This document shows positions 1-64,000 of a stretch of DNA of 64,000 nt, piece by piece (positions within the stretch are counted from its first letter, which is position 1; every line of letters starts with the position of its first letter). The stretch comes from Flavobacterium tegetincola DSM 22377 (GTDB lineage: Bacteria > Bacteroidota > Bacteroidia > Flavobacteriales > Flavobacteriaceae): assembly GCF_000425485.1 (NCBI RefSeq), contig NZ_KE384384.1, forward strand, positions 124,001 through 188,000, in the 5' to 3' direction. A program made the translations under genes and the position numbers. The notes beneath the pieces were generated by a model. That model made no database searches. It was not told the origin of the DNA and saw only the letters and a list, made by a program, of their open reading frames with translations.

Positions 1-1706
1 GACTCAAACTCTACAAATATTTCCCACTCAATTGATTCACTTTCATCTATAGTGTTTTTAATAAAAGTATCTCTATTTAAATTAACATCAGAAAAAAAAG
101 TTTTGAGTCCAACTTTTAAATTTGATTTCTCGTTGTTACTTATTGAATGAGTGCTTTTTGAACTAATTATGTCGTGATGACTCAAAATATTTCCATTAAT
201 TCTTTGTTGATATATTCGATGCCAAGATGTTTCGTGTGGATACCATAAGAGATTTCCGGGCACATAAGGTTTTTTTGTAGGATTATAATTTTGCGTTCTA
301 ATTCTAGAAGTTTTTGAATCCTCTTTCTTATCAGAATCTCTATTATTTTCGTAATCAGCTTCAATTGTATTTTTTATTACTTTTTTTCCTAATCCAATTG
401 AACCGCCAGTTTTTTTGTTATCAATTTCGGTTGTAGTTTTCTCATTTTCTTTAATCACTTTGATTGTCATTGATTTTGCTCCTAAACATTGAATAAAATA
501 TGAAAACTCTTCAAATCTATCATTAAACAAATCCGCTTCAAAACTACTGTATGGCAAATAACTTTCTTTTAAATATGGGTGTCCAACGTAAATTTCTTCT
601 TTTTTTGGATGAGTTAATGGAAATTTAATATCAACTGGTAAATTTGATTTATCTAAAACAATGAAAGAATCTGATGGACTTATTTTAACCTCATCATAAA
701 TTAAAATCATTTTTCTCTTATCATATTGTAAATTGTTAAATGATTCCGTAAACTTATTATATGAATAATTAATCTTATCATTTAAATCGCTTTTAATCTC
801 AATTTCCTGAGTGTTTTCAGACGCAAAATAATAATTTTCTAATGACTTATAGTAGTTTCCCAATTCATCAAAAATTTCTGCCTTTAATTCAAACAATCTA
901 AAATTCCAATCCTCATAGCCTTCTGAAACATCATTTTTAATGATTCGTTCTTCCAAAAATTTTAATGCCTCTTGATTCTTTTTGAGTCCTTTTAAACATC
1001 TTGAGTGATGATAAACTAAAAAATAATAAATTATAGAATTTTCCTCTTTCACCAGATTTAAGTCAAAATTTTCATTAATTAAATTAATTACGTTTTGAAA
1101 ATCTTCTTCTATAGTTTTAGTCCTGATATTATCAATTAATAAATTTAATTCATCATCATCGCTATCTAAAAATTTTTTTCTGCTTTCTAAAATCTTATTA
1201 ATTAAATTAACAAATTCTAAACTATCCTTTTCGCTTTTTAATAGTAAATAGTCAGTTAGTACTTTAGTAATTTCATTATCTATATTAGAAAAAAATCGAA
1301 TCAAATAATGTTTTATAGTTTGACCTTTTTCATCGGTGTCTTCGTGGAAACAATGCACATCAACTTCATCAATTTCATCCCAATAGATGTCAATAATAGC
1401 ATCCTCACCTTTAGACCATCCCTTACTTTCAATGATATGACGTATTGATATTCTATCTTCTAAAAAAATTGTAGACCAAATTTCATTTTTAGATGCCGAC
1501 CAAAAATCTCCTTCAGTGAAAGATTGAGAAAATCTAGCATATAAAATTGCAGTATTTCTATCCAAATTATTTATTTCTCTTATTTTAAAAAGTTCATCTT
1601 TTGCTATATTTAATAAACTTCCATTTTGATAAAAAAATATTTCTGACCCATCAGTTGAAATAACATTATTGTTTATTTCGTTTATTATAATTTCTTTTGC
1701 GTTCAT
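1..1706 (-). CDS. Large TPR/PH-like protein of unknown function (partial, 3' end beyond left edge)
   Basis: An open frame of 568 full codons runs from an ATG at 1706 to the left edge without a stop, so the C-terminus is missing. There is no signal peptide or membrane segment, so it is probably cytosolic. Residues about 75-140 alternate short strands and end in a helix, which resembles a bacterial PH-like fold (motif WDEIDEVDV near 109-117). Residues about 222-300 look like two TPR-type helical hairpins (LKGLKKNQEALKFLEE, ELGNYYKSLENYYFA). Residues about 364-415 form a conserved-looking block (HPYLKESYLPYSSFEADLF, then QCLGAKSMTI), followed by Thr/Ser/Lys-rich alternating strands up to the edge. 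It starts 20 bp after the small finger protein upstream, so the two are probably co-transcribed. The fold assignments are inference from pattern; the function is unknown. Confidence 0.8.
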   Translation of the reverse strand, partial: MNAKEIIINEINNNVISTDGSEIFFYQNGSLLNIAKDELFKIREINNLDRNTAILYARFSQSFTEGDFWSASKNEIWSTIFLEDRISIRHIIESKGWSKGEDAIIDIYWDEIDEVDVHCFHEDTDEKGQTIKHYLIRFFSNIDNEITKVLTDYLLLKSEKDSLEFVNLINKILESRKKFLDSDDDELNLLIDNIRTKTIEEDFQNVINLINENFDLNLVKEENSIIYYFLVYHHSRCLKGLKKNQEALKFLEERIIKNDVSEGYEDWNFRLFELKAEIFDELGNYYKSLENYYFASENTQEIEIKSDLNDKINYSYNKFTESFNNLQYDKRKMILIYDEVKISPSDSFIVLDKSNLPVDIKFPLTHPKKEEIYVGHPYLKESYLPYSSFEADLFNDRFEEFSYFIQCLGAKSMTIKVIKENEKTTTEIDNKKTGGSIGLGKKVIKNTIEADYENNRDSDKKEDSKTSRIRTQNYNPTKKPYVPGNLLWYPHETSWHRIYQQRINGNILSHHDIISSKSTHSISNNEKSNLKVGLKTFFSDVNLNRDTFIKNTIDESESIEWEIFVEFE

Positions 1707-1726
1707 TTATATTACTTAATATTATT

Positions 1727-1978
1727 TTAAAGTGTAGGAGAGTGTTTGCCTTTTCCAACTCCATTTGGATGCCGATGACAAGAGTTTGCTGTTAATCCTG
1801 AAATAGAAGATGAAGATGTTCCGCAATATTTACAGCTATATTGAGTTTTTTCACTTCCTTCATAAAGTTTATGTTTTCCTTTTCCAGGCCCTAAAGGATG
1901 TCGATGACAGGAATTGGCAGTTAGACTTGCGATAGTCGAACTTTTTGTTCCACAATATTCACAGTAGTAGTTTGGCAT
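1727..1978 (-). CDS. Small protein with two tandem C-x2-C-x14-CHRH finger repeats
   Basis: This 83-residue protein is two copies of one module of about 40 residues. Each has a YxCxYCGT start, a C-x2-C pair, 14 residues, then CHRHP and a GKGKH end. Four Cys/His positions per module plus a further His look like a zinc-binding finger. The linker LYEGSEK joins the copies. There is no signal peptide. It lies 20 bp upstream of the large unknown protein on the same strand and is its likely operon partner. Small proteins of this kind occur in Bacteroidota as far as I recall, but I know no function. Nucleic-acid or protein binding is only inferred from the finger pattern. Confidence 0.8.
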   Translation of the reverse strand: MPNYYCEYCGTKSSTIASLTANSCHRHPLGPGKGKHKLYEGSEKTQYSCKYCGTSSSSISGLTANSCHRHPNGVGKGKHSPTL

Positions 1979-2314
1979 ATTTTAGCATTTATTTAGTTGA
2001 TTCATTTTCTTTTAAAAAGGTAAAATATCATTCATAAGCACAGACAATTAAATCGCATCGAGTAGTTATACTAACTTATTTTAAAGATTTATTTAAATTC
2101 TTATTTTCCAAATGTAATTAAAAAAGATTGCAAAAAATTATACCTAAAAAATAATTTTTAATGGCAGAAAATAATTTTAGAACAAGTCCGAAACAAATTA
2201 AGTATTACAAATTCTCAACCTCAACCAATCCTATAACCATTTCACTAAATTATATAAATTTATCTAACCCCATTTCGATTATATTTGTCCAAATTTAAGA
2301 CATAACTCTACCTT
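1979..2314. other. Divergent intergenic region, 336 bp
   Basis: No gene is visible. The region separates the minus-strand finger protein from the plus-strand barrel gene and must hold both promoters. TATATTTG at 2280-2287 fits the -7 element TAnnTTTG for the plus gene and lies 28 bp before its ATG; no clear TTG lies at the expected -33 distance. The rest is very AT-rich. Confidence 0.5.
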
Positions 2315-3571
2315 ATGAATTTTACAAGTACTCTTCAATCCAAAATCATATTGGTACCGTTATTATTTCTTTCAACATTTGCTTTTTCGCAAGACGAAAA
2401 TACAGCACCGGCAAAAGATTCGATTCCCTACGTAACTTTATACGACTTGTTTAAAAAGAAAGAAAATCGTGTGGACGAACCGGAATCACTTACCAACTTT
2501 ATCATATTGCCCACCATTGGTTTGCAACCGGCAAGCGGGTTCACAGGCGGTTTTATCAGTCAGTACAGTTTCAAGGAAAAAGAAGAAGACAAAATTTCAT
2601 TGATTGCCGGAGGTGCTTCATACAGTACTAAAAGTCAGATTTTGACCTATTTAAAAAACAATATGTACTTAAAAGACGCAACCTATTTCTTGAGTGGAGA
2701 TTTACGTTATTATGTATTTTCGCAGTCTAATTTTGGTTTAGGTTCGGATATTGTTCCTTACGGAGATGCTTTTGACAACTTCGATTATGAAGATATCGAA
2801 GAACCGATGAAGTACAATTATTTTAAATTTCACCAAACGGCAAACTATAAAATTATCGAAAATGTTTATGCAGGACTGGGAATTCACATTGACAGCTATG
2901 ACAGTATCGAAGATGAACTTTTAGATGTTGCCAATGCAGAACTGACCGAACATTACAACTATTCGCAAGCTTACGGATTTAACGACAAACATTACACAGT
3001 TGCCGGCGGAAGTTTGAATTTGATTTACGACGGTCGCGACAATTTGATAAACACAAATTCCGGGCTTTATGTAAATTTAAGTTACCGTTTCAATCCTGAA
3101 CTAAATACATCGCAACAAAACAGCACAACGTTGACTTTAGATTCCCGGTATTTTATTCCGTTGAGTAAATCAAATAAGCAACACGTCTTGGGATTTTGGA
3201 CGTATGGTCAATTCTTGACAAGCGGAAATTTACCTTATTTAAATTTACCCGCAATTGGTTGGGACCAAAACAGCCGAAGCGGAAAAGGATATACACAAGG
3301 TTTATTTCGAGGTGCGAATTTAATTACGTTCGAAACAGAATACCGTTTTCCGATAATGAAAAACCAATTAATTAGCGGAACTGTTTTTGCAAACGCAACT
3401 TCTGCAAGTGACGTGGAAGGAAACTTAAATCTGTTTCACACTTTTCAACCTGCAGTTGGTGTTGGATTACGCATTTTATTGGATAAAAATACGTTAACTA
3501 ATTTCGTGATGAATTTTGGTTTAGGACGTGATTCTAAAACCTTCTACTTCAACGACGGAGAAGGTTTTTAA
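2315..3571 (+). CDS. BamA/TamA-family (surface antigen D15) outer membrane protein
   Basis: A 418-residue exported protein with a signal peptide ending FAFSQ. After about 50 linker residues it consists of amphipathic beta strands typical of the C-terminal barrel of Omp85/D15 proteins, with hallmarks such as DGRDN, NTNSGLYVNLSYRF and FRGANLITFETEYRFP, and a final aromatic residue (GEGF) as expected for barrel insertion. No POTRA repeats are present, so it is a barrel-only member and not BamA itself. Such short D15 proteins are common in Bacteroidota and their cargo is mostly unknown. It stands alone, converging on the SDR gene with a 4-bp gap. Confidence 0.8.
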   Translation: MNFTSTLQSKIILVPLLFLSTFAFSQDENTAPAKDSIPYVTLYDLFKKKENRVDEPESLTNFIILPTIGLQPASGFTGGFISQYSFKEKEEDKISLIAGGASYSTKSQILTYLKNNMYLKDATYFLSGDLRYYVFSQSNFGLGSDIVPYGDAFDNFDYEDIEEPMKYNYFKFHQTANYKIIENVYAGLGIHIDSYDSIEDELLDVANAELTEHYNYSQAYGFNDKHYTVAGGSLNLIYDGRDNLINTNSGLYVNLSYRFNPELNTSQQNSTTLTLDSRYFIPLSKSNKQHVLGFWTYGQFLTSGNLPYLNLPAIGWDQNSRSGKGYTQGLFRGANLITFETEYRFPIMKNQLISGTVFANATSASDVEGNLNLFHTFQPAVGVGLRILLDKNTLTNFVMNFGLGRDSKTFYFNDGEGF

Positions 3572-3575
3572 TCTT

Positions 3576-5123
3576 TTACCAAGCAATCGGATTGTAATCC
3601 TTTAAGAATTTTCCAGACCAATGTTTCCCTGAATTGATTCCGTCAAATAACGGGTCCATCACTCTTGCCGCACCATCAACAATGTCAAGTGGCGGTTGAA
3701 AATCTTGCTCTTCTTGTTTCTTTTTTGCCATTGCTGCAGGGTCTTCATCGGTAACCCAACCCGTATCCACAGCGTTCATGAAAATGCCGTCTTTCGCCAA
3801 AGTTCCAGCGGCAGTATGCGTCAACATATTTAAAGCGGCTTTTGCCATGTTGGTATGTGGATGTCGGTCTTCCTTAAAACCTTTGTAGAATTTACCTTCC
3901 ATTGCCGAAACATTGATGATGTGCTTTTTGCCCGTTTTGTCCTTTTTCATAACTTCTGAAAGTCGGTTGCAAAGTACAAATGGAGCAACAGAATTTACCA
4001 ATTGTACTTCAATCATTTCCGTGGTTTCAATTTCGCCGAGTTTCAATCGCCAACTATTTGTTTTTCGCAAATCGACTTGTTGTAAATCGGCATCCAATTC
4101 GCCTTCAGGGAAAACTTCAGTTGAAACCAATCCTTTGTCAAACGAATATGGAATCTGCGATAATTTGGCGGAAGCCCTCAACCCTATTCCAGGTTCGGGA
4201 CCGTGCCAAGTTACTGGCATATTTTGATTGGACGAAGAACCAATGGTCAATGCTTTTAATTCTTCCAAACAATTTAAATGGTCGTTCAGCAAACTTTGAA
4301 CATCTCCATTAAATTCAGAAATGGGTAATTCTTCATTTCGCATCAAGTGCGAATAAAATCCAGACGGACGACGAACCGTTTGTGCGGCATTATTAATCAA
4401 AATATCCAGTCGGCCGTATTTTTGTTCGATGAAATTACAGAAAATTTCCACACTTGGAATATGTCGCAAATCCAATCCGTGGACTTTCAAACGATGTCCC
4501 CAATCCTTAAAATCTGCTTCTTTGGCAAAGCGAATCGCAGAATCTGCAGGAAAACGCGTTGTTGCAATAACCGTTGCTCCACCTCTTAATAACATCAACG
4601 TAATATGATAACCAATTTTTAAACGAGAACCTGTAATGACTGCAACTTGACCGTTTACATCGGCTGTTTGAAAGCGTTTTGCATAATTAAAATCGCCACA
4701 ATCAATACACATCGAATCGTAGAAATGATGCATTTTAGTAAATTTGGTTTTGCAGACGTAGCAGATTTTTGGAATTTTTAGTTCCAAAACTTCTTTATTT
4801 TCCAAGATATTTGAAGCCAACAATTTTGGAGCAACAAAAACACTTGCTTCCCGAGCCGAACGAATTCCGGTTTCTTTTCGGGCAACTCTGTCTTTCGTTT
4901 CTTCTTTCTTTTTCGCTAAAGCTTTTGCATCTTTTTTTCTGCGGGAAAATTCTTCGCGGTCGGGTCTGGAGAATTGTCCAGCTGCTTTTATTAATGCGGT
5001 TCGTTGTTCTTTTGGAATATCAAATATTTGCGAAGTTTCTGCATTTAGTTGTTCTAAAACAGCGATGCATTTGTTGATTTCTTCGGCAGAAAGGATGTTA
5101 ATTGTAGGCGTTTCTTCGTTCAT
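3576..5123 (-). CDS. Atypical SDR-family oxidoreductase with N-terminal zinc-ribbon-like extension
   Basis: The preferred start is the ATG at 5123 (MNEETPTIN), because the longer frame to 5222 crosses A/T-rich repeat-like intergenic DNA. The 515-residue protein begins with about 120 helical, Lys-rich residues, then a CYVCKTKF...CIDCGDF pair that looks like a zinc ribbon. A Rossmann domain follows with VAVITGSRLKIG (TGxxxxIG) and NNAAQT. The usual catalytic Tyr of YxxxK is absent: the Lys is kept in HTNMAKAALNM but position K-4 is Thr; a Ser remains in INVSAMEG. A large insert separates the two halves. Dehydrogenase activity is therefore doubtful. The substrate is unknown. Confidence 0.75.
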   Translation of the reverse strand: MNEETPTINILSAEEINKCIAVLEQLNAETSQIFDIPKEQRTALIKAAGQFSRPDREEFSRRKKDAKALAKKKEETKDRVARKETGIRSAREASVFVAPKLLASNILENKEVLELKIPKICYVCKTKFTKMHHFYDSMCIDCGDFNYAKRFQTADVNGQVAVITGSRLKIGYHITLMLLRGGATVIATTRFPADSAIRFAKEADFKDWGHRLKVHGLDLRHIPSVEIFCNFIEQKYGRLDILINNAAQTVRRPSGFYSHLMRNEELPISEFNGDVQSLLNDHLNCLEELKALTIGSSSNQNMPVTWHGPEPGIGLRASAKLSQIPYSFDKGLVSTEVFPEGELDADLQQVDLRKTNSWRLKLGEIETTEMIEVQLVNSVAPFVLCNRLSEVMKKDKTGKKHIINVSAMEGKFYKGFKEDRHPHTNMAKAALNMLTHTAAGTLAKDGIFMNAVDTGWVTDEDPAAMAKKKQEEQDFQPPLDIVDGAARVMDPLFDGINSGKHWSGKFLKDYNPIAW

Positions 5124-5159
5124 TCGTATAAAGTTGAAAATGCTTTTGGTGCAGATTCT

Positions 5160-5400
5160 AAGGTAGCAAAGATAGATTTTTAAAGTGTTACTTTTCTGGC
5201 CACAGATTAAAGAGATTAGCACAGATTTTAAACAATTATTCTTTCAAATTTAATATTTAGCAAAGAATTTTACGGCTTTTCTTACTATCTGTATACTTAC
5301 CGCAGATTAAAAAGAGTAGCTCTGATTAAAAAAGAAATCTTTTTGAAATCAATTAATCTGTGGCTAAAAAATTTCGCAGATTATAATAGTACTTTGTATC
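5160..5400. repeat. Intergenic region with repeated (C)GCAGATTA/CACAGATTA motifs
   Basis: Between the SDR gene and the methyltransferase, related words recur: CACAGATTAAAGAGATTAGC at 5201, CCGCAGATTAAAAAGAGTAG near 5300, AATCTGTGGC in inverted orientation near 5354, and TCGCAGATTA near 5372. A similar word (CCACAGATTAAAAATTAG) occurs near 46938. No coding potential is seen. It looks like a degenerate dispersed intergenic repeat; function unknown. Confidence 0.45.
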
Positions 5401-5420
5401 TTCGCCCGACTTTCTAAATT

Positions 5421-6257
5421 ATGCAACACATTATAAAATCATATTTAAAATTCATTTGGAATTCCACTAACGCTCACGGAGTACATTCACCGTTTGTATT
5501 TAATTTGGTTCAGAAATGTTTTTACGATAAAACAAAATATCCTGAATACTCCCTTTTAGAAAAGTATCGAAATTCTCTTTTGAAAAACAAAAACACCATT
5601 GAAGTAACTGATTTTGGTGCAGGTTCACGAATTTTCAAATCGAATACAAGAACCATTAACGCAATTGCCAAAAACGCTGGAATTTCGCCAGAAAGAGCAA
5701 AATTACTTTTTAGAATTGTGAATTATTTTCAGCCGAAAAGTATATTAGAAATCGGCACTTCTTTAGGATTAGCAACTTCTGCCCTAGCCTTGAATGATTT
5801 TTCAGCAGTTACGACTTTAGAAGGATGTCCCGAAACGATGAAGCAATGTCAGTTGCAACTGCAAAAATTCAATATCAATAATGTGACGGGAATTACGGGT
5901 GAATTTTCAAAACAACTCACAGCCTACAACTTAAAACCTACGACCTTCAACCTTATTTACTTTGACGGAAATCATTCAAAACAAGCGACATTGGACTATT
6001 TTGAATTGTTATTACCCACCATTGATAACGAAACCGTTTGGATTTTTGATGACATTCATTGGTCAGAAGAAATGGAAGAAACTTGGGAAATTATAAAAAA
6101 ACACCCCAAAGTAAAGGTCACGGTGGACACCTTTCAGTGGGGTATTGTTTTTTTTAGAAGCGAACAAGTCAAAGAAAACTTCATTATCCGAACTGATAAA
6201 TCGTTTTTTTTAGACAACGTTTTAGGAATTAAAAACCTTTGGGGTTTGCTCCATTAA
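5421..6257 (+). CDS. Class I SAM-dependent methyltransferase
   Basis: The 278-residue protein has the SAM-binding motif I ILEIGTSLGLATSALAL around residue 112-128, an acidic motif II (TTLEG), and later FDGNHSKQATLDYFE and VWIFDDIHWSEEM. This layout resembles O-methyltransferase-type class I enzymes. The N-terminal 60 residues are helical and probably recognise substrate. No membrane segments are present. It stands alone; its last codon overlaps the convergent phosphate transporter by 4 bp. The substrate cannot be predicted. Confidence 0.8.
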   Translation: MQHIIKSYLKFIWNSTNAHGVHSPFVFNLVQKCFYDKTKYPEYSLLEKYRNSLLKNKNTIEVTDFGAGSRIFKSNTRTINAIAKNAGISPERAKLLFRIVNYFQPKSILEIGTSLGLATSALALNDFSAVTTLEGCPETMKQCQLQLQKFNINNVTGITGEFSKQLTAYNLKPTTFNLIYFDGNHSKQATLDYFELLLPTIDNETVWIFDDIHWSEEMEETWEIIKKHPKVKVTVDTFQWGIVFFRSEQVKENFIIRTDKSFFLDNVLGIKNLWGLLH

Positions 6258-8500
6258 TTCTTATCGACCTTATTGAATTCTTTGAACATTTCTAATAAAT
6301 TCATAATTGCATTTACCAAATCGTTGGTTTCTAGCAATAACGCAAAATACAGTTTACTATTTTTAGGACTTGTTTCTGTAGTTCTGATTCTATTAATTTG
6401 TTTGGTTATTAGATCAGAGACAGTGTCTAAAAGTAATTGCTTGTCTTTTAAAATGACATCAATTTTATTATACTCTTCATTTTTAAAACTATCTTCAAGC
6501 AATAACAACAACTTTTGAACTTGATCATCAATCGTCTTTAAACCTTTAATTTGATTGAATTTTAATTTCTTATGATTGTTATTAACGTGCGAATAACTAT
6601 TTGAAGTGATAAAGTCAATAGACTGGACCATATCTTGTAAGTATCCTAAAATCAAAATGTAAAATTTACTAGCTTCTACAGAATTATCATCTAAGTTTTT
6701 AATGAAGTAAAAAACATTGCTTTTTAGTTCGTCAATTTCTTTTTCAAGTTTCTTTTGATCTTTCTTATTTTGTTTCAATTTGGCTAAATCTTCCGAAGCC
6801 AAATTGTCAATTAAACTGGAGTACAAAGCACTTGTTCTTCGAAAAACCGTAGAAATTTGAGCCGAACTTTCCGTAATCATATCTTTTACGGTTCCAATAT
6901 CTTCTTTGCGTAAGCTTTTAATTTCAGCTTCGTATTTTACTTTTTTCTTATGTTTTCTAGAACTTCTATACAATAAGATTCCTAGTAAAAGCAACAATCC
7001 TACAAAGGCAAAAACTTCACCGATCTTTAAAATATAGGCCATTACAAAGGCCAATAGAAATGCAACAATTGCAGTAAAAAACCACCCACCTATTACTTTA
7101 AAGACACCTGCAATTCTATAAACAGCACTTTCCCTGTCCCAAGCTCTATCAGCAAATGAGGTTCCCATTGCCACCATAAACGTTACATAAGTTGTGGACA
7201 ATGGTAATTTCATTGAAGTACCAATGGCTATTAAAATACTGGCAACCATTAAATTTACGGAAGCTCGAACCATATCAAAAGCCGGTTCATCTTCGGTTTT
7301 CTTCGCTGATTTTTCAACAGTTTTGAAACGGCTGTCAATTTTAATTTGTAATTTTTTTGGTAAGAAATAATTCATTCCTTCTCCAATATTAACTCCCAAT
7401 CGAACGATAAAACGAGAAGCTAAATTGGGAGAAAATTTCTCTACTCCGTCACCTTGTCTAGAAAGATTAACACCTGTTTCGATAACGCTTTTTGCTTTTT
7501 TAGACGTCCATAACGTGACAACCATTACAATTCCAGCCAAAAGTAAAAAGTAAAATGGAGCTACAATAGAATCGTCTGCTAAAGCTCCCATCATAAATGT
7601 ATCTCCCGAGGCACCACTGGCTTGGAAAATTTCATAGGAGTTAAATGCCGCAATGGGTACACCGATAAAGTTGACCAAGTCATTTCCAGCAAAAGCCAAT
7701 GCCAATGCAAATGTCCCGATCAGGATAATTACCCGCAAAATATTGACTTTAAAAAAGCTGATAAGTATTTGAGAAAGGACAAGAAACAAAATAAAGTTTC
7801 CACCTAAAATTAAAAATTGGTGTTGATTTATCCAAGCATATTGATCTTTAGAAATAAACGAAACACCTTTTAAACCCTTTATTAATATGAAAAAAGTAAT
7901 GGCTGAAATGGCAATTCCACCAAAAATAGCACCAAAATATTTTAATTTTTTGTCATAATGAAACGTAAAAATCAGCCTTGAGATGTACTGAATAAAACTA
8001 CCTAAAGCGAAAGACAGAACGACCGAAAGCAATATACTGTACACGATTTCAGAAGCTTTCTTGGTATTGATGTACATTCCTAAATTGTCAAAAGTATCAT
8101 CAGTAGTATATATTTTATAAAGTGCCAGACAAACGGCAGCTCCTAAAAGTTCAAAAATGATGGAAACCGTTGTAGACGTTGGCAATCCTAAAGAATTAAA
8201 AACATCTAGTAACAAGATATCGGTAATCATTACTGCCAAGAAAATAATCATGACGTCATTAAAACTAAACATACTTGGAACAAAAATTCCGCTTCGGGCA
8301 ATTTCCATCATACCACTAGAAAACATTGCTCCAACCAAAACTCCTAAACTGGCAACAATCATTGTAGTTTTAAATGAAATTGCTTTTGAGCCTACTGCAG
8401 AATTTAAAAAGTTTACCGCGTCATTACTCACGCCAACAATTAAATCAATTATCGCTAAAACCCCTAAAGCAATCAACATTATAATGTAAATCTGATCCAT
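6254..8500 (-). CDS. PiT-family inorganic phosphate transporter with C-terminal PhoU-like domain
   Basis: The ATG at 8500 (MDQIYIIM) is chosen: it gives a normal PiT start leading into the first membrane helix, while the longer frame adds a charged Cys-containing leader. The 748-residue protein carries the PiT signature GVSNDAVNFLNSAVGSKA near the N-terminus and a related repeat (FAGNDLVNFIGVPIAA) in the middle, with about 11-12 membrane helices. Residues after about 500 are a long soluble helical region resembling PhoU/DUF47 proteins, which in other genomes are separate genes next to pit. Expected role: low-affinity phosphate uptake at the inner membrane, with the tail as regulator. Fusion to the tail is inference from helical pattern. 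Confidence 0.85.
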   Translation of the reverse strand: MDQIYIIMLIALGVLAIIDLIVGVSNDAVNFLNSAVGSKAISFKTTMIVASLGVLVGAMFSSGMMEIARSGIFVPSMFSFNDVMIIFLAVMITDILLLDVFNSLGLPTSTTVSIIFELLGAAVCLALYKIYTTDDTFDNLGMYINTKKASEIVYSILLSVVLSFALGSFIQYISRLIFTFHYDKKLKYFGAIFGGIAISAITFFILIKGLKGVSFISKDQYAWINQHQFLILGGNFILFLVLSQILISFFKVNILRVIILIGTFALALAFAGNDLVNFIGVPIAAFNSYEIFQASGASGDTFMMGALADDSIVAPFYFLLLAGIVMVVTLWTSKKAKSVIETGVNLSRQGDGVEKFSPNLASRFIVRLGVNIGEGMNYFLPKKLQIKIDSRFKTVEKSAKKTEDEPAFDMVRASVNLMVASILIAIGTSMKLPLSTTYVTFMVAMGTSFADRAWDRESAVYRIAGVFKVIGGWFFTAIVAFLLAFVMAYILKIGEVFAFVGLLLLLGILLYRSSRKHKKKVKYEAEIKSLRKEDIGTVKDMITESSAQISTVFRRTSALYSSLIDNLASEDLAKLKQNKKDQKKLEKEIDELKSNVFYFIKNLDDNSVEASKFYILILGYLQDMVQSIDFITSNSYSHVNNNHKKLKFNQIKGLKTIDDQVQKLLLLLEDSFKNEEYNKIDVILKDKQLLLDTVSDLITKQINRIRTTETSPKNSKLYFALLLETNDLVNAIMNLLEMFKEFNKVDKN

Positions 8501-8655
8501 TCTTTTACTACATTTAATTTTGCACAAAAGTCCTTTAAGAATTTTGTTTCTATGTTATCTTAATGTTATTAAAAAGTAAAAACATAAAATTAAATCTAGC
8601 AGCTCGATTTAAATTCAAGTTAAACTTCCATTGATATAAAATTAAAAGTAGAAGA

Positions 8656-8693
8656 TAAAAAAAATAGCCGCCCCAATTAGGACAGCTATTTTC
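8656..8693 (-). terminator. Rho-independent terminator of the 8714-9373 lipoprotein gene
   Basis: On the minus strand a 13-bp stem (arms 8680-8692 and 8661-8673, two G-U pairs) with a 6-nt loop is followed by a run of T. Confidence 0.85.
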
Positions 8694-8713
8694 ATTGTAT
8701 GATAATAGGTAAA

Positions 8714-9373
8714 TTATTGTTTTGCGTCGGCATTTTCATCTGCTTTTGCACCCATTCGTTCCCATTTAAATTTAGGACCAAATTTGAGTTTAATTTCGGC
8801 AATTTTCAAATTATCTTTAGTAGACAAACCTTCTTTTTCAACGGTGTTTTTCCTAGAATCTAAAGCTTCATACAATGCCTTTAATTCGTCAAAATCTTCT
8901 CTTGAATACGACTCCTTATTTTTGTCAAATTCATTATAGAAATCATTGTACACTTTTAAGATATTGTCTTTATTGACCCAACTAAAGTCCATACTATCTC
9001 CAGCAATGATTCCATCACCAAAATAAGAATTACGAAGTGCCGTTTTTCTATCTACAGGTTTAGGAGCGCTTGCTTCCACTTTAGTTTTGAATTCAACGTA
9101 TTTCATCTTGGCTTTATCCAATCGATCTTGAGCGTTTGCTTGATCTTTCATATTCACCAAAGCCATGTCTGCTTCACTCATACTGTTTTCATAACCTGCT
9201 TCAATCGCTTTCCAGTTTGACAACGCTTCTGCTTCAGTAACTGTATTTACAGAATCTACGTATTTTTCATAACGGTCAAATGACTTTTCTGCCATTTCTT
9301 GCTCCTCGTTCTTACATGATGTAAAACAAGCTGCAAGAAGAACAACTCCTACTAATAATTGTACTTTTTTCAT
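8714..9373 (-). CDS. Hypothetical lipoprotein
   Basis: The 219-residue protein begins with a lipoprotein signal peptide (LLAACFTSCK), so the mature N-terminus is the Cys of TSC. The rest is charged and helical (YEKYVDSVNTV, EADMALVNMK, KMKYVEFKTKVEA), with no membrane segments. It ends ADENADAKQ. It resembles helical periplasmic lipoproteins of flavobacteria of unknown role. It has its own strong terminator and is divergent from the adenosyltransferase gene. Confidence 0.75.
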   Translation of the reverse strand: MKKVQLLVGVVLLAACFTSCKNEEQEMAEKSFDRYEKYVDSVNTVTEAEALSNWKAIEAGYENSMSEADMALVNMKDQANAQDRLDKAKMKYVEFKTKVEASAPKPVDRKTALRNSYFGDGIIAGDSMDFSWVNKDNILKVYNDFYNEFDKNKESYSREDFDELKALYEALDSRKNTVEKEGLSTKDNLKIAEIKLKFGPKFKWERMGAKADENADAKQ

Positions 9374-9530
9374 AATTGATTTATTTTATTAATTCGATGT
9401 AAATATAGAATTATTCCTGAATTAACCATAATTTAAGTTAATAAATTATGAATTATTTAGTACATCGATGAATTATTTATACAATTATAGATAACTTGTA
9501 AATTAATTCTGAAATACTATAATGTTTTTG

Positions 9531-9562
9531 TTGAAGAAGTATTATATTAAAATGTAACTTTA
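9531..9562 (+). promoter_or_regulatory. Predicted sigma promoter of the cobalamin adenosyltransferase gene
   Basis: TTG at 9531-9533, 21-bp spacer, TAACTTTA at 9555-9562 (one mismatch to TAnnTTTG), 24 bp before the ATG. Confidence 0.45.
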
Positions 9563-9586
9563 TACCTTCAAAAAAATAAACACAAA

Positions 9587-10159
9587 ATGAAAGTCTATAC
9601 AAAAACGGGGGATAAAGGAACTACGGCACTTTTTGGAGGAACCCGTGTTCCGAAAAATCACATTCGAATTGAAAGTTACGGAACTGTGGATGAATTAAAT
9701 TCACACATTGGATTGATTCGCGATCAAGACATCAATGTACTTTATAAAGGTATTTTGGCAGAAATTCAGAACAAACTTTTTACAGTTGGCGCCATTTTAG
9801 CAACTCCTCCTGACAAAGAGGTATTGAAAAATGGCAAAGAGCGTCTCAACATTCCAAAAATTGCAGAAAAAGATATCGAGTTCATGGAAAATGCCATTGA
9901 CAGTATGGAACAACATCTTCCACAGATGACTCATTTTGTACTTCCAGGAGGTCATACTACTGTGTCATATTGTCATATTGCACGTTGTGTTTGCCGTCGG
10001 GCGGAACGATTAGCAGTACATTTAAACGAAAATGAAGCCGTTGACGATTATGTTTTGAAGTACCTTAACCGACTTTCTGACTATCTATTTGTGTTGGCAC
10101 GGAAGTTGTCCCAAGACTTAAACGCAGAAGAAGTGCAGTGGATTCCTGAAAAGTATTAA
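9587..10159 (+). CDS. ATP:cob(I)alamin adenosyltransferase, PduO type
   Basis: The 190-residue protein has the PduO-family N-terminus KVYTKTGDKGTTALFGG (ATP-binding loop), then YGTVDELNSHIG, FVLPGG, and the conserved RCVCRRAER segment followed by YLNRLSDYLFVLAR near the C-terminus. Length and motifs match the family. It transfers the adenosyl group of ATP to cob(I)alamin in the cytoplasm, making adenosylcobalamin. In this window it would supply the cofactor for the CarH-like regulator at 19.6 kb from B12 imported by the locus at 27-33 kb. It is monocistronic as seen here. Confidence 0.92.
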   Translation: MKVYTKTGDKGTTALFGGTRVPKNHIRIESYGTVDELNSHIGLIRDQDINVLYKGILAEIQNKLFTVGAILATPPDKEVLKNGKERLNIPKIAEKDIEFMENAIDSMEQHLPQMTHFVLPGGHTTVSYCHIARCVCRRAERLAVHLNENEAVDDYVLKYLNRLSDYLFVLARKLSQDLNAEEVQWIPEKY

Positions 10160-10255
10160 CTCTTTAAAATACAGGTAATTTACAGTCTACGTCCAATTGC
10201 TACTAATGAAAACAAAAAAACGTTCTTAACTTTTCTAAAATAAACACAATTTTAC

Positions 10256-10285
10256 TTGACTATATCAGTAAAAAATTTATTTTTG
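10256..10285 (+). promoter_or_regulatory. Consensus promoter of the DUF2795-secA unit
   Basis: TTG at 10256-10258, 19-bp spacer, TATTTTTG at 10278-10285. This is a full match to the Bacteroidota TTG/TAnnTTTG consensus. The next upstream gene ends at 10159, and this promoter lies 27 bp before the DUF2795 ATG. Confidence 0.7.
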
Positions 10286-10311
10286 CATAAATTTATAAAA
10301 TATCATAAAAG

Positions 10312-10533
10312 ATGTATTGGACATTAGAATTGGCATCGTATTTAAGTGACGCGCCGTGGCCTGCTACCAAAGATGAACTTATTGACTATGCTATTAGAGC
10401 TGGTGCACCTTTGGAAGTTGTAGAGAATCTTCAATCTATAGAAGATGAAGGAGAAATCTACGAATCAATGGAAGAAATTTGGCCTGATTATCCAACTGAC
10501 GAAGACTATCTTTGGAATGAGGATGAATACTAA
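10312..10533 (+). CDS. DUF2795 domain protein
   Basis: A 73-residue acidic protein with the DUF2795 pattern LASYLSDAPWPATKDELIDY followed by a helix (AGAPLEVVENLQSI) and an acidic tail. The fold is a small helical domain of unknown function. It is the first gene before secA and has a consensus promoter; a terminator-like hairpin separates the two genes. Physical linkage to secA is seen in other Bacteroidota as far as I recall, but no role in secretion is established. Confidence 0.85.
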   Translation: MYWTLELASYLSDAPWPATKDELIDYAIRAGAPLEVVENLQSIEDEGEIYESMEEIWPDYPTDEDYLWNEDEY

Positions 10534-10548
10534 AAAATAAACCCAATG

Positions 10549-10575
10549 AAAAAGTCTCATCGAGACTTTTTTTTT
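10549..10575 (+). terminator. Terminator/attenuator between DUF2795 gene and secA
   Basis: Stem AAAAAGTCTC (10549-10558), loop ATC, GAGACTTTTT (10562-10571) and more T. It lies 37 bp before the secA ATG and no other clear promoter lies between. Confidence 0.75.
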
Positions 10576-10612
10576 GTTAAAATAACGAATCGAATATTAG
10601 AATTATATAACT

Positions 10613-13600
10613 ATGAGCTTCATAAACAGCATTCTTAAAGCCTTTGTCGGTGATAAATCAGAGAAAGACGTAAAGGCATTACAGCCTTACTTGACTAAAA
10701 CTAAAACATTTGAGGCAGCATTGTCTTCGTTATCTCACGACGATTTAAGGGCAAAGACTGCTGAATTTAAAAAGCGCATCCAAGCTGCTCGCCAACAAAA
10801 AGACGATCAGATTGCCGCTTTAAAACTTGAAGTGGAGCAAAAAGTTGATATAGATGAAAAAGAAGACATCTACGCTTCTATCGATGCTTTAGAGAAAGAA
10901 GCGTACGATATTTCGGAAAAAACATTGCTAGAGATCTTACCCGAAGCTTTTGCTGTAGTAAAAGAAACGGCTAAAAGATTTAAAGACAATGCAGTTGTTC
11001 GGGTAAAAGCAACTCCAAGCGATTTGAAATTTTCAGCCGCAAAAGAATATGTAACTGTTGAAGGTGATGAGGCTCTTTGGGCAAATCAATGGTCTGCAGC
11101 CGGAAAACTTATTACATGGGACATGATTCACTACGACGTTCAGTTGATTGGTGGAATGGTGTTGCACCAAGGAAAAGTAGCAGAAATGCAAACGGGTGAA
11201 GGAAAAACATTAGTTGCAACTTTACCACTATACTTAAATGCATTGACTGGAAACGGAGTACATTTAGTTACTGTCAATGATTATTTGGCAAAACGAGATA
11301 GTGCTTGGAAAGCGCCACTTTTTGAATTTCACGGAATGACAGTGGATTGTATTGACTTACACCAACCTAATTCTGACGAAAGACGTGCAGCATACAATGC
11401 CGACATTACTTATGGTACAAATAACGAATTTGGTTTTGATTATTTGAGAGACAACATGGCACATTCGCCAACAGATCTTGTACAGAGAAAACACAATTTC
11501 GCTATTGTGGATGAGGTGGATTCTGTATTAATTGATGACGCCAGAACGCCGTTAATTATCTCTGGTCCGGTTCCACAAGGAGACCGTCACGAATTCATGG
11601 AAATGAAACCAAAAATTGAAAATTTGGTTGCACTTCAACGTCAATTGGCCAATGGATTTTTGACAGAAGCTAAAAAATTAATTAAAGAAGGCAATACTAA
11701 AGACGGAGGTTTTCAATTATTGAGAGCATATAGAGCTTTGCCAAAAAATAAAGCTTTAATTAAATTTTTGAGTGAAGAAGGAATTAAACAATTGCTTCAG
11801 AAAACTGAAAATCAATACATGCAGGACAACAACCGCGACATGCATAAAATTGATGAAGCGTTGTATTTTGTTATTGAAGAAAAGAACAATCAAGTTGAAT
11901 TATCAGACAACGGAATTAAATTCCTATCTACTAACGAAGATGCAGATTTCTTCGTACTTCCAGATATCGGAACTGAAATTGCCCGTATCGAGAAAATGAA
12001 ATTGGAGAAAGATGCGGAAGCAGAAGAAAAAGAAAAACTTTTTGTTGACTTTAGTATCAAAAGTGAGCGTATACATACGTTAACTCAATTGCTTAAAGCT
12101 TATTCTCTTTTTGAAAAAGACGTGGAATATGTAATCATGGACAATAAGATCATGATTGTGGATGAGCAAACGGGTCGTATTATGGACGGTCGACGTTATT
12201 CTGACGGTTTGCACCAAGCCATTGAAGCCAAAGAAAACGTAAAAATTGAAGCGGCTACGCAAACTTTTGCAACCGTTACTTTGCAGAATTACTTTAGAAT
12301 GTACAATAAACTTGCAGGTATGACCGGAACGGCCGTTACTGAAGCAGGAGAATTGTGGGAAATATATAAGTTAGACGTTGTTGAAATTCCAACCAACCGT
12401 CCAATGGCTCGTAATGATAAAGAAGATTTGATTTACCGTTCGGTACGTGAAAAATTCAACGCCGTTATCGAAGACGTTGCTGAATTATCTAAAGCAGGAA
12501 GGCCAGTTTTAATTGGAACAACATCTGTTGAAATTTCCGAATTATTAAGCCGAATGTTGAAAATGAGAAACGTTCCTCACAACGTTTTGAATGCAAAAAT
12601 GCACAAGCAGGAAGCGCAAATCGTAGAAGAAGCGGGTAAACCAGGAGTTGTAACTATTGCAACAAATATGGCAGGTCGTGGAACTGATATTAAGCTAACA
12701 CCAGAAGTAAAAGCAGCCGGCGGTTTAGCAATTATTGGAACAGAACGTCATGATTCACGTCGTGTGGACCGTCAGTTAAGAGGTCGTGCAGGTCGTCAAG
12801 GTGATGTGGGAAGTTCTCAATTTTATGTTTCGCTTGAAGATAACTTGATGCGTCTTTTTGGTTCAGAACGAGTTGCGAAAGTAATGGACAGAATGGGATT
12901 GAAAGAAGGTGAAGTAATTCAGCATTCTATGATGACCAAATCTATTGAAAGAGCACAGAAAAAAGTAGAAGAAAACAACTTTGGTGTTCGTAAACGTTTA
13001 TTGGAATACGATGACGTTATGAATGCGCAACGTGAAGTGGTTTATAAAAGACGTCGTCACGCATTGCATGGTGAACGTTTGAAAGTAGATATTGCCAACA
13101 TGATTTACGACACCTGTGAGTTAGTTGCAACTTCAAACAAAGAAGTAAACGATTTTAAGAATTTTGAATTTGAATTGATTCGTTATTTCTCTATTACTGA
13201 TGCTATTACTGAAGGCGAATTTAACAAACTGACTCCAGTAGAAATTGCTGGAAAAGTGTACAAAAAAGCATTAGAATATTACACTGAAAAAACAGATCGT
13301 AGTGCTCGTGAGGCATTGCCTATCATTAAAAATGTTTTTGAAAACGAAAACAATCAATTTGAGCGAATTGTAGTTCCATTTACAGACGGAATCAAATCAT
13401 TAAATGTGGTTACGGATTTGAAAAAAGCGTACGATTCAGAAGGAAAACAACTGATTGCAGATTTTGAGAAAAATATCACTCTAGCTATCGTTGATGAAGC
13501 TTGGAAGAAACACTTGCGTAAAATGGACGAGTTGAAACAATCAGTTCAACTAGCTGTTCACGAACAAAAAGATCCTTTGCTTATTTACAAATTTGAAGCA

Positions 13601-13969
13601 TTCAAATTATTTAGTACGATGCTAAATGGCGTAAACAAAGAAGTGGTTTCTTTCTTATTCAAAGGAGATTTGCCACAGCAAAGTGTTCCAGCAACTATTC
13701 AAGAAGCGCAAGAAGTACGTCAAGTAGAAGATTATACGACTTCTAAAGATGAAATTCAAAATACCGACGAAGCTGCGGCTGAAAACCGTGAAGCGGGTCA
13801 GACGCAACAACGTCAAGTAACGGAAACGATCAAACGTGAAATGCCAAAAATCAACCGTAACGACAATATCACCATTAAAAAAGTAGCTACTGGAGAATCG
13901 GAAACGATGAAATATAAAAAAGCAGAATCACTATTGGCTTCTGGAGAATGGGTTATCGTAAAAGAATAA
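10613..13969 (+). CDS. secA: Protein translocase subunit SecA
   Basis: The 1118-residue protein is a complete SecA: motor ATPase that pushes unfolded preproteins through SecYEG. Seen motifs are MQTGEGKT (Walker A), DEVDSVLIDDARTPLIISG (DEVD box), GMTGTA, TTSVEISE, NMAGRGTDIKL and RQLRGRAGRQGD (motif VI). Large inserts and a long N-terminal part make it longer than the roughly 900 residues of E. coli SecA, which is usual for Bacteroidota. The C-terminal tail has no CxCxS-type zinc motif and ends LLASGEWVIVKE instead, so SecB binding by that route is not expected. A strong terminator follows. Confidence 0.97.
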   Translation: MSFINSILKAFVGDKSEKDVKALQPYLTKTKTFEAALSSLSHDDLRAKTAEFKKRIQAARQQKDDQIAALKLEVEQKVDIDEKEDIYASIDALEKEAYDISEKTLLEILPEAFAVVKETAKRFKDNAVVRVKATPSDLKFSAAKEYVTVEGDEALWANQWSAAGKLITWDMIHYDVQLIGGMVLHQGKVAEMQTGEGKTLVATLPLYLNALTGNGVHLVTVNDYLAKRDSAWKAPLFEFHGMTVDCIDLHQPNSDERRAAYNADITYGTNNEFGFDYLRDNMAHSPTDLVQRKHNFAIVDEVDSVLIDDARTPLIISGPVPQGDRHEFMEMKPKIENLVALQRQLANGFLTEAKKLIKEGNTKDGGFQLLRAYRALPKNKALIKFLSEEGIKQLLQKTENQYMQDNNRDMHKIDEALYFVIEEKNNQVELSDNGIKFLSTNEDADFFVLPDIGTEIARIEKMKLEKDAEAEEKEKLFVDFSIKSERIHTLTQLLKAYSLFEKDVEYVIMDNKIMIVDEQTGRIMDGRRYSDGLHQAIEAKENVKIEAATQTFATVTLQNYFRMYNKLAGMTGTAVTEAGELWEIYKLDVVEIPTNRPMARNDKEDLIYRSVREKFNAVIEDVAELSKAGRPVLIGTTSVEISELLSRMLKMRNVPHNVLNAKMHKQEAQIVEEAGKPGVVTIATNMAGRGTDIKLTPEVKAAGGLAIIGTERHDSRRVDRQLRGRAGRQGDVGSSQFYVSLEDNLMRLFGSERVAKVMDRMGLKEGEVIQHSMMTKSIERAQKKVEENNFGVRKRLLEYDDVMNAQREVVYKRRRHALHGERLKVDIANMIYDTCELVATSNKEVNDFKNFEFELIRYFSITDAITEGEFNKLTPVEIAGKVYKKALEYYTEKTDRSAREALPIIKNVFENENNQFERIVVPFTDGIKSLNVVTDLKKAYDSEGKQLIADFEKNITLAIVDEAWKKHLRKMDELKQSVQLAVHEQKDPLLIYKFEAFKLFSTMLNGVNKEVVSFLFKGDLPQQSVPATIQEAQEVRQVEDYTTSKDEIQNTDEAAAENREAGQTQQRQVTETIKREMPKINRNDNITIKKVATGESETMKYKKAESLLASGEWVIVKE

Positions 13970-13990
13970 TCCAAAGATAGAATTAACCTA

Positions 13991-14028
13991 AAATCCTCAA
14001 ACTGAATACAGTTTGAGGATTTTTTTTT
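13991..14028 (+). terminator. Terminator of secA
   Basis: Perfect 14-bp stem (13991-14004 with 14009-14022), loop AATA, then T8. Confidence 0.9.
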
Positions 14029-14096
14029 AGTGTAAAACTTTTCATAACTTCTTGAAATTCCGTTTTTTCAATTCGCCAAAAACCAAATTATCTCTT

Positions 14097-14104
14097 TACC
14101 TTTG
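14097..14104 (+). promoter_or_regulatory. -7 element of the transketolase promoter
   Basis: TACCTTTG fits TAnnTTTG and lies 25 bp before the ATG at 14130. It supports that ATG over the longer open frame, because the upstream ATG at 14052 would lie before the transcription start. Confidence 0.6.
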
Positions 14105-14129
14105 CAACAGTTTAACTTTTATATATAAA

Positions 14130-14978
14130 ATGAAACCCAACACACAACAACTAGTCGATTTAAGCACACAAGTAAGAAGAGACATTCTTCGTATGGTTCA
14201 TGCCGTAAATTCAGGTCACCCGGGAGGTTCTCTTGGTTGTACCGAGTTTTTAGTAGCCTTGTACCAAAACATTATGGACCGAAAAGAAGGTTTTGACATG
14301 GACGGAATGAATGAAGATGTTTTCTTTCTTTCCAACGGTCACATTTCTCCCGTATTCTACAGCGTTTTAGCACGAAGCGGTTATTTTCCAGTATCGGAAT
14401 TAGCTACATTTCGTTTGATCAACTCTAGACTACAAGGACATCCAACTACGCATGAAGGTTTACCTGGAATTAGAATTGCATCTGGTTCGCTAGGGCAAGG
14501 TTTATCGGTTTCAATTGGTGCGGCTCAAGCCAAAAAATTGAACAAAGACAACCATTTAGTGTACACTTTAATGGGCGACGGTGAATTGCAAGAAGGACAA
14601 AACTGGGAAGCAATCATGTATGCCTCTGCTAAAAAAGTAGACAACTTGATCGCAACAGTTGATTTAAACGGAAAGCAAATTGACGGATCTACAGATGAAG
14701 TATTACCAATGGGAAGCATTCGTGCCAAATTTGAAGCTTTTGGATGGGACGTACTTGATGTTAAAGAAGGAAACGATCTTGAAGCAATTATAGCTGGTTT
14801 AAACGAAGCAAAATCGTTGACAGGTAAAGGAAAACCGGTTTGTATTTTATTGCACACAGAAATGGGTAACGGAGTAGATTTCATGATGCATACGCACGCT
14901 TGGCACGGAAAAGCGCCAAATGATGAGCAATTAGCAAAAGCATTTGAGCAAAACGCGGAGACTTTAGGAGATTATTAA
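14130..14978 (+). CDS. Transketolase, N-terminal (thiamine pyrophosphate-binding) half
   Basis: The start at 14130 (MKPNTQQLVDLS) is preferred over the upstream in-frame ATG because of the promoter position. The 282-residue protein is the first half of transketolase: HPGGSLGCTEFLVALY, LSNGHISPVFYSVL, GSLGQGLSVSIGAA and the TPP motif MGDGELQEGQNWEAIMYA with NLIATVDLNGKQIDG. Together with the next gene, 51 bp downstream, it makes the two-subunit enzyme of the non-oxidative pentose phosphate pathway. Split transketolase is normal in Bacteroidota. Confidence 0.95.
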   Translation: MKPNTQQLVDLSTQVRRDILRMVHAVNSGHPGGSLGCTEFLVALYQNIMDRKEGFDMDGMNEDVFFLSNGHISPVFYSVLARSGYFPVSELATFRLINSRLQGHPTTHEGLPGIRIASGSLGQGLSVSIGAAQAKKLNKDNHLVYTLMGDGELQEGQNWEAIMYASAKKVDNLIATVDLNGKQIDGSTDEVLPMGSIRAKFEAFGWDVLDVKEGNDLEAIIAGLNEAKSLTGKGKPVCILLHTEMGNGVDFMMHTHAWHGKAPNDEQLAKAFEQNAETLGDY

Positions 14979-15029
14979 TTTAGATAAAAGTAGTAAGAAT
15001 TAAGTATTAAGACTTTTAAACAAGAATTC

Positions 15030-15983
15030 ATGAAAAAATATACAAATACAGGAAATAAAGATACCCGTTCTGGTTTTGGAGCAGGATTGACAGAATTAGG
15101 TCAAAAAAACGAAAACGTAGTTGCACTTTGTGCAGATTTAATTGGCTCCTTAAAAATGGACGATTTCAAGAAAAATCATCCAGAGCGTTTCTTTCAAATT
15201 GGAATTGCAGAAGCCAACATGATTGGAATTGCAGCAGGTTTAACTATCGGTGGAAAAATTCCATTCACAGGAACATTTGCTAACTTTTCTACAGGAAGAG
15301 TGTACGATCAAATTCGTCAATCGGTAGCATATTCTGACAAAAATGTAAAAATATGTGCTTCACACGCAGGATTGACTTTAGGAGAAGATGGAGCAACACA
15401 CCAAATATTGGAAGACATTGGATTGATGAAAATGTTGCCAGGAATGACTGTTATCAACACATGTGATTACAATCAAACAAAAGCAGCTACAATGGCAATA
15501 GCCGATCATCATGGACCAGTTTACTTGCGTTTTGGCCGTCCATCGGTTCCAAATTTCACACCTGAAAATGGCACTTTTGAAATAGGAAAAGCAGTAATGC
15601 TGACTGAAGGTTCAGACGTAACAATTATTGCAACCGGACATTTAGTTTGGGAAGCTTTAGTTGCAGCAGAAGCTTTAGAAGCAAAAGGGATTTCAGCAGA
15701 AGTAATCAACATCCACACCATAAAACCGTTGGACGAAAAAGCAATTTTAGCTTCACTGGCAAAAACAAAATGTGTGGTTACTGCAGAAGAGCACAACATA
15801 ATGGGTGGTTTAGGCGAAAGCGTTTCGCGAGTATTGGCTTTAAATAGTCCTGCTCCACAAGAATTTGTAGCCGTTAACGATAGCTTTGGCGAATCGGGAA
15901 CTCCAGCCCAATTGATGGATAAATACAAACTTAACAACGAAGCTATTGTAGCGGCAGTTGAGAAAGTAATGAAAAGAAAATAA
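15030..15983 (+). CDS. Transketolase, C-terminal half
   Basis: The 317-residue subunit holds the pyrimidine-binding and C-terminal domains: GFGAGLTELGQ, FQIGIAEANMIGIAAGL (catalytic Glu region), PFTGTFANFSTGR, ASHAGLTLGEDGATHQ, and YLRFGRP. The C-terminal domain has MGGLGESVSRVLAL and DSFGESGTPAQLMDKY. It completes the enzyme with the upstream gene and is followed by a strong terminator. Confidence 0.95.
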   Translation: MKKYTNTGNKDTRSGFGAGLTELGQKNENVVALCADLIGSLKMDDFKKNHPERFFQIGIAEANMIGIAAGLTIGGKIPFTGTFANFSTGRVYDQIRQSVAYSDKNVKICASHAGLTLGEDGATHQILEDIGLMKMLPGMTVINTCDYNQTKAATMAIADHHGPVYLRFGRPSVPNFTPENGTFEIGKAVMLTEGSDVTIIATGHLVWEALVAAEALEAKGISAEVINIHTIKPLDEKAILASLAKTKCVVTAEEHNIMGGLGESVSRVLALNSPAPQEFVAVNDSFGESGTPAQLMDKYKLNNEAIVAAVEKVMKRK

Positions 15984-16003
15984 ATAACGTTTCATTTTAG
16001 ACA

Positions 16004-16038
16004 AAAAAAATCCAGTTCGTAATGAACTGGATTTTTTT
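16004..16038. terminator. Bidirectional terminator between transketolase and FKBP genes
   Basis: Stem TCCAGTTC/GAACTGGA (16011-16018, 16024-16031) extended by A7/T7, serving both convergent genes. Confidence 0.88.
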
Positions 16039-16058
16039 GTTATGCATATTTCAACTCT

Positions 16059-17018
16059 TTATTGACACGTAGCATCTAAATGTTTTTTAACCGTTCCACC
16101 TGGACAAGTAGGAATATCCTCAAATGCATATGGTTTTCCTGTTACTGGATTTTTAATCTCCAAATACGTACGAACATTATCGCCATCATCATCGGAATCC
16201 AAGAAGTCAGGAATATTATCGCCGTCTGTATCCACGGAATGCAAATCTTCTACACCTGCCCCATTTTCATATTTGGACAAGATACCATCTTGATCGTGAT
16301 CTCGTTCTTGAATGGCATGTAATCGCACCGTAAATACCAATGGAGAATACGCTGGAATGTTGAACTGCGAGCTATTGTAGTATCCAATACCTGATGGCAA
16401 AAACACAACTCCAACACCATAATTATTGTAAGAAATAACACCATCTGTACCCACATTAATAGATTCAGCTGATTTTAACAATGTCGTAAATTGGCGAAAT
16501 CCTGATATCAAAGCTTGTTCACCTTGAGATATAGCAGGAAATGTGGACCAAAATGGTGTATTATTAATGTCAAATTGATCATTTGTCAAGCGCCATCCAC
16601 GGTAACTCACATAAGTAGAGTCAAATCTTGTCGCACTTTGACCGCCTCCTTCATTTATAACAAAATAATACATCTTATAGTCTACTGCATCATCCACACG
16701 ACCGTCCACTAAATTAGAACTACGATTGTCATTTTTAACCATCTTAAATTTCAATGGGTAATCCGTATTATCCCAGATAGAAACTTTACCTTCGGTGTTT
16801 CCAACGATAAAAGTATCAATTTCAACGTCCACACGACCGTCAACATCGACAACCGCGAAACTATGGGTTTTTAAATACGATTCGATGGAATCTAAATCCG
16901 TTGGATATTGCACATCATAATCTCTAGGAGGTGTTACTTCTGTGTCGTCGTCTTCGCTACAAGAAAATAATACGATACTTAGTAAAGGCAAAATAAAATA
17001 AAACCTAAATTTGTTCAT
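16059..17018 (-). CDS. FKBP-type peptidyl-prolyl isomerase lipoprotein with Ca2+-binding-like tail
   Basis: The ATG at 17018 is chosen because it starts directly in a lipoprotein signal (LLSIVLFSCSEDDD); the longer frame would bury the signal. The 319-residue protein has a linker, then an FKBP-like core around residues 130-240 (WRLTNDQFD, GFRQFTTLLKS, YGVGVVFLPSGIGYY, PLVFTVRLHAI). The tail contains DHDQDGILSKYENG and DTDGDNIPDFLDSDDDGDN, which resemble thrombospondin type 3/EF-hand-like calcium motifs. Expected role: foldase anchored in an envelope membrane. It is divergent from the S4-protein gene by 79 bp. Confidence 0.82.
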   Translation of the reverse strand: MNKFRFYFILPLLSIVLFSCSEDDDTEVTPPRDYDVQYPTDLDSIESYLKTHSFAVVDVDGRVDVEIDTFIVGNTEGKVSIWDNTDYPLKFKMVKNDNRSSNLVDGRVDDAVDYKMYYFVINEGGGQSATRFDSTYVSYRGWRLTNDQFDINNTPFWSTFPAISQGEQALISGFRQFTTLLKSAESINVGTDGVISYNNYGVGVVFLPSGIGYYNSSQFNIPAYSPLVFTVRLHAIQERDHDQDGILSKYENGAGVEDLHSVDTDGDNIPDFLDSDDDGDNVRTYLEIKNPVTGKPYAFEDIPTCPGGTVKKHLDATCQ

Positions 17019-17057
17019 TTTTATAGAAAATTTTGCCCGCAAGATACAATATTGATT

Positions 17058-17065
17058 TATTTTTG
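17058..17065 (+). promoter_or_regulatory. -7 element upstream of the S4-domain gene
   Basis: TATTTTTG matches TAnnTTTG, 32 bp before the ATG at 17098. Confidence 0.5.
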
Positions 17066-17097
17066 AACAAATAATTAACGCTGATTTTACAAAACAA

Positions 17098-17484
17098 ATG
17101 AGAATTGACAAATATTTATGGTGTGTACGGTATTATAAAACCCGAAACATGGTTACAGAAGCGTGTAAGAAAAATCATGTAACTGTAAACGGACTTGTAG
17201 CAAAGCCATCAAAAGAAGTTTTTGCCACGGACAAGATCACGTTTCGCAAGGATCAAATCATCCGAAAAATTACCGTATTGGACATTCCCGACAATCGTGT
17301 AGCGGCTAAACTTGTAGATATGTACCGAAAGGACGATACACCTGCAGCATCTTTTGAACATTTAGAATTGCTAAAGTTAGCCAAAGAACATTATCGAAAA
17401 AATGGCGAAGGCCGACCAACCAAAAAGGACCGACGCGACATTGACGATTATACTACAGATGTGGAACCGGAGACCGAGACCTAA
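17098..17484 (+). CDS. S4-domain RNA-binding protein (Hsp15/RqcP-like)
   Basis: The 128-residue basic protein begins with an S4 fold: MRIDKYLWCVRYYKTRNMV, then ACKKNHVTVNGLVAKPSKEV and a lysine-rich C-terminal arm (HYRKNGEGRPTKKDRRD). This layout fits Hsp15/HslR, which binds stalled 50S subunits carrying peptidyl-tRNA. It precedes the phosphoribosyltransferase gene by 39 bp and may share its transcript. Family is firm; the exact subfamily is inferred. Confidence 0.88.
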   Translation: MRIDKYLWCVRYYKTRNMVTEACKKNHVTVNGLVAKPSKEVFATDKITFRKDQIIRKITVLDIPDNRVAAKLVDMYRKDDTPAASFEHLELLKLAKEHYRKNGEGRPTKKDRRDIDDYTTDVEPETET

Positions 17485-17523
17485 TCTTATATTTTAATTA
17501 TTTACAATCTTAATCCATTAATC

Positions 17524-18021
17524 ATGAGTCAAAATACCATCCTGAATCATCAAGAAATAGCCCACAAAATAAAGCGAATCGCCTATCAAATCTATGAAAC
17601 TTTTGTAGACGAAGAGGAAATTGTAATCGCTGGTATTGCATCCAACGGCTTTACTTTTGCAGAAAAAATTGCGGAAACTTTGCAAGAAATCACGCCTTTA
17701 AAAGTTGTTTTGTGCGAGGTATTTATTGATAAACAAGATCCTACACAATCTATTACAACTTCCATCCCATCGGATAAATACAAAAACAAGGGGCTAATAT
17801 TAGTAGACGACGTTTTAAATTCAGGAACGACATTAATTTACGGCGTACGCCATTTCCTGGATGTTCCATTGAAAAAATTTAAAACAGCAGTTCTAGTAGA
17901 TCGAAATCATAAAAAATATCCCGTTAAAGCCGACTTTAAAGGCATTTCACTTTCTACCTCTTTATTTGAACACGTAAACGTAGTTTTTGAAAAAGACAAC
18001 GATCACGCGTATTTAAGCTAA
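17524..18021 (+). CDS. Phosphoribosyltransferase-domain protein (PyrR-like)
   Basis: The 165-residue protein has a type I PRTase fold with the PRPP-binding loop LILVDDVLNSGTTLIYG (acidic pair DD) and an earlier VIAGIASNGFTFAEK. It ends with a hood-like segment VDRNHKKYPVKADF, which resembles PyrR and hypoxanthine-type PRTases. Substrate base is not determined by sequence. It follows the S4-protein gene and overlaps the convergent shikimate kinase gene by 9 bp. Confidence 0.85.
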   Translation: MSQNTILNHQEIAHKIKRIAYQIYETFVDEEEIVIAGIASNGFTFAEKIAETLQEITPLKVVLCEVFIDKQDPTQSITTSIPSDKYKNKGLILVDDVLNSGTTLIYGVRHFLDVPLKKFKTAVLVDRNHKKYPVKADFKGISLSTSLFEHVNVVFEKDNDHAYLS

Positions 18022-18531
18022 TAGAGAAACAATTTCGTCTGTAATTTGTTTAGTATTCTTATCGTTCACAAAAACCTTTATTGAAGCTTGGTTGTAGAAA
18101 TAACTGCGGTCAAATAAATGTTTCGCAATGTACTCTTGAAACTCTTCCTCATTTAGATTGGCTATTAGTGGTCGATTTTCGCGTTCTTTAGACAATCTTC
18201 TACTCAAAGTTGCTATGGAAGCATTTAAGTAAACAGAAACCGTATTTTGACCTGATAACAAAAGATGACTGTTAGCATAACAAGGTGTACCACCTCCCAA
18301 ACTCAAAACGAAGGTTTGGTCAGTAACCATAATTTCGTTGAAAATCTGACTTTCCATCTTGCGGAAATAAATTTCTCCCTTCTGCAGAAAAATTTCTGAA
18401 ATGGGCATTTCGAGACGTTTTTCAATTAATTGATCTAAATCATAGAACTGTATTTGTAAATGTTCCGCCACCAATTTACCGATTACAGTTTTGCCGGAAC
18501 CCATATAGCCAAGTATCAAAATTTTTTTCAT
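18013..18531 (-). CDS. aroK: Shikimate kinase
   Basis: The 172-residue protein has Walker A GYMGSGKT, the shikimate-binding FYDLDQLIEKR and EIYFRKME, the SLGGGTPCY motif, and the lid region RRLSKERENRPLI. It phosphorylates shikimate in the cytoplasmic aromatic amino acid pathway. The 3' end overlaps the phosphoribosyltransferase gene by 9 bp. No other aro genes are adjacent. Confidence 0.95.
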   Translation of the reverse strand: MKKILILGYMGSGKTVIGKLVAEHLQIQFYDLDQLIEKRLEMPISEIFLQKGEIYFRKMESQIFNEIMVTDQTFVLSLGGGTPCYANSHLLLSGQNTVSVYLNASIATLSRRLSKERENRPLIANLNEEEFQEYIAKHLFDRSYFYNQASIKVFVNDKNTKQITDEIVSLLA

Positions 18532-18602
18532 GATAATAAAGTCTTAAAAAACAATACGTTAAGTTTAAATGTAAAAAAAAGACAAATTTAAAGTAAAAAA
18601 GC

Positions 18603-18634
18603 TTGGAAAAATAAAGAATAAGGCCTTATATTTG
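18603..18634 (+). promoter_or_regulatory. Promoter of the tRNA-Lys/tRNA-Leu unit
   Basis: TTG at 18603-18605, 21-bp spacer, TATATTTG at 18627-18634, 24 bp before the first tRNA. Confidence 0.7.
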
Positions 18635-18640
18635 CACCCG

Positions 18641-18755
18641 CATTCAAGGAAAGAAAATGACTCGATAGCTCAGTTGGTAGAGCACATCACTTTTAATGAT
18701 GGGGTCCTGGGTTCGAGCCCCAGTCGGGTCACAAATTGACTTATTTCCTTGAATG
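18641..18755 (+). repeat. 12-bp perfect inverted repeat bracketing the first tRNA-Lys
   Basis: CATTCAAGGAAA at 18641-18652 is the exact reverse complement of TTTCCTTGAATG at 18744-18755. In the transcript the arms would pair to form a stem closing over the whole first tRNA. This looks like a precursor processing stem. Confidence 0.75.
18659..18731 (+). tRNA. tRNA-Lys (anticodon TTT), copy 1
   Basis: A 73-nt cloverleaf: acceptor GACTCGA pairs with TCGGGTC (one T-G), D arm AGCTCAGTTGGTAGAGC, anticodon loop CTTTTAA with anticodon TTT, T arm with GGTTCGAGCC. Discriminator A; CCA is not encoded. Confidence 0.97.
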
Positions 18756-18759
18756 TTTA

Positions 18760-18832
18760 GACTCGATAGCTCAGTTGGTAGAGCACATCACTTTTAATGA
18801 TGGGGTCCTGGGTTCGAGCCCCAGTCGGGTCA
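18760..18832 (+). tRNA. tRNA-Lys (anticodon TTT), copy 2
   Basis: Identical over all 73 nt to the copy at 18659-18731, 28 nt downstream in the same transcript. Discriminator A; CCA is not encoded. Confidence 0.97.
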
Positions 18833-18833
18833 C

Positions 18834-18868
18834 AAAGGTCGTTCGTTTTTCGAATGACCTTTTTTTTT
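18834..18868 (+). terminator. Terminator-like hairpin directly abutting tRNA-Leu
   Basis: Stem AAAGGTCGTTCG/CGAATGACCTTT (18834-18845, 18851-18862) followed by T through 18868. The T tract ends at the base before tRNA-Leu. Confidence 0.8.
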
Positions 18869-18951
18869 GGCCACGTGGAGAAACGGTAGACTTGCCAGCT
18901 TGAGGGGCTGGTGCTCGAAAGGGCGTGTGGGTTCGAATCCCATCGTGGTCA
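18869..18951 (+). tRNA. tRNA-Leu (anticodon GAG)
   Basis: An 83-nt class II tRNA: acceptor GGCCACG with CGTGGTC, anticodon stem CCAGC/GCTGG with loop TTGAGGG (anticodon GAG), a long variable arm, and T arm GGGTTCGAATCCC. Discriminator A; CCA is not encoded. There is no room for its own promoter next to the preceding T tract, so it may depend on read-through. Confidence 0.95.
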
Positions 18952-18957
18952 CGGATT

Positions 18958-19011
18958 AAAAAAGTTGTAAAAATCAGTTAGCTACCTAAACTGTTTTCTA
19001 CAACTTTTTTT
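18958..19011 (+). terminator. Terminator of tRNA-Leu
   Basis: Arms AAAAAAGTTGTA (18958-18969) and TACAACTTTTTT (18999-19010) with a paired inner region (CAGTT/AACTG), ending in T. Confidence 0.75.
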
Positions 19012-19503
19012 AATTTCAAGACATTTCTAAAATTTCAAAATCTTGAATTAATCAGACAAGTATTGTAAGCTTTGAATTCCTCCTCAGATCCCTTTAATTA
19101 TAACGCAAAACTCTCTGAATGCAGTACTACTTTCTGATTTAAGCATTAGCATCATTATCCGCCAAAATCCGTAAGCCAACCACATTCCTCTTACAATAGT
19201 GTTTTTCCACTCTTCTCTCTATTTAACGACAAATAAAAACATCAAAGAATGTGATGGTTCTACCACAGAATTTAGCTTCTAAATCATTGATGCCCTTAAA
19301 CACCTATTCACGAGGTATGTTTTACAATGTCTTTGCAATATTACCTCAACTGCAAACTAACAAACTAAACCCTATCTTGTTTACACTTTTTAAACAAATA
19401 GAAGAACAAAAACAAAGAGCAACAAATCGCTATACTTCAGGCTATTAAAGCATGTAGTACTATAATAGCGTCATTTTTTTTGTTATATAGTCGAAAGAAA
19501 ACG

Positions 19504-19549
19504 TTAAACAAATTAGTTTGTAAAAGATAATAACTGTACTTTTGTTTAA
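19504..19549 (+). promoter_or_regulatory. Promoter and candidate operator of the CarH-like gene
   Basis: TACTTTTG at 19537-19544 fits the -7 element; TTG at 19518-19520 gives a short 16-bp spacer. A perfect 9-bp inverted repeat, TTAAACAAA (19504-19512) and TTTGTTTAA (19541-19549), brackets this promoter, and a further ACAAA-TTAG-TTTGT dyad lies at 19508-19521. Overlap with the -7 box suggests negative autoregulation; operator function is inference. Confidence 0.45.
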
Positions 19550-19562
19550 GATAAATTAAAAT

Positions 19563-20468
19563 ATGATGAACACTTTTAGAAATGCATATAGTATTAAAGA
19601 CTTGGAAAATATTTCAGGTATTAAAGCGCATACCATTCGTATTTGGGAAAAAAGATACAACATCTTAGAACCTATGCGTACTGATACCAATATTCGTTAT
19701 TACGACTTTATGAGTATCAAAAAGTTGTTAAATATTACATTGCTGCACAACCACGGTTACAAAATATCTAAAATTTCGCAGTATCCATCAGAGGACATTC
19801 CTAATTTAGTGAAGGAAATCATCACAGACAAGACGTATAAAAGTCATGCAATAAACGCATTCAAAGTGGCCATGTTGAACTTTGATCGCGAAGCATTTCT
19901 TAAAGCCTATGAGCAACTCTTAGCAAATAAATCTTTTACCAGTATTTTTAAAGACGTTTTTGTTCCGTTATTAAATGAAATCGGACTTTTATGGCAAACT
20001 AATACTATTACGGCAGCTCACGAACATTTCATCACTAATTTGATCAAACAAAAATTAGAGGTTGAACTTGAAATAATTTCCAGGTCCCAAGTTATAGTGC
20101 AGGACAAAGTATTTATTTTGTTTCTACCTATTCAGGAAATTCATGATTTGGGATTAAAATATTTAAATTACGAAGTAGTTAAAAACGGCTATAAAACCAT
20201 TTACTTAGGCGAAAATATTGAAATTGAAGATTTACACAAAATGACTGAACAATTTGAGTCGCCTGTGTTTCTTACGTATATCACTACTTCACCCATGGCA
20301 GATGAAATAAATGGCTATATCACAAAGTTACAACAAACAATTTTAGACAATTCACCTCAGGCTGAATTGTGGATTACCGGTATTGGAATTGACAGTTTGC
20401 AAATGGAAACTGCTTCAAACCGAACGCGACTGTTCCTTTCTATGGATCACATTATTAAAACGCTATAA
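19563..20468 (+). CDS. MerR-family regulator with cobalamin-binding-type domain (CarH/LitR-like)
   Basis: The 301-residue protein starts with a MerR DNA-binding domain (YSIKDLENISGIKAHTIRIW, then RYYDF). Residues about 95-170 match the four-helix cobalamin cap, with Trp144 followed by Glu154-His155 (WQTNTITAAHEH), the same spacing as W131/E141/H142 of Thermus CarH. Residues about 180-301 match a B12-binding Rossmann domain with EIHDLG, whose His194 corresponds to the lower cobalt ligand. CarH tetramers bound to adenosylcobalamin repress carotenoid genes in the dark and fall apart in light. Position directly before crtI-crtB-crtZ supports this role. The upstream acidic residues of the ExxxDxHxxG motif are changed (Leu and Glu). 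Start may be either ATG of the MM pair. Confidence 0.85.
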   Translation: MMNTFRNAYSIKDLENISGIKAHTIRIWEKRYNILEPMRTDTNIRYYDFMSIKKLLNITLLHNHGYKISKISQYPSEDIPNLVKEIITDKTYKSHAINAFKVAMLNFDREAFLKAYEQLLANKSFTSIFKDVFVPLLNEIGLLWQTNTITAAHEHFITNLIKQKLEVELEIISRSQVIVQDKVFILFLPIQEIHDLGLKYLNYEVVKNGYKTIYLGENIEIEDLHKMTEQFESPVFLTYITTSPMADEINGYITKLQQTILDNSPQAELWITGIGIDSLQMETASNRTRLFLSMDHIIKTL

Positions 20469-20481
20469 TTTTAAAATAAAA

Positions 20482-21939
20482 ATGTCACAAGAAATTGCAA
20501 TTATAGGTTCGGGATTTTCATCTTTATCAGCCGCTTGCTATTTGGCTCAAGCCGGAAACAAAGTAACGATTTACGAAAAAAATGCTTCCATTGGAGGCAG
20601 AGCTCGACAATTAAAGAAAGAAGGCTTTACCTTTGATATGGGTCCGAGCTGGTACTGGATGCCCGACGTTTTTGAACGCTTCTTTAATGATTTTGGAAAA
20701 AAAACCAGCGATTATTACCACCTTATAAAACTTTCTCCAGCCTATCGCGTATATTACGGTATCAACGATTTTGTAAGTATTGCAGATAATTTAGAAGATA
20801 TCATTAGCACATTTGAATCTATAGAAAAAGGAAGCGGCGTTAAATTAAAAAAGTTTATGGCTAATGCCAAAAGCAATTATGACATCGCAATCAAGGATTT
20901 AGTATATCGTCCAGGTGTTTCGCCACTTGAACTGATTACCGTTGAAACGGCGAAAAAAGTAGGCGAATTTTTCAGCACAATAAGTAGAGACGTGAAAAGT
21001 GAATTTAAAAACCAAAGGCTGATTCAAATTCTAGAATTTCCTGTTTTGTTTTTAGGTGCAAAACCTTCCGACACTCCTTCGTTTTATAGTTTCATGAATT
21101 ATGCCGATTTTGGTTTAGGGACTTGGCATCCAGAAAACGGTATGTTTGATGTGGTTAAAGCTATGGAAAGCTTGGCAAAAGAGTTGGGCGTTTCATTTGA
21201 ATTTAATGCCAATGTAAATAAAATTGTTGTTGAAAACGAGAAAGCTGTAGCCCTAATTGTAAATAACTCGCGTGTGGAAGCTGACGTAATTTTAAGTGGT
21301 GCAGATTACCACCATTCGGAAACTTTATTAGATTCTGAATACAGAATGTACTCTGAAAAGTATTGGGATAGCAGAGTTTTTGCACCTTCTTCCCTACTCT
21401 TCTATGTAGGTTTAAATAGAAAATTAGATAACATTGCACATCACGCTTTGTTTTTTGATGTTGACTTTGACCAGCATGCACGAGACATTTATGATGATCC
21501 AAAATGGCCCGATAATCCATTATTTTATGCTAATTTTCCCTCTGTAACAGATCCCTCAACAGCACCAGAAGGTATGGAATCTGCTTTTTTCTTAATACCT
21601 TTAGCACCAGGAATTGAAGATACTCCAAGTTTACGCGAAAAATATTTTGATAAAATTATTGACCGATTTGAAATTTTAACACAACAGAAGATTAAAAATA
21701 ATATTATATTTAGCGAATCGTTCTGCAAAAATGATTTTGTTTCTGATTACAATTCCTATAAAGGAAACGCATACGGAATGGCAAATACGTTAATGCAAAC
21801 TGCTTTTTTGAGACCAAAATTAAAAAGCAAGAAAGTAGGCAATTTATACTTTACCGGTCAACTGACAGTTCCCGGCCCAGGTGTTCCTCCGGCTTTGATT
21901 TCCGGAAAATTAGTATCTGAATTAATTAAAAAAAATTAA
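20482..21939 (+). CDS. crtI: Phytoene desaturase
   Basis: The ATG at 20482 (MSQEIAIIGSG) is used, because the FAD-binding motif IAIIGSGFSSLSAA must sit at the N-terminus; the longer frame overlaps the regulator. The 485-residue protein continues with TIYEKNASIGGRARQ, FDMGPSWYWMPD and the C-terminal NLYFTGQLTVPGPGVPPALISG, all typical of CrtI. It desaturates phytoene to lycopene at the membrane using FAD. It lies 13 bp after the regulator and 7 bp before crtB. Confidence 0.95.
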   Translation: MSQEIAIIGSGFSSLSAACYLAQAGNKVTIYEKNASIGGRARQLKKEGFTFDMGPSWYWMPDVFERFFNDFGKKTSDYYHLIKLSPAYRVYYGINDFVSIADNLEDIISTFESIEKGSGVKLKKFMANAKSNYDIAIKDLVYRPGVSPLELITVETAKKVGEFFSTISRDVKSEFKNQRLIQILEFPVLFLGAKPSDTPSFYSFMNYADFGLGTWHPENGMFDVVKAMESLAKELGVSFEFNANVNKIVVENEKAVALIVNNSRVEADVILSGADYHHSETLLDSEYRMYSEKYWDSRVFAPSSLLFYVGLNRKLDNIAHHALFFDVDFDQHARDIYDDPKWPDNPLFYANFPSVTDPSTAPEGMESAFFLIPLAPGIEDTPSLREKYFDKIIDRFEILTQQKIKNNIIFSESFCKNDFVSDYNSYKGNAYGMANTLMQTAFLRPKLKSKKVGNLYFTGQLTVPGPGVPPALISGKLVSELIKKN

Positions 21940-21946
21940 ACTGCCT

Positions 21947-22786
21947 ATGAAATCCATTTTTGACACCGTTTCATCTGATTGCAGTCGAATTGTAACCCGT
22001 TCGTACAGTACCTCTTTTTCTTCTGCCGTAAAAATGCTGGCTCCAGCTATTCGTCAGGATATTTATAATATTTATGGGTTTGTACGATTTGCAGATGAAA
22101 TTGTGGACAGTTTTCACGATTACAATAAAATTGCACTTTTTGAACGTTTCGAGATCGACTTGCATTTGGCTTTGACAGAAAAAATTAGTTTAAACCCTAT
22201 TTTAAATTCGTTCCAGCATACGGTAAATAAGTATGCTATAGACATAAAACTGATTGATGCATTTATGCACAGTATGCGATTGGATTTATACAAATCTGAA
22301 TACAAAACTACTGAGGAGTACCATCAATATATTTACGGTTCTGCTGACGTAGTAGGCTTAATGTGCCTAAAAGTATTTGTAAAAGGTGATGTGGAAATGT
22401 ACGAGAATTTAAAGGAATCTGCTATGCGATTGGGATCTGCGTTTCAAAAGGTCAACTTTTTGCGGGATTTGAAAGCAGATTTCGAAGATTTGAGTCGTAC
22501 CTATTTTCCAAATACAGATCTTACCAAATTAGATGAAAATTCTAAAAACGAAATTATAAACGAAATTGAAGCCGACTTTAAAGCAGCTTACAAAGGAATT
22601 GTTAATCTGCCTTTAGAAGCTAAATTCGGAGTTTATACGGCTTATGTATATTATAAAAAATTGCTCACAAAACTAAAAAATACACCTTCTACCGAAATTA
22701 AAAACACGCGTATTCGGGTATCTGATTATCAGAAATTTGGCTTGTTTGCAAAATGTTACTTTACGTACAAATTAAATATTATCTAA
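21947..22786 (+). CDS. crtB: Phytoene synthase
   Basis: The 279-residue protein shows the squalene/phytoene synthase pattern: SYSTSFSSAVKML, YNIYGFVRFADEIVDSF (first Asp-rich motif), YIYGSADVVGLMCL, and FQKVNFLRDLKADFEDLSR (second Asp-rich motif). It condenses two geranylgeranyl diphosphates to phytoene. It lies between crtI and crtZ with 7- and 21-bp gaps, so one transcript is expected. Confidence 0.95.
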   Translation: MKSIFDTVSSDCSRIVTRSYSTSFSSAVKMLAPAIRQDIYNIYGFVRFADEIVDSFHDYNKIALFERFEIDLHLALTEKISLNPILNSFQHTVNKYAIDIKLIDAFMHSMRLDLYKSEYKTTEEYHQYIYGSADVVGLMCLKVFVKGDVEMYENLKESAMRLGSAFQKVNFLRDLKADFEDLSRTYFPNTDLTKLDENSKNEIINEIEADFKAAYKGIVNLPLEAKFGVYTAYVYYKKLLTKLKNTPSTEIKNTRIRVSDYQKFGLFAKCYFTYKLNII

Positions 22787-22807
22787 CTTTAAAGAATTAA
22801 AAACACA

Positions 22808-23248
22808 ATGGGAATTCACATTTTAGTATTCTTTCTGACTTTTTTCTTCATGGAATTTATGGCTTGGTTCAGTCATAAATATATTATGCACGGATTTTTA
22901 TGGAATCTTCATGCAGATCATCATAAGAAAGACCACGATTCATGGTTTGAACGCAATGATGCTTTTTTCATCATTTATGCAATCATCAGTATTGGATTTT
23001 TTCTGCTGTGGCAAACTGGAATTTTAGCAATAGGTTTAGCAATAGGTTTGGGTATTTTTGCATACGGTTTAGCTTATTTCATGGTACATGACATCTTCAT
23101 CCACCAAAGATTCAAGTTGTTTAGAAATGCCAACAATAAGTATGCAAAAGCAGTACGACGCGCTCACAAAATGCACCACAAGCATATTGGAAAAGGCGAT
23201 GGAGAGTGTTTCGGAATGCTTATAGTACCTTTTAAATATTTTAAATAA
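22808..23248 (+). CDS. crtZ: Beta-carotene hydroxylase
   Basis: The 146-residue membrane protein has four helices and the His clusters of the CrtZ/fatty acid hydroxylase family: HKYIMH, HADHHKKDH, HDIFIHQRF and HKMHHKH, which bind a di-iron centre. It hydroxylates beta-carotene rings to zeaxanthin. It is the last gene of the carotenoid unit; no lycopene cyclase gene follows before the terminator. Confidence 0.93.
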   Translation: MGIHILVFFLTFFFMEFMAWFSHKYIMHGFLWNLHADHHKKDHDSWFERNDAFFIIYAIISIGFFLLWQTGILAIGLAIGLGIFAYGLAYFMVHDIFIHQRFKLFRNANNKYAKAVRRAHKMHHKHIGKGDGECFGMLIVPFKYFK

Positions 23249-23257
23249 CAACACAAA

Positions 23258-23292
23258 AAAGCCTTTCGATATACTAACGAAAGGCTTTATTT
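23258..23292. terminator. Bidirectional terminator between crtZ and the DUF4252 gene
   Basis: GCCTTTCG (23261-23268) and CGAAAGGC (23278-23285) extended by flanking A and T runs. Confidence 0.85.
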
Positions 23293-23333
23293 TTTTATGT
23301 TACAAAATAATTTCTGCTTTTATTTAACCGCTA

Positions 23334-23858
23334 TTACTTTGCGGTTTTATTCAAAACATTTCCACCTGGAAGATTCATTTTATCAGTTAAAACAGAAAGC
23401 TCGTTCAGGTCGAAATTTCCGGTAAGCGACATTAAAATAGTTTCATTGCTCGGCCCACTATCCTCAATATACATCAGTAATTCTTTTATTTGACTTTTGG
23501 TTCCCGCAGATTTTACTAAAATTCGAATATTCTGTGTTCCATCTTTGACACGCATTAATTCTTCTAATCCCGCTGCAACAATATATTTATCTGCAGTAGC
23601 TTTTAAATCAGCTTTGATTTTTGGATTGGAAGTACTGAATTGCTTGAGATTGTCCAATTTTTTCGTCAAACTAATGTATTTCTGCATTTCTTTATCGTTG
23701 GGATCCATTTTAACATTTCCCATCATCTGAAACATCTTCTTTGTTACCAAAACCGATTTGACATTGTCCATTCCGTCAAATTTATCAAAGACCGCTTGCT
23801 GTGCAAAGATCAAATTTGGCAACACAGCAAATAAAATGAGGATATATAATTTTTTCAT
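23334..23858 (-). CDS. DUF4252 domain protein
   Basis: The 174-residue protein has a signal peptide ending LIFAQ and the DUF4252 pattern: FDKFDGMDNVKSVLVTKKMF early, KLDNLKQFSTSNPKI, and a late RILVKSAGTKSQIKELLMYI. It is probably periplasmic or outer-membrane associated. It follows a small lipoprotein gene by 31 bp. In many Bacteroidota such genes sit behind an ECF sigma factor, but none is present here. Function unknown. Confidence 0.85.
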   Translation of the reverse strand: MKKLYILILFAVLPNLIFAQQAVFDKFDGMDNVKSVLVTKKMFQMMGNVKMDPNDKEMQKYISLTKKLDNLKQFSTSNPKIKADLKATADKYIVAAGLEELMRVKDGTQNIRILVKSAGTKSQIKELLMYIEDSGPSNETILMSLTGNFDLNELSVLTDKMNLPGGNVLNKTAK

Positions 23859-23889
23859 AATTTCTATTTTAAAATTTTTATTAAAGGAT

Positions 23890-24147
23890 TTACTTCAGCG
23901 TAAATATTTTATTTTTTGTGATTTCGTACTCTTTGATACCGTCAACTGTTTTATAGCCTTTATTTACATTTTCAGATAGTAATAAAAGTACCTTCTGAGT
24001 TTCTAGTAGTGCTTCTTTTGGATCGTCAAAAGTTCCCAATTCTTCTTTCTGTGAAGACGAGCAACTTGAAAAAACAAATAAGCCAGCACACATTAAAACG
24101 GCTGGAACTATGGATCTTAAACTGTTGTGTTTTTTGTAATGAGGCAT
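23890..24147 (-). CDS. Small lipoprotein upstream of DUF4252 gene
   Basis: The 85-residue protein has a charged N-terminus (MPHYKKHNSLR), a hydrophobic stretch and a lipobox FSSCSSSQ, then a short mature part of about 55 residues with a coiled helix (EALLETQKVLLLLSENVNKG). It is the first gene of a two-gene unit with the DUF4252 protein. Function unknown. Confidence 0.75.
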   Translation of the reverse strand: MPHYKKHNSLRSIVPAVLMCAGLFVFSSCSSSQKEELGTFDDPKEALLETQKVLLLLSENVNKGYKTVDGIKEYEITKNKIFTLK

Positions 24148-24543
24148 TTTTATTGGATTAAATTTTAATGATTTGAGTCTGCATCTGTGTATTTTTCAAT
24201 TCTAGTAGAACTTTTTTTTACATTAGATTCGTATTTAACTTCTACTGAAACGCCGATTTTGTGCAAAATTATGAGTTAAAAGTAATGCTACCGATACAAT
24301 AGAAAGTAAAACTACAATTTAAAATACAAATGACGTGCCACTCTGCTGCATTGTAAAAGTAAGAAATAAAATTTCGGTATTGCTTGTGCATTATACTTTA
24401 TATGAAGAGTTGAAATTTTGAATGTTCTTTCTTAGCATGACGATACTACTTATAAACTGTGATTTACATCTACTTATTTTTACAATCTGTTAGAAATTAA
24501 AACTAAAGTACTTAAATTTACGTTTCTATAATAAACCAAAAGT
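24148..24543. other. Divergent intergenic region, 396 bp
   Basis: No gene is seen. On the minus strand TAATTTTG (plus 24264-24271) fits the -7 element for the small lipoprotein gene. On the plus strand TACGTTTC at 24519-24526 is a near-match for the S41 gene. The remainder is AT-rich without clear structure. Confidence 0.45.
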
Positions 24544-25992
24544 ATGAAAGATACGCTTAAAATATTAATTCTATTTCTTGTTGCGGTACTTACTTTATCA
24601 AGCTGCGAAGACGATGACGACACTTTAAACGTTCCTCAAAATCTTGAAGTACAAAATTTTATCTGGAAAGGACTCAATTTGTACTATTTGTGGCAAGAGG
24701 ATTCGCCCGATTTAGCAGACGATCGATTTGCAAACCAAGACCAACTCAATGCTTTTCTAACAAATTATGATGAACCAAAAGCACTTTTTGACCATCTAAA
24801 AGTAGATAGCTCTATTGATCGTTTTAGTATTTTAGTCGATGACTATGTGCTTTTAGAAAACCTCTTTCAAGGCGTTTCAAAAAGCAACGGAATGGATTTT
24901 ACACTACGTTTTAAAGCAGGAAGTGAAACCGAAATTTATGGCGTGGTCAATTACATCATTCCAAATTCCGAAGCTGCCGCAAAGAACATCACCAGAGGAA
25001 CTGTATTTTCTGGAATAAATGGTCAGTCACTAACTTTGAACAATTACCAATCACTCCTTTCTGGAGCATCCTATTCGCTCAATCTTGCTGATTATAATGA
25101 TGGTGCAATTACACCTAATGGGCAATCAGTTTCATTAATCAAAACAGAATTGACTGAAAACCCGATATTTTTGACGAAAGTCATCGAAAGCAATGGCAAG
25201 AAAACAGGTTATTTGATGTACAATGCTTTTACAGCAAATTATGACTTGCAATTGAATCAAGCATTTGCAACTTTAAAAACAGCTGGAGTAACGGATCTTG
25301 TATTGGATTTACGCTACAATGGTGGAGGTTCCGTTTTGACTGCAACACGATTAGCAAGCATGATTACGGGACAATTTTCAGGACAACTTTTTGCAAAACA
25401 GCAATGGAATCCAAAAGTGCAGGCGTATTTTGAAGAAAATAATCCAGCTCAATTAGTCAATAACTTTACAGGTACTGTGGGAAATGCAGCTATTAACAGC
25501 TTAAATCTGAATCGCGTGTTCGTCTTAACAACGGGAGGAACAGCTTCTGCTAGCGAACTGGTAATTAATGGATTAAAGCCCTACATTGAAGTAATCCAAA
25601 TTGGAACAACGACCGTTGGTAAAAATGTGGGTTCCATTACATTGTATGACTCACCTACATTTAATAAGAGTGATGTTAATTCGCGACATAAATATGCAAT
25701 GCAACCTATTGTTATAAAAACTATTAATAAGGACGGATTCGGAGATTACCAAGATGGTTTACTACCCACAGTTGTTCAAGCAGAAAATCCAGGTAATTTA
25801 GGCTTATTAGGAAACGAGAACGAACCTTTTTTGAGCACTGCTTTAGGATTAATTAATGGAAATGCGCGATCAATCACGCAGAATAAAAGTCAATTTGGCA
25901 AAGAATTTAAAACTTCAAAAGCATTGGTTCGTTTTGGGAATGACATGTATATTAACACAGATGATGTGTTTATTTTACCATTTATCAAATAA
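24544..25992 (+). CDS. S41-family C-terminal processing peptidase, lipoprotein
   Basis: The 482-residue protein has a lipoprotein signal (TLSSCEDDDD) and an acidic linker. A degenerate PDZ-like part follows (AAKNITRGTVFSGINGQ), then the protease core: GYLMYNAFT, DLVLDLRYNGGGSV, and TTGGTASASELVINGL with the nucleophile Ser, followed by the Lys of TTVGKNVGS. The Ser/Lys dyad appears complete. Such envelope proteases process or degrade periplasmic proteins by their C-termini. It is followed by the amidase gene after 47 bp. Confidence 0.88.
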   Translation: MKDTLKILILFLVAVLTLSSCEDDDDTLNVPQNLEVQNFIWKGLNLYYLWQEDSPDLADDRFANQDQLNAFLTNYDEPKALFDHLKVDSSIDRFSILVDDYVLLENLFQGVSKSNGMDFTLRFKAGSETEIYGVVNYIIPNSEAAAKNITRGTVFSGINGQSLTLNNYQSLLSGASYSLNLADYNDGAITPNGQSVSLIKTELTENPIFLTKVIESNGKKTGYLMYNAFTANYDLQLNQAFATLKTAGVTDLVLDLRYNGGGSVLTATRLASMITGQFSGQLFAKQQWNPKVQAYFEENNPAQLVNNFTGTVGNAAINSLNLNRVFVLTTGGTASASELVINGLKPYIEVIQIGTTTVGKNVGSITLYDSPTFNKSDVNSRHKYAMQPIVIKTINKDGFGDYQDGLLPTVVQAENPGNLGLLGNENEPFLSTALGLINGNARSITQNKSQFGKEFKTSKALVRFGNDMYINTDDVFILPFIK

Positions 25993-26039
25993 AAGTACTA
26001 AATTTCCGTTCTGTTTTAACAAATAATAAATACATTCAG

Positions 26040-26663
26040 ATGAAAAACACATTCAAATTCATTCTTGCCTTTGCAGTAGTGGCTTCTTTCGCTTTCATGA
26101 AACCTACTTCTAAAGATCCTAAAAAAGTAATTACTGTAGTGATTGATGCTGGTCATGGCGGAAATGACCACGGTATGACTGTAGATGGATTTTCAGAAAA
26201 AGAAATTGTGTTTTTAATTGCACAAAAAATAAAAAAGAATAATTCAGACAAAAACGTAATCATTCATTTGACACGAACGGAAGATGAGTTCATCGCATTG
26301 AAAGACCGTGCTAAATTCATCAATGATTTAAAACCAAATTTAGTGCTTTCGCTTCATGTAAATGGAAATGAAAATAAAGAAGCTTCAGGTGTAGAACTAT
26401 ATATTTCTCCAAAAAACGTGAGTTATGATGTAGCAAAAAACATTGCAGAAGACTTAAATGCACGACTTATTGCCAATCATAACTTAAAATCAAGAGGCGT
26501 TAAAGATGCAAATTTCATGATTTTGAGAGAAACCATACATCCGTCCATCACAGTGGAATTAGGATTTCTGTCTAATGAAAATGATCGGTCTTATCTTACA
26601 AATGATGAGCAGCAAGAAAAAATTGCAGCTACAATTCTAGAAGCAATTTCTGAATTAAAATAA
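26040..26663 (+). CDS. N-acetylmuramoyl-L-alanine amidase
   Basis: The 207-residue protein has an N-terminal signal segment (FILAFAVVASFAF) and an Amidase_3 domain: VVIDAGHGGNDHG (zinc His), FSEKEIV (zinc Glu region), LVLSLHVNGNENKEASG (second zinc His) and TVELGFLSNENDRSYL (catalytic Glu). It cleaves the amide between N-acetylmuramic acid and the stem peptide in the periplasm. There is no LysM or SPOR domain, so it is a minimal member. Confidence 0.93.
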   Translation: MKNTFKFILAFAVVASFAFMKPTSKDPKKVITVVIDAGHGGNDHGMTVDGFSEKEIVFLIAQKIKKNNSDKNVIIHLTRTEDEFIALKDRAKFINDLKPNLVLSLHVNGNENKEASGVELYISPKNVSYDVAKNIAEDLNARLIANHNLKSRGVKDANFMILRETIHPSITVELGFLSNENDRSYLTNDEQQEKIAATILEAISELK

Positions 26664-26690
26664 ATCTCTATTCTATAATAAATAATAAAA

Positions 26691-26714
26691 GGGCTTGTAT
26701 TTATATACAAGCCC
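26691..26714. terminator. Hairpin terminator between amidase and btuG-like gene
   Basis: Perfect stem GGGCTTGTAT/ATACAAGCCC with loop TTAT. The T-rich side is better on the minus strand (TTTTATTATTTATT), so it mainly ends the B12 receptor operon. Confidence 0.75.
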
Positions 26715-26738
26715 TGTTTCATTGGAGTCAATTTGAGA

Positions 26739-27779
26739 TTAATCGTTAAAGTAAAATCCATTTGGAATTAGACCAACGCTAAATTGTTTCTGTAACGCAC
26801 CAGTAGTAGAGTAAATAAAAACTTCTCCATCCGAAGCATAATCCTTTGCATCACCTACAAAAATGCGGTTATCTTCTACTCCAAAACCATATAATGTAGT
26901 TGCAAGCGATGTAAACAATGGCGTACTGCTTATTGTTGTTGCAGATAAATTATCTTTAAAAACAGCTGCGTTAATCGTAAAATATACTTTACCATCTTCT
27001 ATGGCTAAATTTTGTGCATTGATCAAGTCCGTCATCACAACCTCAGATACTTTCTGATTTGTGTTCATATTAATTTTGATCAGTCTACTTGCTTCTGTAA
27101 AATTTGCACATAATACGTACAAGAATCCATTTTCCTCTTCCATTGAATTTGGTGAAATTCCAACATCAATCGTACTTTCAATTGCATTTGTAGCAGCATT
27201 AATAATCGTGATCGAATTTCCTTCTCCGTACGTACCATTTGCTACATACAATTTTCCATCCTCTGCAATAATCTTTTCTGCAATTGCATTAACGGCAATA
27301 GTGCTTTCCACTTCTAAGGTAGACAAGTTAATCACAGCTATAAAATCGTCTGTTAAATCGCTAAAACTTCCTAAATTGGTCACATAAGCTTTTCCGTTTT
27401 CAACCACACCATAACGCGGAACATTAAATCCGGTTTCAATAGTAGCAATTTTTTCAAAAGTGTAACGGTTTACAACTGTAATTTTATTAGAACCATTTGA
27501 AACAATAAATGCACGATCTCCATCAAAAAACATAGACTGCACGTAACCACCAATTCCTTGACCTGGGTTAACAGCTCCAAAAATATCTTGATTTACCGTC
27601 ATTAAATCATCTGTAATAAATGAAATTGATCCCGCTGCACCATTTCCTTCATTGACAATTATAACGCCATTGTCATAAGCACCAAGTTGCACATCAGGCG
27701 TATTGGAATCGTCATCGCTACAAGAAACAAATAGTATTGCACTTGCAAGTGCCATGAAAAACAATCTAGTAATCTTCAT
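26739..27779 (-). CDS. Surface beta-propeller lipoprotein (YncE/DUF5074-like), candidate BtuG B12-binding protein
   Basis: The 346-residue protein has a lipoprotein signal (ILFVSCSDDDSN); the acidic residues after the Cys fit a surface export signal of Bacteroidota. The rest is repeats of about 42 residues typical of YVTN/YncE propellers, for example KITVVNRYTFEKIATIETG, AVINLSTLEVESTIAVN and ITIINAATNAIESTIDVG, enough for about seven blades. It lies 4 bp after the BtuB-like receptor, under the same cobalamin riboswitch. In Bacteroides, BtuG is a propeller lipoprotein that binds B12 on the cell surface and caps BtuB; the same role is inferred here from fold, anchor and position. Confidence 0.8.
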   Translation of the reverse strand: MKITRLFFMALASAILFVSCSDDDSNTPDVQLGAYDNGVIIVNEGNGAAGSISFITDDLMTVNQDIFGAVNPGQGIGGYVQSMFFDGDRAFIVSNGSNKITVVNRYTFEKIATIETGFNVPRYGVVENGKAYVTNLGSFSDLTDDFIAVINLSTLEVESTIAVNAIAEKIIAEDGKLYVANGTYGEGNSITIINAATNAIESTIDVGISPNSMEEENGFLYVLCANFTEASRLIKINMNTNQKVSEVVMTDLINAQNLAIEDGKVYFTINAAVFKDNLSATTISSTPLFTSLATTLYGFGVEDNRIFVGDAKDYASDGEVFIYSTTGALQKQFSVGLIPNGFYFND

Positions 27780-27783
27780 AATT

Positions 27784-29619
27784 TTAAAAATTTAATGTTA
27801 AGTTTAATGCATAATTGCGACCGGGAAGCGGCCTGTTTTCTACGCTTTCGTAGTTTTCATTCCAAAGATTTAAAACCTTAAACCCTAATGTATAGTTGCT
27901 GTGTTGATCCAAATCTGCAGAAATCCCGAAATTTGACACGGTATAATTTTCTATAATCTTTTTAGGATTATTATCTGTTTGTGTAAACACCTCTCCGTTA
28001 AACAAGTACTGGTAGAATGCAGCAAATCGGCTGTAAGAATATGCCAATGATGCCGTAGTTTTATGAAAAGGTACAAAGGTGAGCTGCTTTCCTGTCTTCT
28101 CGTTTTCCGAATCTGTATAGGAATAATTTGCATGAAAATCAAAATGATGCTTATGCACTACTTTGCTGTAATCCATCGAAATTTCACTACCAAATATTGA
28201 AACGCGTTCTGTGTTTGTGGGTCTAAAAACGCCACCATTTTGCGGAAGCCAACGAATCATGTCCTTAATTTTAGAATAAAAAACAGTGGCCGTGATGCTA
28301 AAATTTTGCCACTGAAATACATTTCCAATTTCGCCTTGTACTGCTTTTTCTGGTTGTAAATCAATGTTTCCAGCTCCTTGCCAATATAAATCATTGAAGG
28401 TCGGAATTCTGAAATTCTGCGAAAAATTTGCCTTTAACGTATACCATTTAAACGGTTTATAAACTGTTCCGACCGCATATAAAAGTGGACTTTTATAGTT
28501 ATTAGTGACTTCCTTCCTTAAACTCCAATCGTACGAAAAATGTTCATTCACACTTTGCTTAAACTGCAGTGCAAAACCAGTAATGCTTCTTTTTTCAGTT
28601 GCAATATCAGAACCATCGCCCTTATTTTGGGTAAAATCAGCTACAAAATCCACTTGCGTTGCCGCATTGATTCGGTAATTTAAATTATATTTTGCCAACA
28701 GCGTTTCGACTTTCCCAAACGTAAAATTGTCCTGAGCAATGTTTCCAAAATATTTATATTCTTCACTTAAAAAGCCTACTTTTAAATTTGACGTAAAATT
28801 GCCCAAATAGGTCGTCAAGTCGGCCAAGTTTCGAGTATTAAAATCTCGGTATTTTGTTTTACTGTCCGTTGGGTTAATTAATGAAAAATGCCTTTCGCCA
28901 TCAAAAAACTGGCTGTATAACTTTAATGTATTTCTTGAATTTATCTTGTATCCAAATCCAACATTATAACTTGAATTGTAAAATTGTCCATTTAAATTTG
29001 TCCGATTTGAGTTCAAATAATCGTAATTATTATCCGAACTGTTTCGAGAAACACTTCCAAAGAAACTCATTTTTTCGGTAGCATATTTCACCTGATAATT
29101 GGCTGTCAATGTATTATAACTGCCATAATTAACATTCAATCGATTGGAAAACAATTTCCTAAAATTCAGAGTGGTATTTAAATGAATACTTCCACCAATG
29201 GCACTCGTCCCGTACAATGAGCTTCCTCCACCCGCTCGAACACTAATGGAATTGAAATCTGATGTACTAATAGTGTTGAAATCCGTTTGCCCGTTTAGTT
29301 GGGAATTAATGTTGATTCCATTCCAAACCACAGCAGTTTGCTGAGCCGTGGTGCCACGAAAAGAAGGCGAAGAAACCATTCCTAAACCATTTTCTTTGAA
29401 ATAAATTCCTGTAGAAAAGTTTAGAAGACTGGTTAACGAGGGTTGATTTTTTTGTATAATAGAGTCATTGAGTTGCTGGACGTTCTGAGCATTTGAGTAG
29501 TCACGCAATTTTCGATCTGCAATATCAACTTCGTCTAATTGGACAGCAACAGGCGTTTGTGCCAATGATTTTTGGCAAACTAACATTCCGAATAAAAATA
29601 TAAAATATCGTAAAGTCAT
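27784..29619 (-). CDS. btuB: TonB-dependent vitamin B12 receptor (BtuB-like)
   Basis: The 611-residue protein has a signal peptide (LVCQKSLAQ), a plug domain (LTSLLNFSTGIYFKENG, SFRGTTAQQTAVVWNGINI, GTSAIGGSIHL) and a 22-strand-like barrel ending with Phe (LNLTLNF). It lacks the carboxypeptidase-like N-domain of SusC proteins. Vitamin B12 as ligand is supported by the cobalamin riboswitch directly upstream, the BtuG-like gene downstream and the divergent btuFCD genes. The start ATG lies 7 nt after a 7-bp hairpin. Confidence 0.9.
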   Translation of the reverse strand: MTLRYFIFLFGMLVCQKSLAQTPVAVQLDEVDIADRKLRDYSNAQNVQQLNDSIIQKNQPSLTSLLNFSTGIYFKENGLGMVSSPSFRGTTAQQTAVVWNGININSQLNGQTDFNTISTSDFNSISVRAGGGSSLYGTSAIGGSIHLNTTLNFRKLFSNRLNVNYGSYNTLTANYQVKYATEKMSFFGSVSRNSSDNNYDYLNSNRTNLNGQFYNSSYNVGFGYKINSRNTLKLYSQFFDGERHFSLINPTDSKTKYRDFNTRNLADLTTYLGNFTSNLKVGFLSEEYKYFGNIAQDNFTFGKVETLLAKYNLNYRINAATQVDFVADFTQNKGDGSDIATEKRSITGFALQFKQSVNEHFSYDWSLRKEVTNNYKSPLLYAVGTVYKPFKWYTLKANFSQNFRIPTFNDLYWQGAGNIDLQPEKAVQGEIGNVFQWQNFSITATVFYSKIKDMIRWLPQNGGVFRPTNTERVSIFGSEISMDYSKVVHKHHFDFHANYSYTDSENEKTGKQLTFVPFHKTTASLAYSYSRFAAFYQYLFNGEVFTQTDNNPKKIIENYTVSNFGISADLDQHSNYTLGFKVLNLWNENYESVENRPLPGRNYALNLTLNF

Positions 29620-29626
29620 AATTTCA

Positions 29627-29648
29627 GAATCTTTTTTCCCGAAGATTC
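29627..29648 (-). promoter_or_regulatory. Hairpin just before the btuB start codon (candidate riboswitch expression platform)
   Basis: GAATCTT and AAGATTC (plus 29627-29633 and 29642-29648) pair with an 8-nt loop. It ends 7 nt before the ATG at 29619 and lies between the aptamer and the gene. No T tract follows, so control at initiation of translation is more likely than termination. Inference. Confidence 0.45.
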
Positions 29649-29659
29649 GATATTGGTTA

Positions 29660-29830
29660 CAAATAAGGCAGGTCTCCTGGCTTGCGTCTCGTTGTTTACC
29701 TTCCCATCTCGATTTTCGAGGCAGTGGTTTTGTAGTTTACAGCGAGCTTTTCTAGCTTACAGTTGCGGGAACAGCTTTGGTTTTTATCCAAATTCCCTTT
29801 TAATGTGATTTCAAAGTAAAATCACAACCT
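29660..29830 (-). ncRNA. Cobalamin riboswitch
   Basis: Read on the minus strand, the aptamer shows GGGAA near the 5' side, CCCGCAACTGTAAGC, CCACTGCC, GATGGGAAGG, GACGCAAGCC and the B12 box AGCCAGGAGACCTGCC (plus about 29667-29682). These are the classical conserved blocks in the correct order. It precedes the BtuB-like receptor gene and should lower its expression when adenosylcobalamin is abundant. Confidence 0.95.
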
Positions 29831-29841
29831 TAATTTGGGTG

Positions 29842-29875
29842 CAAAAGTAGTTTAAAAAATGTGTATTGACTTCAA
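29842..29875 (-). promoter_or_regulatory. Promoter of the riboswitch-btuB-btuG operon
   Basis: On the minus strand, TTG (plus 29873-29875), 23-bp spacer and TACTTTTG (plus 29842-29849). Transcription would start at about 29835, just before the aptamer. Confidence 0.65.
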
Positions 29876-30087
29876 TTCTCAACTATTTATAAAAATCAAA
29901 ATAGGAAAACCTTATTCTAGCTCTAAAAAACGACTGCAAATTTTAAAACTAGGATCGCTTTTCTTCCAATTATTTTTTGCTTACAAAGTCAATTATAAGA
30001 TTCCAATTAAAATCTAAATCACCTTGATTCTAGAATAAATTTTCGAACTCAATTTTCAATTTACCTTCAAAAAGTCAGAATAACTTC

Positions 30088-30095
30088 TACCTTTG
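30088..30095 (+). promoter_or_regulatory. -7 element of the btuFCD promoter
   Basis: TACCTTTG, 21 bp before the btuF ATG. The leader is too short for any riboswitch. Confidence 0.6.
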
Positions 30096-30116
30096 CAACG
30101 TATAAAATCATTTTAA

Positions 30117-31262
30117 ATGAAAATTTCCACAACTACAATTTTACTTTTTACCTTCGTATTATTTTCGCTATCGGGTTGCAAAGAAAGCAGTACCGAAACT
30201 AATAAAGAGCCCATCAGCACTGAAAATCAAGTGCGTTATGCAACCGGTTTTTCAATAGTAAAGTACGATGGCTATTCGCTAGTAACTGTGGTAAATCCGT
30301 GGCCCAATGCAACAAAAAATTATACATACATTTTAAAGGAAAGTGGCGGAATCATTCCTGATAGTTTGCAAAATAACATTCAAATTTCAGTTCCTGTTAA
30401 AAATATTGTGGTAACTTCTACCACTCATATTCCATCTTTAGAATTGCTTGAAGTAGAAAATGCGTTGATTGGATTTCCTAATTTGGACTATATTTCTTCT
30501 GAAAAAGTACGAAGTAGAATTGAAGCCGGAAAAGTGACAGAATTGGGACAAAATCAAGACCTGAATACTGAAGTGATCATTGATTTAAATCCAGACGTTT
30601 TAATCGGATATGGAATTGACAATAAAAATCCAACGTTAGATAATCTGGAAAAAAGTGGTATAAAAATAATGCTTAACGGGGATTGGAACGAGCAAACTCC
30701 GTTGGGAAAAGCAGAATGGATCAAGTTCTTTGGTGTTTTATTTGGCAAAGAGCAAAAGGCGAATTCCATATTTTCAACCATTGAAAAAGAATACAAAACT
30801 ACAGTTGATTTAGTCAAAAACAGTTCGATAAAACCTTCTGTTTTAGCAGGTGATATATTTGAAGGAACGTGGTACATGCCAAAAGGTTCTAGTTGGGGTT
30901 CACAACTGATTAAGGAAGCGGGCGGAGCTTATTTATGGAAAGAAACTGTTGGCACAGGAAGCTTGGCTTTGTCCTTTGAAGTTGTTTTTGACAGGGCAAA
31001 AGACGCTGATTTTTGGATCACTTCAGGGCAATTTTCAACGTTGCAAGAGATGAAGAAAGCAAATACGCATTACAGTCAATTTGCTGCGTTTAAGAACAAA
31101 AAAGTATATTCATTTAGAAATAAAAAGGGAAAAACAGGCGGCATTTTGTATTACGAATTAGCACCCAATCGACCTGATCTAGTATTGAAAGATTTAGTGT
31201 CTATTTTTCATCCTGAATTAGTGCCCAATTACAAGCCGTTCTTTTTTGAACAGATGAAATAA
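30117..31262 (+). CDS. btuF: Cobalamin ABC transporter substrate-binding lipoprotein
   Basis: The 381-residue protein has a lipoprotein signal (FSLSGCKESS) and a class III periplasmic binding fold of the BtuF/FhuD family: VVNPWPNATKNYTYIL, NIVVTSTTHIPSLELLEVENALIG, IIDLNPDVLIGYG, a helical backbone, and GGAYLWKETVGTGS. It presents corrinoid to the inner membrane transporter. It is the first gene of btuF-btuC-btuD and divergent from the riboswitch-controlled receptor. B12 specificity comes from context; the family alone would also allow siderophores. Confidence 0.85.
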   Translation: MKISTTTILLFTFVLFSLSGCKESSTETNKEPISTENQVRYATGFSIVKYDGYSLVTVVNPWPNATKNYTYILKESGGIIPDSLQNNIQISVPVKNIVVTSTTHIPSLELLEVENALIGFPNLDYISSEKVRSRIEAGKVTELGQNQDLNTEVIIDLNPDVLIGYGIDNKNPTLDNLEKSGIKIMLNGDWNEQTPLGKAEWIKFFGVLFGKEQKANSIFSTIEKEYKTTVDLVKNSSIKPSVLAGDIFEGTWYMPKGSSWGSQLIKEAGGAYLWKETVGTGSLALSFEVVFDRAKDADFWITSGQFSTLQEMKKANTHYSQFAAFKNKKVYSFRNKKGKTGGILYYELAPNRPDLVLKDLVSIFHPELVPNYKPFFFEQMK

Positions 31263-31270
31263 AGAATTTA

Positions 31271-32296
31271 ATGACCAACAAGCACCATTCTATTTTATTT
31301 ATAACTTTCACCGTTTTATTGGTGTGCTTCTTTTTATTGGACTTAACGTCAGGACAAGTTTCTATTCCGCTAAAAGAAGTATTTAAAATTTTAAGTGGAC
31401 AAGACGCCTCAAAATCAACATGGGAATACATCATTCTAAATTTTAGATTACCAAAGGCAATTACTGCGATACTCGTTGGAATGGGACTTTCGATCAGTGG
31501 ACTTTTGATGCAAACTTTATTTAGAAATCCATTAGCAGGACCGTATGTTTTAGGGTTGAGTTCGGGTTCCAGTTTAGGAGTTGCATTTGTAATTTTAGGT
31601 GCAGGCGTATTACCAAGCTTCTTACAAACTGCCGTAATATCGAGTTACGGTGTAATTTTAGCATCATTTTTAGGAAGTTTTTTAGTGCTTTTGGCCATAT
31701 TAGTTGTTGCGCAACGATTGCGAAATACCATGTCCATTTTGATCGTAGGATTGATGTTTGGAAGTTTTGCAGGAGCAATTGTTAATGTTTTGAGTTACTT
31801 TAGTACAGCAGAGCAATTGCAAAAATTTACCTTTTGGTCCATGGGTAATTTGGGTAATTTGCCTTGGCCTTCCATTGGAATTTTAGGAACTACTGTAACC
31901 GTTGGATTAGTGTTGAGTTTAGTAAGTATAAAATCCTTGGACGCCTTATTACTAGGAGAAAATTATGCTAAAAGCGTCGGGTTGAACTTTAAGAAAGCAC
32001 GGTTAATTATCATCATTGCCACCAGTATTTTAGCGGGAAGCATTACAGCTTTTGCCGGTCCGATTGCTTTTATTGGCTTAGCAGTTCCGCATATTGCCAA
32101 GTTAGTGTTTCAAACCAGCAGCCATAAGACACTGTTCTTTAGTACAGTCTTGATCGGTGGAATTTTGATGTTAGCTTGCGACATCATTTCGCAAATGCCG
32201 TTTTTAGAAATGACGTTACCTATTAATGCAATCACGTCAATTATGGGTGCTCCAGTGGTAATCTGGTTATTAATTGGTAAGAAAAACATTCAATAA
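31271..32296 (+). CDS. btuC: Cobalamin ABC transporter permease (FecCD family)
   Basis: The 341-residue protein has about ten membrane helices and the FecCD/BtuC signatures RLPKAITAILVGMGLSISG, LMQTLFRNPLAGPYVLGLSS, SILAGSITAFAGPIAFIGL and the late helix with VPHIAK. It forms the dimeric inner membrane channel. It starts 8 bp after btuF and ends 7 bp before btuD. Confidence 0.9.
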   Translation: MTNKHHSILFITFTVLLVCFFLLDLTSGQVSIPLKEVFKILSGQDASKSTWEYIILNFRLPKAITAILVGMGLSISGLLMQTLFRNPLAGPYVLGLSSGSSLGVAFVILGAGVLPSFLQTAVISSYGVILASFLGSFLVLLAILVVAQRLRNTMSILIVGLMFGSFAGAIVNVLSYFSTAEQLQKFTFWSMGNLGNLPWPSIGILGTTVTVGLVLSLVSIKSLDALLLGENYAKSVGLNFKKARLIIIIATSILAGSITAFAGPIAFIGLAVPHIAKLVFQTSSHKTLFFSTVLIGGILMLACDIISQMPFLEMTLPINAITSIMGAPVVIWLLIGKKNIQ

Positions 32297-32303
32297 TCTG
32301 GTC

Positions 32304-33092
32304 ATGAAAAACGAAATCATTTTAGAGGCACATCCAATTTCTATTGGTTACCGCGACAAGAAAAATATAAAAACCGTAGCCACTGACGTCAAAATTCAAT
32401 TGCGAAAAGGAAAACTGATTGCCTTAGTCGGGATCAATGGTGTGGGAAAATCAACGTTATTGAAGACAATTACTGGCATACAAAAACCTCTGTCAGGATG
32501 TGTGATTTTGAATGAAAATAACATAGAAAATTATACGTCAAGCGAATTAGCACAACAAATGAGTATGGTTTTAACCGAAAAATTACCACCCAGTAATTTA
32601 ACCGTTTTTGAGTTGGTTGCCTTGGGACGACAACCGTACACCAATTGGCTTGGTACGCTGACTTCTGAAGATACGAATAAAGTTCATGAGGCGATTCGCT
32701 TGACGAAAATCGAACATTTGGCACACAAAAAACATTTCGAAATCAGTGACGGCCAGCTGCAAAAAGTATTAATTGCAAGAGCATTGGCTCAAGATACTCC
32801 TTTAATTATTTTAGACGAACCTACCACGCATTTGGATTTACTGCACAAATTTACTTTACTGCAATTGCTGCAAAAATTAGCCAAGGAAACTGAAAAATGC
32901 ATTTTATTTTCAACACACGATATTGATTTAGCAATTCAACTTTGTGATGAAATGATTATCATGACGCCTGAAAAAACCGTGCAAAGTACGCCTTGTATAT
33001 TGATTGAAAAAGGTGTTTTTAATGCACTTTTTGACGATAGAAGCATCAGTTTTGATAAAGAAAAAGGGAAATTTGTTTTTGGGAAAATTTGA
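32304..33092 (+). CDS. btuD: Cobalamin ABC transporter ATP-binding protein
   Basis: The ATG at 32304 (MKNEIILEAHP) avoids overlap with btuC; an earlier in-frame start at 32274 lies inside it. The 262-residue protein has Walker A GINGVGKSTLL, Q-loop region MSMVLTE, Walker B LIILDEPTTHLD and the switch His in STHD. The ABC signature is degenerate: ISDGQ in place of LSGGQ. It powers the BtuC channel. No terminator was recognised directly after it. Confidence 0.9.
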   Translation: MKNEIILEAHPISIGYRDKKNIKTVATDVKIQLRKGKLIALVGINGVGKSTLLKTITGIQKPLSGCVILNENNIENYTSSELAQQMSMVLTEKLPPSNLTVFELVALGRQPYTNWLGTLTSEDTNKVHEAIRLTKIEHLAHKKHFEISDGQLQKVLIARALAQDTPLIILDEPTTHLDLLHKFTLLQLLQKLAKETEKCILFSTHDIDLAIQLCDEMIIMTPEKTVQSTPCILIEKGVFNALFDDRSISFDKEKGKFVFGKI

Positions 33093-33200
33093 TTGTAATT
33101 TTCTCGCAAAGACGCAAAGCAAAACCTTTAAAACTTTAGGTTAATAATGGTGAATTTACACCAACAACATTTTTAAATTTAGCTTCTTTGGGACTGAAAT

Positions 33201-33662
33201 TTATTGTTTTGACTTTACTAACAATTGCCTTTTTGCTTCGCCAATGACAAAGGCCACGGCATTTGCCAGGTTATAACTTCGTACTAAAGGTGAAATAGGA
33301 ATACTTAAGTGGTTTTGAAATTCTTGCAACATTTCGGTGTTTAAACCTACTGATTCTTTCCCAAAAACCAACCAGTCTCCGTCTTGAAAATCGGCTTCTA
33401 AATAGGATTTTTCGGCATGCGAACTGAATAAAAACACGCGCGAAATATCCGGAATTTGGTTGCGCCATTCTTCGATGGATTGGTATTGTTTCCAATCTAA
33501 GTGTACCCAATAATCCAAGCCAGAACGTTTTAAGTTCTTATCGGTAATTTCAAAGCCAAACGGGTGAATCAAGTGCAATCTGTTCTCTGTTCCCACACAT
33601 AAACGGCCAATATTTCCTGTATTATTTGGAATTTCAGGTTCTACTAAAACAATATTCAACAT
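33201..33662 (-). CDS. trmL: tRNA (cytidine(34)-2'-O)-methyltransferase
   Basis: The 153-residue SPOUT protein has MLNIVLVEPEIPNNTGNIGR, DYWVHLDW, LVFGKESVGL and IPISPLVRSYNLANAVAF, which are the TrmL knot motifs. It methylates the wobble ribose of certain tRNA-Leu species. It lies 17 bp after a pseudouridine synthase gene, so the two RNA modification genes likely share a transcript. Confidence 0.93.
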   Translation of the reverse strand: MLNIVLVEPEIPNNTGNIGRLCVGTENRLHLIHPFGFEITDKNLKRSGLDYWVHLDWKQYQSIEEWRNQIPDISRVFLFSSHAEKSYLEADFQDGDWLVFGKESVGLNTEMLQEFQNHLSIPISPLVRSYNLANAVAFVIGEAKRQLLVKSKQ

Positions 33663-33679
33663 AAAATTATATTTAAAAT

Positions 33680-34258
33680 TTAAGAAAGAACAACTTCCAG
33701 CAAATTATTCATTTCTACTACTTCGCCCGATTTCATTTGGTTTAAATGTACATTTCCAACCCGAACGCGAACCAATCGTAAGGTAGGAAAACCAACAGCA
33801 GCGGTCATTTTTCGCACTTGACGGAATTTGCCTTCACTAACGGTTATTGAAGCCCAAGTGGTTGGACCGTGTCGGTCATCGCGCACTTTTTTGGAACGGA
33901 TTTCAAAATTTGGAGCCTCAATTTTCTTGGCTTCGCAAGGTAAAGTCATGTATTTTCCACCATCAAATCCTATTTCTACACCTGTTTTGAGCAGCTTTAT
34001 AGCTTCATCCGTAATAATTCCGTCCACTTGGACATAATATTCTTTAGTGACCTTTTTACTTCTAACGGCTTCACTTACTTTTCCGTCTGTAGTTAGTAGC
34101 AGTAGACCTTCTGAATCTTCGTCCAGACGACCAATTGCCATGGTTCCTATTGGAAAGTTTGACAATTCGCCTAGCAGTTTTTTCTTGCGTTTTTGTTCGT
34201 AGATAAATTGGCTTAAAAAGCCATAAGGTTTGTAAATTATGTAGTGCTGGTGTGCCAT
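33680..34258 (-). CDS. Ribosomal large-subunit pseudouridine synthase, RluE/RsuA family
   Basis: The start at 34258 (MAHQHYIIYKPYG) is preferred; an ATG 7 codons upstream is possible. The 192-residue protein has the family motif IGRLDEDSEGLLLLTTDG with the catalytic Asp, KEYYVQVDG, and the C-terminal GKFRQVRKM...RLVRVRVGN. The N-terminal S4 domain of RsuA is absent, which fits RluE. The exact uridine target is inferred. Confidence 0.9.
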   Translation of the reverse strand: MAHQHYIIYKPYGFLSQFIYEQKRKKKLLGELSNFPIGTMAIGRLDEDSEGLLLLTTDGKVSEAVRSKKVTKEYYVQVDGIITDEAIKLLKTGVEIGFDGGKYMTLPCEAKKIEAPNFEIRSKKVRDDRHGPTTWASITVSEGKFRQVRKMTAAVGFPTLRLVRVRVGNVHLNQMKSGEVVEMNNLLEVVLS

Positions 34259-34420
34259 AGCTTGATTCGAGTAGGGCAAAGATAGGAGGTTTAACAGTCT
34301 AAAACAATGCTGGTGGCTTTAGTTGCTTTGTTGAGGGCTTTTAGTGCAGGTAGTTTGCATGTAAAAACGTTTGATTTGGGTTGTGTGGTACTTTAAAAGC
34401 ACATTAAATTGATTTATTGC

Positions 34421-34651
34421 ACATCTAAATTAGCTTCGAAGACACATAAATGACTTTCGGAGACACACAAGTTAGCTTCGAAGTCATACAAATGACTTTC
34501 GGAGACACACAAATTAGCTTCGAAGTTATACAAATGACTTTCGGAGACACACAAATTACCTTCGAAGACACACAAATGAGTTTCCAAAACATACAAATGA
34601 CTTTCAGAAACACATAAATTAGCTTCGAAGACATACAAATTCATTTCGGGG
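34421..34651. repeat. Eleven tandem 21-bp units in alternating pairs
   Basis: The units start at 34421 and recur every 21 bp. Two types mostly alternate: ACACACAAATTAGCTTCGAAG-type and TMATACAAATGACTTTCGGAG-type, giving a 42-bp higher-order period. Later units are more degenerate. On the minus strand two frames are open through the array; one (34414-34644, 76 codons) would encode heptads such as VFEANLC and VSESHLY. The plus frames carry stops. No promoter or homologue is recognised, so it may be noncoding. Confidence 0.85.
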
Positions 34652-34851
34652 AGTGATTGATTTATAAAGTGATTTTCTTTTGATTGATGGTGGGTTGTAA
34701 AGGTGAATTGTAGTTACAGATTGTATTCAAAGCACTATTTCGTTCCTCTCCATGACGAGGCAGTGCAGGTGTGTTGTTTCATTAAAACAATGTTAATGGT
34801 TTTGGAATTTAAATTGTTTTGAGCGTAACTTGAACTAAAAAAACGAGTAGT
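34652..34851. other. Intergenic region, 200 bp
   Basis: No gene or clear signal is seen between the tandem repeats and the next plus gene. Confidence 0.4.
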
Positions 34852-35178
34852 ATGGAAAATTCAAAAAAAGAACAACCGATTAATGAAGGATTTAGTGGTG
34901 CAAATAGTGCCAATAATGACACTGTTTCAACACCTGAATTGAAAAAAGAATTTGAGAAAGATGCTGACGGAGATGTGGAACAAGTGGATAGAGCACGCTA
35001 CGTTGATAAAAATTTAGAAGATTCAAAACCGGCTCCACAAGTGGATTATCCGACCGAATCCATTCATCAAACACCACGAACTGCAGAGCACAAGGATTTC
35101 AATTCAAATCCAAATCCAGAAGAATTTCCAGATGAGGATGATCAAAAGGATACCCATCGTGGGAATATAGATGCCTAA
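34852..35178 (+). CDS. Small acidic hydrophilic protein, unknown
   Basis: The 108-residue protein has no signal peptide, no membrane helix and no hydrophobic core. It is rich in Asp, Glu, Lys, Asn and Pro (KEQPINEGFSGANSANND, NPNPEEFPDEDDQKDTHRG), so it is probably intrinsically disordered. Its own terminator follows. No family is recognised; stress-related disordered proteins have similar composition, but that is speculation. Confidence 0.6.
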   Translation: MENSKKEQPINEGFSGANSANNDTVSTPELKKEFEKDADGDVEQVDRARYVDKNLEDSKPAPQVDYPTESIHQTPRTAEHKDFNSNPNPEEFPDEDDQKDTHRGNIDA

Positions 35179-35536
35179 ATTTACAGGCGTTTTGAAAAAG
35201 AGAATTACGTTCGTTATGGATGTGGTTCTCTTTTTTTGTGGCCTATTGTTGAAATTATATAATTTGAGTTACAATAAAACTTTAAAGAAAATGGGTAGAC
35301 AAAATAAATTAAGCGTTAAACTATAGTACTACAATACAATATTTTATAACAAAAGTACATTTTCAGTCCATCTAAATTTTGAATAAACTTAGATCAGTAA
35401 AAACCTAATTTCATCAAATTACGTATAGTTAATTATATGCTAATGAAATTGTATAAAACAATTTAAAAATCCTATAAGCGTCTCATTGGATAGTAGTTGT
35501 AGTTTAGCAGTATTAAAAATTTATAAAAATTAAGCG
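35179..35536. other. Intergenic region, 358 bp
   Basis: It starts with the terminator at 35195-35236. The rest is AT-rich and without a recognised gene or strong promoter match. Confidence 0.4.
35195..35236 (+). terminator. Terminator of the acidic protein gene
   Basis: AAAAAGAGAA (35195-35204) pairs with TTCTCTTTTT (35226-35235); the 21-nt interior is mostly unpaired. Confidence 0.55.
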
Positions 35537-35806
35537 ATGAAAATAGTATCTTTAATTCTGTCAATAGTAGTGTTCTTTGGAGCTGGCTTCTTTTTAATAA
35601 ATGATTTCCAAGCATCTACGGAGTTAAATTATTTACTCTACATGTCTATTCTTGTAGTCTTGATGCTCATTTGCATTGTTGGAGTTTTAATTAATTACCC
35701 ACTTTTAATTCAACAGCGTAAAAAAGTAAGAACAATTATTTATAACAGTTATTCTAATAAACGCATTGTAAATAAAGAATTTGATCACCAATTTACAATG
35801 TCATAA
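35537..35806 (+). CDS. Small two-helix membrane protein, unknown
   Basis: The 89-residue protein has two hydrophobic helices (SLILSIVVFFGAGFFLI and LLYMSILVVLMLICIVGVLI) and a basic tail (QQRKKVRTIIYNSYSNK). Both ends are predicted cytoplasmic. No family is recognised. It has no near neighbour on the same strand. Confidence 0.6.
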   Translation: MKIVSLILSIVVFFGAGFFLINDFQASTELNYLLYMSILVVLMLICIVGVLINYPLLIQQRKKVRTIIYNSYSNKRIVNKEFDHQFTMS

Positions 35807-35987
35807 ACGATAGGTATTTTTCAAGATATTTAAAAGCGATTTCTAACTAGGAGTCGTTTTTTTTTTGCGATTTAATTTTTAAAAGCGATGCAGCGCTCCT
35901 CCTTGATTTCATACTGTAAATATGCTTTTTGATACTAGAAATTTTTGTACATTTCCATCAAACATTTTTAAGTACACCACTTTATAT

Positions 35988-37349
35988 ATGAATACAACTG
36001 CTATCATAGTTATAATTAGCACAATAAGTTTTATTATTGGCTATTTACTTTCCAAATCCATTTTTTCTTCCAAAAATGCTACAGAAAAGCAACTTCTTGA
36101 AGCGCAATTACGTCATCAGGAAACTGTACAAAGTACGCTGAAGCAAGAAAAAATGCAGTCGGAATTGGTTTTTCAAAGGCAAATTGATCAGGTGCAGCGC
36201 GAACGGGAATTGATTCGGACGGAAAAAGAAGTTTTAAGTATTCAACTTTCAAAAAAAGAATCTGATTTTGATTATTTGCTGGAACGCAATAAGGAACAGA
36301 AGCAGGAAGTTGAGCATTTGCAGAAAAAGTTCAGTGTTGAATTTGAAAATTTGGCAAATAAAATCTTAGAGGAAAAAACGTCCAAATTCACACTTCAGAA
36401 TCAAGAAAATCTGAAGACTATTTTAGCGCCTTTGCAGGAGAAAATTCTACATTTTGAGAAAAAAGTAGAAGATACACACAAAGAAAGTATTGATTATCAT
36501 GCGGCACTGCGTGAGCAAATTTTAGGTTTGAAAGATTTAAATGTGCTGATGAATAAAGAAACCATAAATCTGACCAAAGCGTTAAAAGGGGACAATAAAA
36601 TGCAAGGGAATTGGGGCGAATTGGTTCTTGAACGTGTTTTGGAAAAATCAGGTCTGGAAAAAGGACGTGAATATGATGTCCAACAAAGCTTTACGGTTGA
36701 AGGTCAGAAACGCATTCCCGATGTGGTAGTGCATTTGCCGGAAGGCAAAAAAATGATTATTGACTCGAAAGTTTCACTCATTGCTTATGAAAAGTACGTG
36801 AATGAAGAGGAGGAGACTTTGAAGAAGAATTACCTCAACGAGCACATTAGTTCCTTAAAAAGACACGTGGAGCAATTGGGTTCAAAAAACTACCATACGT
36901 TGTATTCTATTGAAAGTCCCGACTTTGTATTGTTATTTGTTCCTATTGAAGCGGCTTTTGCTACAGCACTGAACCAAGATAATTTTCTGTACAATAAAGC
37001 TTTTGAGCAAAACATTATAATTGTTACTCCTACTACTCTTTTGGCAACGCTTCGTACGATTGACAGTATTTGGACCAATCAAAAACAGCAACAAAATGCC
37101 TTTGAAATTGCCCGACAAGCCGGAGCATTATACGATAAATTCTATGGTTTTATTACCGATTTAGAAAAGATAGGTAAAAAGTTGGACGATGCTAAAAGCG
37201 AATACAGTTTGGCGATGAACAAGTTGGTCGATGGCAAAGGAAACTTGGTAAACAGTGTGCAAAAACTTAAAAAAATGGGTGCAAAAACAAATAAGAGTTT
37301 GCCTGAAAACCTTTTTACTTCGGAAATGGATCACGAAGTTGACAATTAA
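35988..37349 (+). CDS. rmuC: DNA recombination protein RmuC
   Basis: The start at 35988 (MNTTAIIVIIST) places the N-terminal membrane helix first; the longer frame adds 22 residues of low quality. The 453-residue protein has a long coiled coil (about residues 35-150) and the RmuC core: NKMQGNWGELVLERVLEKSGL, IPDVVVHLPEGKKMIIDSK and FVPIEAAFATAL, related to PD-(D/E)XK nucleases. RmuC limits inversion at short repeats. It lies 32 bp before the thioesterase gene. Confidence 0.92.
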   Translation: MNTTAIIVIISTISFIIGYLLSKSIFSSKNATEKQLLEAQLRHQETVQSTLKQEKMQSELVFQRQIDQVQRERELIRTEKEVLSIQLSKKESDFDYLLERNKEQKQEVEHLQKKFSVEFENLANKILEEKTSKFTLQNQENLKTILAPLQEKILHFEKKVEDTHKESIDYHAALREQILGLKDLNVLMNKETINLTKALKGDNKMQGNWGELVLERVLEKSGLEKGREYDVQQSFTVEGQKRIPDVVVHLPEGKKMIIDSKVSLIAYEKYVNEEEETLKKNYLNEHISSLKRHVEQLGSKNYHTLYSIESPDFVLLFVPIEAAFATALNQDNFLYNKAFEQNIIIVTPTTLLATLRTIDSIWTNQKQQQNAFEIARQAGALYDKFYGFITDLEKIGKKLDDAKSEYSLAMNKLVDGKGNLVNSVQKLKKMGAKTNKSLPENLFTSEMDHEVDN

Positions 37350-37381
37350 CCCTTATATTTAAACTACCTAAAAACCGAATT

Positions 37382-37918
37382 ATGACTTTTAAAACCGCAA
37401 AATCCTCTAAAGTAACCTTGTCTGAGTTAATGTTACCTTCGCATTCTAATTTTAGTGGTAAGATCCACGGTGGATTTATTCTGTCGTTAATGGATCAGAT
37501 TGCTTTTGCAAGTGCGTCCAAATTCTCAGGATATTATTGCGTAACCGCTTCTGTAAATACAGTTAATTTTTTAAATCCCATAGAAATCGGAGAATTGATT
37601 ACTTTAAAAGCAAGCGTTAATTTTGTGGGCAATAGCTCGATGATTGTGGGCATTCGTGTGGAATCAGAAAACATTCGGACCGGAACGAGAAAACACTGTA
37701 ACTCGTCCTACTTTACTATGGTTGCAAAAGATGATGAAGGAAAACCTATAAAAGTGCCTGGATTAATTGTTTCAAGTGCTGATGAAATTCGTCGCTTTTA
37801 CCACGGAATTCAGCAAACTAAGATAAAAAAAGCAAATCCGAAAATTGCAATCGACGAAAACTTTGATACGATTGAGATGGATCAATTGTTTGAAGATTAC
37901 AATGTTCAGATTCAATAA
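37382..37918 (+). CDS. Acyl-CoA thioesterase, hotdog fold
   Basis: The 178-residue protein has SELMLPSHSNFSGKIHGGFILSLMD-type sequence with the conserved Asp of a BFIT/YciA-like thioesterase, ASASKFSG, and NFLNPIEIGELITLKASVNFVG. It hydrolyses acyl-CoA in the cytoplasm. The tail of about 45 residues is an extension without known role. It ends 1 bp before the convergent DUF5777 gene. Confidence 0.88.
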   Translation: MTFKTAKSSKVTLSELMLPSHSNFSGKIHGGFILSLMDQIAFASASKFSGYYCVTASVNTVNFLNPIEIGELITLKASVNFVGNSSMIVGIRVESENIRTGTRKHCNSSYFTMVAKDDEGKPIKVPGLIVSSADEIRRFYHGIQQTKIKKANPKIAIDENFDTIEMDQLFEDYNVQIQ

Positions 37919-37919
37919 A

Positions 37920-38756
37920 TTAAAATACGCGGGCGAGATTAAAACCAAAAAACACATCTCCTTTTGTCCAATCGCCCGTGGTTTGTCCTAAATATCCCGC
38001 TTCATGAATACCTTGCGAACTGGTAAAATGCATCTGAAATACGTGTCCACCCGTTTCTAAATCTACACCAACTGATAGTGGATTTTTAAATGGAGAATTA
38101 CTTGCACGATTTAAATGTGCGGCATAATCTGCATTAATAGACCATCTTTTAGAAATTTTATATCGACCTCCAATACCAATTGCAAATTGACTGTTATCCT
38201 GCATATCATTGGCTACAAAGTTTTCGTGAAAGAAAGTCGGAGCCAATTCTAAAGACAGATTCTCTGAAAATTTTCTGGATACTAAAATTTGACTCACGTA
38301 AATCAGTCTATTCTCGAACGTCATATTTGGATATAAGCTTTCTTTCAACGTATTGTTAATTGCCAAACTATTGAATCCAACTATTGCTACTGGAAATCCA
38401 TCTTCAATTTGCTCTTGTAAACGGTATTTTACAGAAAAGTCATAAGCCAGTTCACTTCGTGCCCCACCAATAGTCAACCAATCTTTGACACCGTACAAAA
38501 ATTTAATCTGTGTATTGGCATTGTCTAAGCCATAAAATCCTTCAAAACCGTCTTTCACAGAACCAAATCTATGTGCAACTATAAAATATAAATCACCTTT
38601 TGCGGCAAGTTTTGTAGATTCTAAATTAACAATCTTCAATGCTTTAAAGGCGGAAGTGACTACTTGATTGTTAAGCGTAGTATCAATTTCAGATAATAAA
38701 TCATCTTGTGCAAAAGATAAAAACGGCAGAAATAAGAACAGTAATTTGATTTTCAT
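37920..38756 (-). CDS. DUF5777 beta-barrel protein
   Basis: The 278-residue protein has a signal peptide (LPFLSFAQ) and the DUF5777 features: SAFKALKIVNLESTKLAAKGDL, FIVAHRFGSVKDGFEGFYGLDN, IGGARSELAYDF and a Phe end (GFNLARVF). It is an outer membrane barrel. It is the second gene after the OB-fold protein, divergent from cytochrome c and YceI genes; this grouping suggests a shared role in electron transfer or isoprenoid handling. Confidence 0.82.
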   Translation of the reverse strand: MKIKLLFLFLPFLSFAQDDLLSEIDTTLNNQVVTSAFKALKIVNLESTKLAAKGDLYFIVAHRFGSVKDGFEGFYGLDNANTQIKFLYGVKDWLTIGGARSELAYDFSVKYRLQEQIEDGFPVAIVGFNSLAINNTLKESLYPNMTFENRLIYVSQILVSRKFSENLSLELAPTFFHENFVANDMQDNSQFAIGIGGRYKISKRWSINADYAAHLNRASNSPFKNPLSVGVDLETGGHVFQMHFTSSQGIHEAGYLGQTTGDWTKGDVFFGFNLARVF

Positions 38757-38810
38757 AAGGTGGTGTTTTAAGTGTATACTTATCAGATACGGTTAAAGTG
38801 CGGTTATAGT

Positions 38811-39203
38811 TTAATTTTTGACAATAATTGCTTGATCAATTTTAAATTCTTCCAATAAATCATCAAAGCCAACGTACCTGCCCTTTATAGCAATAGTATC
38901 TGAAATTTTTATAGTGTTGGGAATAGCGTCCATAAGATTGACCTCAATCTTTTCCTCTAACATAAAAGATTTATTTTCTAAATCTAACGCGGTAATTTTA
39001 CCGTATATCTCAATAGTCTTGTCTGCATATTTTGCATTGAACAAACTATCATTGGCTTTGAACTCCGTTTGCAATTCAGAAAGCCTGAGCTTGAAGTCCG
39101 AATTTTCTGAACCGATGTCGCGATGGCCTTGATAGGTGTAAAAATAAAGACCGATTGCCGCAACAATTGCGACTGAAAAAACAATGATTATACCTTTTTT
39201 CAT
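38811..39203 (-). CDS. OB-fold (tRNA_anti-like) membrane-anchored protein
   Basis: The start at 39203 (MKKGIIIVFS) is preferred over the one six codons upstream. The 130-residue protein has one N-terminal helix and then an OB-fold: YADKTIEIYGKITALDLENK, FMLEEKIEVNLMD, ISDTIAIKGRYVGFDDLLEEFKIDQ. It faces the periplasm. OB-fold proteins of this type occur near YceI and cytochrome genes in Bacteroidota. Ligand unknown. Confidence 0.75.
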   Translation of the reverse strand: MKKGIIIVFSVAIVAAIGLYFYTYQGHRDIGSENSDFKLRLSELQTEFKANDSLFNAKYADKTIEIYGKITALDLENKSFMLEEKIEVNLMDAIPNTIKISDTIAIKGRYVGFDDLLEEFKIDQAIIVKN

Positions 39204-39290
39204 AATAAAAAATTTAAACAAATTTAATTAACTTTATCTATTTTCTGCATTATATTAACTTTACTATCTAACTTTAGAAAAACAATTAAA

Positions 39291-39656
39291 ATGAATATTA
39301 AACAAATTACTTTTTTAACACTTAACACCACTTTCCTGTGGAGTTGCACTTCTGATAGCACGATGGATCTTGTCAATTCTGAACCCATTGCGGAACAAGT
39401 TGGTTTTGCGAAAGATGTAAAGTCCATCATTGACAATAATTGCGTGGTGTGCCATGGAGCAACGCCTATCCCAGGTACAAATCTATCTTTAACTACGTAC
39501 GATAAAGTTCGTGATGCAGTTTTAAATCGTGGTTTGATTAACAGAATTATGCTGGAAGAAGGAAATTCGAGTTTAATGCCACAAGGAGGTCCAAAATTGC
39601 CAAATGCCACAATTTCTATTATTGCAAAATGGCAAGAAGACGGTTTACAACAATAA
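39291..39656 (+). CDS. Cytochrome c-like heme lipoprotein
   Basis: The 121-residue protein has a lipobox-like LWSCTSD, then FAKDVKSIIDNNCVVCHGA with the heme-attachment motif CVVCH, and SSLMPQGGPKLP, whose Met is the likely sixth ligand. It is a single-heme periplasmic cytochrome domain. The YceI gene starts 13 bp after it. The partner redox enzyme is not in the window. Confidence 0.88.
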   Translation: MNIKQITFLTLNTTFLWSCTSDSTMDLVNSEPIAEQVGFAKDVKSIIDNNCVVCHGATPIPGTNLSLTTYDKVRDAVLNRGLINRIMLEEGNSSLMPQGGPKLPNATISIIAKWQEDGLQQ

Positions 39657-39669
39657 AAATCAATACATT

Positions 39670-40209
39670 ATGAAAAATTCAATTATAATTTGCTTACTGC
39701 TTTGCTTCAATGCAACCTTTGCACAAGAAAAATTAATTACCAAAAATGGAACTACCTCGTTTGAAGGTTCCGTTGCCTCGTTTGAAGAAGTAAAGGCCAA
39801 GAATGATAATGTGACGTGTATCTTAAATACGCAAACTGGCGAAATTGCAAGTTTGGCACTAATCAAAGGTTTCAAATTTAAAGTTGCTTTAATGGAAGAG
39901 CATTTTAATGAAAATTACATGGAATCCACACGTTATCCAAAATCAACATTTAGAGGCGTTATCAAAAATTTCAATGTTAAAGATTTGACTAGTGTTGCGC
40001 AAGAATATACTATAAGTGGCAAACTTGAGATGCACGGAAAGTCAAAAGACATCACTACTGTTGCCAAAATTAAAAAAGCAGATAATGGCGTAGAAATCGT
40101 AACCAATTTTTCTGTGAATGCAAGTGACTTTGCTATTGAGATTCCAAGTGTTGTAAAAAACAAAGTATCTAATAAAATTAATATTTCTAATGTTTTTGTT
40201 TTAAAATAG
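39670..40209 (+). CDS. YceI-family protein
   Basis: The start at 39670 (MKNSIIICLLL) is used because it opens a signal peptide ending NATFAQ. The 179-residue mature domain is an 8-stranded lipocalin-like YceI barrel: TSFEGSVASFEEVKAKND, EIASLALIKGFKFKVALMEEHFNENYME, YPKSTFRGVI and SGKLEMHGKSKDI. YceI proteins bind polyisoprenoids in the periplasm. Together with the cytochrome c, OB-fold and DUF5777 proteins it forms a divergent four-gene group. Confidence 0.9.
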   Translation: MKNSIIICLLLCFNATFAQEKLITKNGTTSFEGSVASFEEVKAKNDNVTCILNTQTGEIASLALIKGFKFKVALMEEHFNENYMESTRYPKSTFRGVIKNFNVKDLTSVAQEYTISGKLEMHGKSKDITTVAKIKKADNGVEIVTNFSVNASDFAIEIPSVVKNKVSNKINISNVFVLK

Positions 40210-40236
40210 TCGGTTAATAAAAATCTTTACCGCAAC

Positions 40237-40276
40237 AAAAAAGTCTCTTTCCACAACAGAAAGAGACTTTTTTTTT
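40237..40276. terminator. Bidirectional terminator between yceI-like and carB
   Basis: Stem GTCTCTTTC/GAAAGAGAC (40243-40251, 40259-40267), loop CACAACA, flanked by A6 and T9. Confidence 0.88.
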
Positions 40277-40293
40277 TAAGTTTAAGCTTCTTA

Positions 40294-43149
40294 TTATTTA
40301 CTCAAATACATTTTTCGTCTTGAATACAACTCATAAAACTGGTCGTCTTTCAAATCGTCAATGAATAAAATACTTTCTCCCGTTGATTTCATTTCTGGAC
40401 CTAAAGCTTTATTTACGTTTTTAAACTTACTAAAAGAGAAAACGGGTTGCTTGATTGCATATCCTTTCAATTGCGGATTGAATTTAAAATCCGTTACTTT
40501 ATTATGACCCAACATTACTTTAGTAGCATAATTTACGTAAGGTTCACCATACGCTTTTGCAATAAAAGGAACTGTTCTAGAAGCTCTTGGATTGGCCTCA
40601 ATAATATAAACCATGTCATCTTTAATTGCGAATTGAATATTGATTAGACCCACAGTATGCAATGCTCTTGCAATTTTATGCGTATGATCTTTAATTTGCT
40701 GCATCACAAATTCACCTAGATTAAATGGTGGTAAAGTTGCGTTTGAATCTCCAGAATGCACACCACAAGGCTCAATATGCTCCATAATTCCAATGATGTA
40801 TACATTTCCATCCGCATCGCAAATTGCATCGGCTTCTGCTTCAATCGCACCATCTAAATAGTGGTCTAAAAGCAATTTATTTCCAGGAATTGATTTCAAT
40901 AAATCAATTACGTGTTCTTCTAATTCTTGTTTATTGATGACAATTTTCATTCCTTGTCCACCCAAAACATAGGAAGGTCGAACTAATAATGGAAAATCTA
41001 ATGTATCGGCTAATTTACTTGCTTCTTCAGCACTTTCGGCAATTCCGAATTGTGGAAAAGGAATTTTAAGATCCGTCAATAATTCAGAGAAACGACCTCT
41101 ATCTTCCGCTAAATCTAAAGCGTCAAAACTAGTTCCTAGAATTTTAATTCCGTATTTTGAAAGTTTTTCAGCTAATTTCAAAGCAGTTTGTCCTCCTAAT
41201 TGCACAATTACACCTTCTGGTTTTTCGTGACGAATGATGTCGTAAATATGTTCCCAGAAAACCGGTTCAAAGTACAATTTATCTGCTGTATCAAAATCAG
41301 TCGAAACCGTTTCAGGATTACAGTTGATCATAATGGTTTCGTAACCACATTCTTTTGCCGCTAAAACTCCGTGAACACAAGAATAATCAAATTCAATTCC
41401 TTGACCAATACGGTTTGGACCTGATCCAAGAACGATTACTTTTTTCTTGTCGGTAACAATACTTTCGTTATGAACGTATCTTGTTCCGTCTGCTTTTTCA
41501 ACTTCAGCTTCAAAAGTAGAATAGTAGTAAGGAGTTAGTGCCGTAAATTCAGCCGCACACGTATCTACTAACTTGAAAACGCGGTTGATGTTTTTCTCCT
41601 CACGTAATTTATAAATCTGACTTTCCAAACAACCCATCATGTGAGCGATTTGTCGGTCGGCAAATCCTTTTTGTTTCGCTTCTAAAAGCAATTCTTTAGG
41701 AAGCGTATCGACTTTGAAATTTGATATTTCACGGTCTAAAGTATACAATTCCTCATATTGCTTCAAGAACCACATGTCAATTTTAGTAATTTCGTGAATT
41801 CTACTCAATGGAATTCCCATTGCAATTGCATCGTAAATTACAAACACACGGTCCCAACTTGCAAAAGTCAGTTTCTCAATGATTTGTTCGTAATTTTTAT
41901 ATCCTTTTCCATCAGCTCCTAAACCATTCCTTTTAATTTCTAAGGATTGTGTCGCTTTGTGCAAGGCTTCTTGGAACGAACGTCCAATTCCCATTACTTC
42001 ACCAACTGATTTCATTTGAAGTCCCAAAGTTCTATCAGCACCTTCAAATTTATCAAAGTTCCAACGTGGTATTTTTACAATTACATAATCTAAAGTTGGC
42101 TCGAATAAAGCCGAAGTTGATTTTGTAATTTGGTTTTGCAGTTCATCTAAAGTGTAACCTAAAGCTAATTTCGAAGCGATTTTTGCAATTGGATAACCTG
42201 TTGCTTTTGATGCCAAGGCTGATGAACGAGAAACACGTGGATTGATCTCAATGGCAACAATATCTTCTTTTTCGTCAGGCGAAACGGCGAATTGCACGTT
42301 ACAACCTCCTGCAAAATTTCCGATACTTCGCATCATCAAAATTGCCATGTCACGCATTTTTTGGAAAGTCGTGTCCGATAACGTCATTGCTGGAGCCACT
42401 GTAATTGAATCTCCTGTATGAATTCCCATCGGGTCCATGTTTTCAATAGAACAGATGATTACCACATTATCGTTATTGTCACGTAAAAGTTCCAATTCGT
42501 ATTCTTTCCATCCGATTAACGCTTTGTCAATTAATACTTCATGTATTGGTGACATTTCCAATCCGTAAGAAAGTTTTTCGTCGAATTCTTCTTTGGTATG
42601 TACAAAAGCAGCTCCAGTTCCTCCTAAAGTAAACGAAGGACGGATTACCAATGGGAAACCAAATTCTTGCGCAATCTCTTTTCCTTGTAAGAAAGATGTT
42701 GCCGTTTTTGCTGGTGCCGTTGGAACGCCAATTTTTTCAAGTAGTTGTTTAAACTGTTCGCGATCTTCTGTAACGTTAATCGCATTGATGTCCACACCAA
42801 TTAATTTCACACCAAAATCTTCCCAAATTCCTTTTTCATCGGCTTCTAAACATAAATTTAAAGCCGTTTGTCCTCCCATTGTTGGTAAAACAGCGTCAAT
42901 TTGAGGATGTTCTTTTAAAATTTGAATTATTGACTTGGTAGTTAAAGGCAATAAATACACATGATCCGCCATTGTTGGATCGGTCATGATGGTTGCTGGA
43001 TTGGAATTGATTAAGATAACTTCAATTCCTTCCTCACGAATAGAACGAGCGGATTGTGAACCAGCATAATCAAATTCGCATGCTTGTCCGATTACAATAG
43101 GTCCTGAACCAATTATTAAAAGCGATTTAATTGAATTGTCTTTCGGCAT
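40294..43149 (-). CDS. carB: Carbamoyl-phosphate synthase large subunit
   Basis: The ATG at 43149 (MPKDNSIKSLLIIGSG) is used; upstream codons have no family match. The 951-residue protein has two homologous ATP-grasp halves: GSGPIVIGQACEFDYAGSQ in the first and GSGPNRIGQGIEFDYSCVH in the second, with FTLGGTGAAF and VLGGQGMKIV. It makes carbamoyl phosphate from bicarbonate, ammonia and ATP for pyrimidines and arginine. It is about 120 residues shorter than E. coli CarB; the C-terminal regulatory (MGS-like) domain is missing, because the protein ends soon after ALGPEMKSTGE, and regulation by UMP/ornithine is then unlikely. carA is not in the window. Confidence 0.94.
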   Translation of the reverse strand: MPKDNSIKSLLIIGSGPIVIGQACEFDYAGSQSARSIREEGIEVILINSNPATIMTDPTMADHVYLLPLTTKSIIQILKEHPQIDAVLPTMGGQTALNLCLEADEKGIWEDFGVKLIGVDINAINVTEDREQFKQLLEKIGVPTAPAKTATSFLQGKEIAQEFGFPLVIRPSFTLGGTGAAFVHTKEEFDEKLSYGLEMSPIHEVLIDKALIGWKEYELELLRDNNDNVVIICSIENMDPMGIHTGDSITVAPAMTLSDTTFQKMRDMAILMMRSIGNFAGGCNVQFAVSPDEKEDIVAIEINPRVSRSSALASKATGYPIAKIASKLALGYTLDELQNQITKSTSALFEPTLDYVIVKIPRWNFDKFEGADRTLGLQMKSVGEVMGIGRSFQEALHKATQSLEIKRNGLGADGKGYKNYEQIIEKLTFASWDRVFVIYDAIAMGIPLSRIHEITKIDMWFLKQYEELYTLDREISNFKVDTLPKELLLEAKQKGFADRQIAHMMGCLESQIYKLREEKNINRVFKLVDTCAAEFTALTPYYYSTFEAEVEKADGTRYVHNESIVTDKKKVIVLGSGPNRIGQGIEFDYSCVHGVLAAKECGYETIMINCNPETVSTDFDTADKLYFEPVFWEHIYDIIRHEKPEGVIVQLGGQTALKLAEKLSKYGIKILGTSFDALDLAEDRGRFSELLTDLKIPFPQFGIAESAEEASKLADTLDFPLLVRPSYVLGGQGMKIVINKQELEEHVIDLLKSIPGNKLLLDHYLDGAIEAEADAICDADGNVYIIGIMEHIEPCGVHSGDSNATLPPFNLGEFVMQQIKDHTHKIARALHTVGLINIQFAIKDDMVYIIEANPRASRTVPFIAKAYGEPYVNYATKVMLGHNKVTDFKFNPQLKGYAIKQPVFSFSKFKNVNKALGPEMKSTGESILFIDDLKDDQFYELYSRRKMYLSK

Positions 43150-43249
43150 AGTAGTTGTTTTTATGTGTAGTTGTGTTGTTGTATGTTTACTTTCGGACAA
43201 GTCGCGACTTATCCAAATTGTATATTAAAAAGAGTTGAGTTTATACCCT

Positions 43250-43335
43250 CAAACCCTAGCCCTGATAGCAGCGGTATCCTTTTTAATTTTTCTTTAAAAT
43301 TAAAAAGATATAGCGAATAGCAGGAAATAGCTCCT
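43250..43335. repeat. Imperfect long hairpin element between rpmH and carB
   Basis: A 12-bp perfect dyad CTTTTTAATTTT (43279-43290) and AAAATTAAAAAG (43296-43307) with a 5-nt loop, flanked by imperfect arms that contain TAGCCCTGATAGCAGCGGTAT and ATATAGCGAATAGCAGG. The whole element is about 85 bp. From memory, very similar elements recur in intergenic regions of Flavobacterium genomes; only one copy is present here. Confidence 0.55.
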
Positions 43336-43364
43336 AAAATTAATCAATATTTTATAAAAAACTT

Positions 43365-43399
43365 TAAAAAAAAGCCGCTACTAATAAAAGTAACGGCTT
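43365..43399 (-). terminator. Terminator of rpmH
   Basis: On the minus strand AAGCCGTTACT pairs with AGTAGCGGCTT (one G-U) around a 6-nt loop, then T7. Confidence 0.85.
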
Positions 43400-43421
43400 G
43401 ATATTGATTAGAAGCTAATCA

Positions 43422-43583
43422 TTATTTTTTGTGTCTTGGTTCGCAAGAAACAGTCAATTTATGTCTTCCTTTTGCTCTTCTACGTGCTAGAACTTTTCTT
43501 CCATTTGGAGATTCCATTCTGTCCATAAATCCGTGTTTATTTCTTCTCTTTCTTTTCGATGGTTGAAATGTTCTTTTGCTCAT
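43422..43583 (-). CDS. rpmH: 50S ribosomal protein L34
   Basis: The frame encodes 53 residues: [19 protein letters not shown], then a segment with [19 protein letters not shown] and a tail ending CEPRHKK. This is the highly basic L34 protein of the large subunit. A consensus promoter and a terminator frame it as a single-gene unit. dnaA and rnpA, often next to rpmH in other phyla, are absent. Confidence 0.97.
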
Positions 43584-43658
43584 TGCTTTGTATCTTTAAA
43601 ATCTTGATTTAATTTCTATCTATTAGGTTGTAAGTTTTTCTTCCCTTAAAACCGAGTG

Positions 43659-43688
43659 CAAATATACAAAGGTTTTTTTTTTAAGCAA
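43659..43688 (-). promoter_or_regulatory. Promoter of rpmH
   Basis: On the minus strand TTG (plus 43686-43688), 19-bp spacer, TATATTTG (plus 43659-43666): a full consensus match. Confidence 0.75.
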
Positions 43689-43722
43689 GCGGTTTTATAA
43701 AAATATTTTCAAATGATTTTCT

Positions 43723-43730
43723 TACCTTTG
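43723..43730 (+). promoter_or_regulatory. -7 element of the 43753 gene
   Basis: TACCTTTG, 22 bp before the ATG. Confidence 0.55.
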
Positions 43731-43752
43731 CAAACTTAATTAAAGAACTACT

Positions 43753-44268
43753 ATGTATCACAGAAATATTAAACTTATTATAGCGGGATTAATCATTGCA
43801 ACTGGGATTTGGCAATTTACGGAAAACAATATTGGTAACGGAATTTTCCTTCTTTTACTATCTACAATTTTCATCTTTTTATATTTTAAAAATGAATTTA
43901 TCCTTTTAGCCTTTTTAAAATTGCGAAAACAAGATTTTACAGGTGCACAAAAGTGGCTTTCTTATATTAAAAATCCTGAAACGGCTTTAGTAAAAAAACA
44001 ACAAGGTTATTACGAATACCTACATGGTTTGATGTTGTCTCAGACTAACATCATACAAGCTGAAAAACATTTCAAAAAAGCATTAGTATTGGGATTGGGT
44101 ATGGATACTGATATCGCAATTGCTAAATTGAATTTGGCTGGTGTAGCGATGACGAGAAGAAGAAAATTGGAAGCTACGAACTTATTGAACGAAGCTAAGA
44201 AACTTGACAAACAAGGCTTATTGAAAGACCAAATTAAGATGATGAAGGATCAGATGAAGAAGATTTAG
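43753..44268 (+). CDS. TPR-like membrane protein, unknown
   Basis: The 171-residue protein has two N-terminal membrane helices (IKLIIAGLIIATGIW and GIFLLLLSTIFIFLYF) and a cytoplasmic helical part with a TPR-like unit (QAEKHFKKALVLGLGMD, AIAKLNLAGVAMTR). It divides the rpmH and transglycosylase genes. Its stop codon lies in the first TAGGTTC heptamer repeat. Function unknown; conserved flavobacterial proteins of this shape exist. Confidence 0.7.
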   Translation: MYHRNIKLIIAGLIIATGIWQFTENNIGNGIFLLLLSTIFIFLYFKNEFILLAFLKLRKQDFTGAQKWLSYIKNPETALVKKQQGYYEYLHGLMLSQTNIIQAEKHFKKALVLGLGMDTDIAIAKLNLAGVAMTRRRKLEATNLLNEAKKLDKQGLLKDQIKMMKDQMKKI

Positions 44269-44300
44269 GTTCTAGGTTCTAGGTTCTAGGTTCTAGGTTA
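44266..44300. repeat. Tandem TAGGTTC heptamer repeat
   Basis: Four exact TAGGTTC units from 44266 and a fifth ending TAGGTTA. The first T-A-G is the stop codon of the upstream gene. Confidence 0.95.
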
Positions 44301-44307
44301 AAAATAC

Positions 44308-44347
44308 AAAATCCACTTTTGAATGTTTCAAAAGTGGATTTTTTTTA
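44308..44347. terminator. Bidirectional terminator between 43753 gene and transglycosylase gene
   Basis: 14-bp stem (44310-44323 with 44327-44340), loop TGT, T run on the plus side. Confidence 0.85.
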
Positions 44348-44397
44348 TCAAAAATTGCAATTTAATTTTAAACAGAAAATTGTTTCTGAACACTTCC

Positions 44398-45288
44398 TTA
44401 ATAACCGCTCGTTGGGATTTCAATTACATATTTCTTTCCTGAAGTATTGGTCAACTTTTTATCGCGCAACCATGGATTGTGGATTTTTAATATCTTATAA
44501 TTGATTCCTTGCTCTTTGGCAAAAGCAGCTAAATCAGGAATTGAAGAGTCAACTTCCACTTTTTTAGTTGGAATTCCGCTATATAATTCCTCTTTTGTAT
44601 AAGTGAAACCGTACATCACCGGATTTTGCATAATTTCTTTCAATGCCAAAATCCTAAAAACATAGCGGTACGTTTCTTCAGTTAATAATAAATCATAGTA
44701 ATTAGTTTCGCCTTGACTAGTAACTTGACGGTTAACTCCTGCTAAACCTCCGTTATAAGATGCGGCAGCTAACGTCCAAGAACCCATTTTCTCTTTTGCA
44801 TTCGCGAGGTATTTGCAAGCAGCTTCGGTTGATTTTATCAAATGGTATCTTTCGTCCACTTCATCGTTAACTTCCATTCCGTACTCTTTTGCAGTTGCAG
44901 GCATAAATTGCCAAAATCCTTTTGCTCCAGCTGATGAAGTAGCGTTTACCAAAGCACTTTCGGCTACAGCCAAATATTTAAAGTCGTCTGGAACTCCGTA
45001 TTTCTTTAAAATTGGCTCAATTATAGGAAATTCACGATTGGCTCTTTTGGTAATGATGATCATTGAACCGTGCAAATTTGCATTTACAATCAATTCGCGG
45101 TCAAATCGCTCTTTCACATCGGCTAAATGCAAGGGTGTCTTTTCTCCAGCAAAATCCATTTTACTTGGATAATACCTCGCTCCTACTTCAGTTTTAGCTT
45201 TTGGCTCTGAATAAGCAACCGAATGAATTAACGTTCCGCTTATCAATACCAATGCACCAATACTTCCAATTTTTTTTATTGTATTCAT
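44398..45288 (-). CDS. Lytic transglycosylase (SLT domain)
   Basis: The start at 45288 (MNTIKKIGSIG) or three codons upstream gives a signal peptide. The 296-residue protein has the SLT fold: YLAVAESALVNATSSAGAKG with the catalytic Glu in AESAL, FWQFMPATAKEYGM, CKYLANAKEKMGSWTLAAASYNGG. A C-terminal part (ILKIHNPWLRDKKLTN...YVIEIP) resembles a truncated LysM-like region of MltD. It cleaves peptidoglycan glycan strands in the periplasm. It ends the unit with the hydrolase gene upstream. Confidence 0.92.
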   Translation of the reverse strand: MNTIKKIGSIGALVLISGTLIHSVAYSEPKAKTEVGARYYPSKMDFAGEKTPLHLADVKERFDRELIVNANLHGSMIIITKRANREFPIIEPILKKYGVPDDFKYLAVAESALVNATSSAGAKGFWQFMPATAKEYGMEVNDEVDERYHLIKSTEAACKYLANAKEKMGSWTLAAASYNGGLAGVNRQVTSQGETNYYDLLLTEETYRYVFRILALKEIMQNPVMYGFTYTKEELYSGIPTKKVEVDSSIPDLAAFAKEQGINYKILKIHNPWLRDKKLTNTSGKKYVIEIPTSGY

Positions 45289-45334
45289 CTCTTTCATTTT
45301 TATTTACAATTAAACTACCTAAATGGTACATTTA

Positions 45335-45997
45335 TTATTTCTCGCCCAAAATAATTTTGGGAAGATTTTCGTTCATCCAACGGTATTTACTCAAAATCAT
45401 AATGTGCGTTCCTCCTGATACCGCAATATAATCTTTTATATTTTTAGGAGGAAACACTTCATCCATCGTTCCATGTATGTGAATGACTTGCTTGTCAGGC
45501 TCGGTTCTGTTCCATAAAACCATTTGCTCAATTGCCCAATCCAAATATACTTTTTCTCGCATGGACAAGTATTTTTCATACAGTTTCAAGCGTTGCTTCA
45601 CTGCATTCCCGAACGAATATTTGGCCAAGATTTCTACATTATGCAACCAACTTGTGGGCAATAATTTATAGGCTTTTGTTGATTTTGCAAATTTCATCCG
45701 AAGCGGGACTTCCAAATTGGTTTTCACACTGGAAATAATGATTACTTTTTTAGGTTTCAAAAAATGAGCCATTTCTTGAACCAAAACACCCCCAAAGGAA
45801 ACGCCTATTAAAACTGGACTAGGATGCTTTACTAATTTAGACATTCGCTCCGCATAAGCGGTCAATGTTTCGGCAATTAACGGCATTTCCCAATCTAATA
45901 AATGAATTTCGAATTGATCTTCAGTCAACTCGATTCGTTCAAAAATCAGCGAACTCGCGGCAAGACCTGGCATAAAATACACATGAATTTTTTCCAT
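45335..45997 (-). CDS. Alpha/beta hydrolase
   Basis: The 220-residue protein has YFMPGLAASS (oxyanion region), the nucleophile elbow GVSFGG and a late HIHGTMDEVFPP with the acid and ...SGGTHIMI with the catalytic His. No signal peptide. It lies 37-46 bp upstream of the transglycosylase gene on the same strand. Substrate unknown. Confidence 0.85.
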   Translation of the reverse strand: MEKIHVYFMPGLAASSLIFERIELTEDQFEIHLLDWEMPLIAETLTAYAERMSKLVKHPSPVLIGVSFGGVLVQEMAHFLKPKKVIIISSVKTNLEVPLRMKFAKSTKAYKLLPTSWLHNVEILAKYSFGNAVKQRLKLYEKYLSMREKVYLDWAIEQMVLWNRTEPDKQVIHIHGTMDEVFPPKNIKDYIAVSGGTHIMILSKYRWMNENLPKIILGEK

Positions 45998-46197
45998 ATA
46001 AATGTTTTAACGCTGCTACTGCAGCCAAAGTCATATAAAATGACGAAATTTGTATAAAATTACACGATTAATTGTAGTAGCCCAACACTTATTATTATTT
46101 TACCAATAAATTATGAACGTAATTTTAAAGTTCATGCGTTGCGATTTACATTGCTTTTACATCTAAAAAGCAATTAAAATTATAAATTACTTATATT

Positions 46198-46482
46198 ATG
46201 GAAATTAAAGACAATACGTTCTCTAGACAATTTGAAACTTATGTTGATGAACAACTCGTTACTTTAGAATATTCGTTTCAGGAAAAAAAGATTTTCTTAA
46301 CCCGTATAAATGTTCCAGAAGATTTTGAAAACGAAGAATTCATCAATGCCTTTTTGAAAGAAATTATGCAAATTGCTATTGATAACAACTGGAAAGTAGT
46401 TCCGATTTTACCAAAAATCGCTTCTTTCTTTCGCAAAAATAGAGTGTACAGAGAACTTTTACCACCCGGAATTCGGATTTAA
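46198..46482 (+). CDS. GNAT-like N-acetyltransferase domain protein (YjdJ type)
   Basis: The 94-residue protein fits the small GNAT-like family: NTFSRQFETYVDEQLVTLEY (first strands), FLTRINVPEDFENEEFINAFL, IAIDNNWKVVPILPKIASFF. It keeps the core acetyl-CoA binding half only. Substrate unknown; the usual His/Gly-rich acetyl-CoA loop is weak. A terminator follows. Confidence 0.8.
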   Translation: MEIKDNTFSRQFETYVDEQLVTLEYSFQEKKIFLTRINVPEDFENEEFINAFLKEIMQIAIDNNWKVVPILPKIASFFRKNRVYRELLPPGIRI

Positions 46483-46497
46483 TAATTTACAAAAAGC

Positions 46498-46526
46498 AAA
46501 CCACTTACGTCAAGTGGTTTTTTTTA
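46498..46526 (+). terminator. Terminator of the 46198 gene
   Basis: AAACCACTT (46498-46506) with AAGTGGTTT (46512-46520), loop ACGTC, T8. Confidence 0.85.
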
Positions 46527-46553
46527 TTTTTAAAAAATTGCTATTTTTACGAA

Positions 46554-46895
46554 ATGACATCCGAAGAACTCAACGCAAACGTACTGGCTTTTTTTGAAGA
46601 AATCATAAAGTATTATGGTTCTAAAACTGAAATTACTTCCGGTTTATACACTAATATGGAAGATTTCGATTCGCACAATATCACATGGAATTTGTCTGAA
46701 TTCAACTTAATCCGTGCTGCTTATCGCAAAAAAGGAGAGCGTTTTATGATGGAAGGCGGTTCAATGTATGTTGAAATCAGTGCCAAAAATATTCTCTCAT
46801 TCGAAAAAAAAGGCAGAAATAAATTTGAATTCATCGAGCAATACAGTCCTTCAGTTTATAGAATGACGACGATTAAATTTCATTATAAGTATTAG
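46554..46895 (+). CDS. Conserved hypothetical protein
   Basis: The 113-residue protein has no signal or membrane segment. It has an N-terminal helix (SEELNANVLAFFEEIIKYYG) and alternating strands (FNLIRAAYRKKGERFMMEG, SMYVEISAKNI, VYRMTTIKFHY). The pattern suggests a compact alpha/beta cytosolic protein. No family recognised. It is alone between the terminator at 46520 and the convergent mtaB gene. Confidence 0.65.
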   Translation: MTSEELNANVLAFFEEIIKYYGSKTEITSGLYTNMEDFDSHNITWNLSEFNLIRAAYRKKGERFMMEGGSMYVEISAKNILSFEKKGRNKFEFIEQYSPSVYRMTTIKFHYKY

Positions 46896-46992
46896 AAAGA
46901 CAGGATTATAATCAACTAAATCTCTTTTACACGAATTTCCACAGATTAAAAATTAGTGCAAATTCTTGTAATCTATATAAAATTTTCCCGTC

Positions 46993-48330
46993 TTATGCTT
47001 TCACTAAATCGTGTACAAATTCCAATCTTACACTTCCGTCTTCATCGATTTTTGTCAAAGTAATTTCGTGTAATGTATTCACTAATTCAGGATTCCACGG
47101 TGTTTTTACTTTTACGTAATTTTCGGTAAAACCATGAATGTAACCTTCTTTATTTTCACTTTCAAATAAAACAGTTCGGCTGGTGCCAACTTGACTCTCA
47201 TAAAATGCACGACGTTTTTTTACTGAAAGTCCACGAAGCATTTTACTTCTTTTTGAACGTACATTCGCTGGAACAACGCCTTCCATTGCTGCAGCTTCTG
47301 TATTTTCTCTTTCTGAATAAGTAAAAACGTGTAAGTATGAAATATCCATGTCATTCAAGAAATGGTAGGTTTCCAAGAAATGTTCGTCCGTTTCACCAGG
47401 GAAACCAACAATTACATCAACGCCAATACAAGCGTGCGGCATTACTTCACGAATTTTATTCACCCGTTCTGTATACACTTCTCGCAAATAACGGCGTTTC
47501 ATCAATTTCAAAATCTCGTTACTTCCCGATTGCAATGGAATATGAAAATGAGGAACAAAAGTTCGACTTTTTGAAACGAATTCAATGGTTTCATTTTTCA
47601 ATAAATTAGGTTCAATTGAAGAAATTCGTAAACGTTCAATACCTTCTACTTCGTCTAATTTTTGAACCAATTCATAAAATGTATGTTCGTGTTTTTTATT
47701 TCCAAATTCACCTTTTCCGTAATCACCGATATTCACACCGGTTAAAACGATTTCTTTAATATCTTGAGCAGAAATAGCCGCCGCATTTTGCAACACATTT
47801 TCTAACGTATCGCTTCGAGAAATTCCGCGAGCTAGAGGAATTGTACAATAGGTACATTTATAATCACATCCGTCTTGAACTTTCAAAAAAGCACGCGTTC
47901 TGTCGCCAATGGAGTAACTTCCTACATAAAAATCGGCTTCAGAAATTTCACAAGAATGAATTTCGCCCATGTCATTTTTGGACAAATCATTGATGTAATC
48001 TGTGATTTTGAACTTTTCAGTCGCACCTAAAACCAAATCCACCCCATTGACATCCGCCAACTCTTCGGGTTTCAGTTGAGCATAACAACCCACTGCAGCA
48101 ACAAAAGCTTTATCGTTCAATTTCATGGCTTTTTTAACCACTTGCTTGAATTGCTTATCGGCATTTTCAGTCACCGAACACGTATTAATCACGTAAATAT
48201 CAGCCACTTCTTCAAAGTCAACCCGTTCAAAACCTTCGTCTTGAAAGTTTCGAGCAATGGTAGAAGTTTCAGAAAAATTCAGCTTGCAACCAAGAGTGTA
48301 AAATGCTACTTTTTTTTTAGTCAATGTCAT
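46993..48330 (-). CDS. mtaB: tRNA (t6A37)-methylthiotransferase MtaB
   Basis: The 445-residue radical-SAM enzyme has an N-terminal UPF0004 domain (YTLGCKLNFSET, INTCSVTENAD, GCYAQLKPEE: three cysteines for one cluster), the radical-SAM motif CDYKCTYCTIP, LTGVNIGDYG and a C-terminal TRAM domain. It adds a methylthio group to t6A37 of tRNAs reading ANN codons. It stands alone, with promoter element TAAATTTG on the minus strand at plus 48392-48399. Confidence 0.95.
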   Translation of the reverse strand: MTLTKKKVAFYTLGCKLNFSETSTIARNFQDEGFERVDFEEVADIYVINTCSVTENADKQFKQVVKKAMKLNDKAFVAAVGCYAQLKPEELADVNGVDLVLGATEKFKITDYINDLSKNDMGEIHSCEISEADFYVGSYSIGDRTRAFLKVQDGCDYKCTYCTIPLARGISRSDTLENVLQNAAAISAQDIKEIVLTGVNIGDYGKGEFGNKKHEHTFYELVQKLDEVEGIERLRISSIEPNLLKNETIEFVSKSRTFVPHFHIPLQSGSNEILKLMKRRYLREVYTERVNKIREVMPHACIGVDVIVGFPGETDEHFLETYHFLNDMDISYLHVFTYSERENTEAAAMEGVVPANVRSKRSKMLRGLSVKKRRAFYESQVGTSRTVLFESENKEGYIHGFTENYVKVKTPWNPELVNTLHEITLTKIDEDGSVRLEFVHDLVKA

Positions 48331-48417
48331 TATCGGGAGCCCAATTGGGAAATAGGTATTTTAGTTATATTTACATTTTGCAAATAGGGTGCAAATTTAC
48401 AAACAAAATTTTTTAAA

Positions 48418-50028
48418 ATGAAATCAATAAGCTACTATATATCACTATTTTGCCTTACATTAACGCTGTTTTCTTGCAAAAAAGAAGCCGAATCGAATCG
48501 AGATCATTTGGTTTTCAGATACAATGAAGACGCTAACATTACCTCTTTGGACCCCGCATTTTCAAAAGTGCAGACCAATATTTGGGCTTGTAATCACTTA
48601 TTTAACGGCTTAGTTCAGTTGGATGACAAATTAAATGTGCAACCGGATATTGCCAAATCTTGGGTTATTTCTGACGAAGGAACGACTTATCGATTCACTT
48701 TGCGAAACGATGTATATTTCCATAAAAACAGTTCGTTTGGAAAAGACAGTACTCGAACTGTAAAGGCAAACGATTTTGAATATTCCTTTAATCGGATTTT
48801 AGACGAAAAAGTCGCTTCGCCTGGACGTTGGATTATGCAGAATGTGGCTTCGTTCAAAACAATCAACGACAGTATTTTTGAAATCAACTTGCACAAATCT
48901 TTCCCAGGATTTTTAGGTTTACTTTCGATGAAATACGCGTCGGTAGTTCCAAAAGAAGTAGTTGAGAATACGGAAATTGATTTTCGTTCGCATCCAATTG
49001 GCACTGGACCTTTTCAATTTAAACTCTGGGAAGAAAACGTGAAATTGGTCTTACGAAAAAATCCATTGTATTTTGAAAAAGATACCAATGGAGAAAAGTT
49101 ACCTTATTTAGAAGCCGTTGCTATTACTTTTTTACCTGACAAACAAAGTGGATTTCTGCAATTTATTCAAGGGAAGTTAGATTTTATTTCAGGTTTAGAT
49201 CCTTCGTATAAAGACGAAATTCTGACACAACGCGGTACTTTGCAAGAAAAATATAAAAACGAAATTAACCTAATTACCGGACCTTATTTAAATACCGAAT
49301 ATTTAGGATTTCGCCTTGACGGAAACAGCGAAGCCGTAAAAAACAAAAGCATACGTCAAGCGATGAACTATGGATTTGACCGAAAAAAATTGATTTTATA
49401 TTTACGAAATGGAATGGGAACACCAGCCACAAGCGGAATGATTCCGGACGGCTTGCCCAGTTTTCAACCTTTTGAAGGCTATGATTACAATCCCGAAAAA
49501 GCAACGGATTTGATTGCAAAATACAAACTAGAAACAGGCGATTCATCCCCAAAAATATTCTTAAGCACTAATGCTTCGTATATTGATATTGCCGAATTTT
49601 TACAACGCGAATGGCAGAAAATAGGTTTGGATGTTTCGGTAGACATCAATCCACCTTCAACGTTACGTCAAGCGATTTCAACTGGGAAAGTTTCTTTTTT
49701 TAGAGCCAGCTGGATTGCCGATTATCCGGATGCTGAAAATTATTTATCCTTATTTTACAGCAAAAACTTCGCTCCAAATGGACCAAATTATTCACATTTC
49801 AAAAATGAAAAATTTGACCGACTTTATGAAAATGCTTTCAAAGAAACGAATGTAGAACAACGCTATGATTTGTACCGTGAAATGGATAAATTGATCATAG
49901 AAGAAGCTCCTGTTATTCCACTTTTTTATGATAAAGTTGCACGTTTTAGCCGGAAGGAAGTTCAAAATTTAGGCATCAACGGATTGAATATGCTAGATTT
50001 AAAACGAGTAAAGAAAACGAAAAATTAA
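48418..50028 (+). CDS. ABC transporter peptide-binding lipoprotein (SBP_bac_5)
   Basis: The 536-residue protein has a lipoprotein signal (LFSCKKEAES) and the extracellular solute-binding family 5 fold: DANITSLDPAF, NHLFNGLVQLD, RFTLRNDVYFHKNSSF, HPIGTGPFQFKLW and SIRQAMNYGFDRKKLI. Such proteins bind oligopeptides. No permease or ATPase genes lie next to it, so its partners are elsewhere or it is an orphan receptor. Confidence 0.9.
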   Translation: MKSISYYISLFCLTLTLFSCKKEAESNRDHLVFRYNEDANITSLDPAFSKVQTNIWACNHLFNGLVQLDDKLNVQPDIAKSWVISDEGTTYRFTLRNDVYFHKNSSFGKDSTRTVKANDFEYSFNRILDEKVASPGRWIMQNVASFKTINDSIFEINLHKSFPGFLGLLSMKYASVVPKEVVENTEIDFRSHPIGTGPFQFKLWEENVKLVLRKNPLYFEKDTNGEKLPYLEAVAITFLPDKQSGFLQFIQGKLDFISGLDPSYKDEILTQRGTLQEKYKNEINLITGPYLNTEYLGFRLDGNSEAVKNKSIRQAMNYGFDRKKLILYLRNGMGTPATSGMIPDGLPSFQPFEGYDYNPEKATDLIAKYKLETGDSSPKIFLSTNASYIDIAEFLQREWQKIGLDVSVDINPPSTLRQAISTGKVSFFRASWIADYPDAENYLSLFYSKNFAPNGPNYSHFKNEKFDRLYENAFKETNVEQRYDLYREMDKLIIEEAPVIPLFYDKVARFSRKEVQNLGINGLNMLDLKRVKKTKN

Positions 50029-50104
50029 TTTTTTTAGCGAAAGCTGCCCAATGGAAGTAATTTTTTAGTAAATTGCTCTGCCTAAATTAAACAGCATTCA
50101 AACC

Positions 50105-50536
50105 ATGAATACAAAAAACATATTTACTATATTTTTAGTTGCAAGTTCATTCTTTGCTACTGCACAACAAACGAGTAAATCGTCCTCTTTACCCAAAGAA
50201 GCAAGAACTTTTTTAGAATCAAATTTTAAAGGGATTGATGTTACGGAAGTAAAAAGAGCGAAAGAAGGAACTACTTTTAAGTATGATGTAACACTTGCAA
50301 ATGGTGCAGAAATTGAATTCAACAATAGAGGACGATGGAGAGAAGTGGAATCTAACACTGCGTCACTTCCTACTACAATGTTGCAATCAAACGTAGGAAA
50401 CTATATTCAGCAAAATTATCCTGGAGCTAAAATCACTGAAATTAAAAAAGGAACTCGTTTTAATTTTGTAGAAATTAATGATAAAGACACATTACAGTTT
50501 GATTCTGAAGGAAATTTTCTTCGAATTATGCAGTAA
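50105..50536 (+). CDS. PepSY-like (BLIP-like fold) periplasmic protein
   Basis: The 143-residue protein has a signal peptide (SSFFATAQQ) and two copies of a PepSY-like unit: LPKEARTFLESNFKGIDVTEV with KYDVTLANGAEIEFNNRGRW, and MLQSNVGNYIQQNYPGAKITE with FVEINDKDTLQFDSEG. Such proteins are common in Bacteroidota; ligand unknown. Confidence 0.85.
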   Translation: MNTKNIFTIFLVASSFFATAQQTSKSSSLPKEARTFLESNFKGIDVTEVKRAKEGTTFKYDVTLANGAEIEFNNRGRWREVESNTASLPTTMLQSNVGNYIQQNYPGAKITEIKKGTRFNFVEINDKDTLQFDSEGNFLRIMQ

Positions 50537-50550
50537 TTAAAAGCAAAAAT

Positions 50551-50582
50551 AAAGCCTTAGTGATGAACTAAGGCTTTTTTTA
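50551..50582. terminator. Bidirectional terminator between PepSY-like and GlmU-like genes
   Basis: Stem AAAGCCTTAGT/ACTAAGGCTTT with loop GATGA, T tract on the plus side. Confidence 0.85.
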
Positions 50583-50585
50583 TGT

Positions 50586-51764
50586 TTACGAATCTTTTCG
50601 CCACTTCTTTGATTCTTCAAAAACGTGTTCTAATATTTGTTGTTCTTTCTCATCAAATTCAAGGTTTCGTCTTGACATTACAATTCGTGCCGTTTCAAAA
50701 GCTTTTTTGGTAATGTAGGTTGAAAATCCCGAAGCACCACCCCATGAAAAGCTTGGAACGAAATTTCTAGGAAAGCCACTTCCGAAAATATTGGCACTTA
50801 CACCAACCACAGTTCCCGTATTAAACATCGTATTAATTCCGCATTTACTGTGGTCTCCCATCATTAATCCGCAGAATTGCAATCCCGATTTAGCAAAACC
50901 TTCGGTTTCATAGCTCCACAATTTTACTTCTTCATAATTGTTTTTCAAATTAGAATTATTAGAATCGGCACCAATATTACACCATTCACCCAAAACAGAG
51001 TTTCCTAAAAAGCCGTCGTGTCCTTTATTAGAATATGCAAAAAGCACCGAATTATTGACTTCACCTCCAATTCTAGAATGTGGTCCAACGGTTGTCGCAC
51101 CATACACTTTAGTAGCCAATTTCACTTGAGCACCTTCGCACAAAGCAAAAGGTCCACGAATTACAGAACCTTCCATGATTTCAGAATCTTTACCGATATA
51201 AATTGGACCAGAAGAAGCATTTAAAGTCACAAATTCCAATTTTGCTCCTTCTTCAATAAAAATATTTTCGGGTGCAATAACATTTACACTCTTAGGAATG
51301 GGTTGTGATCTTCGATCTTCTGTTAATAATTCAAAATCTTCACGGATTGCTGCATCATTTTTTTGAAAAATATCCCACGTATTTTCTACGGTCAAAACAT
51401 CGTCGTTGAATTCTATTATTTCGTAGGTATTAAAATCCACTTCTTCTTGCGATTCTTGCGTGAAAAAGGCAATTACTTCGTCGTCTTTAAATATTGCTTG
51501 CTTGATTTCTAAATTAGAAACCATTTCCGACAAAACAGCGTTTGGCAAAAATGAAGCATTAATCATAACATTTTCTTCCATTTCCACCATCGGAAATTTA
51601 TCTTGTAAATATTCTTCTGTAACCGTCGTAGTAGTCGAACCTAAATAGTTTTCCCATTTTTCACGAATGGTTAAAATCCCGATTCGAATATCAGCAACTG
51701 GTCGCGTAAATGTGAACGGAAGCAATGCGTTACGAACAGGTCCGTCAAAAAGTATATAATTCAT
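50586..51764 (-). CDS. GlmU-family sugar-nucleotidyltransferase-like protein
   Basis: The 392-residue protein has an N-terminal domain resembling nucleotidyltransferases (FDGPVRNALLPFTFTRPVADIRIG) and a C-terminal left-handed beta-helix with hexapeptide repeats (IYIGKDSEIMEGSVIRG, GPHSRIGGEVNNSVLF). It lacks the typical GxGxR-type nucleotide loop, so it may not be a full GlmU. Role in cell-wall sugar activation is inferred. Confidence 0.8.
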   Translation of the reverse strand: MNYILFDGPVRNALLPFTFTRPVADIRIGILTIREKWENYLGSTTTTVTEEYLQDKFPMVEMEENVMINASFLPNAVLSEMVSNLEIKQAIFKDDEVIAFFTQESQEEVDFNTYEIIEFNDDVLTVENTWDIFQKNDAAIREDFELLTEDRRSQPIPKSVNVIAPENIFIEEGAKLEFVTLNASSGPIYIGKDSEIMEGSVIRGPFALCEGAQVKLATKVYGATTVGPHSRIGGEVNNSVLFAYSNKGHDGFLGNSVLGEWCNIGADSNNSNLKNNYEEVKLWSYETEGFAKSGLQFCGLMMGDHSKCGINTMFNTGTVVGVSANIFGSGFPRNFVPSFSWGGASGFSTYITKKAFETARIVMSRRNLEFDEKEQQILEHVFEESKKWRKDS

Positions 51765-51864
51765 TTGATGTGTTTAAAAGTTTAATAGTTCAAAAGTTTA
51801 AAGATTTCCTCGCTGCTTTTAAAATCAGCTCAAAGTTACAAAGTAAAAATGATTTTTGCGCATA

Positions 51865-51893
51865 AAAAAAGCCTCCCAAACGGAAGGCTTTTG
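51865..51893 (-). terminator. Terminator of rpmE2
   Basis: On the minus strand an 11-bp stem (AAAAGCCTTCC with GGGAGGCTTTT) and a T tract. Confidence 0.82.
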
Positions 51894-51915
51894 ATAATTT
51901 GAAACACCAACTAGA

Positions 51916-52167
51916 TTATTTAGTGTGTTTTGCGTATTTTGTTTTAAATTTATCAATACGTCCTGCAGTATCAATAAGTTTAGATTTACCTGTGTAAAAA
52001 GGGTGAGAAGTTCTAGAGATCTCCATTTTCACAACTGGATATTCAACACCTTCGTGCTCGATTGTTTCTTTAGTGTCTGCTGTAGATTTAGTGATGAAGA
52101 TATCGTCGTTAGACATGTCTTTAAAAGCAACTAATCTGTAATTTTCTGGGTGAATTCCTTTTTTCAT
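51916..52167 (-). CDS. rpmE2: 50S ribosomal protein L31, type B
   Basis: The 83-residue protein has [39 protein letters not shown] and a basic tail. It has no cysteines, so it is the zinc-independent type B form. Single-gene unit with its own terminator. Confidence 0.97.
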
Positions 52168-52378
52168 GGTAAATGTTTTTTATTCGTTTGTTGAAATAAT
52201 TTGTTCTGAAGCTTTTTCATTTCATTGAAAAAGGTATAAACTCCTTATGACTTTTTAATTATTCTGTTTTTAATTTCAGAGTGCAAAAATACAATTATTT
52301 TTCAATATACAAATCTTTAATGCGCTTTTTTTAATTCATTTAGAAAATGATTTTTAAAGATAGTAAAAGTGGATTTGT

Positions 52379-52386
52379 TATATTTG
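52379..52386 (+). promoter_or_regulatory. -7 element of the DUF4199-GT2 unit
   Basis: TATATTTG matches TAnnTTTG. It lies downstream of an earlier in-frame ATG (52369) and therefore supports the ATG at 52411 as the real start. Confidence 0.6.
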
Positions 52387-52410
52387 TGGCTTATTTCGAA
52401 GATACTACTA

Positions 52411-52938
52411 ATGACAGACCCTATTAAAAAAATTGGATTTCGAAATGGCTTCCTATTAGGTTGCCTTTTGATTCTCCTTTCTACTTACATTAATTTTTTT
52501 CATTTAGAATTACTCACAAGCGTTTGGCTTGGTTTTTCCACCGTTTTTCTACTTATTGCATTTGGAATAATTTCCATTTTGCAAACAAAAGCAAAGTTAG
52601 GCGGTTATATTACTTTTAAAGAATCATTCTCCACTTATTTCTATACTATTTTGGTAGGGAATTTAATGAGTGCGTTGTACTTATTGCTGTTGTATTTATT
52701 TATTCTTTCGCCAGAAACCAAAGTGTTAATTCTGGAAGGCATGCGTGATTTTGACGTAAGTCTATTGAAACAAAATTTAATGCCGCAACAAAATATTGAC
52801 GATACGTTAGAGTTCTATAAAACGTACGATCCATTTGCAGCAAGCGTTGTTTTTACGGGATTTATTAAATATTTACTGCGTGATTGTTTAATTGGATTTT
52901 TAGTAGCTTTAATATTTAGAAACAAGCGAACCTTATAA
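52411..52938 (+). CDS. DUF4199 membrane protein
   Basis: The start at 52411 (MTDPIKKIGFRNG) follows the predicted promoter. The 175-residue protein has four membrane helices and the DUF4199 pattern (GYITFKESFSTYFYTILVGN, PFAASVVFTGFIKYLL, DCLIGFLVALIF). It lies 3 bp before the glycosyltransferase gene; this pairing is frequent in flavobacteria. Role unknown. Confidence 0.88.
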   Translation: MTDPIKKIGFRNGFLLGCLLILLSTYINFFHLELLTSVWLGFSTVFLLIAFGIISILQTKAKLGGYITFKESFSTYFYTILVGNLMSALYLLLLYLFILSPETKVLILEGMRDFDVSLLKQNLMPQQNIDDTLEFYKTYDPFAASVVFTGFIKYLLRDCLIGFLVALIFRNKRTL

Positions 52939-52941
52939 TTT

Positions 52942-53892
52942 ATGAATCTATCTATTGTTATACCGCTTCTCAACGAAGAAGAATCTTTACTAGAACTTCA
53001 TAATTGGATTGTGAAAGTCATGACTGCGCAAAATTACAGTTATGAAATTCTGTTTATTGACGATGGAAGTACCGATACCTCTTGGTCTATTATCGAGCGT
53101 TTATCTGTGGAGAATCTAAATGTCAAAGGCATTCGTTTTCTGAAGAATTTTGGGAAATCGCAAGCGCTGCATGCCGGTTTTGCAAAAGCACAAGGTGATG
53201 TAATTATTACAATGGACGCCGATTTACAAGACAGTCCCGAAGAAATTCCAGAATTGTACGACATGATTGTGAATCAAAATTTTGATTTGGTTTCAGGTTG
53301 GAAAAAGAAACGCTACGATTCAGTAGTTTCAAAGAACTTACCTTCCAAGTTATTCAATTGGGCCGCGAGAAGAACTTCTGGTGTAGAGTTGAACGACTTT
53401 AATTGCGGATTAAAAGCATACAAAAATATTGTGGTCAAAAACATTGAAGTTTCAGGTGAAATGCACCGCTACATACCTGTTTTGGCAAAAAATGCGGGTT
53501 TTGGAAAAATTGGCGAGAAAGTAGTTTTACACCAAGCACGAAAATACGGCGTTACTAAATTTGGAATGGATCGGTTTGTAAATGGTTTTTTAGACCTAAT
53601 CACCATTTGGTTCTTATCGCGTTTTGGAAAACGTCCGATGCACTTGTTTGGTCTTTTGGGTTCCATTATGTTTGTTATTGGTTTTTTAGCCACTATTTTC
53701 ATAATAATCATTAAATTAGTAAAATTAAACTCAGGATATCCAACTATATTGGTAACTGATAATCCTTTGTTTTATATTGCATTAACATCCATGATGATTG
53801 GAACACAATTATTTTTAGCTGGATTTTTGGGAGAAATTATTTTACGAACAAAGAACAATGAAGAGCGTTATAAGATTTCGAAGGTGATTTAG
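52942..53892 (+). CDS. Glycosyltransferase family 2, DPM1/GtrB-like
   Basis: The 316-residue protein has a GT-A domain: IVIPLLNEEESLLELHNWI, FIDDGSTDTSW, MDADLQDSPEEIPEL (metal-binding DAD), NDFNCGLKAYK, HRYIPVLAKNAGF, and two C-terminal membrane helices. It is probably an undecaprenyl- or polyprenyl-phosphate sugar transferase that feeds lipid-linked sugars to periplasmic modification. It forms a unit with the DUF4199 gene. Confidence 0.9.
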   Translation: MNLSIVIPLLNEEESLLELHNWIVKVMTAQNYSYEILFIDDGSTDTSWSIIERLSVENLNVKGIRFLKNFGKSQALHAGFAKAQGDVIITMDADLQDSPEEIPELYDMIVNQNFDLVSGWKKKRYDSVVSKNLPSKLFNWAARRTSGVELNDFNCGLKAYKNIVVKNIEVSGEMHRYIPVLAKNAGFGKIGEKVVLHQARKYGVTKFGMDRFVNGFLDLITIWFLSRFGKRPMHLFGLLGSIMFVIGFLATIFIIIIKLVKLNSGYPTILVTDNPLFYIALTSMMIGTQLFLAGFLGEIILRTKNNEERYKISKVI

Positions 53893-53948
53893 AACACTCA
53901 TTAATTGCCATCAGATTTTTTAATATCATTAAAAATATAATTTGAGAT

Positions 53949-53975
53949 CTTGAGGTCATATATTGTAACCTCAAG
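53949..53975 (+). promoter_or_regulatory. Inverted repeat upstream of the ORF6N gene
   Basis: CTTGAGGT (53949-53956) and ACCTCAAG (53968-53975) flank 11 nt. A closely related palindrome lies inside the gene at 54201-54231. Candidate operator. Confidence 0.55.
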
Positions 53976-54017
53976 TTTGAATAAATAGATTATTAGTCAT
54001 TTGAAAATATATACGCC

Positions 54018-54515
54018 ATGCCAAATTTAGCAACGATTGATAACAAAATTTTTATGCTGCGAAATCAAAAAGTGATGTTTGATTTTGATTTAGCTTTACT
54101 CTATGAAATTGAAACTAAACGTCTAAAAGAAGCTGTTCGAAGAAATATAGAACGATTTCCTGAAGATTTTATGTTTGAATTGACTAAAGAAGAATTTGAC
54201 AACTTGAGGACGCAATTTGCGACCTCAAGTTATGGAGGAACTCGATACATGCCATTTGCATTTACAGAACAGGGCGTTGCGATGTTGTCTTCTGTATTAA
54301 AATCAGCGAAAGCCATCGAAGTTAATATTGCTATAATACGCACATTTGTAACGCTTCGAAACTCGATTTTATCATTGGAAGAGATTTCAAAAAGAGTTAC
54401 CGACGTTGAAAAACGTTTCCCAGAAATATACAATGCGTTAAATTATCTGATGGATACCGATAAAAAAAGCATTGAACAAACCGAACGAATTAAAATAGGA
54501 TACAAAAAAATATAA
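54018..54515 (+). CDS. ORF6N-domain DNA-binding protein
   Basis: The 165-residue protein has the ORF6N domain: NQKVMFDFDLALLYEIETK, LKEAVRRNIERFPEDFMFEL, NLRTQFATSS, MPFAFTEQGVAMLSSVL and a C-terminal coiled region (SLEEISKRVTDVEKRFPE). ORF6N/KilA-N-type domains come from phages and often occur as single genes in Bacteroidota. The function is unknown; DNA binding is expected. It stands alone 3 bp before the phosphohexomutase gene, so it may be co-transcribed with it. No other phage gene is present. Confidence 0.9.
   Translation: MPNLATIDNKIFMLRNQKVMFDFDLALLYEIETKRLKEAVRRNIERFPEDFMFELTKEEFDNLRTQFATSSYGGTRYMPFAFTEQGVAMLSSVLKSAKAIEVNIAIIRTFVTLRNSILSLEEISKRVTDVEKRFPEIYNALNYLMDTDKKSIEQTERIKIGYKKI
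54201..54231. promoter_or_regulatory. 31-bp near-perfect palindrome inside the ORF6N gene
   Basis: AACTTGAGG (54201-54209), A, CGCAA, T, TTGCG, A, CCTCAAGTT (54223-54231). Only the two A positions next to the inner arms do not pair. It encodes the NLRTQFATSS segment. Possible operator for autoregulation. Confidence 0.6.
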
Positions 54516-54518
54516 ATT

Positions 54519-56246
54519 ATGTACATTCCTGAAAATATATTAAGTCAAGTAAATGAATGGTTGACACCCACTTTTGACCAAGAAACACAAGAAAAAATAA
54601 AAGAAATGATGACTTCATCTCCAAAAGAGTTGGAAGAAAGTTTCTATAAAAATTTAGAATTCGGAACTGGCGGCATGCGAGGCATTATGGGTGTTGGAAC
54701 CAACCGTATTAATAAGTACACATTAGGAAAAAATACACAAGGAATTGCCAATTACATGAAGCAGGTGTTCCCTAATAAGGAATTAAAAGTCGCAATTGCG
54801 TTCGATTGCCGCCACAATAGCAACACTTTAGCAAAAGTAGTTGCTGATGTTTTTTCGGCAAATGGAATTAAGGTCTACTTATTTTCAGATATGCGACCTA
54901 CTCCCGAGTTGAGTTTTGCCCTGAAACATTTAAATTGTCAAGCGGGAATTGTATTGACTGCCTCACACAATCCTCCTGAATACAACGGTTACAAGGTATA
55001 TTGGGAAGATGGTGGACAAATAGTTCCTCCTCAAGATAAAGCAATCATTGCTGAAATTGAAAATTTGCGTTATGATGCCATTCAGTTCAAAGCAAATGAA
55101 AATTTGATTGAATACGTTGATAAAAAAATTGACGAGGCTTTTATAAAATCATCAATTCAAAACGCTAGTTTCAATACTTCTGCAGAAGCAAAAGACAATT
55201 TAAACATTGTTTTTACATCACTTCATGGAACTTCCATTAAAATTATTCCCGATACTTTGGCGCAAGCCGGATATAAAAATGTCCATTTAGTTCCTGAGCA
55301 ATCGGTTCCAAATGGTGACTTTCCAACCGTAAAATCTCCAAATCCTGAAGAACCAGAAGCATTGACAATGGCTTTGGCTCTAGCCGAAAAACTAAATTCC
55401 GATATTGTAATTGGGACGGATCCGGACTGTGATCGATTAGGAGTTGCGGTTCGCAATACGGATGGAAAAATGATTCTGCTCAACGGAAACCAGACGATGG
55501 TAATGATGACAGCCTTTCTATTGGAACAATGGAAAAAAGAAGGTAAAATCAATGGAAAACAGTTTGTAGGTTCTACCATTGTTTCCACTCCGATGATGCT
55601 TTCTTTGGCAGACGGTTACGATGTAGAATGTAAAGTAGGTTTGACGGGTTTCAAATGGATTGCAAAGATGATTAAGGATTTTCCAGAACTAGAATTCATC
55701 GGTGGTGGTGAAGAAAGTTTCGGATTTATGGTTGGTGATGCTGTTCGTGATAAAGATGCTGTTGCTGCAACTTTATTGATTTGCGAAATTGCCGCTCAAG
55801 CAAAAGCCAACGGAAGTAGCGTTTACGAGGAATTAATTAATCTCTATATTGACTTTGGGTTCTATAAAGAATCTTTAGTTTCATTAACCAAAAAAGGAAT
55901 TGAAGGCGTTGCCGAAATCAATCAAATGATGGTGGATTTACGCGAAAATCCATTGAAAGAATTGGGTGGCGAACGCGTAATTATGGTAGAAGATTACAAA
56001 AAATCAACTGCTTTAAACTTATTAAACAATGAAATAGAGCCACTTTCGGTGCCTAAATCGGATGTTTTAATTTATTACACAGAAGACGGTTCAAAAATTG
56101 CTGCACGACCAAGTGGAACAGAGCCGAAAATAAAATTTTATGTTAGTGTAAACACACACCTAGATTCAAAAGATGATTTTAAAAGTACATCTGAATTCCT
56201 AGACCAAAAAATAAAGTCTATTTTGGACGACCTAAAAATCAATTAA
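54519..56246 (+). CDS. Phosphoglucomutase/phosphomannomutase
   Basis: The 575-residue protein is an alpha-D-phosphohexomutase: GTGGMRGIMGVGTNRIN, the phosphoserine loop LTASHNPPEYNGYKVYW, the metal motif GTDPDCDRLGVAV, GFKWIAKMIKD, GGEESFGFM and the phosphate loop ARPSGTEPKIKFYV. It interconverts hexose 1- and 6-phosphates for polysaccharide synthesis. It shares one base with the following exporter gene (TAATG). Confidence 0.94.
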   Translation: MYIPENILSQVNEWLTPTFDQETQEKIKEMMTSSPKELEESFYKNLEFGTGGMRGIMGVGTNRINKYTLGKNTQGIANYMKQVFPNKELKVAIAFDCRHNSNTLAKVVADVFSANGIKVYLFSDMRPTPELSFALKHLNCQAGIVLTASHNPPEYNGYKVYWEDGGQIVPPQDKAIIAEIENLRYDAIQFKANENLIEYVDKKIDEAFIKSSIQNASFNTSAEAKDNLNIVFTSLHGTSIKIIPDTLAQAGYKNVHLVPEQSVPNGDFPTVKSPNPEEPEALTMALALAEKLNSDIVIGTDPDCDRLGVAVRNTDGKMILLNGNQTMVMMTAFLLEQWKKEGKINGKQFVGSTIVSTPMMLSLADGYDVECKVGLTGFKWIAKMIKDFPELEFIGGGEESFGFMVGDAVRDKDAVAATLLICEIAAQAKANGSSVYEELINLYIDFGFYKESLVSLTKKGIEGVAEINQMMVDLRENPLKELGGERVIMVEDYKKSTALNLLNNEIEPLSVPKSDVLIYYTEDGSKIAARPSGTEPKIKFYVSVNTHLDSKDDFKSTSEFLDQKIKSILDDLKIN

Positions 56247-58072
56247 TGAGCAGTATTAAACAAATTATTCCCTTTGTAAAACCGTACAAGAAGTATGCTT
56301 ATCTAAACATATTTTTTAATGTATTGTACGCACTTTTCAGCACATTATCCTTCATTGCTTTAATGCCAATGCTGGATGTTTTGTTTGGAAAAAACAAGCA
56401 AAATTTTGTTGAACCCGTTTACACAGGAATTAATGAAATAAAGAGTTTTGCTGAAAATTATTTGAGTTTTCATTTGACCCGCTTTACTACCGATTACGGA
56501 ATCAGTTTCACGTTAGGTGTTTTGGTTGCTGGAATTATTTCTATTTTCTTACTCAAAAACTTATTCGATTATCTCGCAATGTATTTTATCACTTTTTTGC
56601 GCAACGGAATTGTGAAAGACATGCGGAATGCCTTGTATAAAAAAACGCTTGAATTGCCCATTGCATTTTTCTCTGAAAAAAGAAAAGGAGATACGATTGC
56701 ACGAATTTCTAACGATGTAAATGAAGTTCAAAATTCCATGCTATCCGTTTTAGAAATCATTGTAAAAGAACCACTTACTATTATCTTTACCATTACAGCG
56801 ATGTTTATGATCAGTATCAAACTGACCATTTTTGTCTTTATTTTCATTCCGATTTCCGGATTTATAATTTCATTAATTGGAAAGCAATTGAAGAAAAAAT
56901 CGACTAAAGCACAAGAGGAACAAGGTATTTTTCTTTCCACAATTGAAGAAACACTTGGCGGATTGAAAGTGGTTAAAAGCTATAATTCTGAAAACTATTT
57001 TAATGGTGTTTTCCAAAATTCTACAGCTAAATTTTTTCATCTTTCAAATTCGATTGGACACCGTCAAAATCTAGCTTCTCCTGTAAGTGAATTTATGGGA
57101 ATTTTTGTCATTGCCATTTTATTATGGTACGGCGGAAACATGGTTTTGGTTGAAGAAACCTTGAATGGCGCTGCTTTCATTACTTACATGGGTTTAGCCT
57201 ATAACATTTTAACTCCAGCAAAATCCATTTCAAAAGCGTCGTATGCAGTAAAAAAGGGAAATGCTGCAGCTGAACGAATTTTGGAGATTTTAGATCAAGA
57301 AAATCCAATTCAAAATAAGCTGGATGCCGTTGGTAAAAATGAATTTCACGATAAAGTTTCCATCAAAAACATCAATTTCAAATACGAAGATGAAATAGTT
57401 TTAAAGAACTTTTCATTGGACATAAAAAAGGGACAAACCGTAGCTTTGGTTGGACAATCAGGAAGTGGAAAAAGTACGATTGCTAATTTACTGACTCGTT
57501 TTTACGACGTTCACGATGGAAGCATTTCAATTGACGAAAGTAATATTAAAGACTTAGAACTGACATCACTTCGTGGCTTGATGGGATTGGTAACGCAAGA
57601 CAGTATTCTTTTTAACGACACGATTAAGGCGAATATCGCTTTAGGAAAATTGGATGCTACAGATGAAGAAATTATTGACGCATTGAAAATTGCGAATGCT
57701 TTTGAATTTGTAGATAAACTACCAAAAGGTATTTACACCAATATTGGCGACAGCGGAAATAAACTTTCAGGAGGTCAAAAACAACGATTGTCTATTGCTA
57801 GAGCGGTTTTAAAAAACCCACCTATCATGATTTTGGATGAGGCGACTTCTGCATTGGATACCGAAAGCGAGAAATTTGTGCAAATTGCTTTGGAAAACAT
57901 GATGCAAAACCGAACATCGATTGTAATTGCCCATCGACTTTCAACCATTCAAAAAGCAGATAAAATCGTTGTGATGCAGAACGGTCAAATTGCCGAACAA
58001 GGTTCTCACGATGAACTTATTGCTTTAAATGGAACGTATACACGATTGGTAAACATGCAATCTTTTGAATAA
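56246..58072 (+). CDS. ABC exporter, MsbA-like
   Basis: The 608-residue half-transporter has six membrane helices and a nucleotide-binding domain: Walker A VGQSGSGKST, Q-loop VTQDSILFND, signature LSGGQKQRLSIARAVL, Walker B IMILDEATSALD and the switch His in IAHRLSTI. It resembles MsbA-type lipid A or glycolipid flippases, but the substrate is not proved. ATG overlaps the mutase stop (TAATG), so translation is coupled. Confidence 0.9.
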   Translation: MSSIKQIIPFVKPYKKYAYLNIFFNVLYALFSTLSFIALMPMLDVLFGKNKQNFVEPVYTGINEIKSFAENYLSFHLTRFTTDYGISFTLGVLVAGIISIFLLKNLFDYLAMYFITFLRNGIVKDMRNALYKKTLELPIAFFSEKRKGDTIARISNDVNEVQNSMLSVLEIIVKEPLTIIFTITAMFMISIKLTIFVFIFIPISGFIISLIGKQLKKKSTKAQEEQGIFLSTIEETLGGLKVVKSYNSENYFNGVFQNSTAKFFHLSNSIGHRQNLASPVSEFMGIFVIAILLWYGGNMVLVEETLNGAAFITYMGLAYNILTPAKSISKASYAVKKGNAAAERILEILDQENPIQNKLDAVGKNEFHDKVSIKNINFKYEDEIVLKNFSLDIKKGQTVALVGQSGSGKSTIANLLTRFYDVHDGSISIDESNIKDLELTSLRGLMGLVTQDSILFNDTIKANIALGKLDATDEEIIDALKIANAFEFVDKLPKGIYTNIGDSGNKLSGGQKQRLSIARAVLKNPPIMILDEATSALDTESEKFVQIALENMMQNRTSIVIAHRLSTIQKADKIVVMQNGQIAEQGSHDELIALNGTYTRLVNMQSFE

Positions 58073-58092
58073 AGACTTATAACGCTACACTT

Positions 58093-58272
58093 ATGAAAAG
58101 AGAATATTTTGGAATGCTTTTTATCTTCAGTTTTGTAGCTATAACTATTGCCAGTGGCTATATTTTTGGACATGAAGTTGTACACAACTATTTAGGCACT
58201 TACATTGTAGTGTGGATTCTTGTAGGTTTTTACGCAGGTCAATATTCTATGAAATTCCCAAAAAGATTCTAA
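58093..58272 (+). CDS. Small two-helix membrane protein, unknown
   Basis: A 59-residue frame starting MKREYFGMLFIFSFV contains two hydrophobic helices (FGMLFIFSFVAITIASGYIF and LGTYIVVWILVGFYAG) and a basic end (SMKFPKRF). It begins 20 bp after the exporter stop and its own stop touches the ATG of the next gene, so it is in an operon. No family recognised. Confidence 0.6.
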   Translation: MKREYFGMLFIFSFVAITIASGYIFGHEVVHNYLGTYIVVWILVGFYAGQYSMKFPKRF

Positions 58273-58974
58273 ATGTACATTTCAGACGAAAATATTAAAC
58301 TCAATTCAGATCCAAATACAATTATTTGGAAGTACTTGGATTTGTCTAAATTTGTTGATCTATTACTTTATAAGAAACTATTTATGTCCAGGTCGGATAA
58401 ATTTGAAGACCAATACGAAGGTACTTTTAGTGAACCAACGTATGAGGAGATTAAAAAATTAGCCAAAGACAATCCCAATTTCTTAGATTATTACAAAACA
58501 CACCGTAATAATGTAGTCATCAGCAGTTGGCACATCAATGAATACGAGTCGTTTGCCATGTGGCAGATTTTTACGCAGAAAAATGAAGGTTTAGCGATAC
58601 AATCGACTTTAGGAAAATTACAGAAAGCATTAAACAATGATACTGAATTTGAACAATACATTGGAGAAGTGAATTACATCGACTACAAGAAAGAATACAT
58701 TCCGTTTGACAATACTTTTTTTCCTTTTCTATTCAAACGAAAAAGTTTTCAGTACGAGCGCGAAGTTCGGGTAATTTCTGATGTCACTAAATTTGATTTA
58801 GAAATCGACAATGGATTAAAAATCGACATTGATATTGAAGAATTAATTGAGAAAATTTACATCCATCCCAAATCTGAAAATTGGTACAAAAAATTAGTTA
58901 TGGATTTGGTCTCAAGGCTTGGATTTGATTTTCAAACAGAAAAATCAGATTTAGAAAGTGATATACTCATTTAG
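58273..58974 (+). CDS. DUF2971 domain protein
   Basis: The 233-residue protein shows the DUF2971 pattern: IIWKYLDLSKFVDLL, LFMSRSDKFEDQYEGTFSEP, VVISSWHINEYESFAMWQIF, NEGLAIQSTLG and YEREVRVISDV. It is cytosolic. DUF2971 proteins are often found near mobile or defence-related loci, yet here the gene follows an exporter directly. Function unknown. Confidence 0.85.
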   Translation: MYISDENIKLNSDPNTIIWKYLDLSKFVDLLLYKKLFMSRSDKFEDQYEGTFSEPTYEEIKKLAKDNPNFLDYYKTHRNNVVISSWHINEYESFAMWQIFTQKNEGLAIQSTLGKLQKALNNDTEFEQYIGEVNYIDYKKEYIPFDNTFFPFLFKRKSFQYEREVRVISDVTKFDLEIDNGLKIDIDIEELIEKIYIHPKSENWYKKLVMDLVSRLGFDFQTEKSDLESDILI

Positions 58975-59038
58975 CTTGAAAATCAATATTTTGCAGCAAT
59001 TAACTTAAAATTAATACACTATTAGTACTAATTTTTTG

Positions 59039-59046
59039 TAAGTTTG
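59039..59046 (+). promoter_or_regulatory. -7 element before the 24-residue ORF
   Basis: TAAGTTTG fits TAnnTTTG and lies 25 bp before the ATG at 59072. No good -33 TTG is seen. Confidence 0.45.
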
Positions 59047-59071
59047 TATGGAACTTTAAAAACAAACTACC

Positions 59072-59146
59072 ATGGTTGCCGTAATTATCAAAGTTGTTTC
59101 TATTATACTTGCCGTTATCACTGCCTTAATCAACTACTTCATTTAG
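59072..59146 (+). CDS. Candidate 24-residue membrane peptide
   Basis: A frame of 24 codons encodes an almost wholly hydrophobic peptide (MVAVIIKVVSIILAV followed by ITALINYFI) with one Lys, long enough to span a membrane once. It has an upstream TAAGTTTG element at a normal distance and is flanked by non-coding DNA on the 5' side. Its last 4 bp overlap the convergent lipoprotein gene. A leader or toxin-like peptide are possible; no homologue is known to me. Confidence 0.35.
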   Translation: MVAVIIKVVSIILAVITALINYFI

Positions 59147-59868
59147 ATTGGATTGTAGCTTTCCGTTTTAAAATCAGTGCTTAACAAATCCACAAAGTGA
59201 TAATTAATTCGATCGTTTTTATCGAACTGTCCATTTTGATTGGTATCTTCAATCGTTCTAAAGTACAATCTGTTCTTAGATTCTACTAAATTCCAGTCAA
59301 TCAATTCTTGCATTGTAGCACTTAATTTTGTAAAATTGGTACCATCAATCGCACTGATGTATAAAGATTTTATATCATTCGCATCCAAGTTTTTGTCGCG
59401 GTTGGTATCCATGTCTATAATTGAATATACGAGCAATTGTCTTTTGGACTTTTCAAAAATCGTATTCAAGTAACTTACATTACTAATCATTACTTTTTTA
59501 TCCGTCAAGAATCGAATTTCAGTAGAGTCGATGTGTTGAAATTTCAAATTCTGTAAAAATCCAGTCAATTCAAACCGGTTGTAATTGGAAACCGAAAAAC
59601 TAACCTTGTCCGTATTGGAAGTTCCATACGTAGATTTTGAACGTCCCTCGTACACTCTAAAATCGCCAATGGGATGAATTAAATAAGACGTCCCTTCCAT
59701 TTGAATGGGTAAATCTGCAATGGCTATTTGTGATGAATCTATTGGAACCGTTTTTATTTCGGTTTTTGTAGTATTTTCATACGTGACTTTGGGTGTCTCT
59801 TTATTTTCTTTACAGCTCAATAATAGGATTGACGCAAGTGCAATAAATATAGGTGTACTCTTTTTCAT
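59143..59868 (-). CDS. Lipoprotein with EF-hand-like motifs
   Basis: The 241-residue protein has a lipobox (ILLLSCKENK) and later two acidic loops, DMDTNRDKNLDANDI and DTNQNGQFDKND, which look like dockerin- or EF-hand-type calcium loops. The middle contains beta-rich segments (TSYLIHPIGDFRVYEG). No family recognised. It lies 49 bp upstream of the convergent-direction TonB receptor stop; order on the minus strand is receptor, then lipoprotein. Confidence 0.7.
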   Translation of the reverse strand: MKKSTPIFIALASILLLSCKENKETPKVTYENTTKTEIKTVPIDSSQIAIADLPIQMEGTSYLIHPIGDFRVYEGRSKSTYGTSNTDKVSFSVSNYNRFELTGFLQNLKFQHIDSTEIRFLTDKKVMISNVSYLNTIFEKSKRQLLVYSIIDMDTNRDKNLDANDIKSLYISAIDGTNFTKLSATMQELIDWNLVESKNRLYFRTIEDTNQNGQFDKNDRINYHFVDLLSTDFKTESYNPI

Positions 59869-59917
59869 AGTAGTATTAATTCATTCAAATATAACAATTC
59901 TATTTCTAAAAATAGTA

Positions 59918-62383
59918 TTAAAGTTTGGCAGTCAATTTTAAATTGAAGACGCGTGTAGTTAAATAATTGGGAACTCCATACTGGTTTTTAGTATAAACAT
60001 CCCGTACCCACGTATTGGTAATGGCATTTTGATTGTTAAACAAGTTGAAAATTTCAAAACCTATAGAAAGATCTTCAAAATTTTTGAGCCAATGTCCTTG
60101 TGGTCTATTGCTGTTATTTTCTGTCAATACATACGAGAATCCTGCATCTGCACGACGGTAATCCCGCAAAAGACTTTGATATTCATATGCATCTGCATAA
60201 GAAGGCGAACCTCCAGGAAGACCTGTATTGTAAACAATATTTAAATACACCTTTACACTAGGAATATTGGGCATGTAATCCTGAAATAATGCGCCAAATT
60301 TCAATCGTTGGTCGGTTGGTCTGGCAATATAGCCTTTGTTATCAATGTTTTCTTCAGTTTTCATATAGCCAAAACTCAACCAGGATTCGGTACCAGGAAC
60401 AAATTCACCATTCAAACGAACATCAAGACCTTGTGCAAATGCCTTCGCATTGTTATTAGCTGCGTAACGTATTCTAACATTTTCCAAAGTGTATGGATTT
60501 ACGTCAGAAAGTGATTTGTAATACAATTCCGAAACCAGCTTGAAGGGTCTGTTCCACATTTTAAAACTAAAATCATTGCTTAGTACTAAATGCAGCGCTT
60601 TTTGTGCTTTTACGTCTGTAAGTACTGCACCTTCTTGATTGCGCAATTCTCTGTAAAAAGGCGGTTGGTGGTACAATCCTCCCGAAACCCGAAAAACCAT
60701 ATCTTTTTGCCATTTTGGCTTGATGGCAATTGAAGCTCTTGGACTAAAGACAAACTGTGAATTTGAACTTAAATTATCACCTGAAACGGTCCATTGATGA
60801 CCACGAACACCAGCATTGTACCAAATATCTGCGGTTCCAATTGTTCCTTTATTACTCCATTGCACATAGCCTGAAAAACGATTTATGTTAACGTAATTTG
60901 TAGCCCTAACATTTGTAAATGGAACTAAAGGACCTGTATAAGGTTGTTCCGGTTCATAATTTGGTAAATCAAATTTAGGAGGATTGATAGAAAATCCAGC
61001 TGAATCAATTACTTCCCACTCCACTATTCGATCCCGAATGTCTTCACGGGTGTATTTAAATCCCCATTCAATGGTGTTATTTTGAATTTTATTGATTCCT
61101 TTTACTTCGCCATTGAAAATTAACGCATCGAGATTGTTCCGAGCATGACTGAACTGCGAACCAACACCTTCTGAAAAAGTTACGGCACCTACATTTTCCG
61201 ATCCAATATTTCCATCCACTTCTCCCAAAGAATATTGTGCTAAAATATCAAAGTATTCTTGTTCTATAGTATGATAGGCAGAAGCAATAAATTTTAATGT
61301 GAAATTTTCATTCACCTCATAAACAGATTTAAAAGCACCAAAATAAGTAGAATATTCGTCCTTTTCTTGTCCCTCGTAAAAAATACTTAACGCAATGGGA
61401 TTGTCAATGGTTCCAAAATTTGTTTGACGGGTTAACGGCTCGTAATGGTATTTGTTTTGTGAAATATTTCCTAGAAAACTAAAATGCCATTTTGTATTTG
61501 GAGTAAACGTTAAATACGTTTGGACATCGGCAAAAGTAGGTTTGAAATTTGATTCTGTTTCAGTACTATTGACCAAAAGACTATTGTCTCTGTAACGAAG
61601 TCCTGCAATACCCGTCCACTTTTGATTTTTAGAAACACCTTCAACAGCAACGCTTCCGCCAAGGAAACTCGCTTCTGCCGAAACCCCAAATTTCTTTGGA
61701 ATTCGGTACGTAATATCCAATACAGATGAAAGTTTATCACCAAATTTAGCTTGAAATCCTCCTGCAGAAAAGTCTACATTCTCCACTAAATCCGTGTTGG
61801 TAAAACTTAATCCTTCCTGTTGTCCCGATCGAATTAAAAAAGGCCTGTAGACTTCAATTTCATTTACATATACTAAATTCTCATCGTAATTTCCACCACG
61901 AACCGAATATTGAGTACTTAATTCATTATTACCATTTACACCAGCAAAAGTTTTTAAGACATTTTCAACACCGGCATTCGCGCCCGGAATTTTTCGGATG
62001 GTTGCGGGATCAATATTGGCTATTCCTTCAATACGGTCGCGTTTGTTTTTTACCACAGTTACTTCCGCCATTTGTTCGGCTCGATTGTTCAAAACGGGAT
62101 TGAATTCATAATCTTCATTGACAGAAAACGTTCGAATCAAATTCACATTTTTAAAACTAATATGAGAAAAAACGATAACTACACTCTTATTAGCGGGAAT
62201 GTCTAAGGCGTAAAATCCAGTTTCATCCGAAATTGCATTTCTATTTGCTGTGGAAATCGTTACATCCCGAACGGGCTTATTATTTTCATCTAAAATAACT
62301 CCTTTTATTCGAGCGCTTTGTGCGAAAACTTGCACTGCGGAAAAACAAATAAGTATGAAGAGAAGAATGTTTTTTGTTTTCAA
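59918..62383 (-). CDS. TonB-dependent receptor with carboxypeptidase-like N-domain
   Basis: The 821-residue protein has a signal peptide (FSAVQVFAQ), a carboxypeptidase regulatory-like Ig-type domain (IKGVILDENNKPVRDVTIST), a plug (VENVLKTFAGVNGNNELSTQYSVRGGNYDENLVYVN) and a barrel. The last residues (NLKLTAKL) are atypical because a Leu replaces the usual aromatic end. It lies 12 bp after the M23 peptidase gene. No SusD partner is present, so the ligand is open (peptide, metal or small organic compound). Confidence 0.9.
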   Translation of the reverse strand: MKTKNILLFILICFSAVQVFAQSARIKGVILDENNKPVRDVTISTANRNAISDETGFYALDIPANKSVVIVFSHISFKNVNLIRTFSVNEDYEFNPVLNNRAEQMAEVTVVKNKRDRIEGIANIDPATIRKIPGANAGVENVLKTFAGVNGNNELSTQYSVRGGNYDENLVYVNEIEVYRPFLIRSGQQEGLSFTNTDLVENVDFSAGGFQAKFGDKLSSVLDITYRIPKKFGVSAEASFLGGSVAVEGVSKNQKWTGIAGLRYRDNSLLVNSTETESNFKPTFADVQTYLTFTPNTKWHFSFLGNISQNKYHYEPLTRQTNFGTIDNPIALSIFYEGQEKDEYSTYFGAFKSVYEVNENFTLKFIASAYHTIEQEYFDILAQYSLGEVDGNIGSENVGAVTFSEGVGSQFSHARNNLDALIFNGEVKGINKIQNNTIEWGFKYTREDIRDRIVEWEVIDSAGFSINPPKFDLPNYEPEQPYTGPLVPFTNVRATNYVNINRFSGYVQWSNKGTIGTADIWYNAGVRGHQWTVSGDNLSSNSQFVFSPRASIAIKPKWQKDMVFRVSGGLYHQPPFYRELRNQEGAVLTDVKAQKALHLVLSNDFSFKMWNRPFKLVSELYYKSLSDVNPYTLENVRIRYAANNNAKAFAQGLDVRLNGEFVPGTESWLSFGYMKTEENIDNKGYIARPTDQRLKFGALFQDYMPNIPSVKVYLNIVYNTGLPGGSPSYADAYEYQSLLRDYRRADAGFSYVLTENNSNRPQGHWLKNFEDLSIGFEIFNLFNNQNAITNTWVRDVYTKNQYGVPNYLTTRVFNLKLTAKL

Positions 62384-62395
62384 AGGTCAACGTGT

Positions 62396-64000
62396 TTAAT
62401 TGGCATTTCTAAAAAAGTGCGTTTCAAAGATAGTAGAATTCCCTACATTATCGGTTACTTCCAATTTAAATTCGTTTCTGCCATTTTTCATAAATTGGTT
62501 GTCAAAGTCATAAGTAATCTGCGCTTTCTTATAATCGTAATCAAATAAAATCCAATTACCGTTAATGTATCCATTGTAGGAATTAATTCCTGAAAGATCA
62601 TCGCTTATAGTAAAAACTATCGAGCTTTGGGTATTTAAATATTTACCTTCGGCGATATTGACCGCTCTAATTTTAGGCGCTGTGGTATCTTGTGTCAAGA
62701 AAAATTTACCCATATTTTTAGTATAAGTTGTAAAGGTGCTGTCTTTAACTTTTGTCGAATTGTACCGCTTACTTCTACCGTCTAATGAAGCTATGAACGT
62801 CTTTTTCTTCTGTTCTTCCGATAAAGAATTGTTATCAATGGTAACTTTAAAATTTTTGTGTGCAGCCACAGATCCATCGTGAAAAGTTAACGTATCTTCT
62901 TTTACGTCAAAATTCAAATAAAAATCCTCATAAAAAGTACCTTCTTCCACAAAAACCGACATGTTATCTTTCTTATACATATTGTCGTTGTTGGCTTTCA
63001 GAAAATAAGGAGTTTGCTGTATCTTATTTGGCGTCACTGCGACTAAAGGAGAATATTGAATTGGCACATTAATGACCACCTTATTATTATTAAAATCACG
63101 CACCTCAATACGGTACGTAGTACTCATATTTGGCTTGACCGTAATAATGCCATTATTTTTATCGGCTTTAACAATACTTAAAGGGTACGGATTGATCATA
63201 AAAAGCCGCTGAATGCGTACTCCTGTTTTCTTAAATCTAGGATAATCTAACAGTGCATTGATGTAGCGACTTTCATCAAAAGCAAAAGTGTTGAACTCAT
63301 AATTAAACGACTGCTTTCCGTTTAAAAAAGACTGAACCTGGTACGTTCCATTTTTATTGTAGTTGAAATCAAACATATCATACGCATTGATTCCAAAACC
63401 TACAGCACCATTCACTAAAATTTTATCTGCTAAATAAGTGCCATCCGCTTGTTTGGTATAGTTAATTGCCAAAGGTTCTTGCGAAGTATTTACCACGGCA
63501 TTGTTTCCAACAGGATACGCCATCAAAGTACTTACCACCGGCTCTTTAGTATCTTTTACCAATGCGTCAAAACCAAACAGTAAAGGATTGATTGCCTTTT
63601 CAGATTTTGTGTCTCTAATTTCAAAATGCAAATGCGGTCCACCTGAACCACCTGTATTTCCAGAAAATGCAATTATATCACCTTGCTTTATTACCAATTC
63701 GTCTGGTTTAAGAAAAAGTTCAATTTCAAATGATTTCTCTTTATAATGTGCGTTTTTAATATAATCTTGGATTTTTCCATTCGCCTTTTGCAAATGACCA
63801 TAAACAGTTGTGTAACCATTGGGATGCGTTACATAAATTGCTTTACCATATCCGTAAGTAGAAATTTTTATCCTAGAAATATAACCGTCTGCAGCTGCAT
63901 ATACATTTAGACCTTCCTTTTGAGCGGTCTTAAAATCCAATCCGGTGTGAAAATGATTGCTTCTCAGTTCGCCAAAGGAACCTGAAAGATTTAATCGAAT
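62396..64000 (-). CDS. M23-family metallopeptidase (partial, 5' end beyond right edge)
   Basis: The frame continues to the right edge: beyond a TTG (Leu) codon at 63940 it still encodes GSFGELRSNHFHTGLDFK, which is the normal M23 start of the catalytic domain. Zinc ligands are visible: NHFHTGLD (His and Asp) and HLHFE (HxH). A long C-terminal part of over 350 residues consists of beta-rich domains (SSIVFTISDDLSGINSYNG, FKLEVTDNVGNST). It likely cuts peptidoglycan peptides in the envelope. The signal peptide lies outside the window. The TonB receptor gene follows 12 bp downstream. Confidence 0.9.
   Translation of the reverse strand: MRLNLSGSFGELRSNHFHTGLDFKTAQKEGLNVYAAADGYISRIKISTYGYGKAIYVTHPNGYTTVYGHLQKANGKIQDYIKNAHYKEKSFEIELFLKPDELVIKQGDIIAFSGNTGGSGGPHLHFEIRDTKSEKAINPLLFGFDALVKDTKEPVVSTLMAYPVGNNAVVNTSQEPLAINYTKQADGTYLADKILVNGAVGFGINAYDMFDFNYNKNGTYQVQSFLNGKQSFNYEFNTFAFDESRYINALLDYPRFKKTGVRIQRLFMINPYPLSIVKADKNNGIITVKPNMSTTYRIEVRDFNNNKVVINVPIQYSPLVAVTPNKIQQTPYFLKANNDNMYKKDNMSVFVEEGTFYEDFYLNFDVKEDTLTFHDGSVAAHKNFKVTIDNNSLSEEQKKKTFIASLDGRSKRYNSTKVKDSTFTTYTKNMGKFFLTQDTTAPKIRAVNIAEGKYLNTQSSIVFTISDDLSGINSYNGYINGNWILFDYDYKKAQITYDFDNQFMKNGRNEFKLEVTDNVGNSTIFETHFFRNAN

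Follow-up and report, generated by a model that had tools for sequence, protein, structure and literature searches.

A carH-like gene heads a carotenoid operon in a flavobacterium and encodes a putative B12-based light sensor with glutamine at the position of Thermus His132

CarH of Thermus thermophilus (class I LitR; PDB 5c8d/5c8e/5c8f, 3whp) contacts adenosylcobalamin (AdoCbl) through stacking of Trp131, a hydrogen bond from Glu141 and His177 as lower ligand, and in the light-exposed protein the His after the Trp (His132) becomes an upper cobalt ligand (PMC10442372). Both Thermus and Myxococcus CarH are repressors, and the published CarH operator consists of 11-bp direct repeats, nAnnTnnACAn (PMC8156234). 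LitR proteins have been sorted into five classes, of which class I binds AdoB12; the available text of that classification does not mention flavobacteria (PMC9758184). CarA of Myxococcus xanthus, a CarH paralogue repressing crt genes, lacks the Trp of the Wx9EH motif and is B12-independent (PMC9304148). The need for His132 in disassembly is disputed: the H132A variant of Thermus CarH was mostly tetrameric in light in one study, whereas an earlier report had described disassembly (PMC10442372). According to a myxobacterial paper, this His is found in many but not all CarH homologues (PMC9304148). CtMerR of Chloracidobacterium thermophilum (PDB 8jbs, 8jbt) has Arg at the His132 position, yet passes from tetramer to monomer in light, and SasPcob has Gln there (PMC11796333). 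A light sensor without this His is therefore possible; by analogy with the tetrameric H132A variant, a His-less protein might respond poorly to light.

A relative of the organism studied here is isolate GF1, which we take to be a member of the genus Muricauda. Its gene peg.3275, a MerR gene with a B12-binding domain, lies upstream of phytoene dehydrogenase, phytoene synthase and hydroxylase genes, with lycopene cyclase elsewhere, as at the locus described below; in 2020 the GF1 authors suggested control of the zeaxanthin genes by photooxidative stress (PMC6974559). The main idea pursued here is thus not new, a B12-domain MerR gene before zeaxanthin genes being already in print for a relative; peg.3275 is known from annotation, and the available text of that paper gives no residues, operator or ligand position (PMC6974559). 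MerR genes alongside crt genes have also been described in Sediminicola and Nonlabens (PMC4732338, PMC11855829). Chryseobacterium lacus has a light-induced carotenoid and its authors found no car/lit operon (PMC7064467), indicating that flavobacteria have other routes. Among the main texts of the open-licence literature, in the portions available, we found no experimental test of a flavobacterial or Bacteroidota CarH/LitR/MerR protein of this kind.

The 64-kb stretch of DNA that we analysed (the window) contains a carH-like gene at 19563..20468 on the forward strand, an exact open reading frame of 301 aa. Its product has the domain order of Thermus CarH, with a MerR DNA-binding domain at about residues 9-74, a four-helix B12 bundle at about 92-175 and a Rossmann domain at about 179-301. 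Pfam searches of the 301-aa protein matched MerR_1 at residues 9-74 (2.3e-15) and B12-binding_2 at residues 97-167 (7.8e-14), and the Rossmann B12-binding model PF02310 gave an E of 0.067, which is not significant. The recognition helix, RIWEKRY, differs by one conservative change from the RxWERRY of CarH/LitR class I. Thermus CarH chains (3whp/5c8d) are the closest solved relatives by sequence (phmmer, E ~1e-12), and the CarH equivalog NF052513 is the best NCBIfam match, at 70.6 bits against a cut-off of 400. We rejected an alternative identity as MliR, an iron regulator of MerR type from Bizionia (also a flavobacterium): as described in the available text, MliR has no effector domain.

An AlphaFold2 model built from 62 sequences (mean pLDDT 88.2, pTM 0.84) ranked full-length Thermus CarH first in Foldseek. 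The top of the VIA-align list consisted of Thermus CarH, CtMerR and photocobilin structures; the model aligned with the Thermus CarH cobalamin domain (9s06_D) at Z 17.7 (2.4 A, 193 residues, 16% identity) and with CtMerR at Z 17.6 (3.2 A, 219 residues). Other B12 domains, those of methionine synthase/MetH type and of the monomethylamine corrinoid protein, reached Z 14.6-15.6; the CarH match of the predicted structure is thus only a few Z units over the general B12 fold, and fold alone separates weakly. Upstream of carH, three tRNA genes lie at 18659-18951 within a 1-kb gap, two of them with equal Rfam scores (70.1 bits), perhaps reflecting a recent duplication. One genome of the same genus (G364) carries two carH-like genes (C3:31616 and C4:217128), 49% and 48% identical to the window's.

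The cofactor contacts of CarH are recognizable in the window protein. A preliminary description had placed Trp144, Glu154, His155 and His194 at the AdoCbl-contact positions, and this is borne out by phmmer (to 3whp/5c8d) and MAFFT alignments, which pair them with the W, E, H and H of Thermus CarH; all four are kept in 80 of the 80 named relatives examined. The Wx9EH motif, the adenosyl cap, is present as W144, E154 and H155. The same description had regarded the acidic residues before His194 as non-standard, which proved incorrect: E192-I-H194-D-L-G197, containing the lower-axial His, fits the published B12 motif E/DxHxxG (PMC9304148, PMC8156234). The actual departures are Q191, E220, T238/I240, I274 and Q145. 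Where the motif tail reads x41 SxT/V x22-27 GG, the window protein has T238-Y-I240 after 40 residues and then 32 residues to G273-I274; at these positions Ser238 occurs in 55 and Arg274 in 58 of the 80 named relatives. The SignatureFinder light signature comprises GxxW, EH, GxxH and GxxxP, of which GxxW and EH are present and the other two are broken by Q191 and E220, in place of the expected Gly and Pro (PMC11796333); P220 is found in 78/80 named relatives and Asn191 in 77/80. Because the motif tail is absent and the NCBIfam score lies below the CarH cut-off, we do not class the protein as CarH in the strict sense.

We also assembled a wider set of 201 rows from family and phylum searches, window included; 194 rows (191 distinct) have all four cofactor residues and seven have lost at least one (L160, L191, L192, L196, L198, L201 and L203), figures that describe a mostly Flavobacteriaceae set picked by similarity to the window protein and not phylum frequencies. 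These seven copies and L212, from other Bacteroidota, lack the lower-axial His or other cofactor residues and are candidate B12-independent, CarA-like regulators.

The pigment genes follow the regulator directly, as the preliminary description had said, and lie on the same strand. The crtI ATG lies 13 bases past the carH stop, and crtI (20482..21939) encodes a phytoene desaturase matching NCBIfam CrtID NF058655 at 734.8 bits (cut-off 640); crtB, for phytoene synthase (21947..22786), matches Pfam SQS_PSY at 2.4e-42. The third gene, for a crtZ-like carotene hydroxylase (22808..23248, forward strand), is assigned by likeness: it holds a conserved position and, although it gave no credible Pfam or NCBIfam match, its product is 37-41% identical to Pantoea 'sterol desaturase family' genes among the eight tblastn matches listed. 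Thermus CarH likewise has an adjoining phytoene synthase gene, but there carH and the phytoene synthase gene are divergent, whereas the window has a single operon, carH-crtI-crtB-crtZ. For CtMerR, the available description contains no crt operon context (PMC11796333).

This gene order recurs. All but one (L055) of the 80 named loci have crtI directly after carH on the same strand (79 loci; gap -3 to 189 bases, median 40); crtB was detected in 75 loci and crtZ in 74. Among the loci without crtB or crtZ, three (L035, L058, L062) end about 600 bases after carH; the sequence continues further in L055 and L109, which lack both crtB and crtZ, and in L075, which lacks crtZ. The L055 carH-like gene (6478-7371) has no crt gene in 15 kb, though the usual flanking genes of the crt locus are present, and pigment genes may have been lost there with the regulator kept. 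Another arrangement marks a second clade, in which residue 145 is mostly Gly or Thr (13 rows, tree support 99; among them L120-L125, L127-L130 and L133). Among the six loci inspected for gene order (L222-L227), a fasciclin-domain gene is divergent to carH in the five scanned for it (L222, L223, L224, L225, L227), and crtI, crtB and crtZ relatives lie beyond that gene in five of six (L222, L223, L224, L226, L227); they were not found at the L225 locus. In the window organism's own genome, lycopene cyclase is encoded elsewhere (G000:C9:57235), CarR_dom lycopene cyclase was not matched, and the three photolyase-family matches are all on contigs other than the window's.

The promoter region carries a conserved, operator-like site. 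Bacteroidota promoters have a -7 box with the consensus TAnnTTTG. Upstream of carH, the box TACTTTTG (19537..19544, forward strand) is conserved in relatives and is overlapped by a putative operator half-site, TTTGTTTAAG (19541..19550, forward strand), mostly TTTGTTTAAC in relatives; the window reads TACTTTTGTTTAAG at this putative operator, and the half-site form overlapping the box is TTTGTTTAA(C). An inverted copy (GTTAAACAAA on the forward strand) lies on the reverse strand at 19503..19512, 38 bp upstream of the main site, and a third TTTGTTTAA match at 19390..19398, also on the reverse strand. Across the 64-kb window TTTGTTTAA occurs at chance level (7 matches, 6.48 expected), and its clustering stands out, 3 of the 7 falling within 175 bp upstream of carH. 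The promoter also bears on the start codon. Translation probably begins at the second ATG (19566), which lies 29 nt from the start of the box, the spacing seen in 77 of 110 distinct promoter fragments; initiation at the first ATG (19563) would leave 26 nt, a spacing shared by 20 of 110. Met2 is invariant in 62/62 aligned proteins.

These 110 fragments come from upstream of carH-like genes after identical ones were dropped (L021, L110 and L118 have no box). They show TAnnTTTG followed by TTTAAC, with the three T conserved at 94-100%, the two A at 90-99% and the C at 60%. In the named loci, 82 boxes lie within 60 nt upstream of carH, and 67 of them are followed by TTTAA; among 193 other boxes, located 15-60 nt upstream of ORFs, 3 are, and two of these three stand just before crtI (L037, L059). 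The placement of this motif over the carH boxes suggests self-repression. Its letters vary with the regulator: in the clade with Gln at position 145, TTGTTTAA accounts for 79 sites in 69/79 loci (shuffled mean 6.88), and in the Gly/Thr clade TTGTCTAA accounts for 14 sites in 9/11 loci (shuffled mean 0.18), TTGTCTAA being at chance level in the Gln clade (1 versus 0.9). The 16 class-level crt-linked loci showed no clear enrichment of either form, with 0 and 4 sites against shuffled means of 0.13 and 0.63 (up to 4 per shuffle). A motif over the -7 box that varies with the regulator clade points to a repressor acting on its own promoter.

The site resembles the published CarH operator in part. 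TGTTTA and TGTCTA both fit TGTnnA, the core of nAnnTnnACAn on the opposite strand (PMC8156234); in having such a putative core over the promoter the window is like Thermus. Conservation does not extend to the outer T of the published repeat, and regular 11-bp half-site repeats were not found, unlike the published direct repeats. Secondary half-sites numbered 152 against a mean of 90 in mononucleotide shuffles, 36 of the 152 being the site's own palindromic overlap. Sigma-70 and terminator scans gave no more matches than shuffles. A larger regulon was considered and rejected: the own genome contains 2 instances of TANNTTTGTTTAAS and 8 of the reversed control, and TANNTTTGTTTAAC occurs in 59/61 genus genomes with per-genome counts generally not above the reversed control. 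The second own-genome site (L139:4420-4520; G000:C8:78446) reads TAAATTTGTTTAAC, is followed after 30 bp by a second TTTGTTTAAT, and lies upstream of a receiver-only response-regulator gene; it is probably due to chance, as the motif is no commoner genome-wide than its reversed control. For the lycopene-cyclase gene (G000:C9:57235) there is a TATTTTTG box, but TTTAA does not follow it. That relatives share the conserved residues, the gene order and the promoter site is not what chance would produce.

The window also encodes candidate functions for cofactor supply. A PduO-type cob(I)alamin adenosyltransferase is encoded at 9587..10159 on the forward strand (TIGR00636, 188 bits; cut-off 108.45). 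On the reverse strand, a cobalamin riboswitch (RF00174, 29650..29847; 101 bits, gathering threshold 31.5) precedes a TonB-dependent receptor gene (27784..29619) that we call BtuB-like mainly because of this riboswitch, its best NCBIfam match, TIGR01779, scoring 106.3 bits, far under the cut-off of 599.7. Downstream of the receptor gene lies a gene for a DUF5074 beta-propeller protein (26739..27779, reverse strand), which may have a BtuG-like role. BtuF/BtuC/BtuD-like ABC importer genes follow on the forward strand at 30117-31262, 31271-32296 and ~32310-33092 (Peripla_BP_2, FecCD, ABC_tran). The BtuC model is the best NCBIfam match of the permease, and the best matches of the binding protein and the ATPase are a haem protein model and an iron-citrate model, all below cut-off; with no B12-specific NCBIfam cut-off reached, the receptor and importer names are weak and B12 specificity of these genes is presumptive. 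No match to CbiC was found in the own genome (completeness 99.99), so that the corrinoid supply is probably external, and three B12-binding domains over cut-off are present there, in ORFs of 713-1148 residues. Together, this gene content is consistent with corrinoid being imported and turned into AdoCbl. Elsewhere in the window, a Flavo-1 RNA (RF01705, 43254-43331) lies just past the start of a large opposite-strand ORF whose product resembles carbamoyl-phosphate synthase.

The window protein departs from Thermus CarH at position 145, where Gln stands in place of His132, as it does in 80/80 named relatives; with no His beside the Trp, it resembles CtMerR, a MerR protein with a B12 domain whose cofactor elements, unlike those of the window protein, include GxxH and GxxxP (PMC11796333). 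Among the 191 distinct proteins of the wider set with all four cofactor residues, position 145 is Gln in 152, Gly in 10, Leu in 8, Thr in 4, Arg in 3, His in 1 and another residue in 13. Without the upper-ligand His, the Thermus mechanism is not transferable whole. A Bacteroidota lineage of crt-linked CarH-like AdoCbl sensors, with Gln, or Gly, Leu, Thr and others, replacing His132, could work without the bis-His state, with loss of the adenosyl group alone releasing DNA, perhaps with a CtMerR-like Glu reorientation; we put this forward tentatively, as an idea that we stop just short of favouring. Neither the lineage-wide absence of the His132 equivalent in these flavobacterial proteins nor the clade-matched operator was met with in the available literature.

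Overall, we think it probable that the gene encodes a CarH-like, AdoCbl-based light-sensing repressor controlling its own operon, carH-crtI-crtB-crtZ; its mode of action is most likely that of CarH, minus the bis-His step. The preliminary proposal of light-controlled pigment through B12 thus holds up in part: the fold, cofactor residues, crt linkage, operator-like promoter site, B12-uptake-like genes and adenosyltransferase speak for it, whereas the score of 70.6 against 400 bits, the lack of SxT/V and GG, the two missing elements of the four-part light signature and the fast-changing lineage do not. In the dark, an AdoCbl-bound oligomer would sit on the half-sites TTTGTTTAA(C) over the -7 box and block RNA polymerase. 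In the light, the Co-C bond would break and the adenosyl group would leave from under Trp144 and Glu154/His155; the oligomer would then disassemble or release DNA, and the pigment genes would be expressed. Given Gln145 at the Thermus His132 position, we propose that cobalamin in the light state has a water or hydroxo ligand, with possible help from Glu154, instead of the bis-His form. The AdoCbl itself would derive from corrinoid imported through the riboswitch-controlled receptor and the ABC importer and converted by the PduO-type adenosyltransferase.

This copy of the gene has diverged more than most. In a rapidly computed tree, which contains long branches (Thermus, Persicobacter, L203, L196) and serves only for the window's near neighbourhood, its closest relative is the Flavobacterium antarcticum protein (87% identical), with which it shares a stem branch of 0.64. 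Of the positions conserved in 90% or more of 60 relatives, the window protein departs at 13, P220E and N191Q among them, and the F. antarcticum protein at 12, compared with a median of 2 over 62 rows (two other rows have 16); the departures and the long stem branch indicate that the window copy may have drifted. Against F. antarcticum the whole gene has pN 0.084 and pS 0.758, given as raw proportions alone because synonymous sites are saturated or nearly so; pN rises from 0.024 in the DNA-binding domain through 0.057 in the bundle to 0.135 in the Rossmann half, with pS at 0.64-0.83. The gene is under purifying selection, with the cofactor half changing fastest. These departures, the stem branch and the fast Rossmann half, together with the existence in the phylum of copies that have lost cofactor residues (7/201 rows), would fit a B12-independent crt regulator like Myxococcus CarA, in which the fold is kept, AdoCbl dependence is lost and some other signal relieves repression. 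We nevertheless consider such a regulator unlikely, as Wx9EH and E/DxHxxG are intact, including the Trp whose loss marks CarA (PMC9304148), and pN/pS in the Rossmann half is still about 0.16.

The protein might instead sense corrinoid, the operon being switched by AdoCbl supply or redox state with any light response incidental or absent. B12-uptake-like genes, a riboswitch and an adenosyltransferase in the same window would suit such a sensor, as would a supply that is probably external given that CbiC was not found in the own genome. Its targets, however, are pigment genes, and it keeps the adenosyl-capping Trp and Glu/His, a motif absent in MetH (PMC8156234); we therefore judge a corrinoid-level sensor quite unlikely. 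Very improbable, in our assessment, is an activator that remodels the promoter spacer in the manner of MerR-type proteins: although the MerR domain is present, the conserved half-site covers the -7 box and the start region and not the spacer, and the CarH proteins of Thermus and Myxococcus are repressors (PMC8156234).

If a CarH-like repressor working without His132 is borne out across this lineage, its natural variants at that position would settle the dispute over the need for His132 in disassembly, and the matched operator letters of the two clades (TTGTTTAA and TTGTCTAA) would show how CarH reads DNA; natural proteins without a His132 equivalent are also possible new optogenetic parts. Should the CarH-like reading of the window gene be right, B12-based light control of pigment would be widespread among flavobacteria: a match to the window protein at E 0.001 or better is present in 164 of 199 family genomes, at least three of these matches (G023, G149, G186) being weak and near 1e-4. 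Cells unable to make B12, a condition judged here from the own genome alone and one marker gene (CbiC), would then need the vitamin of other microbes to control their photoprotection.
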